Shown here: positions 1 through 45,955 of the stretch, in pieces
Position numbering within the stretch: position 1 is the first letter of the stretch
Layout: each line of letters opens with the position of its first letter
Source of the DNA: Spirogloea muscicola
Lineage: Eukaryota; Streptophyta; Zygnematophyceae; Spirogloeales; Spirogloeaceae
DNA: 45,955 bases
Assembly (NCBI GenBank): GCA_009602725.1
Contig: WELB01000019.1
Span: 32,117 to 78,071, forward strand
Reading direction: 5' to 3'
Made by a program: the position numbers and the translations under genes
Notes under the pieces: model-generated
Databases searched by the model: none
What the model was told of the DNA's origin: nothing
Seen by the model: the letters and a program-made list of their open reading frames with translations, nothing else

Positions 1-1
1 G

Positions 2-2342
2 GGCGGCGGCGGCGGCGGTGGAGACGGCGGCGCGCTGCCGGCGGAGGCGCTGCTGGGCGCGGACTTCTACCGCCTCCTGGGCGTGCCGGTCTCGGCGGGC
101 GCCGCCGAGATCCGCGCGGCCTACCGCACCCTGCAGAAGAAGCACCACCCGGACGTCGCGGGCGAGGAGGTGCGGGCCAGACGAGAGGCTAGCGGTCAAG
201 CTCGGATAGAGCACCAACCTACAGGATTGGGGGTCGGGAGTTCAAATCTCTCCGAGCTCGTCGGCAATGGGGGCTGTATCGCCTGGCCCCAGCACATCCT
301 TGGTGGGTGCCCACGTCGGCTTGGCAGCGGTGTTGAGCCGCAGGCTGCCGGCTCCCCCCTCTCCATCGCAGGGCCACCGCATGGCGACGCTGCTGAACCA
401 GGCGTACGACACGCTGATGGACGAGGGGCGGCGCGCGGCGTACGACGGCCAGTGGCACCGCGCCGACGTCGCCGGCTTCGTCGGCTTCACCGGCAAGCCG
501 CTGAGCGCCTGGAACGGCCCGGCCTGGCCGCAGGGCATATTCGTCGAGGAGACTGTCTGCATCGGTGAGCGACTACAATGCTCGTGCCCAGGCCCACTGA
601 GCCCTGTCAAACAGCCACGCTTCTTGCTCCTCTGATCGTCTGACCCCATCACCGCTGGTGGCGCCGCCACTGGCTCCTGGCGCAGGGTGCAAGGCGTGCT
701 ACTTTGTGGCGCCCAACACCTTCGCCATGAACGAGAACACTGGCAGCGCGCATGTCAAGGTGCAGTGGGGCGACCACGAGAGCAAGATCAAGGTGAGCTT
801 GGCCGCTAGGATGAGAGCCCCATTTGCATGGCCAGCACGACCATGCAAACGGGACTGTCAGGTGCATCAGACGGAAGAAGCCATGAGCTTCCATTACTTG
901 CAATTATGAGCTTGGGGAGCATTCACTTTGTGCCTGCACTGTCTGACTCATAGCTTGTCTGGTTTTGCTCTGAGCCACCTCCAGACAGCCAAAGAGGCGT
1001 GCCCAGTTGACTGCATTCATTTGGTCTCCACGGACGACCTCCCCGCACTCGAGTTCCTGATGCAGCCGCGGCAGCGGCAAAGCAACGGCGTGTGCGGCGG
1101 CGGGTGGGAGCACCCTGGCGCCCGCAATGTCTTCGCCGCTGCGCAGCAGCTCAAGCGCAAGCTTATGGAGCAGGAGGAGCAGGGTGCTCGCTCTGGCGCT
1201 GGTACTGGATATGGACTACTCACCTACTTCTTGAACTATTCTTAGTGGCTAATCATCAGCTTCAAGTGAAACAAGATCTGGCTTTTGACAGCCCAATCAA
1301 AATTTTGCTTTGCCTTTTCCACGCGATCATTGCACCACTCGTTTAGCTTGGACTGATGACTCCGGCTGCCTGCCAGGTGGCGAGCCGAGGGAGGAGACGG
1401 CGGCCCAGCGTGCTGCGCGGGAGGCTGCCGACCGAGCCCTCCGGCAGGGCCCCTTGTCGTGGATGTGGGCGTGGGCGGCCGGCTCAGATGCCAGCTATGG
1501 TAGGAGCCAGGCACGGAAGAAGGGAGAGGCCCCCTCGCAGCAGCTCTTTGGCTGGGCCAGCCGCTTGCAGCTCATCCAGTACAGTGTCCAGCCCGGCGAC
1601 GTGGCCAAGGTGAGCCAACAGACCAGTGACTTCAGTAAGTGAGCGAAAGTGTGAACACTGTGGATCCAGCACCTCAGACTAGCCAAGACCGTGTCCACCT
1701 TCAGAGGTTGACAGAGTTGCCGCTCGCCAGTACTTCAGGTGGTTGAGAAGCAGGACAACATAAGCTGTTCACAGAGATCATCTGATGTACATGCCACTAC
1801 TTTCTTAGACATTGCTTTGTTTCAGTGCCCCACCAGAGAGTCAGGTAGTCGTCATTCTGGCAGTCTTGCAAAAGCTTCAGTACGTGCATCGTCGCTGTGT
1901 CTCGTTGTTGCAGGTTGTGGCTTTTGTGCAGGAATGGGCGACAATGTGGGCATCGTCCAGCGAGCTCCCACTGCCGTACCCATTCCGCACAGACCTCCTC
2001 CCACGCGGTGTGGAACTGACATTCATCACAGTGGCGCATGGGTCAACATCAAGCCTGGGCTCGCTGCAGATCGCTGTAGAGCCTGTGCCTGTAGACGCGC
2101 CGCACGCGCCGTACTCGTCCATCAGCCAGTGCCTGCCCTCTGTCGAGGAAATTCTCGAGGAGTCTGACTCAGAGGACAATGACCTGGCCATGGAGAGGTC
2201 ATGGGCACTGAGCGTCGTGCGGAAGGGTGTGACTGGGGATCGTTCCATCCCTGGCGAGGGCCGCGTCCTCCAGCACCTCAGGGATGCACTGGCACGCCGG
2301 GACAACGCCGTTGGCTATGAGGCCTACCATCTGGCGCGCTGA
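2..2342 (+). CDS. J-domain / [4Fe-4S] ferredoxin fusion protein (CDJ3-5 / DJC76-82 type), 5'-partial
   Basis: Exons read as 2-169, 372-564, 686-792, 985-1201, 1377-1609 and 1914-2342; all splice sites are GT-AG, phases agree, and the visible part is 448 residues plus stop. The N-terminus, including any transit peptide, lies before the window. Residues ~20-85 form a J domain (DFYRLLGV, AYRTLQKKHHPD with the HPD loop that stimulates HSP70 ATPase, then NQAYDTLMDEGRRAAYD). Residues ~115-175 form a bacterial-type ferredoxin domain with CIGCKAC, APNTFAM, VQWGDHESKI and ACPVDCI, so the four iron-sulfur ligands are present. The long C-terminal part has a WMWAWA/GWASRLQLIQ segment and an acidic EESDSEDNDLAMERSW patch that I do not assign. 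In Chlamydomonas and Arabidopsis such J-Fd proteins are plastidic HSP70 co-chaperones with a proposed redox or Fe-S role. The plastid location here is inferred from family. Confidence 0.9.
169..275 (+). repeat. tRNA-like sequence (SINE head or tRNA pseudogene) in intron 1 of the J-Fd gene
   Basis: From about 188 to 262 the intron reads like a tRNA. It has a D-arm-like GCTC-GGATA-GAGC, an anticodon-arm-like segment with CCAA/TTGG pairing, and a good T arm (GGGAG, loop TTCAAAT, CTCTC) that matches the Pol III B-box pattern GTTCAAATC. The 5' segment before the D arm does not pair with CGAGCTC after the T arm, and the D loop is too short, so this is not a functional tRNA. It is either a tRNA pseudogene or the head of a tRNA-derived SINE, in the same orientation as the host gene. 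Confidence 0.5.
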
Positions 2343-4473
2343 CGTTGCCCTTGCGGCTTCATATTGCGTGCAATTGTTCCCGTGGATCAACTTCGACCAG
2401 ATTGGCAGATCACATAGCTATTAGGCACTTAGCAAGACATACTGAAGGCACTTACTTAGCCAGCTAGGATATGTACAGACAAAAGGAGCTCACCATTTGC
2501 CGAGCACTGGCGAGTATTGCATCTACCAAATATTGCATGACTTTTAGCAGCTTGCTACAAGGTCTAGGCTGCACTTAGCAGTACATACCACGTACATCTG
2601 TATAGACAGGAATAGGTGACATGAGAGAATCTGAAAGAGCAGTTTGTTGCTGGCCATATGACTTTGCCTTGGCTTGTACCTGCTTGTCGCTCTCGCCAAG
2701 GCCCAGGCACAAATATGTCCACTTGGCCTGCGTTTGACTTGCTTGAGGCACCCACTGTACTTTTTAAATATATTTTTGCAAGTAACTAATTTGCAGGAGC
2801 TTTGCACGTTAAGTGCTATTGTGCCGCTCTTCCTGATGCAAATGGCTCGAAGCGGTGCGTGTACAAGCTGCACTTGCCAAGGGCGTTTGTGCTGATAATG
2901 GGCTGCAGCCCCAGCAGCAAGACTCTGAAGCTTCAAGCCCATCCACTCCAGTGATGTCCTGCAGCGTTATCCGATTGCAGCACCTTGTGTGGTAAGCAAG
3001 CCAATCATGCCATCAGTGGCCTTGCGAAGCCAATCAGCCAAATAGCGAGGCACCCTCAGAGGGTAGGCCGACTGGCAGGCTGTCCACTATGCCAGCAACC
3101 ATGCACGATCGCTACACAAGACTGAAGTGTTGGAGCCCAATGCCGATGAGAGGGTGTCTTGCACACGACTCGCATGCAAGTGATAGAATTGCTTGGTCAT
3201 GCCTGTCTGTCCACCCAGCCACCAAGTCCATTACAGCCCTGCGTGTCGCCTGCATGATGTGCTCCAAAGTTTTAGACGGGCTTGAATCTGGCCGGGGGGT
3301 CCCAGCTTCTCAGAACGCTGGTGTGTGCTGATGCACAAGGCATTTCCTGATTGGGGTATACTGCAGCCATTGTGTAAAAGCATCTGATGGCTTCCAACTC
3401 TATCTTTGCGTTCACCAGGCTATCATCGGACCAAAGCGACCTGTCTATGTGCCACTGCAAGTCTGCATAATTTTCCAGCTTTGGTTGGGAGGACATCTGG
3501 GCATGGCAAGGGGCTGCTCCTCTTCGTTAGAGGTGCCTAATTGGCAATCCTTACTACCTGGCTGCTATCATAGCGACTGGTCAGTCGGTCATATGTAGAT
3601 GCACGGCCAGGTCCACTACGGACTTCAAACGCGCTCTCCAGTATGGGTGTGCGCGCAGAGTGTGCAGGCAAATGACTATACATAAAGCGGAGCAGTCAAA
3701 GGCCAATTTCTTGGACTGAGTTCATCTCCACAACATTCTGCCGCCCGAATCTGCCTATAGCACGCACGCACAGGCTGCTGGAGCAGCACTGGCGATGCAT
3801 GCGAGTGAGCTAGTTTAGCCCTTCACACCTGTCACGCTGCTGGTAGCTTGTGCCGCCTTTGTATCGTCACCAACCCCCTGCTTTACTGTGGCTGACAGTG
3901 GCGCTGCTGGCAGACACAGCGAAGCACCAAGCAAGGCAGCTGCATTTTTTGATCCTCGGTAGTCGACTACCCAAAACAGCACATGACAGTACTGAAAATG
4001 TTGATTTTGGTATTATTAAAAGTTGGCAACGCTTTATGCTGCCCGTGCGCCACCTATCAATTAGTGCTGCCAGTATGTTTATTGTAACTCTATAGAAAGA
4101 CAGTGACTACACACCCGTAAACAATGTTCCACTTTCCAGCTCCCTAGGCTCAGGAGGAGCAAATCTCAAGGCACTTTTGCTGACAGCCTCAAGAGCATAC
4201 TCAATGTCCACGACAACACAGCAGCACGTACACCAAATCACACAGCAGATGCAAGTATCACGGTTTTGCAGATGCAACAACATGTGTTTGTGGCTATCGT
4301 GCAAAGGCCTCTGTATAAGTTTGCTAAACAACGTCGTCAGTCCCTCACGCCAAAGCTTGCTGTCCCTCAGGCCAAAGCTTGCCGTCCTTGCTGGAATGCT
4401 GCAAGGCAAGGTGCATACCTGTCCTTGCTTTTAGATATACATCAGTCATGCTGCAGCATACATGAGTAGTTGC
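2343..4473. other. Convergent intergenic region, no gene recognised
   Basis: This is about 2.1 kb between the stop codons of the J-Fd gene (+) and HSP70 (-). It is less GC-rich than the flanking exons and should hold both 3' UTRs and poly(A) sites. The longest open frame, 2544-2942 on the minus strand, shows no domain, no clear codon bias and no splice-compatible neighbours, so I do not call it. I saw none of the repeat tails that fill the 18-31 kb region. A small imperfect repeat around CCAAAGCTTGC lies at 4350-4385. Confidence 0.6.
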
Positions 4474-7268
4474 TTAGTCCACCTCCTCAATGGTCGGACC
4501 ACCATTCCCACCAGAGGGCTTCGCACCTCCGTCGCCCATGTCAGGCGCCTGCGGCCCGCCACCAGCACCTCCATACATCTTGGTGATGATGGGATTTGCA
4601 ATGTTCTCGACCTGCCTCTGCTGGTCTTCAAACTCCTCAACGTCTGCCAGCTGGTTTCTCTCAAGCCAATTCAGCGCCTCCTGTAATTGAAGGGTGACGA
4701 GGATGGGTGTGTGTATGTTAGTGGGATGGCTACGATCAAGTGCCTAGCACGGTCAACAACCTCATAAAGCGTGAAACACAGTCGGCTTGTGAAGTCGACC
4801 CACGAGAAAGCGTATGAGCATGGGCAGCTGCACTGACTTGGATGGCATCCTCTATCTTCTCTCTGTCCGAAGGGTCCAGCTTGCCAGCCACGTTTTCGTC
4901 TCGAAGCGTGTTGCGCAGATTGTAGACGTAGTTTTCTAGCTGATTCTTGGCCTCCACCTTTCTGCGAGCTTCAGCATCTTCCTCTTTGTACTTCTCGGCA
5001 TCCTGCACAAATTAGTCGAAGAGGCAGTCAAGCACTTAATTGTGCACATTGCACACAAGTACAACTTTGCGGCCGAAAGAGAAAGGCAAGGTACCTGCAC
5101 CATCTTCTCTATTTCATCCTTGCTCAAACGCCCCTTCTCATTTGTAATAGTGATCTTGCTCTTCTTCCCAGTGGTTCGATCCTCCGCAGCGACGTTTAAG
5201 ATGCCATTAGCGTCAATATCAAACGTCACGTTTATCTGCGGAACCCCTCTTGGTGCTGGAGGGATGCCTGACAGCTCGAATTTGCCGAGGAGGTTGTTGT
5301 TTGCAGTTCTGGCCCTTTCTCCCTCATAGACCTGCACATTCATGTCGGTGACGATTGTATGCATGAGCAGCCAAAGGGTTGCAGATCAGCAGGTTAGTAT
5401 GCAAGTGAGCAGGAAAGCAGATTATGTGCATGTACTGCTCAAGCTTGGAGACCTCATAGAAGTCACATTGTCATACCTGGATGAGCACTCCCGGTTGGTT
5501 GTCTGAGTATGTGGAGAAGGTCTGCTCCTTCTTTGTGGGGATTGTTGTATTTCGAGGAATGAGAGTGGTCATGACTCCTCCGGCTGTCTCAAGGCCCAGG
5601 CTGAGTGGGGCCACATCCAGCAGAAGGAGGTCCTGCACCTTCTGGCCACCCTCGCCAGTCAAGATGGCTGCCTGGACGGCTGCGCCATACGCAACCGCCT
5701 CGTCGGGGTTGATGCTCTTGCACAGCTCCTGCCCTGAAGTCCTTTAGGAAAGCAATTAGCTGTGTTCTGTCGGCGAAGGAAAGCTGAACATCTGTCTAGA
5801 GCAATTCTTCAGGAGTGCCTGCAAGGTAAGGCCCTCACCATGAAAGAAGTCGGAGAGCATTTGTTGAATTTTGGGAATGCGTGTAGATCCTCCCACAAGC
5901 ACAACCTCAGCAATTTGCTTCTTGTCAAGCTTGGCATCACGAAGGACCTTCTCGACAGGCTCCATGCACTTGCGGAAGAGGTCCATGCATAGCTCTTCAA
6001 AACGAGCTCGGGTAATGGTAGTTTGGTAATCAACGCCCTCGTATAGTGAGTCGACCTGCAACATACTTCATGGTTGAGACCTGGTCGATGGATACAGCAA
6101 GACCCCTCCCTCATCTCTCGCTCTGACCTAGCCTTTCTGTCTGCACATTGCCCAGACGTGATGCATCCCTGTGTCTTTATTCATGCATTGACCCATGTAC
6201 CATGATCAGATACTGCACCTCCTTACCTCAATAGTTGTTTGAGTTGTAAATGACAGCTGCCGCTTGGCACGTTCGCAAGCATTCTTCAGTCGTCGAATGG
6301 CACGGGCATTGTTGCTGATGTCCTTGTTGTACTTCCTGCGGAAGTCTTGGACGCAGTAATTGACAAGGCGGTTATCAAAGTCCTCCCCTCCCAAATGAGT
6401 GTCACCAGCGGTTGCTTTGACCTCGAATATCCCCTCCTCAATAGCAAGCAGGGAGACATCAAAGGTGCCACCTCCAAGGTCAAATATCAGAATGTGATTT
6501 TCCCCCTGCTTAGTGCCCTTCTTGTCCAGGCCGTATGCAATTGCAGCTGCAGTCGGCTCGTTGATCATGCGTATCACGTTCAGCCCGGCTATGGTGCCAG
6601 CGTCCTTCGTGGCCTGGCGTTGTGAGTCATTGAAGTATGCTGGCACTGTAATGACGGCATTCTTCACCACCCTGCCCAAGAAAGCGTCTGATATCTCCTT
6701 CATCTTTCCCAAGACCATTGCTGATATCTCCTCAGGAGTGAAACGCTTGGTTTCACCTTTGTACTTGACCTCTATCAAGGGCTTGTCGCCAGGCCCTTGG
6801 ACCACTTTGAACGGCCACAACTTGATGTCTCGCTGTACAATAGGGTCTGAGAACTTCCGGCCAATCATACGCTTGACATCGTACACTGCACACATGACCA
6901 TTGCCACAAGCATGCTCACCCAATACGAGCAGGCTCAGTCAATCAACCGGAAGCTGCCATAGAAAAGCGGATGTGGCTGCCGATTGACCCATTCAAGAAC
7001 TTCGGACTGATGTCATGACAAAATTTTAGCAAGGCCATGCCATGCATGGAGAGCAACCTGTGTTTTCGGGATTGAGGGCAGCTTGATTCTTGGCGGCCTC
7101 GCCAACCAGGCGTTCGGTGTCGGTGAAGGCCACGAAGGACGGCGTGGTGCGGTTGCCTTGCTCGTTCGGAATGATCTCGACGCGGTCATTCTGCCAGACA
7201 CCAACGCAGCTGTACGTGGTGCCGAGATCGATGCCGACTGCAGGGCCGTCGATTGTTTTGGTCGACAT
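4474..7268 (-). CDS. HSP70: Cytosolic heat shock protein 70 (HSP70, EEVD type), seven exons
   Basis: Exons on the minus strand are 7268-7058, 6885-6227, 6055-5839, 5733-5477, 5331-5095, 5002-4838 and 4680-4474. All introns are GT-AG (92-172 bp), phases agree, and the protein has 650 residues, the usual size. It is an ATP-dependent chaperone of the cytosol and nucleus. The three family signatures are visible: [10 protein letters not shown] near residue 12, [12 protein letters not shown] near 205, and [11 protein letters not shown] near 340. The substrate-binding part includes [18 protein letters not shown] and [15 protein letters not shown]. The C-terminus GPTIEEVD is the eukaryotic cytosolic EEVD tail that docks TPR co-chaperones. 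There is no transit peptide and no KDEL-type signal. The start was chosen because [16 protein letters not shown] matches known cytosolic N-termini; an in-frame ATG at 7343 would add 25 unlikely residues. No defect seen. Confidence 0.97.
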
Positions 7269-7850
7269 GGAGGCGTCCCAGCGTCGCCGGCCAAGGCCAG
7301 GCGGGCGTGACGGGGTCCGAAGCTGCCAGGAGCAGCAAGACAAGCCGGCGAGGGGCGCCCTGGCGCAGGCGGGAGCTGCAGGCGGGGCAGCGGGGGGGCA
7401 ACCTGGAGCGGCGGCAGAGGCACGGCGTCTGGTGGAGGGGGCGACGAGGAAGCGGGAGCCGACCTGGGCCGCCTGGCTCGAGGCCGGGCCAGGCCGTGCT
7501 CATCGGCGCGGCGGCCATGGCGGCCATGGCGGCCACGGCGCGGACCGCTTCCAGAGGGATCGCGCGAGCGACTGCCCTCCCTCACACCGCCCTCCTCCCC
7601 TTCCCTCGCAAGGAACCCCCTCTCCCCCCATTTGCTTCAAGCCGATATGGGCGCCTCCCCTTCCAAGGCGCTGAGCCCTCCCCTGCCTGCCTAGAGTTCC
7701 CCCCCTCCCGCCCCCCCCGGCCATGCGGAGGTGCCATGCAGCGGCGGCGAGCCGACTTAGGAAGTGGCGGACGTCCTGCCATGGCCATGGCGGCGGGCAC
7801 CGTCAGGTCGATGACGGCCGTCATTAGTGCAGCGTGGTAAGAAGCGCGTA
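7269..7850. promoter_or_regulatory. GC-rich upstream region of HSP70
   Basis: This is the stretch immediately 5' of the HSP70 start on the minus strand. It is very GC-rich, with C runs around 7620-7720 and a repeated CCATGGCGG motif near 7513-7530 and 7779-7792. It should contain the HSP70 5' UTR and promoter. I looked for a clear run of alternating GAA/TTC heat-shock element units and did not find a convincing one, nor a TATA box. Long overlapping open frames on both strands reflect base composition rather than genes. Confidence 0.4.
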
Positions 7851-9170
7851 TTGTTGCTACTCCATGACTGGCTAGACGTGCATAGCTGCAGCTTGGCTTC
7901 TAACGGTGCAGCGCCCTCCCTCTTCCTACCGTGTCCAACTTGGGACCGAGACTGAGACGTCAAGGCCAGCCGCCCAACATGAAGGCGGCCTAGCAGCGTG
8001 CCGTAAGTTGGTCTTGACCTTGATCAGGAAGAGAACCCCCGTAGTCGGCTCTAATCACACCACATACATACGTCAAGCCAGGTCAGCTTTCTGGTTCTAG
8101 TTGACAAGCATAAGCCGCGGAAGGGAGATTGGCACGACAAGGGGAAAGCACATTCCGGCACAGGGCCGACTCCTAGCCAAACTGCTTCAAGCAATAAGGT
8201 CTTCACCAGTAGGAGCCCCCACAAGGTCGCCTCGGTCGCAGGCGTCTGTTTCTTCTTGTGCTTGTTTTCCTTAGCGCTTCCCCTGGCCCCTTCACGTACT
8301 TTGTCCTTTCTTATTTGGGCTGCTTTTCCAGCCCCTATCCTCAATGGGCGAGCACTTTGTTCTGCACCAGCTCTACGGCGTCTAGCGCCCCCAGTCCATA
8401 TTGGCGCCTTCTTCCATTGAAGGAAGCGGACCATCCCCATGCGCCCCCCTGGTGAGGTGGTTCGCCCATCCAAGCATTGACTAACCGCCTTATTCAAGGC
8501 ATAGGCTTCCAGCCATAATATATCGTTAAGAAGCAGTATGTTTTTCTTAGGGCACAGACATAAATTTGGTAGAAGCCAGACCAGATCATGACCTTTGACA
8601 CGTCGGAGGCCTGGACACTTGCCGCTCGCCCGGGCCACATCCCGATGGGTTAACTATGCCCGTTGCCGGGGCATCTCATCGCTCAATGCAGTGGTGCCTG
8701 TGGTCACAGCCACAGTCCCTGAGATGGGTCTCCGTCTCTCTATAGGCATATCGTCGCTATTCTCACGCGCTCGTCTTCCTCGGTCCAGCAACTGACCTCG
8801 TCGAAGCGAAACGACGGCTCGCCCATAGAAAAAGAGGGGCTAGCAATGCCAGAAAAGAATGGACATTTGAAGGGTGGCACCTAAAACTGGAAAAGATAGA
8901 GACTCTTCCTGTCGGAGGGTATGATATAATTGGCCACCGAAAAAGCTAGTTGCCTACTTACGACGACTACCACTCTGGCAGATAAAAGCTACCTTCTGTG
9001 ATACAGATTAAATCGGCACCTTCCTTGGGCCCCACCACCGCGCCCGCCGGGGCCCACCCTCTGCTGTTGCCTTTGGCTCGGCCCCACGTGCCTCTAGTCA
9101 AATGTCACGTGGGCCCCAGCCGCGGGCAACATTGCTCCACTTTGCCCTATCCGCGTCCCCGTCAAGATAA
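7851..9170. other. Intergenic stretch, no gene recognised apart from one repeat tail
   Basis: I see no exon with family similarity here. The minus-strand open frame 8051-8638 runs through a repeat tail and has no recognisable domain. The only repeat I can place is the tail copy listed at 8240-8360. A balanced GGCCCCACGTG / CACGTGGGCCCC pair lies at 9080-9117 (ACGTG cores, imperfect inverted repeat) and may be a chance product of GC-rich sequence. Confidence 0.4.
8240..8360 (+). repeat. LINE/SINE-like 3' tail, type II
   Basis: This is a copy of a module of about 120 bp that recurs at 9175-9300, 20215-20350 (reverse) and 27980-28085. Its order is a T-rich start with CTTGTTTTCCTTAGCGCTT, CCCTGGCCCCTTC, GTACTTTGT, then a GGGCTG...CAGCCCC stem-loop, CTATCCTCAATGGGCGAGC and an ACTTT pyrimidine end. 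No coding remnant is attached to this copy. Confidence 0.7.
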
Positions 9171-9174
9171 AGCT

Positions 9175-9300
9175 CACTTGCCTTTCTCCTGGCGAGCCTT
9201 CTTCCTGGCCCCCTTCTCGTACTGTTGTTCATTCTTTTTTGGGCTGGCTTTTCCAGCCCCTATCCTCAATGGGCGAGCCCTTTCTTCTTCTTTCCAAGCG
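9175..9300 (+). repeat. LINE/SINE-like 3' tail, type II
   Basis: Second plus-strand copy of the type II tail: CTGGCCCCCTTCTCGTACTG, then GGGCTGGCTTTTCCAGCCCC (GGCTGG-CTTTT-CCAGCC hairpin), CTATCCTCAATGGGCGAGCC and a terminal CTTTCTTCTTCTTTCC run. The end in a TTC microsatellite rather than poly(A) is clear here. Confidence 0.75.
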
Positions 9301-9654
9301 AAATTGATCTTGGCCTCACGAGCTGGGCACCTGGCTGGTACATTTGGCGAGGAGCGCTGTCACGGCGTAGATTGACACCAAGCAAAACCTGAAAGACTCT
9401 TCCAGCAAAAAGCGAAAGGCAAATTGCCAGCGCACCTTCACGAACATTTCGTAGAAGTCATCGACACCGCAATGCTGCTCTCCATCATGCTCCAACCAGC
9501 AGGCAAGTTGATTGGCATAGACTCCCGCACTGCAGCTTTCTTTTGTGCCTGCTTGAGTTCCAAACTTGCAGCTGACTCTCGCCAACCAGGCATGTCTAGC
9601 GGTTTAGCGTTTTTTTAATCCTCTGGACCTTGTTCATATCTTCGTGGTTGTTAA

Positions 9655-10335
9655 GCTCTTCCAAAGGGGGCGAGAGAATGCGCGGCCAGATTGACTGGTG
9701 GCTGGGAGAGGCCAGCCCAAAGGAATGGACAAGGTCCGAAGAAGCTGGAGTGCTGAGGACTGAGACATCAGTAAGGAGACTCTCAGTAACCTCTAGTCAG
9801 GGCGAGGGCTGTGAAAGCCAGCCCGAGAAAGTAGAAAGACGCTTCCAGTAGAGGGCGGTGGCTGGGAGAATGAAAGTGGCTCTCCTCAATGGGGACAAGG
9901 GCTGTGATAAGTCAGCCCGAAATAATTGACAAAGTTCGAAGCAGCCAAATCACGAAGGGGCCATAAGCGCAAGCTCAGAACTGGGAGAGGCCAGCCCAGG
10001 AAAAAATGACAAAGTTCGAAGGGGCCAAGGAAAAGGAAACAGCTCGTCCGAATTGACTCGTGGCTGTGAGAGGCCAGCCCAAAGAAGAATGTGCTCGCCC
10101 ATAGAGAAGAGTGGCTGGCAAAGCCAGCCCAGAAAGAATGGACAATATCCCAAGCCAAAGAAAGAGGAGCCGAAAAAAGAACTACAGCCCAAAGGAATGG
10201 ACAAGGAGTGAAGGGGCCGGATGTCTAGTTAGGAGATGCAAGTCGGAATAATTAGCATGTGGAAACACGTCGCCCTGACGGAACCTGGAGGCAGCAGCCA
10301 AGGCGCGGCCTGCACGCAAGTGGACAGCGGTGGTA
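9655..10335 (-). mobile_element. Cluster of LINE-like 3' fragments, several tails in tandem
   Basis: At least five tail modules lie in minus orientation: hairpins near 9710 (type IV, with GGCCAGATTGACTGGTGGCTG), 9805, 9905, 9990 and 10070-10130. Two coding ends are visible. At 10205-10330 the minus strand reads RAGRALAAASRFRQGD...YSDLHLL, and near 9780-9800 it reads LTRGY followed by a stop. Tails follow one another with little or no ORF between them, which suggests repeated insertion into existing tails. Confidence 0.7.
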
Positions 10336-10426
10336 AGGACTGGACAGGGACCGGAAGACGCTCGTTCTGGAACTCAGGAAGAGATGCTCAATTTCCTGAG
10401 TTGCGGGCTGTGCCCTCAGCAGTTCC

Positions 10427-10720
10427 TCCCCGTTTGGGGAGGAACTGGCTTCTTGTCGGGTCATTCTTTTTCCCTGGGCCTGCCTCTAACAGCCACAGCC
10501 ATCGCCCCATTTGGGGAGGAACTGGCTTCTTGTCGGGTCATTCTTTTTCCTGGGCTGGCCTCTCACAGCCACCGCCCTGAATTCTTTTTGGGCTGGCTTC
10601 TCACAGCCCTTGCCCCCATTTGGAGAGCCACTTTCTTTTCTTGCTCTTTTCACAGCCACTGCCTTCAATTGGAGGAGCTGTTATTTGGGCAGCCGCATTC
10701 TCTTATTTGGGCGCAGCCAC
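10427..10720 (+). repeat. Tandem 3' tails with a ~77-bp duplication
   Basis: A segment containing TTTGGGGAGGAACTGGCTTC and TTGTCGGGTCATTCTTTTTC occurs at about 10432 and again at about 10509, a spacing near 77 bp, and the copies are almost identical. Each continues into a GGGC(T)GGCCTCT...ACAGCC hairpin. A further type I hairpin tail (GGGCTGGCTTCTCACAGCCC, then TTGCCCCCATTTGGAGAGCC) follows at 10588-10640. This is a local tandem amplification of tail sequence. Confidence 0.65.
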
Positions 10721-10739
10721 CCGCCTCCTCGTGGGACCG

Positions 10740-11584
10740 CTCTTGCCCCGGCTAGTCGACGTCAAGGAGCCAGCGCCCCAGCTGGCGGGGGGGGGGGCGG
10801 GGCGCCGTGCCACCTCCGCCCCAGGCCAACCCAAGGAATGAAATCCGAGCCGCCCGGCCTTCCCCCCTCTTTTTGTCGCGTGGCGGCTGTCCTCGCCGAC
10901 GTCCGGCTCACGTGCGCAGCCGGCGCCAAGCGCGCCTGCCAGCCACCCGATGCCGCACATCGGACGGCGCCAAGAACCCCTCTCGGAGTACGATTCTCCC
11001 TAGCCGCCCCGCCGCGGCGGCCCGTGCAGGCTTGTCGCGAGCCGCCGTCCGGATGACACGTGGCGCCCGAACAGCAGGCCGCGTCCGAACGTCGGGCCGG
11101 GGCACCACGAGGGCCCCCGCCCGGCAGACTTGCGTGATATTTTGGGGGAAGCGGGCAGCCAAAAAGGAGTAAGAAAAGGTGGCCAACTACGACGGCAAGC
11201 ACTTGCTGGCGACGTACATCACCTTATGTACTGTATGCCACCCATTGGAAATGACCGCATTTGTTGTTGCACCCTATTGTAGATTGAGGATACAATAGGT
11301 GAACTGGCCGTGACGTGGCGCACCCCAGAATTTGGGCCTGGGACCGCCAATCTGGCGCCTGCCAGGTCAGCCCCCCCCGCCCTGCCTCGTGGCCCCGGCC
11401 GCGAGTTTGCGGCGGGGGATCGAATCGGCCGCCCCGCAGGGCGGGGCGCTTTTCCGGCGTGGCGGGCCGGCCGTACGCGCGGGGCCCAAAAAGCGCCCCC
11501 CCCCNTCCATTGCCGCTCGCCAAGCAGCGACCCCCCGCAGCGCCCGCGCCCGCGCCCCCACAGCGGCGGCTCGCGGCGGCGGCC
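10740..11584. other. GC-rich region upstream of the 11585 gene
   Basis: Very GC-rich sequence with an 11-base G run at 10787-10797 and one undetermined base at 11505 next to a C run. A short minus-strand tail of the GTACTTGGCC type lies at about 11165-11225. The rest may be 5' flank or 5' UTR of the following gene. Large open frames on both strands here follow from GC content and I do not call them. Confidence 0.4.
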
Positions 11585-12468
11585 ATGGAGGCGCTGGAGG
11601 CGCCGCTGGTCATCTCCAGGCCGCTGGAGGACCTCCAGGCGGAGCTGGCGGCCATCCCCATGGCCGCCTGGCACGCCCGCCTCCGCTGGCTGGCCCACCA
11701 GATCCTGCTCCTCCAGGCGGAGGCCGCGGTCGCCCGCTCCGCCGCGGGGGCCTGCTGCCGGGCGCCCGACCCCCTGCGCAAGGCCCGCAAGGCCAAGCGC
11801 CCCGCCCGGCAGGCCTGCTGCACCACCAAGCCCACCAAACGGCCGAGGAAAGCTGGCGCTGCAGCAGCCCTCGACGGGGAGCCGCTGTCTGCTCTCGCCG
11901 TCGAGGAGCCTCAGAGGTGAGCGCCGTCGCACCGGCTGGCCGGTTCACTAACTCTAATGTCGGCCGCCTTTCTGGCTGAATTCTATGCATCCTGCTCTGA
12001 CGGTGAGGGGCCTCGAGGGCTTCCTTAGCGGCGGTTCCCGGCGCGTCGCCGTCACGGCACGTGCAATGCTGCCTTCTGACAGTCGCTCGCCTGATCGACG
12101 CTGCCAGCCCGGCACGGTCCTCGCAGGTGACGCTCGCCGCCGATGCTGCCGTCAGTGCCGTCACTTCGAGCGGCTCGGAAGGTCAAGAGGTTTCTGGACG
12201 TGGGAGTGCCCCTGTGCCCGGCTCCACCGACACAGTGCAGCCTCCTGTGACAAGTAGTACCTGTCAAACTGCCGCGGAGGACAACCAGGTGGTGCCGGTG
12301 GTGCCCCGCCGCCAGCAGTCCGCTCGCGCCTCTCACAAGCTCGTGAGCCGCCCTCTGGGCCCGTCGGTGAGGAAAGCGTCCAGCCAGGAGTCGCTGAGCG
12401 CTTCTGGCACAGCCCTGACCGAGGCTCACGAGGAGGAGGTGCAGTCTACCTGCATGAAGCAGTTGTGA
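11585..12468 (+). CDS. Hypothetical basic, probably nuclear protein, two exons
   Basis: Read as 11585-11916 joined to 12108-12468, giving 230 residues. Exon 1 ends at AG before GTGAGC in phase 2; the acceptor GCTGCCAG at 12107 keeps the frame, while the nearby CGCAG at about 12127 would not. The N-terminal ~45 residues look helical (PLEDLQAELAAIPM, LRWLAHQILLLQAEAA). Two basic clusters follow, RKARKAKRPARQ and KPTKRPRKAG, which could serve as nuclear localisation signals. The C-terminal half is Ser/Thr/Val-rich with VPRRQQSARASHK and VRKASSQESL, possible phosphorylation sites. No domain family is recognised. Support comes from a clean splice, a stop in frame and contrast with the repeats around it. 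Confidence 0.5.
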
Positions 12469-14930
12469 GTTTTTGGCCGAGTATACCGTGGACTTGCCAC
12501 TTCCTCTCCCGGTGGAACTTGTGCTGCCAAAATCATTGCTGCTTGATTTTTTCGACATACGTGGACGTCCATCGAGCTGTGCTTACACAATCGGGTGGAG
12601 CAAATACCTCTGAACAGGCTCCACCCTTATCATCTTTTGTGTCACCTATCTCGCACACTCCAGCAGAAGCTGGGGAACGTGGGTTCTGGACCTTTTTTGT
12701 GCAGCTCGTTGAAAGAACCGCGCTTGCCGCTATGCAAGCAGTCACAGTACACAAGCTTCCATTGCTGATCAACAAGGCTGTAGCACTTGATTCATGCCAG
12801 CTTAGCCTTGGGGTCTGGCCCGCATTTTTGTTCAGGGCTTTGCACCCTGTGCATTGTACATTTTTTTCAGCATCACTTAAGCTTCATCTTTGTGGCAAGG
12901 TGTTGTCTATTGGTATGTATTCTGCTTGCGGTGTTGCAACACTCCTATGTCAACGTTTTGTCGGTCTTATTGTACATTCATGGTCAGCAATGACATAGCT
13001 CCGCCCTAGACCTCCTGTGTGTCACGAGACAGCCTGGTGCCAGATGTTTGGGCCTTCAATGTGGACTTTGTAGGGACCCTGCTGGGTTGTTGGAAGCCAT
13101 CAAGCAGAGCGGAAGCAATGGACTTAACACAGCCATCAGAAGAGCCATTGTGGTGCCTTGCCCGCACGCATGTAGACTCTCTGCCTGCTTCAGGGGCGCA
13201 GTCCTGCCCTCCTTCCTCGCTTGACCACAGTCCGCTTTATTGATCTTGTAGAGGCCTGTGACCGTTACCAGAGAACTGTCGCATACCAGCAATGAGAAGT
13301 TGCCCCATCCGATGCCGTCAATCTGCAGCCAACATTGTTGAGGTATACCTGGCACAGTCCCAAGGGTGGTCTGTCCATCAGCTTGTAGACAGCAGCCCTA
13401 GGCCGGGACTGCTACCTCTTGGGTGCCAATGGCGGCGGTGAGCCACTTGAGGTCCGGCTTGGCACACACAACCATCGCTCGGAAGCGACGGCTTCTCTTC
13501 TATGTCAAAGAAATGGAGTGGCTGCTCCTGCAAGGAAAAGAGTAGTTTGAGTGGGACGGCGGCAGGGAGTGGCCCAGCCAAAACTGCTGGGCAGAGGTGG
13601 CAGGGACTCCAGGTGAAAGGGCTCATCAGACGAAAATCGTCATCATTCATTCGATCCTAAGGCTCAGTAACCCCTGGTCCAGCAGAATCTGACGAGAGGG
13701 CAATGGAAGAACCTGCGAGGAGGAGATGAAGCAGAAAAATGGGGGAGCTGCCAAAGGGACTAGCCCGCAGAGTCGGGAGGGGAGGGGATGTCATGCCATA
13801 CTCTGTCCACTGCCGTACAACCTCGATAAGCCAACTCAGCAGGACTGTAGGTAACATGTTGGTCCCTGTGGCCAGCAGAGCAAACCCAAGTCTGCTTGAT
13901 GATTGCGAGAAGTTAGGACATAGCTTGCACGAACTTTGAGCAAGCACGATAAAGGCGAAAAGCATGTTCGTCCGTGAAAGTTGCACATCAAGGACTTGAT
14001 GGAGTGTCTATTAGGAGACTTCCCGTGGCTTTCCTGCATCCTGGCACAGGCTGAGGAGTTGGATGAGCATCCAAATGAACTAAATCAGAACTCTCTTCTT
14101 TTCAGTAATGCTATGATTTGCAGCATCGAACAATGTGTGTGCCATCCTATCCCATATCGCATCCGTAGAAGAATCACAGTTGGTTGATGTGTTCGCTTGC
14201 AAACTTCACATAAGAACTGTGTAGATACCTATCATTGTGAGGGATGTCTTAGTCTGATGACATCGCGTCACATTCTGAACTTGGTCAGAGACCTCCCAAC
14301 CACAGTACCCTCGAAGTCGCTCACACCTCAAGTGGTCTTACCAACAACTCTGTAAATGAGTGGATCTGTAATGGCACCCAATGCAACTTTAAGTCTCACA
14401 TTGCAATATCGCAGTTACCAGTTGCAAAGTTCAATCCATTAGGCTTGTGCCAAATACCACGGATAGTGGCATTCTGCAATGTCTAAAAATAGCGAAATGT
14501 CCAAAGCTATCGGCAGATGCTTCTTGAGCGACCGCCAAGCTATGTGCAACTCTCATCCAAATTATGAATTCCTTAGATAGTGTAATGTCCCTTACGGCAG
14601 CATCAATACTGACAGGAATGACCAGATGACGTCCATGAAAGATGACATAGGCTCCATGAGCAGATGACTGCTGCTTTTGACATTTGGTGAACCATGAGCA
14701 GCAAAGACGAGGGCCTACTCACCTTTACAAGCCTTTCCGAAGTGCATACTTGGTCAGACCACGGTTCAATGCGGACCATGCAATCTGCAAGTCCAGCAGC
14801 CTATGGAGGGTCTCATGAGGTAAATCGTGTTGAATCATTCGTAATATGTTGAATCGGCGGGTCTGGGTGGGTGACCATCCCGCCCGTCTATTGGGCCCTG
14901 AGAGTCTCCCCTCAATAAGGAGGGATCGTG
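12469..14930. other. Intergenic stretch, no gene firmly supported
   Basis: The first few hundred bases probably include the 3' UTR of the preceding gene. On the minus strand around 13400-13560 there is a short coding-looking piece (PLHFFDIEEKPSLPSD in one frame, CAKPDLKWLTAAIGTQEVAV in another). I could not build exons around it or assign a family, so it is noted only. The rest, including 14200-14930, shows no repeat module or exon that I can recognise. Confidence 0.35.
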
Positions 14931-14934
14931 TATT

Positions 14935-15160
14935 AGAAAGAAATGTAGGCCAAATGGCCAGGTACAAAGGCAAGCACATCTAAAAATCTACATAACCTAC
15001 AGCAGATTGACCCGCTCAATAACCACGGGTCAAAACATAAAGGTCACTACTCGATGCATGAACACTAGATGCCAGGAACGGAGCCCTTCTGCCACCTACT
15101 AGAGCTCGCCCAGCTTTCTGGTGCAAGGCACTAGCCTGAGCACGCTCAATAAGGGAGGCC
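14935..15160 (-). mobile_element. 5'-truncated LINE-like fragment with type V tail
   Basis: On the minus strand the fragment reads AQASALHQKAGRALVGGRR, then SSSDLYVLTRGY and a stop at 15018-15016. It continues through a 3' UTR with GCGGGTCAATCTGCTGTAGG and the tail GTGCTTGCCTTTGTACCTGG...CTAATACACGA, ending near a TTTCTTTC run. The coding part is closest to the copies at 28905-29060 and 29626-30130. The 5' break is at about 15150. Confidence 0.75.
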
Positions 15161-15302
15161 TCGAGCACCCGTCGGTTTTACTCCCCACATCTGAGGCCAC
15201 GGGGTGCACCGTGCGCCCTAGCCTTGGCTGCCACCCACCTTGGGTGAGAGCGAGGCCTGTGCTGTCTGACTGTCTGTCTGAGATCCGAATCTGTCTGCTA
15301 TC

Positions 15303-15578
15303 ATGAGTACATCTGCATCTGAGCCGCTGCGACGAGGTCGCTCTGCTGGGCCGCCCCCTCAACGAGGGCCGCCGCCTCAACGAGGGAGATCTGCTGGACC
15401 TGAAGGACGTCCAAAGGAGGAGCACGACTGGAGAGATGCAGATGCTGAGCACGCTGTGTACAACGCAGGTCAGGTACAGGAGCAGGTGCAAGACCACGCA
15501 GCCCAGGAAGTTTTTCAAATCGAAGGGAATCATGCCTTCTGGATTGCACCCTCAGACAGACCACATTTAATAGTTTAA
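15303..15578 (+). CDS. Short hypothetical ORF, doubtful
   Basis: The ATG at 15303 opens 91 codons with an Arg/Gly/Pro-rich N-terminus containing a short repeat (GPPPQRGPPPQRGRSAG) and a more acidic second half (EEHDWRDADAEH). No homology is recognised. The opposite strand is also open, so composition alone may explain it. It lies between a LINE fragment and a Ty3/gypsy fragment and may be an unrecognised part of a mobile element. Confidence 0.15.
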   Translation: MSTSASEPLRRGRSAGPPPQRGPPPQRGRSAGPEGRPKEEHDWRDADAEHAVYNAGQVQEQVQDHAAQEVFQIEGNHAFWIAPSDRPHLIV

Positions 15579-15689
15579 GAGTGCATACTGCAAGTCTAGC
15601 AGCTTGTGGAATGGTCACATACAGTAGTGGAGTGGGACAGATCTTGCCTAGGATTCTCATTGACAACTGATCCACAATCAATCATCATC

Positions 15690-16250
15690 TGTGGGTGTCG
15701 CCACGTAGTGGTTTGCACGTTGCCCGAGGCGTCGGACTGAGTAAGACTGCGCCAAGCCCCTGTCACTGGCGTCGGTCCAGTGAACAAAAGGACGGGTAAA
15801 CCCGGGTCGCGTGGGGTTCTTTTAGTGCCTCTTGCAGCTGGCGGAATGCTTCTTCACACTGCCTTGTCGAGTGGAAGGGGATATCCTTCCGCAGGAGGTG
15901 TCGGAGAGGGGCCGAGACTGCGGCTAAATTGGAGATGAACCGGTTCTGGAAAGCGCAAAGCCCCAGAAACTGCTGGACTTCCTTAATGTCTGCTGGCGTC
16001 AGGAAGTCCTTGAGTACTAGTGCTCGGCCTCGATCGGGTTGTACGCCAATGTCGTGTCCCAGTATCTTCACCTGCCGCTAGGCAAAGTGAGAAGCTTTCA
16101 AGCCCAGCTCAGGTCGTTCCAGACGCTCGCGTGCGGTGCGTACATGCTGAAGATGTTCCCCCGCTGTGTGAGAGAAGATGAAAATGTCACTCGAGTGGAC
16201 CATGGTGAAGCGGGTCTGATCGCCGAGGAGCTCATCCGTGGTCTACCTGG
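15690..16250 (-). mobile_element. Broken Ty3/gypsy-type LTR retrotransposon fragment (RT / RNase H region)
   Basis: The minus strand shows the end of a reverse transcriptase and the start of RNase H, with landmarks such as VKILGHDIGVQPDRG, IKEVQQFLGLCAF and PLRHLLRKDIPF in the order typical of Ty3/gypsy pol. Only a few hundred bases remain; I saw no LTRs, gag or integrase. It is a decayed fossil with several breaks. Age cannot be judged without LTRs. Confidence 0.8.
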
Positions 16251-16620
16251 ATAATATCTTCATCTGCTCTTACACAAAAATAACTGCGGCTGCTGAGGGG
16301 GAACACACAAGGGGGAACACCTTCAGCATGTACGCACAATACGTGAGCGACTGGAACGAGCTGGGCTGCGCTTGAAAGCTTTCAAGTGCCACTTAGCCCA
16401 GCAAAGAAAATGTGTGCCCGGCGTTGAGTAAAGGTACTGGCACCCATCGTTATAAAAGCACGGTACGCGAGCGCCTGGAACGACCTGCTGGGATGCGCTT
16501 CAAAGCTTCCAAGTGCCACTTTGCACAGCGGCAGGTGAAGGTAGTGGGACACATCGTTGACAGGGATGGCGTACGACCCGATCCAGACTAGCACAGGTTG
16601 ATCAAGGACTTCCTTTTTGT
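16245..16620 (+). mobile_element. Second broken Ty3/gypsy fragment, opposite strand
   Basis: On the plus strand the same part of a Ty3/gypsy reverse transcriptase recurs (landmarks YLDNIFICS and VGHIVDRDGVRPD). It lies head to head with the fragment at 15690-16250. A segment of about 110 bp seems to be repeated inside it. It is short, broken and without LTRs, so it is a fossil. Confidence 0.75.
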
Positions 16621-17700
16621 ATGCTTATACTACCTGACACTTTCTTCATGTACGTCATCCAATCATCCTTACCAGTCTTGCTGCTGCTGTGATCGAAGCT
16701 GGAAAATGTGAGTGGAAGAAATTAAATCTGAACAACTTCGATGTTTGTCTGGAAATGTCCATTGAGCGTGACATGTCAAGATGCCTATATATATTTGGAC
16801 GCCTCCTGCATCAAACACTTCGAGAGACAAACTTGCATGCACCAATTGTAGTGCTGAAGAAAGCCCAAGCGATGATCGTTGCTTTGGCAGCATGTGTATC
16901 TTGGCATATCAGGATGCAGTGCATGCGCTTACAGGGACACATGTTCTGAATTTGTTGGTAAGCTTTCGTCAGGTGTAATCTAACTTCAAGGATCATGTAG
17001 TCAAAACTCAGTTCTTGATTCTGTAAGAGAAGCGCCACCAGGCGTACCGGCATCTCGGCTTCTTCCCTCATAACAGGTTGAAGTGGCGATATTGGGCCAC
17101 CCAATCCTCCTGAAATTATTATTAGCATCAGCAGAGCAACAGGTGTAGCGAAGCAATATCAATGCTCTCGATACGTCCGGACCTCAAGTATTTGTACAAG
17201 AGGGAGAAGTTTACAATCCTGTCAACGACACTTGAGACCAGTCTTCAAGCGAGCATTTGCATCCCTATGCAATCGGATGGAACCTCTCGGCCTAGTGAAA
17301 GATACTGAAGACAAAACCAGGAGGCACGGTTTAGCACAGCACGTTGAAAAAAGACTCGTCTTGACTTAACACTTTTAAGAGGGTGAGTTCAGTAATTAGC
17401 TAAAATGGTAGCCCCACAAGGGGTCTCTTGGCAAGTAAAGCATCAACCCACGAATGGTTCCACGGCCACGTGGGGCAAGTGATGGTGACGAAGCTCAAGA
17501 AGCTCGCGTCCCCACACAGATGTACCAGAACTGCAAGCTCGCGATGTTGCAGAAATGGTCTCACAAGTAACACGCCACACGTCTGATAAATCATCCAATG
17601 TGATGGCTGATACACGCTATCAAATTAGACATGAACTTGCCTGCACTGCTGTGAATCTCGATGTCGACTCACGACGTCCCCGGAGTGAGGCTCTTGAGCG
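16621..17700. other. Intergenic stretch, nothing recognised
   Basis: AT-richer than its surroundings. I find no exon, repeat tail or RNA gene here on either strand. Confidence 0.4.
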
Positions 17701-17724
17701 TCTGACTCGCCCAGTGTAGAAGAC

Positions 17725-18065
17725 CGGGCCCTCTTGGCTGACTTCAACGCCGCTGGCTCGTGGGCCCAGCTTTATCGCATGCAGCTTTCAATGTCCCTCC
17801 AGCGGTCCGTGGCCCACGCCTTGCATGCGTGCTGGCCGTACTCTCGCTGCAGCCTCTGGCTTTCGTCAGGGGGATACTTTTCCGGCAGCTAGTCTGTCGA
17901 ATGTGGGGCTCCTTACTCGTAGCTACTGAGTGGTCCACCCGTTCTGACATAGCATCTCCAGGCCCCTCCGTCATTGTGGCCCCTTCGACCCCTTCTACAT
18001 TCTTTTTCGGGCTGGCTTTTCACAGCCCTTGCCCCCATTTGAAAGAGCCACTTTCTCTTCTTGGC
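17725..18065 (+). mobile_element. 5'-truncated LINE-like fragment with type I tail
   Basis: Begins at about ADFNAAGSWAQLYRM and continues with LSMSLQRSVAHALH; the rest of the C-terminus is recognisable but out of frame in this copy. The coding end (LLTRSY, stop at 17927-17929) is followed by a 3' UTR, then GGGCTGGCTTTTCACAGCCC, TTGCCCCCATTTGAAAGAGC and a CACTTTCTCTTCTT end at about 18062. It is an older, diverged relative of the copies at 21735, 27055 and 43228. Confidence 0.75.
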
Positions 18066-18414
18066 GCCGCTTGAAAGGCGCGCAACACGCGCTCAGGTGC
18101 AGCAGCATTGGCAGCGACGACAGAGGCGGCGGCTTTGTGAACCCTTGGTCGAAGTTACTATGATGGAGAAATGTGAGTGGACTGTAGCTTGCCTAACCCA
18201 TCGAATTCCTGCATTCCCGGTGCCATTAGAGCTTGTGTTCCCTTTCGGGGCTGCCCTTTCAAAAAAGAGCGGTGTGCACCTGAAGTGAGAGGTAGGCTAC
18301 ACTAAGCCAGCCTACTGATTGTAGAAACAGCTCTTACAAAGCAAGGCGATGAGAGGCCAGCCCAATGGGAATGGACAGGGTCCGCATTGAGCGCCCATTC
18401 TCAACGTATTCGTA

Positions 18415-18490
18415 TTCTCTCGTATTCTCTTGGGCTGGCCTTTCATAGCCATCACCCCATTTGGAAGAGTTTCACCCCTCTCTTAGGACC
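18415..18490 (+). repeat. LINE 3' tail, type I
   Basis: A tail-only copy: TTGGGCTGGCCTTTCATAGC, then CATCACCCCATTTGGAAGAG and a short pyrimidine end. It directly precedes the next LINE fragment. Confidence 0.6.
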
Positions 18491-18504
18491 TTCTGTTATT
18501 ATCG

Positions 18505-18785
18505 TTGCATGCTACAGAATGCGGCTATCATTGAGTCTACAGCGCTCCCAGGCACTAGCGATACACCAGCGTGCTGGGCGTGCATTAGCCCACGCTAATG
18601 GCTCGCGTGGTGGTGGTATGGCTCCTCAGCTTAGCTTGTCAGATATGCATGTGCTCACTCGGGGATACTAGTGTCCCCCTTAGCCAGCTCAGTACCCGTT
18701 AACAGGACATTTGTAAGGCTAAAATTGGTCCCTTCAATTTCATAGGCACTGCGCGCCTTCTCTCTGTTATTGGGCTGGCCCCTCG
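18505..18785 (+). mobile_element. 5'-truncated LINE-like fragment, TAG-ending subfamily, type III tail
   Basis: The ORF part reads YRMRLSLSLQRSQALAIHQR, AGRALAHANGSRGGG, then LSLSDMHVLTRGY and a TAG stop at 18669-18671. The 3' UTR (GTGTCCCCCTTAGCCAGCTC, GTTAACAGGACATTTGTAAG) leads to a tail with CACTGCGCGCCTTCTCTC. A hairpin GGGCTGGCCCC follows at 18770. Same subfamily as 19515-19960 and 39625-39930. Confidence 0.8.
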
Positions 18786-19259
18786 CCCCTTTATCGGCGC
18801 ATTCCGCCCTCTACTTCCGGCAATCTGCATTTCTTGAATATAGTTGACTGAGCGTACATTTGCAGAAGTCACAAGAAAGTCAAATATCCTTGCGTCTCCT
18901 GCCCTTTCGGACCTTGTTCATTTCTTAACTTGGGTTGGCCTCTCACAGATATCGCCTCACTTCAGACGAGCTGCTTCATGTTTCACAATTCGCACCCCCT
19001 TACGTCCCTTACAAACCTTGTTCATTCGAACTTCGTGCAAACTTTGTTTTACTCTTCACCTGGGAAAGCCGATTGCAGCCATCGCCTCTAACTGAGAGAG
19101 TCCTTTTTTTCTTGATGTTCAATCCTTTGGGATGAGCTCTTACAGCCGTTGCCTTACTCTTCTTTGTGAAGATGGAAAGAGATTGCCTCTGGCTATCGTC
19201 AAGGGGACTGCTCTGCGGCGGCTCATTTTTCTGTCTTGCGGCTGCGTACTAGGGGTTAT

Positions 19260-19330
19260 CTTGGACATCACTTTGGGCTGGCCTCTCACAGCCATTGCCT
19301 CACTTTGAGGCTAGCTGCTTCTGCTGGCTT
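19260..19330 (+). repeat. LINE 3' tail, type I, in a run of degraded tails
   Basis: The hairpin TTGGGCTGGCCTCTCACAGCC followed by ATTGCCTCACTTTGAGG. Related, more degraded hairpin units lie at 18925-18960, 19412-19450 and 19482-19525. Between 18790 and 19500 the sequence is made almost entirely of such tail scraps. Confidence 0.55.
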
Positions 19331-19514
19331 TCTACTAAGTGACCATCCTTCGTGGTACTTGCTTAGGTGTGTATTCTCGGGCTCTTTGGCCCCTCGGTCC
19401 TTATCCGTCTTTTCGGGCTGGCATTTCACAAACCTCGCCCCCTTTGGATGACGCGCTTTTTTGGCCACTTCGGACTTCTTGAGGGCTGCCCAATCACAGC
19501 CACCACCTTCTTCT

Positions 19515-19960
19515 GGAAGAGGCACTATAATGACCACCCCCGGGGCGACCACTTCTTCCCGTGCGCCGTGGACATATACAGCGGCTACGGAACGAAGTGG
19601 TCTTCCCTCCTCCATCGCCTGGCACTGCATGTTGATGCCCGCCGACGTAGTCGGGCGGGTAGCTTAGGGCATTCTAGCGTCCCGCAAGCCATTGTAGCAT
19701 GCTATAGGATGCGGCTATCATTAAGTCTGCAGCGATCTTAGGCACTTGCGATTCACCAGCGTGCTGGTCGTGCATTAGCCCAGGCTAGTGGCTTCCGTGG
19801 TGGTGGTTCGGCTCCTCAGTATAGCTTGTCAGATATGCTTGTGCTCACTCGGGGATATTAGTGTCCCCCTTAGCCAGCTCATTACCCAGTTAACAGGACA
19901 TTTGTAAGGCTAGAGTTGGCCTCCCTTTCAATTTCATGCACACCGCGCGCCTTCTTTTTG
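19515..19960 (+). mobile_element. Longer LINE-like C-terminal fragment, TAG-ending subfamily
   Basis: Starts upstream of the usual truncation point with GDHFFPCAVDIYSGYGTKW and SSLLHRLALHVDARRR, the conserved F-P-x-A-V-D-x-x-G segment seen near the C-terminus of many algal and plant non-LTR reverse transcriptase proteins. It then reads YRMRLSLSLQRS, AIHQRAGRALAQASGFRGGG and SLSDMLVLTRGY with TAG at 19859-19861. One in-frame stop interrupts the coding part. The tail is type III (CTCCCTTTCAATTTCATGCA, CACCGCGCGCCTTCTTTTTG). Confidence 0.8.
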
Positions 19961-20099
19961 GAAGAGTCTTTCTTTCAATCAAAGCCATCGACCTCTACTG
20001 GAAAAGTTTTTCTTCTTTGGAAGAGTTTACCTGCTCTTCGCAAGATTTTTACTTCTTCACTCACATGTTACCTTGTCCACCTTAGCATTGGGCTTCGTT

Positions 20100-20210
20100 C
20101 CATGTAGCCTCATTTTGTGCACTAGTGTTTGCCTGAACAATATATTGGCTTGAAAATGCCAAAAATTGTAATTTCATGCGCACCGCGCGCCTTTTCCTCT
20201 TTTACTCCAC
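20100..20210 (+). repeat. LINE 3' tail, type III
   Basis: GTGCACTAGTGTTTGCCTGA, ACAATATATTGGCTTGAAAA, then AATTTCATGCGCACCGCGCG and CCTTTTCCTCTTTT. A related copy lies at 20940-21020 with CCGCGCGCCTTCTCTCTC. These are reverse-complement forms of the modules at 21345, 22320 and 42485. Confidence 0.65.
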
Positions 20211-20214
20211 TGCC

Positions 20215-20350
20215 GGGAGGCCCTGCCCTTAGAAGAAAGAGCTCGCCCATTGAGGATAGAGGCTGGAACAGCCAGCCCAAAAAAGAATGGACAAAGTACG
20301 AGAAGGGAGCCAGGGGAATCGCTAAAAAAAACAAGCACAAGAAGAAACAA
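20215..20350 (-). repeat. LINE/SINE-like 3' tail, type II
   Basis: Reverse copy of the type II module: AGAAAGAGCTCGCCCATTGA, GGCTGGAACAGCCAGCCC (8-bp stem region) and GAGCCAGGGGAATCGC, ending with the A-rich complement of the CTTGTTTTC start. No coding remnant. Confidence 0.7.
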
Positions 20351-20454
20351 AGCAATTGCGAATAACTCAGTAATTCCTGCTGAGCAGCCGCAGATCAGAG
20401 ATGCTAGGGTTCTGGAAATGGGTCCCCTGGACCCACTTCCAGGACCCACTTCCA

Positions 20455-20760
20455 GTCAGAAGAAGGGCTCGGCCATTGAGGATAGAAAGAAGTGGCACTC
20501 CCAATGGGGGCAAGGGCTGCGAAAAGCCAGCCCAAAAAGAATTGACAAAGGTTTGGAGGATAGGGGCTGGGAAAAGCCAGCCCAGAGAGAGGAGGCGCGC
20601 CGAGCGCATGAAGTGAAAGGGCGTATGATGTGACGAGCCTTAACATAAATTGCGTCGGCAGCCATAGGATAGAAGAATGTGCTCGCCCATAGAGAAGAGT
20701 GGCTGGCAAAGCCAGCCCAAAAAGAATGGACAATATCCCAAGCCAAAGAAAGAGAGGGTA
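20455..20760 (-). repeat. Three consecutive reverse-oriented 3' tails
   Basis: Hairpin units at about 20490-20550 (GGGCTGCGAAAAGCCAGCCC), 20565-20590 (GGGGCTGGGAAAAGCCAGCC) and 20685-20760 (GGCTGGCAAAGCCAGCCC, then AAAAAGAATGGACAATATCC). The last shows a near-perfect GGGCTGGC/GCCAGCCC stem with a 3-base loop. The short piece GAGGCGCGCCGAGCGCATGA at 20590-20610 is a type III scrap. Confidence 0.65.
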
Positions 20761-21237
20761 ACAGTGATAGTTGTAGCTGACGGTCACCGGCCACACCGGC
20801 CCATGAGAGCAACGGGGCCAAATGCGCCAGACGGCCGCTCCAACGACCGTCCTTCGCCCGAGCGTACGGGAAGCTGACGTTTAGTTTTCTTTCTGTGCTT
20901 GTTTTCTTACTGGCCCCTTCTCGTCCTTTGTTCAAGGGTTCTTTACTTTGCTTGAACAGCGTATTGGCTTGAGTTTGCCTCCCTTATATGTCATGTGCTC
21001 CGCGCGCCTTCTCTCTCATACGCCGTCAAGTGCGCGGCTACTAGGAAACCGTTCAGCTACATGGGCTTCTCTCCCGCGCCCGCGTCGCTTCTCTGCAAGC
21101 GGCAGGGCGGTGACATGCGGGCTGGGCTGCGCAACGAGCCATTATGGCGCAGGCCTTAGTGGGCTCCAGGCCTGACGGGCATTGTGGGTTGAGGTCCCGT
21201 GCCCGTAACTCCCCTCACGCCGAGCCGATGACCGGCG

Positions 21238-21590
21238 CGCCTCGACGTGCGCAGGTACCTCACCATCAACATGTCGGGTCGGCACCGAGCAGGCACCGAC
21301 GGGACCGTCCGCACGTCAGGGGCGGGGTGGTTTGCAGTGCCTGACGAGGGAAGGCGCGCGGGGCGTATGAAATGAAATGGAGGCCAATTCAAGCCGATAC
21401 ATTGTTCAGGCACAGTCTAGGGCACACTAAACAGGGCTACATAAGTCGAGGGGATGGTCCAGTGGTGGCAAATACTTCGAGGCGCAGGCACCTCATCAAT
21501 CATGGCAGGTCAGCACCAACAGCCATCGATGGGACTGTCGCACGTCAGGGGCAACGTGGAGATGATGCGTTGCCTGACGAGGGGATGGTC
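21238..21590 (+). repeat. Diverged direct repeat of ~110 bp
   Basis: The segment 21238-21350 and the segment 21475-21588 share the same order of words: CGCAGG.ACCTCA, CATCAA.CATG, GGTC.GCACC, CGCACGTCAGGGGC and GTTGCCTGACGAGGG or close variants. They differ at many positions. Between them lies a type III tail (21345-21450). The unit matches no other repeat type in the window and I cannot assign it. Confidence 0.55.
21345..21450 (-). repeat. LINE 3' tail, type III
   Basis: In plus reading: GAAGGCGCGCGGGGCGTATG, AAATGGAGGCCAATTCAAGC, CGATACATTGTTCAGGCACA, GTCTAGGGCACACTAAACAG, GGCTACATAA. It is the reverse complement of the type III 3' UTR/tail. A close copy lies at 22320-22425 and three more at 42484-42900. 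Confidence 0.7.
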
Positions 21591-21734
21591 CAGTGTGAAG
21601 GGGCGGGAATGGTGGGGCCCAGCCGTGGGGCCGCCTGACGACATGCCGCACGCCGTGGTAACGGCCAGAGGCGGCCAGGTCGCGCGCGATTGGCCGCCTA
21701 AGTGCCCTATCGCTTGCCACGTGCGCCGCTTCCC

Positions 21735-22330
21735 AGCCAGAAAGAAGTGGCACTCCCAATGGGGGCAAGGGCTGCGAAAAGCCAGCCCAAAAAGAATTCA
21801 CGAAGGTTCAGAGGGGCCTAAGAGCGGTGAGCAGCTACAAAGGGGCCTGAGGATGCAATGATAAAACAGGGGGAGGATGGATCACTCAATAAGTACGAGT
21901 GAGGAGCCTCAGATCCGACAGACTAGCTGCCAGGAAGCTATCACCCTGACGAAAGCCAGAGCCCGCAGCGAGAGCACGGCCAGCTCGCAGATGCAGAGCG
22001 TGGGCCATGGACCGCTGCAGGGATACAGAGAGGCGCATCCGATATACCTGAGCCCACGAGCCCGCGGCGTTGAAGTCGGCTGGCTCGCCACGTCTGCGGG
22101 ACACAGCCCGCCGCGCAAGCTGAGCCAATAGGTCAAGCCACTGGGACCCAGGAGCCCCGTGCACGTCCACCGCCAAGGGGACGAACTCGTCGGCAGGTGG
22201 GTGGTCGGAGTGCTTGGCCGCCTTGCAGCGAGCGGCCTTCGAGGCAGCGTGGCCGGCCCGCGAGGCAGAGAGCCCCAGGTTGGAGCGGTCGACCACATCG
22301 GTGGTGACTACATCGGCCAGAGAGAAGGCG
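21735..22330 (-). mobile_element. Well-preserved LINE-like 3' fragment with type I tail
   Basis: The longest preserved copy on the minus strand. It reads, in order, TTDVVDRSNLGLSASRAGHA, the segment DEFVPLAVDVHGAPGSQWLD, LLAQLARRAVSRRRGEPADF, YRMRLSVSLQRSMAHALHL, RAGRALAAGSGFRQGDSF and SLSDLRLLTRTY with a stop at 21888-21886. About 85 bp of 3' UTR leads to GGGCTGGCTTTTCGCAGCCC, TTGCCCCCATTGGGAGTGCC and ACTTCTTTCT at about 21740. The open frame of about 137 codons, and close similarity to the copies at 27055 and 43228, suggest recent activity of this subfamily. By family knowledge this is the C-terminal end of a non-LTR reverse transcriptase protein; the RT domain itself is absent. Confidence 0.8.
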
Positions 22331-22425
22331 CGCGGGGCGCATGAATTGAAAGGGAGGCCAATTCAAGCCAATACATTGTTCAGGCAGAGTCGAGTGCAGA
22401 CTAAACAAGGCTACATAATAGAGAG
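22320..22425 (-). repeat. LINE 3' tail, type III, abutting the 5' end of the 21735-22330 copy
   Basis: In plus reading: AGAGAAGGCGCGCGGGGCGC, ATGAATTGAAAGGGAGGCCA, ATTCAAGCCAATACATTGTT, CAGGCAGAGTCGAGTGCAGA. Nearly identical to 42484-42585. It lies where the next LINE upstream should end, so the two insertions sit head to tail. Confidence 0.7.
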
Positions 22426-22864
22426 AGAAAGGAGAAAACTGCTCTCCTGCTGCGGAAGCGTCCGTGCAGGCGGCAGGTGGTGCCGGGGGCCTTGGGCGGG
22501 GGCGGGACCTGTGGGGGGCGGGTGGGCCCCCCCTTTTTGGCAGGACCTCTCGCTGCCGAAAAGCAGCGAGCTCCAAATTTAGCGCCGGCGCTGCTGCGGT
22601 CTCCATCTCCGTGTCACTTTTCGGACCATCTTCGTTCGTTTGTGGGCTGGCTTCTCGGGGGCTCCTTTGGCTGATTGCTTTGTGTCACGTTTTTCCGGCT
22701 CCTTTGGCTTTCGTCAGAAAGAAGTGGCTGTCCTAAAGGGCTTTCGTCAGCATCCTTCTTTGGTCAGGGGGACTGCTCAATCGTGGTACGGAGCTTCCAT
22801 CTACGGTCGTGTAGTGTCTAGCTGTGTTACTTTTCTTTTCGGCACCCTTTGGCTCTTTGGACCT

Positions 22865-23095
22865 TGTCCATTTTTTTTGGGGCTGGCCTTTCCCAGCCCC
22901 TATCTTCTAAGGGAGAGCCCTATCCTCAATGGGCGAGCCCTTACTTTCTTCAGACACGACGAAGCCACAGGAAGCTCAAAACCCGCGGGTGAGCAACATC
23001 AGGTCAGAATAGCTCGAAGCTGGAAAAGATCTCCCTGGCTGCTAGTCTTTCTGATATGCGGCTCCTAACTAGCGGTAAGTAAGTGCTTATCCTAC
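22865..23095. mobile_element. Tail plus two tiny LINE coding ends facing each other
   Basis: A plus-strand type II tail at 22865-22955 (GGGGCTGGCCTTTCCCAGCC, ...CAATGGGCGAGCCCTTACTTTCTTC). It is followed by a minus-strand scrap at 22965-23010 (YSDLMLLTRGF, stop) and a plus-strand scrap at 23035-23085 (ASLSDMRLLTSG). These are remnants of at least three insertions in about 230 bp. Confidence 0.6.
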
Positions 23096-23184
23096 CGGGA
23101 TAGCTTTGGGCAAGCGCTTTGTGGCCCCTTCGGACCTTGTCAATTCTTTTCGGGCTGGCTGTTCACGGCCCTTGAAGTGGCTCC

Positions 23185-23615
23185 CCTTTGACAAGGTCCG
23201 GAGGGGCCAAAATGGAGCCTTTGGCATCAATTGGCTTGACTTGCTTCACCACCTTGCGCGGCGTGCAGCGGCCCGCCGCCATGGGCAGCAGGGCGAGCAG
23301 CCTGGCTTCAATGTCGCCGGGTCCCTTGCTCGAGTCTTCCGGATGCGCTTGGCCATCTCTTTGCAGCGGTCCCTTGCCTTCGCGGTTCACTTACGCGCAG
23401 GCCGCGCTTTGGCGGCGGCCTCCGGCTTCCGACAGGGCGACGTCTTTCCGCCGAATAGTTATTCTGACCTGCATCTCTTGACGAGAGGTTACTGAGAATC
23501 TCGTTGCTGACGTCTTAGTCCTTGGCACTCCGGCTTCTTCAGACCTTGTCCATTCCTTTGGGCTTGCCTCTCTCAGCCACCAGTCAATCTGGCCGCGCTT
23601 TTCTTTCCAAAAGCG
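23185..23615 (+). mobile_element. LINE-like 3' fragment with type IV tail
   Basis: The plus strand reads INWLDLLHHLARRAAARRHG, GSLARVFRMRLAISLQRSL, HLRAGRALAAASGFRQGDV and SYSDLHLLTRGY with a stop at 23493-23495. The 3' UTR contains CCTTGTCCATTCCTTTGGGC, TTGCCTCTCTCAGCCACC and AGTCAATCTGGCCGCGCTTT, then TCTTTCC. The frame is open through this whole fragment. Upstream, a type I hairpin scrap is at 23150-23175. Confidence 0.8.
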
Positions 23616-23749
23616 CCGCTTATTCAAAGCTGGCCCGGTATGACGAATCACTTAGTAACCTTCACTTGGTTACTAACTGATTCATCTTACCTGATTAACT
23701 TCTAGTGAAATTGGCTTCTCTGGGAGAGCCACTTTGATCTTTCTTTGGA

Positions 23750-23955
23750 CCTTGTCCTTTCCTTTTCAATTGCATCATGTCGTGTCCAGTTTTCCTTTTC
23801 GGCACCGTTGTGGCCTTTGGATGTTGTCCATTCTTTTCTGGGCTGGCTTTGCTAGCCCCTCTTTTCTATGGGCGAGCAATTTCTACCTTTTGTGGGCTCG
23901 CTTTTCTCAGCCCTCGCCTTCTGGAAGAGCTACGTCTTCTCTCATATGCATTATG
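23750..23955 (+). repeat. Tandem plus-strand 3' tails
   Basis: Two hairpin tails follow each other: 23836-23880 (TGGGCTGGCTTTGCTAGCCC, CTCTTTTCTATGGGCGAGCA) and 23893-23935 (TGGGCTCGCTTTTCTCAGCC, CTCGCCTTCTGGAAGAGC). No coding remnants are attached. Confidence 0.6.
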
Positions 23956-23959
23956 CAAT

Positions 23960-24310
23960 AGGAAGAAAGACAGTGGCTCTCCCAAGAGGGGCAAGGGCTG
24001 AACAGTTAGCCCGAAAAAGGAGTGATAAGGTCCGAATGCAATCGAGAGAAGTGGCTCTCCCAATGGGGGCAAGGGCTGTGATAAGCCAGCCCGAACAAGG
24101 AATTGACAAGGTTCGAAGGGGCCAGATTACGAGGGGCCGGAAGCGCTACCGAAGAATTGGGGTATGGTGAACCACTCCATAACTACGAGTGAGGAGCCGC
24201 TAATCGGAAAGACTAGCTGCCGGAAAACAATCCCTCTGTGACGGAATCCAGAGGCTGCAGCGAGAGCAAGCACGGTCAACACGGAGGTGCAAGGCAAATG
24301 CAATAGACAT
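23960..24310 (-). mobile_element. Degraded LINE-like fragment with type I tails
   Basis: Two reverse hairpin tails (GGGCTGAACAGTTAGCCC near 23995; GGGCTGTGATAAGCCAGCCC near 24072) precede a coding remnant at about 24175-24300. On the minus strand the remnant shows LHLRVDRACSR, FPAASLSD and RLLTRSY. It is diverged, frame-broken and without a stop at the usual place. Confidence 0.6.
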
Positions 24311-25110
24311 CTACGGCGTTATAAGTGCCCTTCTTCCTTCTTCCTCCAGCAGGTCGACCGGCACCACCAATGGTGGGAGGGGAGCTTGGGGCACCCGGAA
24401 AAGGCCAGCCCAGAAGGAAAATGACGAGAGCCGAGAGGTTAGCCGGATGGTCATACGTGACTCGACCTGCGCGCCCACGGCTAACGCTGCCTGACACTTG
24501 GCCGCTCGTGGCCGCCCAGCCGCCCTGCCCGCCCGCACGCACCGCCGACACCGCTTTCAGCCCCCGCCATGTAGCGCCGGGCGACCCACCATGTGGATTC
24601 GAAGGTGCCGCTTGCGCCCGCCCGCCAGCCGGCTCGCTTGGATCGGTGACGCCTCGAGTCGGCGCCCAGACGTGGACGACTGACAGGCTCCTGGGACCTC
24701 TCGAAGCTCGCCGCAAGAGCCCAAAAACCGTGGACACTCAATGGGCCTCACATGGGCCCGTATGCCCTCAAACTGACCGCACGCGGAGCCCTGCCGTGAA
24801 GCGCCAGTTGGCAAGTGTGCGTCGTATGCCTGACTGCCGGACTGCTAACCTGCTGAGAGACGTGACGGAAAACGAGGCGACATGTGGCAAAGACGAGGCT
24901 GGTCCTGATCAGTGAAGGGCGACTGCACGGCAAAGTGCAGGCCACTCAATGCAGTGGTGATAGCAGAAGCGTACATGCTGGAAGGTCCTGGAGCCACAAA
25001 GAGCAATTGGGTGGCCTTCTTAACAACTGTTGTGATGCTGACCTCGCTAGAGAGGAGGTCATTCAACGTGTCTCTCCAGTCTTGGCCCGAGTTGGGAAAG
25101 GGAAAAGAGC
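24310..25110. other. GC-rich stretch downstream of the 25123 gene, no gene called
   Basis: The plus-strand frame 24325-24915 is open for 196 codons, but its residue mix (Pro, Arg, Ala) and the equally open opposite strand point to base composition. One reverse hairpin scrap (GGCCAGCCCAGAAGGAAAAT) lies at 24395-24425. From about 24900 to 25110 could be 3' UTR of the minus-strand gene that ends at 25123. Confidence 0.4.
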
Positions 25111-25122
25111 AGACACGGTGTC

Positions 25123-26124
25123 TTAGAGATGCAAATCAAGATCAAGAGGGGGATAGCTGGTACTCTGGCTGGTTGCGAGCATTGAGCTCGCTGCCTGTGG
25201 GCTCTCAAGGCGGGGCAGACTATGAGCAGAGAGCACACATGCGCTGCTTTCTGCTTGCACCTTGCTGGACGGCTGGCAAAGATGGTCGCCGGTCTGGTCT
25301 TCCCGGCTCCGGTCCCACGAGGAAGCAACATCCTGGAGGTCGGTGGGCATCTTGGGGTGCTGTAGCAGACTGGCCCAGGCCGCTCGAGCTCGGACGCCCT
25401 CGCTCGGCGTCTCCACAGGCGTCTTGGCCTTGCCTGGCGACTTCTCAGAGGAGCTCCAGGTGAGCGAGTCATCGTTCCCATCGGAGGTCCCACCTTGGGA
25501 ATCTGTCATCCTTGGCCACACGTTTTCGAGGGGGGGCCTCCGACCGGGCTCCTGCCCGTCGGCTCTCTCCAGCATCGCGTTCAGCTGCTCTGTCACAAGC
25601 TCCAGCTTCCGCTTGCCCAGCTCCAGCCGCTCCAGCCGCTCCAGCCGCAAAGGCCTCCCATCCTCCCGCGACTGGTGCAAGGAGGCTGGTTGACGCACTG
25701 ACTGAGAAGGCGCAGGTGATGGCCAGGCGGTGGAGAGGACCCTCCCGGCAGGTGGGTGCCGGTACTCAGGCGCCCTCGCAGATGTGTAGGGGCTGCCACC
25801 GGCCTGCTGCTGCGATTCCCAGTGGCTCACCGCCCTCCGGATGGCCTGCGCTTGGTCGTGTGCGGCAGCACCGCTGCTGACTGCGCCCCTGAGGAGAGCT
25901 GCGTGCACCGGCAGCTGGCGCTCGGCAGAGTCCTCCAGCCACGACATGCATGGTGCCGCGCCTCCGGGCTGGAAAGCGCCGACGGCGGCGGCGTGGGGTT
26001 GCAGCCAGCAGCTCTGTCCGGTCGGCCTGGTGGTGCCGGCGAGGGCCGTGCCGCCGGCCAAGCGGCGACGCCGGCTGCCGATGTCCTCCCAGGTCGCGCC
26101 ATGGCAGCCCTGCAGGTCCTGCAT
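25123..26124 (-). CDS. Hypothetical protein with C-terminal EAR-like motif LDLDLHL
   Basis: One open frame of 333 codons from an ATG at 26124. The middle holds a short repeat RLERLERLELGKRKLEL that continues into VTEQLNAMLERA, a likely coiled coil of about 30 residues. A basic patch GSRRRRLAGG lies near residue 15. The C-terminal half is Ser-rich and ends YPPLDLDLHL directly before TAA. LxLxL at the extreme C-terminus is the form of EAR repression motifs that in land plants recruit TOPLESS-type co-repressors, so a transcriptional repressor or adaptor is possible; no DNA-binding domain is seen. An upstream exon may exist (the sequence stays open and GC-rich to about 26375). It sits as an island in LINE debris. 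Confidence 0.55.
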   Translation of the reverse strand: MQDLQGCHGATWEDIGSRRRRLAGGTALAGTTRPTGQSCWLQPHAAAVGAFQPGGAAPCMSWLEDSAERQLPVHAALLRGAVSSGAAAHDQAQAIRRAVSHWESQQQAGGSPYTSARAPEYRHPPAGRVLSTAWPSPAPSQSVRQPASLHQSREDGRPLRLERLERLELGKRKLELVTEQLNAMLERADGQEPGRRPPLENVWPRMTDSQGGTSDGNDDSLTWSSSEKSPGKAKTPVETPSEGVRARAAWASLLQHPKMPTDLQDVASSWDRSREDQTGDHLCQPSSKVQAESSACVLSAHSLPRLESPQAASSMLATSQSTSYPPLDLDLHL

Positions 26125-26391
26125 AGCCCCAGGACGGGAGAGGCCCGCGGCCCCGCAGGCCCGGCAGGATGCCCGCCGCTCTGCCGCCGCAGCTGGCGTC
26201 GGCTCACGCAGCGGCGCTCGCTCGGTCGCCGGCGCCGGGCCTCAGGAGGAGGCGCGGGGTCCCACGCGTGGAAAGCGAGCGAGAGCCGGTGCCCAGCAAG
26301 GCCCCGCGTCCCGCCGTGGCGCGCCCGCCTCAGGGCCGCCACGGCAGCCAGCGGCGCGGCGCCATTAGTTTGCAACTTGTTTGGTTTCTAG

Positions 26392-26416
26392 AAAAAAAAA
26401 AAAAAAAAAAGCGCAN
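26392..26416. repeat. A19 homopolymer followed by an undetermined base
   Basis: Nineteen A residues at 26392-26410, then GCGCA and an N at 26416, in GC-rich sequence just 5' of the minus-strand EAR-motif ORF. It may be a real poly(A), for example a processed insertion end, or an assembly weak point. Confidence 0.6.
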
Positions 26417-26707
26417 GCGGCGCAAGCGACGGCGGCGGGCCAGTGGCGCGGCGGCGGCGGCGGCGGGTGGGGCGGCGCGCCCAGCCTGGCGGCCGCGCCC
26501 GTACCCCCTCTGGTGCACGCCGCTTTGATGAGGCGAGACTCTTCTGTGGGCTTGCCTTTGAGCTTTGAGCCACTGAGGCCCGCCGTCAAATTTGCGCACC
26601 CCGTTCCTGGCGCACGCCTGCGCCGTGAGCGTGCGCTCGGGCGCCAAAGTGGGGCGAGCCGCGCCGCCGTGCTGACCTGGGGTCGCTGAGCGGGCCAATT
26701 TGCAACG

Positions 26708-26920
26708 CGCAATGTGCGTCATCAGGTGGTGCTTGCCGTTGTACTTGGCCACTTGCCCTTCCACATTCTTGTGTTGAGCTGATGGAAGCCCCTCCGCCGC
26801 GCCCCTGACGGGTGATGTGCGTCATCAGATGGTGCTTGCCGTTGTACTTGGCCACGTTGGCCTTCGCCTTCCATTATTGTATTGAAATGATGGAAGCCCC
26901 TCCGCAGCGCCCCGCCCGCG
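26708..26920 (+). repeat. Tandem duplication (~104 bp) of a type V tail
   Basis: The unit ATGTGCGTCATCAG.TGGTGC, TTGCCGTTGTACTTGGCCAC, ...TGATGGAAGCCCCTCCGC occurs at about 26712-26808 and again at 26815-26912. The copies differ by a few substitutions and small indels. This is the same GTACTTGGCC tail as in the LINE copies at 30040 and 30416, but in a GC-rich variant (CCGTTGTAC for CCTTTGTAC). Confidence 0.75.
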
Positions 26921-26984
26921 GCCGCCTTTCCCGGCCTCCCTCTACCTACCTCTTCCGTCACATGGCCCCTTCGAACCTTGGTTT

Positions 26985-27035
26985 TGTCCAGGCTTCCCAG
27001 CCACCAGTCAATCTGGCCGCGCTTGCTCTCACTGG
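26985..27035 (+). repeat. LINE 3' tail, type IV
   Basis: CCAGCCACCAGTCAATCTGG, CCGCGCTTGCTCTCAC. A tail-only copy lying just beside the 3' end of the minus-strand LINE copy at 27055. Confidence 0.6.
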
Positions 27036-27054
27036 CTGCTCTGGCCAGGAAAGA

Positions 27055-27390
27055 GAGAAGTGGCACTCCCAATGCGGGCAGGGGCTGCCGAAAAGCCAGC
27101 CCAAAAAGAATTCACAAAGGTTCAGAGGGGCCTAAGAGCGGTGAGCAGCTACGAAGGGGCCTGAGGATGCTATGGTAAAACAGGGGGAGGATGGATCACT
27201 CAGTACGTACGAGTGAGGAGCCTCAGATCCGACAGACTAGCTGCCGGGAAGCTATCACCCTGACGAAAGCCAGAGCCTGCAGCGAGAGCACGGCCAGCTC
27301 GCAGATGCAGAGCGTTGGCCATGGACCGCTGCAGGGATACAGAGAGGCGCATCCGATATACCTGAGCCCACGAGCCCGCGGCGTTGAAAG
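27055..27390 (-). mobile_element. Well-preserved LINE-like 3' fragment with type I tail
   Basis: Minus strand from FNAAGSWAQVYRMRL through LSVSLQRSMANALHL, RAGRALAAGSGFRQGDSF and SLSDLRLLTRTY with a stop at 27202-27200. The same 3' UTR and hairpin tail as the 21735 copy follow, ending at GAGTGCCACTTCTCTCT. By eye it differs from that copy by only scattered substitutions. The 5' truncation is at about 27386, where a type IV tail (27390-27430) begins directly. Confidence 0.8.
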
Positions 27391-27640
27391 CCAGCGCGGC
27401 CAGATTGACTGGTGGCTGGGAGAGGCCAGCCCAGGGCCAGGGGACCCATCTCCAGGAGCCTAGCATCTCTGATCTGCGGCTGCTTAGCAGAAGAAAGGGC
27501 TCGCCCATAGAGAAGAGGGGCTGGCAAAGCCAGCCCAAAAAGAATGGACAATTTCCAAAGCCAAAGAAAGAGATGCCAAAGAGAAAGAAGGCGCGCGGGG
27601 CGCATGAATTGAAAGGGAGGCCAATCCAAGCCAATACAAA
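27390..27640 (-). repeat. Three nested 3' tails
   Basis: 27390-27430 is type IV (GCGCGGCCAGATTGACTGGT, GGCTGGGAGAGGCCAGCCCA). 27485-27585 is a hairpin tail (GGGCTCGCCCATAGAGAAGA, GGGGCTGGCAAAGCCAGCCC, AAAAAGAATGGACAATTTCC). 27590-27640 is the start of a type III tail (GGCGCGCGGGGCGCATGAAT). The middle one has a near-perfect 8-bp stem. Confidence 0.65.
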
Positions 27641-27659
27641 GAAGGACTACTCTACCAAC

Positions 27660-27960
27660 ACAACATCACACTAGGGAAGCTCAATACCCACGAGTGAGCA
27701 ACAGCAGGTCAGGTAGCTCGATGTGGGGAAGGAGGCGCTCCGCCGAGACCCGGAGGCGGCGGCCAGAGCGCGTCCTGCGCGCGTGTGGACTGCGAGGGCA
27801 AAGCCAGCCCAAAAGAATGGACAATATCCCAAGCCAAAGGAAAAGGTGCCGAAAAAGAACGACACTACAGTCCACGCCTTTGGACTAGGACTAAGACATC
27901 AGCCAGAGGACGCTCAATAACCTCGAGTCAGGAGATGCAAGTCTGAATAGCTAGGGGTTA
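27660..27960 (-). mobile_element. Two short LINE-like coding ends with tails
   Basis: At 27670-27790 the minus strand carries HTRAGRALAAASGSR and a C-terminus that is frame-shifted relative to SYSDLLLLTRGY. At 27885-27955 it carries YSDLHLLTRGY and a stop. A hairpin tail (GGGCAAAGCCAGCCC, AAAAGAATGGACAATATCCC) lies between them at 27795-27860. Confidence 0.65.
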
Positions 27961-27979
27961 CTGAGTGATTCGTAGCTGC

Positions 27980-28260
27980 TTTGTTTCTTTGTGTGCTTGT
28001 TTTTCTTAGCGCTTCCCCTGGCCCGCTTCTCGTACTTTGTTCATTCTTTTTTTTGGTTGGCTCTTCCAGCCCTTATCCTCAATGTGTAGTCCTTTTACAG
28101 CACCTCTTTCTTCGGCTTCAGACATTGTCCATTGTTTTTGGGCTGGCCTTGCCAGCCCTTCTTCTCTATGGCCGCGCACTTCTTCAATGGGCGAGCCCTT
28201 TCTTCTCACAGCCCTTGCCCTTACACGAAAATCTCCTTGCCTCCATTGGGAGAGCCACTT
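27980..28260 (+). repeat. Plus-strand 3' tails, types II and others
   Basis: 27980-28085 is the type II module (TGTGCTTGTTTTTCTTAGCG, CTTCCCCTGGCCCGCTTCTC, ...CTCTTCCAGCCCTTATCCTC). 28100-28180 is a tail with CATTGTCCATTGTTTTTGGG and a perfect GGGCTGGC-CTT-GCCAGCCC hairpin. Scraps up to 28260 repeat the GGGCGAGCCC and GGAGAGCCAC ends. Confidence 0.65.
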
Positions 28261-28261
28261 T

Positions 28262-28640
28262 TTCCCATGGGGGCAAGGGCTGTGAGAAGCCAGCCCAAAA
28301 AGAAGAAGAAGTGGCACTCCAAATGGGGGCAAGGGCTGTGATAAGCCAGCTCAAAAAGAATTGACAAGGGTTCGGAGGGGCCGACAAGCGTTTAGCAGCT
28401 ACAGAGGGGCCTGAAGATGTCAAGTCAGCAAAGGGGGAGGTTCAAAGGGGCCAAATGACGGAGGCGCCCGAAAGAAGAAAGTGCTCGCCCTTAAAGAAGA
28501 AGTGGCACTCCCAATGGGGCACGGGCTGCGAAAAGCCAGCCCAAAAAGAATTGACAAAGGTTCGAAGGGGCCGAAAAAGCGTGGAGCAGCTACAAAGGGG
28601 ACTGAAGAGGCTATGGTAGAGCAGGAAGAGGATGGATCAC
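28262..28640 (-). repeat. Reverse-oriented type I tails in series
   Basis: Hairpin units at 28265-28310, 28315-28370 and 28500-28560 (each with GGGCAAGGGCTG or GGGCACGGGCTG, AAGCCAGC, AAAAAGAATTGACAA). Each is preceded by a GAAGAAGAAGTGGCACTCC start, which is the complement of the TTC-rich terminus. The flank TTCGAAGGGGCC, GCAGCTACA and GGGACTGAAG (28560-28650) matches the 3' UTR of the 21735 and 27055 copies. Confidence 0.65.
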
Positions 28641-28689
28641 TCAGTAGTGACGAGGGGCTGGCAAAGCCGAAAGAAGAAGAAGAAAGAAA

Positions 28690-29060
28690 GGGCTCGCCCA
28701 TAGAGAAGAGGGGCTGGCAAGGCCAGCCCAAAAAAAATGGACAATGTCCAAAGCCAAAGAAAGAGATGCCGAAGAAGGACTACACTACCAAACACAACAA
28801 AGGAAATGCGTGTATATTAAGAGATGGGGAGGCCATGTGTGACCAAGTACAAAGGCAAGCACATTGGACAAATGTACGTCACCTGCTGCTAAGCTGACCC
28901 GCTCAGTAACCACGAGTCAGCACATAGAGGTCGCTAGCTGACGCTCGAATACTGGACGGCAATTGACTAGCTCTTGTGCCAGCAGCTAAGGCTCGACCAG
29001 CTTTCTGATGCAGAGCATACGCCTGAGCTCGTTGCAGACAGGTTGACACTCGACGTCGCA
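28690..29060 (-). mobile_element. LINE-like fragment, GCGGGTCA/type V subfamily, with hairpin tail
   Basis: The minus strand reads RRRVSTCLQRAQAYALHQ, KAGRALAAGTRAS and SASDLYVLTRGY with a stop at 28907-28905. It is followed by GCGGGTCAGC, a type V tail (TGCTTGCCTTTGTACTTGG) and, at 28690-28800, a hairpin tail with GGGCTGGC-CTT-GCCAGCCC. The same order in the opposite direction occurs at 29626-30285. Confidence 0.75.
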
Positions 29061-29087
29061 GAAATGACAGATAGGCTGCCGAGGGAA

Positions 29088-29140
29088 GCTAGGGAAGCTC
29101 AATACCCACGAGTGAGCAACAGCAGGTCAGAAGCCACAAT
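29088..29140 (-). mobile_element. Minimal LINE coding end
   Basis: The minus strand reads SDLLLLTRGY with a stop, on about 45 bp. Only the terminal codons remain. A 30-bp segment (GGGAAGCTCAATACCCACGA, GTGAGCAACAGCAGGTCA) is shared exactly with 27673-27710. Confidence 0.6.
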
Positions 29141-29279
29141 GACGGAGGGGCCTGAAGTTGCTATGTCAGAACAGGTGGAGGATGGACCACTCAATCAGTA
29201 GCTACGAGTTAAGAGAGCCACTTTCTTTCTCCCGCTTGGAGACCTCTCGCCCACCCGTTTGGGCGCCGGAACGCCGCCG

Positions 29280-29545
29280 GTTCGCTCGCACAAGTCTTCT
29301 GAATGCGCCTGGCGGTATCGTTTCAACGCTCACTTTGCCACGACGTCCACACGCGAGCAGGCCGTGCTGTGGCTGCCGCCTCTTGCCCCCATTGTTTGTT
29401 TCAAATACACGAATTTTCATTGGTGGTGCCACTTACTTTCTTGGTCTCGGCAGAGTGCCTCTTTCGCATGTCTCAAATACACGAATTTTTCCCTGCAGCG
29501 CGCTATTCCGACCTGATGTTGCTCACTCGCGAATGCTGAGCTTCC
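29280..29545 (+). mobile_element. LINE-like fragment interrupted by a nested tail insertion
   Basis: The plus strand reads MRLAVSFQRSLCHDVHT, RAGRAVAAAS, then a foreign segment of about 115 bp (29385-29500), then RYSDLMLLTREC with a stop at 29537-29539. The inserted segment contains TTTCAAATACACGAATTTTC twice in near-identical form, which is the end of the type V tail. This is a tail inserted into a coding end. Confidence 0.65.
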
Positions 29546-29599
29546 CTTTACCAACAGCGGTGCGCGAGCCCGACGAATGTCGGGTGGCGGGCTCACTCA

Positions 29600-30285
29600 A
29601 TCCCCACAATCCGTAGCCGTGCGATGTGATCGAGGCGTACAAGGGACCAGCATCCACACACATCGCTGGTCACGCAGTGGGCGTTGCAGAACAAAGAAAG
29701 CTGCAGCATTACTCCGACTACCCTCAATGCGATCAGCTCCTGCCAGCGGCAATCGACGTCTTTGGTTGTCTGGGTCCTCGTTTCCACACCCTCCTCCAAA
29801 ACATTGCCAATCTAGGCTACACACGTCGTGCAGATGTGTTTCCGGTTGAGTTGGGCTTGCCAGCTGCATATCTGTCTTTCTTGCGACGACGTGTTTCGGC
29901 CTGTTTGCAGCGTGCTCAGGCTAATGCCTTGCACCATGAAGCTGGCCGAGCTCTAGTTGGTGGCAGAAGGGCTTCGTATCTGACATCTAGTATTCAGGCA
30001 TCGATTAGCGACCTTTATGTTTTGACCCGTGGTTACTGAGCGGGTCACTTTGCTGTAGATTATGTAGGTCTTTAGATGTGCTTGCCTTTGTACTTGGCCT
30101 TTGGCCTTCGTTTGTTTCAAATACACGATCTCTTTCTTTCTGCATCGTCTTGTGTTTGTAGTCGTGCTTTGTGGTGTAGTCCTTTTTCGGCACCTCTTTC
30201 TTTGGCTTTGGACATTGTCCATTCTTTTTGGGCTGGCTTTGCCAGCTCCTCTTCTCTATGAGCGAGCACTTTCTTCGACCTCCTG
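29600..30285 (+). mobile_element. Long LINE-like C-terminal fragment with types V and hairpin tails
   Basis: An open frame of about 137 codons on the plus strand. It reads HIAGHAVGVAEQRKLQHYSD, QCDQLLPAAIDVFGCLGPRF, HTLLQNIANLGYTRRADVF, RRRVSACLQRAQANALHH, EAGRALVGGRRAS and SISDLYVLTRGY with a stop at 30037-30039. The E/QRK-x-x-HY...PxAxDxxGxLG...LLxxxA...RRRVSxxLQR order matches the C-terminal region of green-lineage non-LTR reverse transcriptase proteins (family knowledge). It continues into GCGGGTCA, the type V tail and, at 30170-30285, a hairpin tail (GGGCTGGCTTTGCCAGCTCC). Confidence 0.8.
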
Positions 30286-30344
30286 CCGCCTCCCCACCCC
30301 GGGTGGCCCCTCCTCGCCCCGCCTCGAGAGAAGGCGCGCGGTGC

Positions 30345-30530
30345 GCCTCGGCGGATACTCTTGCTGGTTTTCAGGCATCGATTAGCGACCTTTATGTACT
30401 GACCCGTGGTTACTGAGCGGGTCAATCTGCCGCGTGTGATGTGGTGATGTACGTCATCAGATGTTCTTGCCTTTATACTTGGCCAATTTGGCCTTCGTTA
30501 GATTTAAATACACACAAACTTTTCCTTGCT
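30345..30530 (+). mobile_element. Short LINE coding end with type V tail
   Basis: Only FQASISDLYVLTRGY and a stop at 30414-30416 are left of the ORF. It is followed by GCGGGTCAATCTGCCGCGTG, GTGATGTACGTCATCAGATG, TTGCCTTTATACTTGGCC and AAATACACACAAAC. Its last 20 codons are nearly identical to those of the copy ending at 30039. Confidence 0.75.
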
Positions 30531-30579
30531 AAGGGGCTGGGAAAGGCCAGCTCAAAAGGAGTAGACAAGGACCGACTCC

Positions 30580-30765
30580 CTTGCTAAGTATACAGGATGC
30601 GAATTGCCCTCTCCCTGTAGCGGTCCTTGGCATTTGAGGTCCATTTGCGGGCAGGTCGGCTGCTCGTTCCGACAGAGGACGTTTTCCCGCCCTCTAGTTA
30701 CTCTGATCTGCACTTTTTAACTAGGGGTTATTGAGTGCCCACTCGCAGGATTTTTAAAAGTAGAA
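30580..30765 (+). mobile_element. Degraded LINE coding end
   Basis: The nucleotide pattern of RMRLALSL, RAGR and FRQRTFSRP is visible between 30588 and 30700 across broken frames. It ends in YSDLHFLTRGY with a stop at 30732-30734. A short GAATATGTGTACTTG follows. It is an older copy than its neighbours. Confidence 0.6.
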
Positions 30766-30869
30766 TATGTGTACTTGAAAGAAACGAAGGCCAAAATGGC
30801 CACAGAAGGTCCTTTCGGACCTTGTGAACTCCTTTGGGCTGGCCTCTCACAGCCATTGCTTTTAATTGG

Positions 30870-30940
30870 AAGAACAGGCAGGGCAAGGCAGGCGTTGGCA
30901 GGCAAGGCAAAGCAGGCAGGCAAGGCAAGGCAGCCGTTGG
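30870..30940. repeat. GGCAA/GGCAG-rich simple repeat
   Basis: A run of imperfect GGCAAGGCAGGC units follows a type I hairpin scrap (TGGGCTGGCCTCTCACAGCC at 30835). The unit length of about 5 bases and the interruptions suggest replication slippage. Confidence 0.7.
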
Positions 30941-30999
30941 ATTGCCTTTGTGGGTCGTTATCAGTGGCACCTCTCACCCAAGTCTTGCCATCTTTTCTG

Positions 31000-31600
31000 G
31001 TTCTAGCTGGCCCCTCACAATTACTGCCTCTCCTGGCATCCTAGAATCTGTATTCATCCATCACGCTCAATGTTGTGTGTCCATCGTGTCCCACATTGTG
31101 TCAACAGGGGTTACTAAGTTTTTCATTAGCTTCTTGAGTCCCTCGGTGCTTTCGCGGTTTCCATGGCCCCTTCAAACTTTGTTCAGTCTTTTTTCTGGAC
31201 TGGCCTCTCACAGCTACTTCCCTTCCCTGGAAGCATCCTTCTTCCTATATGCTGACTACGGGCTATTGAGCCCACGTGGCAGCCGCTGAACTCCGGAGTG
31301 GGTGTGATTTCTGATTGGCAGCTCTTGCACTCGCTTGCACTCGCTTGTCTGTCCTCTCCCTGGCTAATTATCACGACCTTTCCTCATAGGGGCCCCATTT
31401 TCTCGTCATTCTCTTCATTCACCTGCGGCACTGTGTCTAATATTCGACAGCTCTCTCGAGGCTATTGAGCTTGCTTTAGTTGCTTACTTGTCTCTGCGTG
31501 ATATGTTGCATTGGCCTCCAGTTGATGCCACTGTCCTACTGCAAACTTTCTGTACATTATGTCTGGCTGGCCACTTCCCACGAGTTCCTGGCGTGGATGA
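31000..31600. other. Degraded tail scraps, no gene
   Basis: One hairpin-like scrap lies at 31195-31235 (CTGGACTGGCCTCTCACAGC). At 31440-31475 the plus strand reads SNIRQLSRGY before a stop, which may be a very diverged LINE coding end. I see no host exon here. Confidence 0.35.
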
Positions 31601-31689
31601 TTGTTCCTGCTTTCCTTCCTGATCAGATCAGCCAAACCTGAACCTCGTGGCTTAGTCACCATCCATACTGGAACTGTCTTTCTTGATGC

Positions 31690-31970
31690 TTGCAAGCCAG
31701 TGCCTTGCTCCTCCTTGCCCACCGGGGTTGGGTCATGCTCTCTCTATGGCAAAAGGCTTCCCCCACCCCTATATCCAACCAAAGTTCGGCTGCCGATCGA
31801 GGCTACTGAAATTACCTTTCACACTGCCAGGCGCGTCTGCAATCAAGGACTGGGGGCCAATCTTTGCGGTCATTGCTGGCCACTATGCCACAGAGGCCCA
31901 TACTCGCACATGGCTTCACATGCATCAGTCAGTCAAAGCACCTTCTCCCGTTCTCTGGGCCCCTGACTGA
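31690..31970 (+). pseudogene. Orphan coding-looking fragment, function unknown
   Basis: The plus-strand frame ending at 31968-31970 reads GHALSMAKGFPHPYIQPKFG, then KLPFTLPGASAIKDWGPIFA and VIAGHYATEAHTRTWLHMHQ. The composition looks like a real folded protein rather than random sequence. I recognise no family, and the frame upstream is broken. It may be part of a mobile element or a host pseudogene. Confidence 0.25.
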
Positions 31971-32014
31971 CCGTGCACACTGCAGGCTGCTTCATGTGCA
32001 GGCGTGGTGTATCT

Positions 32015-32050
32015 CCCTAAACCCTATACCCTAAGCTTAAAGGTTTAGGC
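32015..32050. repeat. Interstitial telomere-like tract, two orientations
   Basis: CCCTAAACCCTATACCCTAA (32015-32034), then after a few bases AAAGGTTTAGG (to about 32049). The first part is a degenerate CCCTAAA (TTTAGGG-type) run; the second is in the opposite orientation. Confidence 0.55.
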
Positions 32051-32059
32051 CCCCCCCAA

Positions 32060-34030
32060 GTGCTATTGCCGTGAGGAGCAGCCAGGAGAGAATGAACTGG
32101 GCAGATAGGTGATGCTGATCAGAAAGGACGCTCTCTTGAGGAGTCTAAGACAGCAGACACACAAGTCCCAGTTGAACAACCACAAGGTGAACACACTTAG
32201 AGAAGTGCAGGCGGAAAGTCTTCTGGCGGGCTCGAGCGCCAACCCTTGACTGCAACTTGCCATGCACAGGTGGTTGCGCGGGGCCACTCCAAAAGCAAGC
32301 TTCAAGAGAGGACCCTGGGCCATCTAAAGAAGCAGTGGTTGCAGGAAGCCAGCTGCAAAAGGTAGACATGAGCGAGGCAAGACTTCATGTCATCAAGGAC
32401 GTGTGCTCATGGACTCTAGCAGCGGCCACAATGGGATCAAGCAGCTCCAGCTATACCTGCAAGTCGGAAATACGGAGCGAGCAATGAGGATCCCTGCCAG
32501 ATTCTCGAAGCTGGTCGAAGTGTGCACTTGGGGTGCAGATGCAAGAAAAGTTACTGTGCTGCTGCCTGTGATAAGATGCGCATGCAGCATAACAGGGCAC
32601 TCGGTGAAGTTACCTAAACTCGGCTGCTCATGCTCTGTGCCTCTAAGCTTGCAGGGTTCGCCTGAAATTAGGCAGATCGGACATTATTGCTAGCCAGTCA
32701 GCCAAGCGTGAAGCTCACATGGCAGCCACTGCAGCTGGTGCAAGGTGCCCTGCTCCAGTGGCTGCAAGCCTGCTGCACGACCACGACCACAGCTGCAAGT
32801 CCAGGCACCAGCGTACACAAAGCATAGCACAGGGCAGTCGTATCGTGGCAGCAGCTGTCTCTTGTCCCCCACCCTTACCCAGCGCCTCCTCGTCCCAGCT
32901 CGTAACATTCTATTCAACATGGCGAAGTGCCTCCTGCCTGCCCTTCTGCGGTGCAGACAGATGTTGAGCTTGCCACTCAGACACAGACAATGCATTTGCA
33001 CTGGATTGTCCGAATATGTCAAAAGCCAGGCAGGGAGTGCTGCTGTATTCTCAAGTGCCGAGAAATTGTAAGGCAGAGGTGTCTTCCCAAGTGAGTTCGC
33101 ATTGATCTAGTGCTCTGAGGTAATAGGCGGTCACAAGTCTTGGTCGAAACGATGGCCCTCATACGTGTAACTGAAAGGCACTCTGGTTTCTGAAAGAGGG
33201 ACGGCCTGCTATTTGAAGTGACGCTCAAATCCATCCAACATGGGGCATGGCCAAGATGGTGGTATGCTGCAGCATACAAACATTGGCAGCTGAGCCAATC
33301 TAACACAAACATGCCTAGCTGATCAAGAAGCCTAAGAAGCACAGGAGCCAGAGAGAGCAGTAAGTATGACTTTCTATAGTATATAAGAGTTTGTCATTTC
33401 TTGCCCCAGGTTTTGCACGGTTCTACAGCAGAATGATACATCTAGCTGCCCACAGTGGCATCAATGGACACTTCGCAACTCTGCTGCCAAGGAGCAGCAA
33501 GCCATGGCTAAGCACAATCTAGATGCTTACCGGGGTGCGACATTGAGTGCGACATAAGCTCCCACTTCCGGCGCCCTGGTTGTAGAGGATTCGCTTTTGC
33601 AGTGACAGTGATGTGTCGCGCTTCAGTAGTTCTTGATTGATTATATGAGGGTGCATTGTGTAGCACTGGGCTTGACATTCTTGCTACAACCTGCACTATG
33701 GCAGTCAGAGCTTGATAGAGTAATCTGACTGTTGAGCGAATAAGTTCCTGTCTTGACTGCAGGTAGGGGCCTACCCAGGTGCCCATGGATCGTACACCCA
33801 ATAATGTGGCAGATGAATGCACAGCCATGCACATTCTTGAGCAGCCTGCACAATGACATGCACAGAGATTGTCAGCAAAGGAGGAAAGCTACATGCAGAT
33901 TGCAGACTTAAAGTAAGGGGTGTGCCACAACCCAGCACAACAATGAGAAGCTGCAACCATGTGGAATGCCTGCCATGAGGCCTACAATTTAACCTGCAAT
34001 GCATGCAAGTGAGGTGGCCTGCCATCAAGC
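32060..34030. other. Stretch with no supported gene
   Basis: Lies 3' of the minus-strand exonuclease/YbaK gene. A weak possible minus-strand exon at 33785-33845 (preceded by GTGCAG) could belong to a longer version of that gene, but I could not fix its frame. A small direct repeat AACCTGCAATGCATGCAA lies at 33988-34005 and at about 34038. No repeat tails or RNA genes seen. Confidence 0.35.
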
Positions 34031-34036
34031 ATACAC

Positions 34037-37000
34037 TCAACCTGCAATGCATGCAACCAAGTGCTTCCTTCCATCCCTGCATTCTCCCCTGGCATGTCTG
34101 AATGCTCTCCTCAGCAACGCAAGGCCATTCTTGAGGGTGTGCTTGGCCACACGCGGTTGACACTGTGAGGCTTGTGCCCGTATGCAACAGCACAGGGGTG
34201 AATAGACTGTCACAATGCTTTCAGCATCACTGCAGGTTACTGAGAATCTTTCGTCCTCGTCCTGCACAGCCTGTCTGAGCACGTCGACACCCTCGCTCCA
34301 ATCGTCTGCAGTTTGCGTATCTTCAATGCCAGAGCCACGCAGTGAGCCTTCGGATGTATCTGCAGTTCTGTCTTGCTTCTCCAACTCAGGCTTGGCGAGA
34401 TCAGCAGCCTTGAACTGCGCAAAGAAGGATGGGGGAAGGACTAGCTTCTCCTGGAGAGAGCCAGAAGCAACAGAGATGGCGGCACTGTTTGAAACAGCTG
34501 ATATGAGAAGCTCCACATGCACCATGGTAGTCACATCGTGGCCATATCCAACTGGAGGTAAGAGCCCCTTATTGCAGCCAAAGTAGTATATGGACTCTTG
34601 AGCTGTTGCTGGATGGAAGTTCCTGTGTCAGTATAGCAGAGGCACAGGTTTTAGGTGATGTTCCACAGTTGCAGTTGACCAGGACAACAAGTAGAGACAC
34701 AGAACAGCAATGCTTAGCTCTGCACCTGCTACTGACTGAGATTCTGAGGATGCTGCATGAAGCCCTGCATTTTCTCAATCAGAGAGTGCGCCATGATGAC
34801 AACGACCATGTCTGGACTCTCTTCTCATACATTCGCAGGTTTCACATGGGTTCTTCAGACCGCTCTTCAGAAAAGGCGCAACAGTACCTCCTTGGTTCTC
34901 CAAGCAAAGCAGCGAGCTTTGCCAGGTCAGGTCGCATGGTTTTGGGGACAATAACCACCAATAATTTTGCTGTCATAGTCATAGGGGCGACATCAGAGGC
35001 TTAAAGAGGGTTGCTACGACAACCAGATAATCTGCACGTGTTCTGCCTCTTATGACTGAATAGCTGATAACCAAGATAAGTTGAGGACATCTGATGCAAG
35101 ACATGACAAAGTGCACCATCTGGTTTGGAGGGGTATGTTTCCTTATTGCATAAGCGCAAGTTTTCAGCGAGAAATACGAGAACTTATTATGCACTGGAGT
35201 TTGGAGCACCATACGTTGCTGCCTCTCATGCTTCACTTCAACTCTTTCTTGCTCCTCAGCAGCTAAGGCCATTGCTAAGGCAGATTGCCCTGCAACAATA
35301 AAGAGCACCGTGTCAAACACCACAATCAAATGTGACGATGCTTCACACCTCTTTCTAAATTGACAGAGACCCCAATAATAGGCACTGCGCAGCACATGCT
35401 TGGATGACCTTGGAGGGCTTGTAGAGCTCCAAGCGCGGCAGAGAACTCTGCGTCCTTCTTCTTTTGGGCACTCTTTCCTTGGAAACTTGCAGAGCCGATG
35501 CGTACGTGGCACTGGAACACTGGCAGATGTGGTGGCCCGTAAGTGGTAGTCGTGTAATCTGGTATCGGCAGGCCGAGCCTCTGCGCCCACGTCTGAAGCC
35601 TACCTTTCATCTTGCCTGAGGCTGGCTGGCAGCAATGATGGAAGTGAGGATTTGACCAAAGCAATCAGCAATCATCAACTTGCACTGCTGCTATTCCGAA
35701 GCAAACTTTCAGCTCCCATCATGAGCCCAAGACTTTGCTCGATGATGGTTGTTTGTATGCATCTCATCAACAACCCAGACAATTGTACTTGGAGTTACAC
35801 ATAGCCAGCAGAGGCTTACTGGGTCATCAGGTGGTTCTTGGACCAATACGCCCACGCACTTGGCTTCTATCAGAGGGATGCAGGACTCAGCAAGGCCTTG
35901 CTTGTCAAGCAATGCGTAGTGCTTTCTCAGGCTAGGCCCAAGTGTTGCCTCTTCCTGAAGAGATCCTTCTGGTCCTTGCCATTTAGTTGCTTGCTCTTGC
36001 ACCATGAACGAGTCTTTGTTGAGAAGTTGAGCTGCTGTGGATGGATGCCAGCCCATATCCTGTAGTGCTTCCTCCACGCTCCCCAGCGATAGAGGCCTTG
36101 CAAAGTCCTGGCCATGTACTCCGCTAACTCTGCCCTCCTCCAGTACCGTCTTGCCAGTGTGCTTAAACGTGAACTACAGGACAAACGTGAGAGACAGCGT
36201 GAGAAATCAAGGACAGCCAGACATGCGAGCCTGCGCCTTGTCTTGGTCCGCGCAGTGGACTTACAGTTAGACCCTGCCAGTCTGGTGGAACAGTAGAGCT
36301 GGCCTCCTCCCAGAAGTCTGAGCTTTGTAATCTGACAAATATGGGAAGGAGGCAGACTGCATCCATTGCAGCATATCTGATCTGCACACCATGAACGAGG
36401 GCCTTAGGGAGCAACATACGATGACAATCAACACATCACAAAAGGTCCTGTGTCATCATCAGGTATGCCCTTCAGGGTGTGGGATCTGGGGTTTCTGTTT
36501 AGGGGTTGAAGGCTTAGGTTTAGGGTTTAAGATCAGAGATATGTGAGTTTAAAGGTCAGTCTCCTTGCTTGGTGCGCCAACAGACTATTGCAGGACAGCA
36601 AGATCAGGACCTGCTGCTCGGAGAGGGGTCGCTGCTCCCAGTCACTCATTCGCACCCGCTTGTCTAATGGTAGACCAAGGGTTCTCTGTCGCAATCAGCA
36701 CAAGGCTGCAAACTTGACATGTAGGTGTGGATACAGTACCAGAATCAGCAAGATGCAAGAGCAAGAGAAAGTGTCAAAGCGCTACAGATAGAGACTGTAC
36801 CGTTGCAAGCTGACTCAGTCCACCCTTCTGTCCCCTGCCAGCTAATGTGTGGAGGTCAAGGACAGGGGTGCACAGGTGGAAGCAGGTGAGCATGGGGTAG
36901 GATGCTGCCAATCTGGCCAAGTCATTGCGGACTCCATAGCCTGTAGACATCCAGCAGAGAAGGTTGCCCTGCCTTCAAATTCCATCCAAGGGTTGCTCTG

Positions 37001-39304
37001 AAACACTAAGACCAATGTCTGACTATTGTTCACCTTGGACTCATCATATTTCTGCAAAGTGCATGAACGACAAGGCGGCCTGGGGGGGAGACTTACCAAG
37101 TTTGAGAATGGTGGAATCCTGAAAGAGTGAATAGAGGCAGTCACCCAACAAGTCGGGCACCTCAGCTGCCAGACGTATGACATCGAAAACATACGCATAC
37201 TCGCTTGTGGCCAGCTGCAGGGTTGCAACCTGTAAATCACAATGCTACAGTGTAAGTTGAAGAATGCACTGCCTTCAATATCAACATATGATGCAGAAAG
37301 ACAATAAAGCGCACAAGCATACCTTGTTCTGGCCCTCTCCCTTTGTGTGATTGGCCTTCCACTCACAGTCTATGCCAACATTTGAAGCCAAGAGGAGTTG
37401 ATTCTTTGCAGCTTGAAGATCTCTGGCTGACTCCACCCAGATGACATGAGCCTCGGGGATAAGGCTCGAAATATGGAGGTATTGGTGGCTTTCTGTGGCT
37501 ATCTTCGCAGCAACTGTTGCAAGCAACAACAGGTCAGATACTTTTGACATAATTCAGACTATGACTGTAATTTTTAAAGCTATAATGCTCAATCTTTGAC
37601 TGCTAGTGCTTACGTGTCTTAGAACTGACAGGCAGGTAGGTGACGTCTCTCTGAAGAATTTATCATACCATCTTCAGGTAGTAGCTCATCCAAGTTATAT
37701 TGGACACAGAGCTCAGAGACTAAGTCTTTGTTGCCAGCATCCAGGGCCAGTGTGGCCTGCAAAAACAGCGAAGTGTGAGCAGCAGCCCAGCAAACCCCTG
37801 CACCAGCATGCAGCACAGATTCCCTCACAATGAGCTCACTGTTGAAATATGCACAGGACTAACAGTGAGGCGCCCACCAAGTAGTGGGCCAGGTCTGCAT
37901 TGCCGCGCACCAAGGACTCAGCAACGTCCCAAAGACCCTTGCCTACGAGCTTCTTGACAGAGCTGCAGGTCAGCATCGCGTGCAGAAATGTGTAGGTGAG
38001 CGCATTTGCTGCAGTCGATTGATCCCTTTGGCTTAGGAAATCAAGAGTTGAGCACCCTGACACTCGGCATTCGGTCAACCTCTGTCAAGCTGGACCAGCA
38101 AACACGAAGTTGACAGTCAAAAGTTCACCTTCTGCGATAAAGAGAGAAGGAGTCTGGAAACTGTTGCTGGAGATGGAAGCGCTCCACAAGTGTGTGGGCA
38201 ACCTTGAATTGGGCAGCAGCCATGCATTGCTCTACTAGCGACATTTGAGCCGCTGCCCCAAGTTGCTCAGCCCAGGCGGCTGCGACCTCGGCTCTGCCTT
38301 CTTCCACCATCTTGGCCAGAATTTTGGTTGATGCCGGCTCCGGTATACCCAATTGCCGCATCAGATCGACTGCACTTGTGTACTCCCTCCCCACCTGTGG
38401 CGAAGCTTTCCGGTCTGTAAGGTCCTCAGCTTGCGGCTGTTGAAAACCCAAGCAAGCTAGAGGAGCAAGCTAGACCAAACCCTGTCACTGAGCCGCTGAA
38501 CAGACATTGCTGCACCTGCCACTTCTACCAGCTTCACTGTGACTTGTCGCGCAACAAGAGTAGTGCTTTTGCTTGCGAGCCTGGCCAAGCTGGCGACAGA
38601 ACGCACCGTCAGCCTGGCCACCAAGTCCTCCATGCCCCCTCGCTGCTGAGCAGGGACGTCGGCGATCGTCACGCCGAACGTGGTGACCAGCCGCACCATC
38701 AACCTGGCATTGAGCTGCATATCGCCGGTGGCGAAGGCGTGAAGCAGCGCAGCGGCCATTGCCCGGGCCTCGGCAGAGTCCGCCTCCCTCCGGTGCGACT
38801 TGTCGACGCGGGAGAGCGCCGAGAGCACCAGGTAGCTCAGGCCCTCCGCAAACGGCGGCTCCAGAGCCTGGACGGCGCGCAGGCACCGCAGGGCGAAGGT
38901 GGCTGGAGCCAATGGCAGCGCCGTTGGGAGCAGGAAGCTCAGATGGTCGCGCAGAGCGTTGAATCGCGCGCCCGCGCCGCCGTGGCCTGCGTGCACGATC
39001 AGTCGTATATTGCCGCCTCAGCGATTACTGAGGACTGGCGCCACTGGGAGCCCCCTCTACTGGCCAGCGGCATTGATATCTGACCACATCTGTCCGCCCG
39101 CTTGCTCGCTGAGCCTGAGCTTATCAGTGGCGCCAGCTCAAGCAACAGATGGTGCGCTGGCTGGTCGGTTGCCGCACCTTCGACATAGGCGCGCTGGAGG
39201 TCCTTAGCGACGGCCTCCGGCGACGCGCCGGCCAACGTGGTGGCGAGCCACAAGCCGTGGCGCTCAACGCCGCCGGCGGCGGTGCCGTCGCTGCGGGAGG
39301 TCAT
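34037..39304 (-). CDS. DEDDy 3'-5' exonuclease (Mut-7/Nibbler-like) fused to a dsRNA-binding and a YbaK-like domain
   Basis: Exons (minus): 39304-39085, 38986-38481, 38436-38129, 37962-37878, 37756-37669, 37513-37323, 37229-37097, 36940-36801, 36685-36611, 36381-36265, 36173-35820, 35625-35409, 35289-35215, 34969-34888, 34622-34037; phases all agree, 1058 residues. Residues 1-430 are helical, as in Mut-7 N-termini. The exonuclease (~445-600) shows VGIDCEW (motif I), GYGVRNDLARLAASYP (motif II), LSEQQ and IRYAAMDA (motif III): the DEDDy metal and tyrosine residues are present. A dsRBD (~745-808) shows LQTWAQRLGLPIPDY, YGPPHLPVFQCHV and KKKDAEFSAALGAL. A YbaK-like part (~837-930) shows LLVVIVPKTMRPDLAKLAAL, LLPPVGYG and SGSLQEKLVLPPSF. 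Likely an RNA-trimming enzyme. The start, the 75-bp exon 35289-35215 and the 3' end are least certain; exon 1 could instead end at an earlier GTGCGG. Two adjacent genes remain possible. Confidence 0.65.
36498..36531. repeat. Telomere-like tract inside an intron of the exonuclease gene
   Basis: TTTAGGGG at 36498-36505 and TTAGGTTTAGGGTTTAAG at 36514-36531, within the intron 36382-36610. The units fit a TTTAGGG-type telomere sequence. Confidence 0.6.
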
Positions 39305-39620
39305 GCCCGCTTGCGGCGCTGCTTGCCTTCGCGGCGGCGGCCGCCGAATCGGACAGCCAGCCGGGAGCCTCGGTGGTGCGCAGGGACTGAGAGGAAGAAT
39401 GTTGGCGCAAGGCGCTAAAGCTAAGGCCAGCAACTGGTGGTGGTGCCAGGTTGGGATTGCCACGGAAACAAGGCGACGGTGACTGACAAACAAGCGAATG
39501 CGGCTGCTGATGTTAGAGGAAGCGGCTGTGAAAGCCAGCCAGATGCATACAGGTGTTCATGACGGAGCCACAGGCTAGACAAAGGGTAGGGGGCGGGGGC
39601 TGTGCATGGCCAGCCCAGAA
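39305..39620. promoter_or_regulatory. 5' flank of the exonuclease gene, with a hairpin scrap
   Basis: Upstream of the chosen ATG at 39304 the minus strand stays open to 39493, so a longer N-terminus is possible, but the residues (Pro/Arg/Cys-rich) look like 5' UTR. Reverse hairpin scraps (GCGGCTGTGAAAGCCAGCC at 39520; GGCTGTGCATGGCCAGCCC at 39598) mark repeat tails further upstream. Confidence 0.35.
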
Positions 39621-39624
39621 AGTG

Positions 39625-39930
39625 TGCGCTCCCAGGCACTCGAGACACGCCACCGTGCTGGGCGCGCACTAGGCCAGGCTAATGGCTTACGGTGGTGCTC
39701 TGGCTCCTCAGCTTGGCTTGTCGGGCTTGAATGTTTTCAATCTTGGGTACTAGAGTCTCTTAGTCAGCCTAATGGGCTTGCCTTTGTACTTGGCCACACA
39801 GGCCCTCCATCACTTGATACACACTGCTTTCTCCTTAGTCAGCTGTTGCCCTGTTACCAGGACTTTCGTAGTTATCTCAGATTGACCTCCCTTCCATGCC
39901 ATGCGCACCACGCGCCTTTCTCCTTCACAC
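39625..39930 (+). mobile_element. LINE-like fragment (TAG subfamily) carrying a tail-only insertion in its 3' UTR
   Basis: The coding remnant shows SQALETRHRAGRALGQANG, then a frame-broken C-terminus ending at a TAG near 39750. The 3' UTR (TTAGTCAGCTGTTGCCCTGT, TACCAGGACTTTCGTAG) and the type III tail (CATGCGCACCACGCGCCTTT) match 18671-18765. A foreign 65-bp piece, a type V tail, splits this 3' UTR (see next entry). Confidence 0.75.
39759..39843 (+). mobile_element. 65-bp type V tail insertion with 10-bp target-site duplication
   Basis: CTTAGTCAGC occurs at 39759-39768 and again at 39834-39843. The 65 bp between (39769-39833) consist of GGGCTTGCCTTTGTACTTGG, a short spacer, TGATACACACTG and a CTTTCTC end, which is the type V LINE tail alone. 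The flanking sequence continues the type III 3' UTR on both sides. This is a severely 5'-truncated insertion with its duplication intact. Confidence 0.8.
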
Positions 39931-40129
39931 ATTATTATGTGACGTACAAGAGATCCCAGGCTGACAGGGTGCTCCTTACTTTTTTCCTTACAGTGCAGCA
40001 CCCCTGTTCTCGGTGTTCTGATCATCGACCATTGCATTGACCTCTAATTGCTATCTACTGGTTCATGGTTAGTCCGACCAGGGCCAAAGGGCGCAAAAAG
40101 TGGGGCTACACAATGAAATGGCCTAGCCT

Positions 40130-40760
40130 ATTGAGGGCAAGAGCATAGCTGAAGGGCGACATCAGTAGCCACAAGTGAGACATGCAATCTTGGGAGTTGG
40201 AGCACCGCCGAGGAAGCCAGTGGCGTGGAAGGCCAACCCAAAGAAGCATGGACAAGGATCGATGGGCCTCGATGGGCCGGGGAAGTGCTAAATCAAGAAG
40301 AACCATGTAACCAAAATTCTTTTCATGTAATCAAAATTCTTTTCATTGCATGCGGTGCGAATGCAATGAAAGGTAGGCCAAGCCGAGCCAACCACTGTCA
40401 ATTTAGAGAAGGGCTAGAGTAGGGCAAGAGCCGGGTCACTCTAAGTGAGGCCCTAGGTCAAGAGTGGCTATGCGGAACATAGCTGGAGGGAGAATCAAGT
40501 ACCCTCAAGTGAGCACATACTTCCGGCGGGCTAAATTTGGGAGGAGGCGTACCACCACAAGAGCTACTGACCTGGCTTAGTGCGGGCCCAGAAGAGGAGT
40601 CGACGGAGGCGATAGCTGTTGAGGGCCAGCCGAAAGGTTTCGACAAGGTCAAAGGGGCCAGAATATGCAAATCTAGCAGTTGAGCAGAGAATTTGAGCTT
40701 TCCATGCACCAACTTTGGACCTAGCTATTGAGTGCTGTGTGCCTGCCCCTTGACACATTC
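40130..40760 (-). mobile_element. Degraded reverse tails and one coding-end scrap
   Basis: A tail scrap near 40205-40270 (GGCCAACCCAAAGAAGCATG, GACAAGG), a type III-like scrap at 40335-40390 (GCATGCGGTGCGAATGCAAT) and a minus-strand remnant of MHVLTRGY around 40495-40530. Another tail with GGGCCAGCCGAAAGG is at 40620. All are old. A 17-bp tandem CAAAATTCTTTTCATGTAAT lies at 40311-40348. Confidence 0.45.
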
Positions 40761-42000
40761 GGATGCATGGCTAAGACACTGGAGTACTGTCTGCGCCTGG
40801 TCAGGGAGCTGAGGAACTTGTGCTACTGACGTGCTCAGTACATCACATGTGGTGGATTGGAAATTCACAGTGGAAAGAAGCTAAATCACAGTGTTCGAAC
40901 TACTTGACAGAGACGCACTTGCTCCGCTCGTGAAGACGTTGGGCACAGACAACCTAATCACTATCTGTCTAAGACAGTGATTGACCATATGACTCCAAAC
41001 ATCTCAATCAGAAGAGCTCCGATATACAGCACCCACGCCCTCGTAACTGACTGATGTAGCCTCCAAAGAGTGTACAAGATGTGTTGGATACAACCCATGT
41101 AGGCGGTTGCATGTAGTCAGTCACACGCAATCAGAACTTGGCTCGGCCATTGTGAACAGCCTGAGGAGCTCTCAAAGCACCCATGCATGGCGCTCGCTGG
41201 CAGGGGCACATCAGCCTTGCTTGTGGCCTCTGAAGACCAAGGCACTTGGCGACAGCAGACGAAATTTACGCATTGCAATATGGCAGACTGAATCTTCAAC
41301 AAGCAGCAAAACGGTATACATTGTATGTAGACGCTTGATGGACCCCAATGCTGATGAAAGCTCCATGCTCTACATTTCAACAGGCAGTAACTTCCTCATG
41401 CTGATGTATGCGCCACTGAAGCCCCTATCATGAACATCTGTTAGAAGAATCTGCTAAATCTACCATAAGATTATGCATCACTATGTTCCCCGCAGTAGAA
41501 CACATTACCTATACCTATGAACAATCTTGAAGAATCTTCAGAAATACATATCCATCAGTGTCAGGTCAATTCAACAGCCATCTTACAGCAGAAACTGTGC
41601 TCGTAATGTCCATTCCATGGTGACTGAAGGAAGCATTATAAGCTAGCCAAAGTGCAAATGCGTTGGATGTCAGGTCATGCCTAGCAAGTCTATGGATTGT
41701 CCCTAGGAATTGGTTGCTCAAAAGTTACAGTACTCTCCTGGGGAAGGCCAGTGGACATGGCAGATCAAGATGTCAAGAGAGTCAGCTTCCCACCAAGTCG
41801 AATCTCGTGTAGGTAAACCCATGCTAAGACTGGCCTTGAAACAATCTGTAGAGAAGGCATCTCCACCGTCATTGAGGCCCATAAATAGCAGAAAGTGCTC
41901 TGTCAGGCTTGCGACGCCCAGTTATGCCCAGCTGGCCAAGCATCCCACCTATAATGTCGCTCGCCAAGGAGCTCCACACTGACGTTCACAGCTAGCCGAG
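40761..42000. other. Stretch with no recognised feature
   Basis: AT-richer intergenic sequence. Short open frames (41107-41433 on plus, 41117-41380 on minus) show no domain and overlap each other. No repeat tails seen. Confidence 0.4.
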
Positions 42001-42299
42001 CCGCCAGAGACAAGCGAAGCTTGTGAACTCCAGTGCACGCACGTTACTGGCGGTCACGAGAGGTCAGACGAGGGCGGAGGCTTGGGCGTGCGCCGGGGTC
42101 GGCTGGGGTTGTGGCGCGTCTGGACGGCAAGCCGGATTGGGCGAGTTCAGCTGGTCGCAGGACGGGCGGCCTAGCGAGAAGGCGGCTCCCTCACCCACGC
42201 CCTGCGCAGCGCAACCGCGGCTATGGCTATCCGGCCTTGAAGACGGCCTTGAAGACATGTCAACTCGGGGCGCAGCCGGAAGACAGAACAACAGCACTA

Positions 42300-42480
42300 A
42301 ACAATTAAGGCGATGGCTGGAAGAGGCCAGCCCAAAGAGAATACACAAGGGCCGGAAGCGGGCGAGAGAGAGAAAAGGCTCTCCCAGCGAGCAAGAGAGG
42401 GCGCGCGGGGCGCATGACAAGTGAGGGAGGCCAGAAAGACGCTTCCATCAGAGGGCTGTGACTGGCCAGCCCAGAAAAGA
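42300..42480 (-). repeat. Reverse 3' tails
   Basis: A hairpin scrap at 42312-42355 (GGCTGGAAGAGGCCAGCCCA, AAGAGAATACACAAGG), a partial type III piece at 42395-42435 (GGCGCGCGGGGCGCATGACA) and another hairpin at 42455-42475 (GGCTGTGACTGGCCAGCC). Confidence 0.55.
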
Positions 42481-42483
42481 GAG

Positions 42484-42900
42484 AGAAGGCGCGCGGGGCG
42501 CATGAATTGAAAGGGAGGCCAATTCAAGCCAATACATTGTTCAGGCAGAGTCGAGTGCAGACTAAACAATGCTACATAATACGGAGACCTAATCTAAGAA
42601 AAGAGAACGAGAAGGCAAGAGCAAGCCATTGCAATATTTGTTAAAGAAGGCACGCGGTGCGCATGAGATGAAAGGGTGGCCAATTTAAGCCATGGGCCCC
42701 GTTCAGGCGAACACTAGTGCAGAAAGTGGGCTACATAAGACGAAGCCCAATGCTGAGGTGGCTAAGTTAAGAGGACGGAGATGAGAAAGGCTCGCGGTGC
42801 GCATGAAAGAGAAGTGCATGAAACAAAGGGTGGCCAGTTCAGGCCCATACAGCGTTCAGGCAAAAGATAGTGCAGAACGTGGGGATGGATGAAATGAAGC
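42484..42900 (-). repeat. Three consecutive type III tails of different age
   Basis: Units start at about 42484 (AAGGCGCGCGGGGCGCATGA), 42647 (AAGGCACGCGGTGCGCATGA) and 42785 (AGGCTCGCGGTGCGCATGAA). Each is followed by ...AAAGGG.GGCCA.TT.A.GCC, a TTCAGGC block and a GTGCAGA block. The first is almost identical to 22320-22425; the other two are diverged from it and from each other. No coding part is attached, so these are repeated tail-only insertions. Confidence 0.7.
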
Positions 42901-43227
42901 GCTAGCTAAGGTGGCTAAGGTGCCAGTGTGACGTTAGCATCCACGGGTGAGCATAAGCAGCAGGAGAAAGCAAGAAATTATGCCGCCAAATCCTCGAGAC
43001 AGCGGTCAACCGACCGATCCCCCGCGTCCACCGCTGCCACTCAATCGGATCGGAGACGGCAGGCGCTCCCCGACGACCACTCCAATCGCCGATCGGCTTT
43101 TTGATCAGCTTGAGCGGGCGGCCGATGCGGCCCGTCCCGCTTAAGTGGTGCCCACCGCCCTCCGAGACGCGCGGAGCGGCCGCGGCGGCCTCATTGGGCG
43201 GCGGGCCCCCACTGCTTCCCCCCACTG

Positions 43228-43612
43228 TCGCGGCGGGCTGTGTCCCGCAGACGCGGCGAGCCAGCCGACTTCAACGCCGCGGGCTCGTGGGCTCAGGTAT
43301 ATCGGATGCGCCTCTCTGTATCCCTGCAGCGGTCCATGGCCCACGCTCTGCATCTGCGAGCTGGCCGTGCTCTCGCTGCGGGCTCTGGCTTTCGTCAGGG
43401 TGATAGCTTCCCGGGAGCTAGTCTGTCGGATCTGAGGCTCCTCACTCGTACTTATTGAGTGATCCATCCTCCCCCTGTTTTACCATTGCATCCTCAGGCC
43501 CCTTTGTAGCTGCTCACCGCTCTTAGGCCCCTCTGAACCTTTGTAAATTCTATTTGGGCTGGCTTTTCGCAGCCCTTGCCCCCATTGGGAGTGCCACTTC
43601 TCTCTTGTCTCG
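43228..43612 (+). mobile_element. Well-preserved LINE-like 3' fragment with type I tail
   Basis: The plus strand reads SRRRGEPADFNAAGSW, YRMRLSVSLQRSMAHALHL, RAGRALAAGSGFRQGDSF and SLSDLRLLTRTY with a stop at 43456-43458. It continues with GTGATCCATCCTCCCCCTGT, GCATCCTCAGGCCCCTTTGT and GGGCTGGCTTTTCGCAGCCC, ending at GAGTGCCACTTCTCTCTTG. By eye it is nearly identical to the copies at 21735 and 27055 over about 350 bp. The 5' truncation is at about 43228. Confidence 0.8.
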
Positions 43613-44670
43613 ATGCCTCCCTTGGAAATCTTTCCTCCGTGGCAAGCTCCATTGCTGGCCCCACAATTTGGCTCGGCGGGCCCACACGGCGTGCCCCACC
43701 TCGGGACGTTGGCCGCTACGCCGCCAATGGCAGGACACGGAGATTGGGGCCCCGCCTTACCCTCTCGCGGAGCCGCTCTCGCTCGCCTCCAAATTTCGAG
43801 CAATAAGGTACGGAGTTGGCATGGCCACTCTGGGTCCCGGCGTAGCCACCCAAAGCCGCAGGCGTCGGGCTGGCGGTCTAGAATAATCGCCTGCGCCGGT
43901 GCGCAGGTAGGAAGGTCACGCAGACGACTGCCAGCTCACCTGCCCCTGGCTCGTGTGAGCCTTAGCTCGTGTGAGGCTTGATGGCGTATAGGAGGCTCAT
44001 GAGATCATGCGCATGGCGATGTGATGACTACAACGTCTGTCTTCGTCGTGCACTCAAACGCCGAGTATAACGTTCTTTTAAATGCGACTGGCAGCCGCAT
44101 GATCAATCCTGAGGGGGCCCCCTCGATGCTAATGCTGCTTTCGCTCTGCTTTGTGCCCCCTTGCCAGCCAGTCGCTCACAAATGCTCGTGATCTGTGGCA
44201 CCCCGAGTCCGAGCCCTTTCAGACGCTGAGCTGTACAGCGCCAGCGCCCAACGTAGATCATCGTGTGAGCATGACCCTGCTGTGCATGTGATGCAAATCA
44301 ACAAAGACAAAAGTTGGTAGTAGTAGCTTGTGGACGAAATCTAGCACGGATATATCACAATATATGATGGTGGATGAGCATGTAGCCAGGAGTGCCAAGC
44401 CATGGTGCACTTGCACATGACCACTTGGCCTGGCTGTCCAGTAACTTTCACTATGGTGTCTGAGGATGAGCTTCAACTCCCAATCATGCTAGACGAGCAG
44501 GTGCAGGGACTGAAGTTGAAAGAATCTGTATGCAAGTCTGCATGCTATGCGTGCAGGTATAGTTCTATTTGGCTCATAGTCGCTCGCATGGAATAGACCA
44601 TGGAAAGTCTGACAGAGTCAGAAAATGCCTTCAATCCCTTCCAGTCCTCGCTCGCACATTGGTTATTGAG
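43613..44670. other. Intergenic stretch, no gene called
   Basis: GC-rich to about 43980, then AT-richer. The plus-strand frame 43613-43981 is open but shows no domain. The last few hundred bases are probably the 3' UTR of the minus-strand gene ending at 44678. Confidence 0.4.
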
Positions 44671-44677
44671 ACTGACT

Positions 44678-45953
44678 TCAAAGGTGCAGGTCAAGATCAA
44701 CCTGTGTGCTCGGGGTGCCAGTGGCTTTCCTGGCAGGCATAGCACAACCTGCCACTACTGGCTTGGAGGCCTGGGCACAATGAGCTGCTCCCGGCTGATC
44801 ACAAGGCTGTGAAGACACCGTGCAATCCTGGCGGGAGTCCATCTGCTCTCCTTCCTCAGCCGGACCCTCGGAAGTGCAAGAGGCGGCATCCTCCTCCTGG
44901 CTGGTGTCTCCTTGCACACCTTTTTGCTCCTTGTGCAAAGGCCCCTCGATGTTGTCGTACGCCGCCTCTTCTAAGGAGACCTTCCTGTCCAGCGGTCGGT
45001 AGACCTCAGACTGTCTCTGCATCTGCTTGAAAGCTTCCCACCAAGGGGGTCGCTGACTTTTTGCAGCTCCCAGGTCGTGGCCGTTGGCAGCTGGGGCTTC
45101 TGACTGCTGCCGTGGATCTGGTGACACTGCAACTGGCAGCCGCTCCACTTGGCCTGACCTCTTCCTCTTGCCCATGCTCAGTCGATCTAGTGCAGCCGAC
45201 GAGGGCGTGATCGCCGGCGAGCAAGGCCAAGCGGGGACTGCTTCCTCATGATTGAGACTATGAGGCGGCAGCTCCGTGGCGCTCTCTCTGCCAGATAAGC
45301 TGCCAATCACGGAAGCGGCAAGGCAGTGAGCGCTGTGGTGCCATCATCAGTCATCCTATCAGAGAGACCGTGCTTTACCAAGAATGCAAGACATCATACA
45401 TCTTCAGGCAGTGGGTCTCATGCGTGTGTGCTGGTCATGATGCTCACCATGGCAAGGTGCTGGGCATAGTCCAGTTGACGAGCTTCTGCAGAGACTGTTG
45501 CAGGCCGAAGTTCTCCGGAGGCGTGCATTGCGAGAGCCCGGTGTGCGCAACGGGCTCATTGCCCGGGGCCACTCGCGGACGCTGCAGCAGACAGGCGGCA
45601 GGTGTGGCGTTGGAAGGGCACCCCGGCCTGGCTTGCTCGAGCTGGTCGGCCGCCAAGAGGGGCGCCAGCCGCCGCTGCCTTTCCGCCGTGTCGGTGACGG
45701 GTAGCCACCACGAGCGGCCTTGGTCGGCCTCGTTAGGGCCTGCCTCCAGGATCTGGTTGAGCTTGGCGACGGCGGCAAGCAGCGCCGGCGACCTCGTGGC
45801 CGTCAGGACGGCCGGGCTGGGCCCACAGCCGCTCCCCCCGGGGTCCCTGATCGACCAGCGAGGCCTCGTGGAGGGGGGCACGCTGGCGGGGAGGCCCGCG
45901 GCGGCGGCGGGCGGAGGCCATGCCGGCTGCGCAGCCTGGGCCGCCCGCGGGCT
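44678..45953 (-). CDS. Hypothetical protein with NLS-like patch and C-terminal EAR-like motif DLDLHL, 5'-partial
   Basis: Two visible exons on the minus strand. The first runs from the window edge (frame open from 45953) to 45448, donor GTGAGC. The second is 45299-44678, acceptor GGCAG, and the phases agree. The first exon has SPALLAAVAKLNQILEAGP, GRSWWLPVTDTAERQRR and LQQSLQKLVNW. The second has MGKRKRSGQVERL, a likely nuclear signal, then an acidic Glu/Ser-rich stretch, and it ends VDLDLHL before TGA. The terminal hexapeptide DLDLHL is identical to that of the 25123-26124 protein but with different synonymous codons. No DNA-binding domain is visible; the true N-terminus may lie outside the window. 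Role as a repressor or adaptor is inferred only from the motif. Confidence 0.6.
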
Positions 45954-45955
45954 CA

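Follow-up and report, generated by a model that had tools for sequence, protein, structure and literature searches.

The 3′ ends of small RNAs in animals are shaped by enzymes of the MUT-7 family, and AT1G56310 and AT5G24340 are presumably MUT-7-like. Canonical double-stranded RNA-binding domains (dsRBDs) are marked by helix 1, a GPxH loop and the basic start of helix 2. In plant DRB proteins, the dsRBD begins almost at the start ATG, and we know of none (DRB2/3/4, HYL1) that is joined to an exonuclease. According to the accessible part of a 2024 NAR paper (PMC11347159), the MUT7-C domain occurs in most animal MUT-7 members, aids MUT-7 in binding RNA and in its ribonuclease activity and has been lost in drosophilids; the terms 'ybak', 'dsrbd' and 'alga' do not occur in that paper. 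For the tRNA-editing fold, the comparison used features of the INS superfamily (YbaK, ProXp-ala, ProXp-7/MCP3) given in the available portion of PMC11286415. Judged against these systems, the locus described here encodes, in a reading to which we give about even chances, a MUT-7/Nibbler-like DEDDy 3′-5′ exoribonuclease with a dsRBD and an editing-fold part in place of MUT7-C.

Splice and phase modeling of the window, the whole stretch of 45,955 nucleotides analyzed, yielded a minus-strand gene of 15 exons encoding 1,048 amino acids (model A) (Table 1), with alternatives of 1,065 (model B) and 1,006 (model C) amino acids. The model starts at the ATG at 39304, and its first in-frame stop ends at 34037; the frame open upstream of the start (39556 to 39304) contains no other ATG. 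All 14 introns are GT-AG, and phase is consistent throughout. Leave-one-out codon scores, whose background was trained on introns of the same gene and is thus biased in favor of the model, were above zero in the modeled frame for all 15 exons, with that frame the best of three in every exon but exon 14. With a codon model built from exons 1 to 12 only, exon 14 scored 0.1 in frame versus 3.6 in another frame. The codon score was negative from 34201 onward, at the end of exon 15. As the final 54 codons, up to the stop at 34037, look noncoding, the C terminus may lie elsewhere. No Pfam match (E ≤ 10) was found for the tail from residue 928 on. A single phase-consistent gene had been proposed in the earlier note; the open frame and the 14 in-phase introns bear this out, whereas intron 13, the N-terminal YbaK stretch and the C terminus are insecure. 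The best explanation would be a nuclear, green-algal gene, presumably spliced into one polypeptide, least securely so at exons 14 and 15.

Table 1. Features of the predicted exonuclease-dsRBD-YbaK-like gene (positions in the window)
Feature	Coordinates	Strand	Basis
Whole predicted gene	34037..39304	-	Splice/phase modeling, 15 exons
Exons 1-5, N-terminal region, helical in part, without Pfam match	37669..39304	-	
DEDDy 3′-5′ exonuclease domain PF01612, exons 6-10, residues 375-549	36325..37442	-	
Exon 11, 118-aa linker without match	35820..36173	-	
dsRBD PF00035, exon 12, residues 694-758	35413..35607	-	
Exon 13 (model A); coding look limited to 35289-35215	35089..35289	-	
Exon 14, YbaK-like (tRNA_edit) stretch KLLVVIVP...LAALLGEPRR	34888..34969	-	tRNA_edit match, models A/B/C
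Exon 15 first part, remainder of tRNA_edit match, GXXXP loop	34514..34622	-	
Exon 15 remainder, C-terminal tail, last 54 codons doubtful	34037..34513	-	

The three domains first read from the sequence alone were all recovered in the 1,048-amino-acid model by profile matches (PF01612, PF00035 and PF04073) above the Pfam gathering scores. The exonuclease matched DNA_pol_A_exo1 with an E value of 2.5e-25, and the motifs IDCEW, GYGVRNDLARL and IRYAAMDA, earlier assigned to a DEDDy nuclease, all fall within this one domain. Its DEDDy residues are intact (D399, E401, D465, Y533 and D537) and line up with those of EXD2 and WRN; the mut-7 chains 7jw2 and 7jw6 read A at the first D. The best PDB match was 7jw2, an exonuclease mut-7 homolog (E of 1.7e-14 for the whole protein and 9.1e-17 for the domain), followed by EXD2 (8e-11 and 7.2e-12). 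As the second mut-7 homologue, 7jw6 (E of 6.4e-9), ranked below EXD2, the tie to MUT-7 depends on a single best match. Each of the four NCBIfam models touched by the exonuclease has a cut-off far above the score reached (best, 54.8 versus 640 bits).

Likeness to MUT-7/Nibbler/EXD3 lies in the best-matching solved relative, in the DEDDy residues and in a long, at least partly helical region ahead of the exonuclease. Exon 2 alone was predicted to form six helices (pLDDT of 69). Residues 1 to 365 had no Pfam match at E ≤ 10, the N-terminal region had no PDB fold match at E ≤ 0.001, and the MUT-7 HEAT-like domain was not recognizable there by sequence and fold matching. The difference from MUT-7/Nibbler/EXD3 lies downstream, in a dsRBD and a YbaK-like part and in the lack of a MUT7-C match, both in the full model at E ≤ 1 and in the N terminus, linker and tail at E ≤ 10. 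This lack is compatible with membership in the MUT-7/Nibbler family, since drosophilid Nibbler is also without MUT7-C.

A clear dsRBD had likewise been claimed and was found within exon 12. The dsrm match (E of 2.3e-10 for the full model; 5.7e-12 for a 100-amino-acid piece) covers profile positions 2 to 66 of 66, and helix 1, a GPxH loop (GPPHLP at 717) and a basic helix 2 start (QKKKDAE at 741) are all present, as in a canonical dsRBD. The closest solved dsRBDs are those of the plant proteins DRB4 (E of 5.7e-14) and DRB3 (1.7e-12), with which it shares GPPH and QKKKDAE.

The YbaK-like segment, also noticed earlier, corresponds to a tRNA_edit match (E of 3.5e-8) that includes GLLPPVG and, within it, the GXXXP loop (G873-L-L-P-P877). 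This loop and the above-gathering score constitute the likeness to the INS superfamily; the difference is that here only part of the fold is secured and the conserved lysine is not confidently located. The match derives almost wholly from exons 14 and 15, about half of the profile, and covers positions 15 to 96 of 123 in model A and 33 to 96 in model C. The score was 36.7 bits with the disputed stretch (35214-35089), 33.4 bits without it and 32.2 to 35.1 bits with six shuffled versions of it. As shuffled stretches score nearly alike, the N-terminal part of the YbaK fold is barely supported. When the N-terminal half served as a sub-profile, model A and the disputed stretch were outside the best 22 open stretches of the window listed. 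A profile of 80 relatives did not find the YbaK part under default filters; with filters off, it scored 8.5 bits (E of 0.014), and 200 shuffles reached at most 4.2 bits. Comparison of the model A stretch with this profile by hhalign gave a probability of 88 and an E value of 3.1e-6. The YbaK part alone had no match of note among PDB sequences (best E of 0.8, an acrosin) and scored 15.5 bits against the NCBIfam YbaK model, whose cut-off is 153.25.

How firmly these parts belong together differs between the two joins. The exonuclease and the dsRBD have fair support as one gene. Exon 11, a linker without a Pfam match at E ≤ 10 or a confident predicted fold (pLDDT of 42), has a codon score of +21 in frame, the sites of intron 11 are fair (donor in the top 23%, acceptor in the top 11%) and those of intron 12 are strong (top 5% and top 0.1%). 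Alternatively, a MUT-7-like exonuclease could end after exon 11, at a read-through stop at 35711-35709, and be followed by a dsRBD/YbaK-like gene from the ATG at 35610. The dsRBD does start almost at this ATG (M693), as in plant DRB proteins, the read-through is open for 36 codons, and TGTAA, a poly(A) signal of green algae, occurs at 35799 in intron 11, although ahead of the read-through stop; there is none between 34037 and 33000. However, the 36 codons beyond 35820 score -12 bits, only about 100 bases lie between the stop and the next ATG, and the sites at 35819 (donor) and 35626 (acceptor) are of fair quality and keep the phase; we regard two genes as unlikely. The join between dsRBD and YbaK-like part is weaker, as intron 13 lacks convincing sites and is poorly supported in every model. 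Ranked among the GTs and AGs, its model A donor (35088) falls within the top 63% and its model A acceptor within the top 49%. Donor 35214 outscores 35088 but removes the would-be N-terminal stretch of the YbaK fold; the codon score within exon 13 is +10 bits for 35289-35215 and -3 in frame for 35214-35089. When exons 12 to 15 were linked by one or two exons, with the end of exon 12 and the start of exon 15 fixed, 4,432 chains were frame open, among which model C ranked 10th, model A 132nd and model B 187th. The nine chains ranked above model C all lose the strand matching tRNA_edit. Exons 14 and 15 might therefore be a separate or decayed YbaK-like gene fragment downstream of an exonuclease-dsRBD gene, a reading consistent with the unconvincing splice sites, with in-frame ATGs at 34982 and 34976 just ahead of exon 14, with the shortened tRNA_edit match once the doubtful stretch is omitted and with codon scores that make exon 14 and the last part of exon 15 look noncoding. 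Yet exon 13 requires a continuation, chains that stay frame open into exon 14 are available (35214 to 34970, 10th overall, is the top one among those keeping exon 14 whole), and there is scant room for a promoter, which together leave the separate fragment rather doubtful.

A working aminoacyl-tRNA deacylase fused to the exonuclease, combining editing and trimming in tRNA quality control, would agree with the retained GXXXP loop. Of the 80 aligned relatives, 79 have a residue in the catalytic lysine column, and it is K in all 79; in model A, both MAFFT and hhalign place His819 in this column. In some eukaryotic INS/YbaK members, an insert follows the catalytic lysine, and if this were so here, Lys802 in SLKTCAY could be that residue in an alignment made by eye. 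The stretch is absent in model C and may not be exonic, and the relatives' conserved T of TG (80/80) and D (79/80) are both altered. The deacylase reading is thus unsupported, as the residue in the lysine column shifts with alignment and splice model, and we consider a working deacylase very improbable; the editing-fold part is probably noncatalytic. The earlier suggestion was of a structure-guided RNA-trimming enzyme whose YbaK fold serves RNA-end recognition or editing. Its first half is reasonable, as an exonuclease of the MUT-7/Nibbler type that carries a canonical-looking dsRBD may fairly be expected to trim RNA under the guidance of RNA structure; editing is unsupported, with His819, Lys802 or no residue at the lysine column. 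That tRNA is the substrate is a guess.

Relatives were sought in collections of prokaryotes, viruses and plasmids, where empty results say little about a eukaryotic gene. Among viral contigs, the dsRBD-YbaK part had three pattern matches, none confirmed, and the exonuclease had no match; the whole protein had five unconfirmed pattern matches among genome contigs, and the YbaK part had no match among plasmids. Literature searches did not return YbaK, MUT-7 and exonuclease together or ProXp with dsRBD. Among the matches listed, YbaK did not occur with dsRBD, Nibbler, exonuclease, plant or Chlamydomonas terms or with double-stranded RNA-binding or fusion. tRNA_edit and DNA_pol_A_exo1 co-occur in one work, on Escherichia coli RNA-binding proteins. 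DNA_pol_A_exo1 and dsrm are mentioned together in two works, in one of which the names belong, in the accessible text, to different proteins, and a Chlamydomonas 'Mut-7' proved to be a mutant strain number. The combination had already been thought unfamiliar from described proteins; consistent with this, the three-domain set was not met among the top matches as far as their text was available, and on these literature searches, it appears to be new.

Under the preferred reading of a MUT-7/Nibbler-like exoribonuclease, a partly helical N-terminal region would be followed by the intact exonuclease and, in the place usually filled by MUT7-C in animals, by the dsRBD and part of an INS/YbaK editing fold. 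The dsRBD may hold duplex or hairpin RNA, such as small-RNA precursors or structured tails, while the exonuclease would trim the free single-stranded 3′ end. The editing-fold part, without deacylase activity, could help hold the RNA end or a partner. Both the RNA substrate and this role are inferred. A bolder proposal, which we think unlikely, is a green-algal MUT-7 branch that exchanged MUT7-C for a dsRBD plus a tRNA-editing fold devoid of catalysis; the resulting enzyme would trim the 3′ ends of small RNAs, or of small-RNA precursors, under the guidance of duplex RNA. In the accessible part of a 2019 review, the trimmer of unmethylated plant miRNAs is called uncharacterized, and RRP6 is cited as working together with MUT68 when unmethylated miRNAs are degraded in Chlamydomonas (PMC6445950). 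As RRP6 is already cited there, an exonuclease-dsRBD protein with a trimming role in algae would be a second enzyme for the task or an alternative. If the proposal is true, a MUT-7 relative with its own dsRBD would be a direct candidate for a small-RNA trimmer in algae, and an editing fold that has lost its chemistry beside a nuclease would mean that a fold for tRNA proofreading had been put to new use in RNA processing.

The predicted gene runs on the minus strand from an ATG at 39304 to a stop codon ending at 34037, with 15 exons and 1,048 residues in a scripted manual splice model, for which the strand was read directly, open stretches were listed and exons were joined by hand with a script. 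Its 14 introns are all GT-AG and 91 to 265 bases long. This model matches the coordinates of the earlier note (34037-39304), and the exonuclease, dsRNA-binding (dsRBD) and YbaK-like domains named there all scored above the Pfam cut-offs in the spliced model. These matches favour one protein with all three, but the join between the dsRBD and the YbaK-like part hangs on a weak intron 13.

Predicted domains, splice sites and other features of the window (domain positions are residues of the 1,048-residue model; other positions are window positions)
Feature	Position	Strand	Evidence
DNA_pol_A_exo1 (PF01612)	375-549		Pfam, spliced model: E 2.5e-25, 89.7 bits, cut-off 23.6
dsrm (PF00035)	694-758		Pfam, spliced model: E 2.3e-10, 41.3 bits, cut-off 23
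tRNA_edit (PF04073)	812-890		Pfam, spliced model: E 3.5e-8, 34.0 bits, cut-off 25.5
Intron 11			splice matrices: donor top 23%, acceptor top 11%
Intron 12			splice matrices: donor top 5%, acceptor top 0.1%
Intron 13 (model A)			splice matrices: donor top 63%, acceptor top 49%
Intron 14			splice matrices: donor top 12.5%, acceptor top 19%
DnaJ match, open stretch	2-553	plus	E 6.3e-9
Fer4_13 (ferredoxin-type) match, open stretch	643-891	plus	E 1.1e-6
HSP70 piece, open stretch	6889-6260	minus	E 1.1e-98
Open stretch, retrotransposon reverse-transcriptase-like	16077-15790	minus	by eye; no Pfam match at E<=0.01
DLDLHL before stop, two ORFs	44698-44681; 25143-25126	minus	
Inverted repeat pair, 377 nt	21739-22115; 43229-43605		98%

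The nearest solved structure to the exonuclease was the mut-7 homologue 7jw2 (1.7e-14 for the whole protein, 9.1e-17 for the domain), followed by EXD2 (8e-11), a second mut-7 homologue, 7jw6 (6.4e-9), and then WRN. The DEDDy set is intact (D399, E401, D465, Y533 and D537); its first D reads A in both mut-7 chains. The dsRBD spans the full Pfam model, and its nearest solved structures are plant DRB4 and DRB3. No Pfam matches at E up to 10 were detected in residues 1 to 365, in exon 11 (118 residues) or in the tail from residue 928. Exon 2 alone was predicted as six helices (pLDDT 69), a fold with no PDB match at E<=0.001, and structure prediction of exon 11 gave no confident model. Third-position GC is 0.90 and 0.86 in exons 1 and 2 and declines toward the end of the gene, lying between 0.46 and 0.58 in exons 10 to 15. 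The final 54 codons (34201-34037, minus) are non-coding by codon score, and the true 3' end may differ from 34037.

In leave-one-out tests, the in-frame codon score was positive in all 15 exons and the chosen frame was best in 14 (the exception being exon 14), with 2 of 42 intron frames above zero; the background was trained on the gene's own introns, which biases this test toward the model. When only exons 1 to 12 supplied the codon model, exon 14 scored 0.1 in frame versus 3.6 in another frame. Were the exonuclease a separate gene ending after exon 11, reading would continue past the exon 11 donor, and the score of -12 bits for that read-through counts against such an end. The word TGTAA, a green-algal poly(A) signal, occurs at 35799 (intron 11) and 36265 and is absent between 34037 and 33000. 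This placement speaks against the single-gene model, although chance alone should produce several copies of any five-base word in the 6.5 kb covered. Splice-site matrices were trained on introns 1 to 10, each of which was withheld when its own sites were scored, and poor scores occurred within that set as well: the donor of intron 9 ranked in the top 61% and the acceptor of intron 1 in the top 47.5%. Therefore, a weak score alone is insufficient to reject a site.

The weak point of the model is the join between the dsRBD and the YbaK-like part, which hinges on intron 13. Exon 14 can be reached in frame from three donors, at 35088 (model A, 1,048 residues), 35037 (model B) and 35214 (model C); the last scored best (5.4 bits versus 0.3 for A and 2.0 for B). 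The stretch removed in model C (35214-35089) has a codon score of -3 bits, versus +10 bits for 35289-35215. Among 4,432 frame-open chains that bridge exons 12 and 15 by a single exon or by two, models C, A and B ranked 10th, 132nd and 187th. The isolated part scored 36.7 (A), 33.4 (C) and 32.9 (B) bits against tRNA_edit, and six shuffles of the disputed stretch gave 32.2 to 35.1 bits. The match thus stems from the last two exons, 14 and 15, which cover positions 33 to 96 of the 123 in the profile. The N-terminal part of the editing fold, including the catalytic lysine, is putative only.

Deacylases of the INS superfamily are described as sharing a conserved lysine and a GXXXP loop (PMC11286415). 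The loop is present (G873-LLP-P877). At the lysine column, K occupies all 79 relatives with a residue there, among 80 aligned (the best 80 of 403 confirmed, bacterial and archaeal). Model A aligns His819 to this column, with V at 818, and model C lacks the stretch. By eye, Lys802 in SLKTCAY could fit the lysine position if an insert follows; inserts after the catalytic lysine occur in some eukaryotic INS members. Given these divergent readings of the lysine, we did not class the protein as a deacylase.

Elsewhere in the window, the DnaJ and ferredoxin-type matches resemble a pairing that occurs in green plants and algae, which fits the chlorophyte source implied in the earlier note. Two ORFs, otherwise unlike (best BLASTP E 5.4 between them), end in DLDLHL, which was found nowhere else in the six frames of the window; its codons vary at silent positions, and we liken it to the LxLxL (EAR-type) motif. 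Besides the inverted pair, interspersed repeats include a direct pair of 300 nt at 97% and five copies, at 62% or more, of a 92-nt family. They are perhaps mobile-element remains.

The three-domain combination was not found among the literature matches listed, from a collection with few subscription papers, and annotated algal proteomes may well already contain it without comment. MUT-7 proteins are described as 3'-5' exoribonucleases, most animal members carrying a C-terminal MUT7-C domain that aids RNA binding; in Nibbler a HEAT-like domain is described at the N-terminus, and MUT7-C is absent, as in drosophilid members generally (PMC11347159). In contrast to most animal members, the predicted protein has no MUT7-C match, and the dsRBD and editing-fold part stand at that place. 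The simplest reading from the sequence would be a MUT-7-like nuclease whose trimming is guided by duplex RNA. tRNA is a possible target, as suggested by the editing fold alone. Small-RNA trimming is an attractive candidate role with a known competitor, since a 2019 review describes the enzyme that trims plant miRNAs lacking methylation as uncharacterised and, for Chlamydomonas, cites RRP6 together with MUT68 in the decay of unmethylated miRNAs (PMC6445950).
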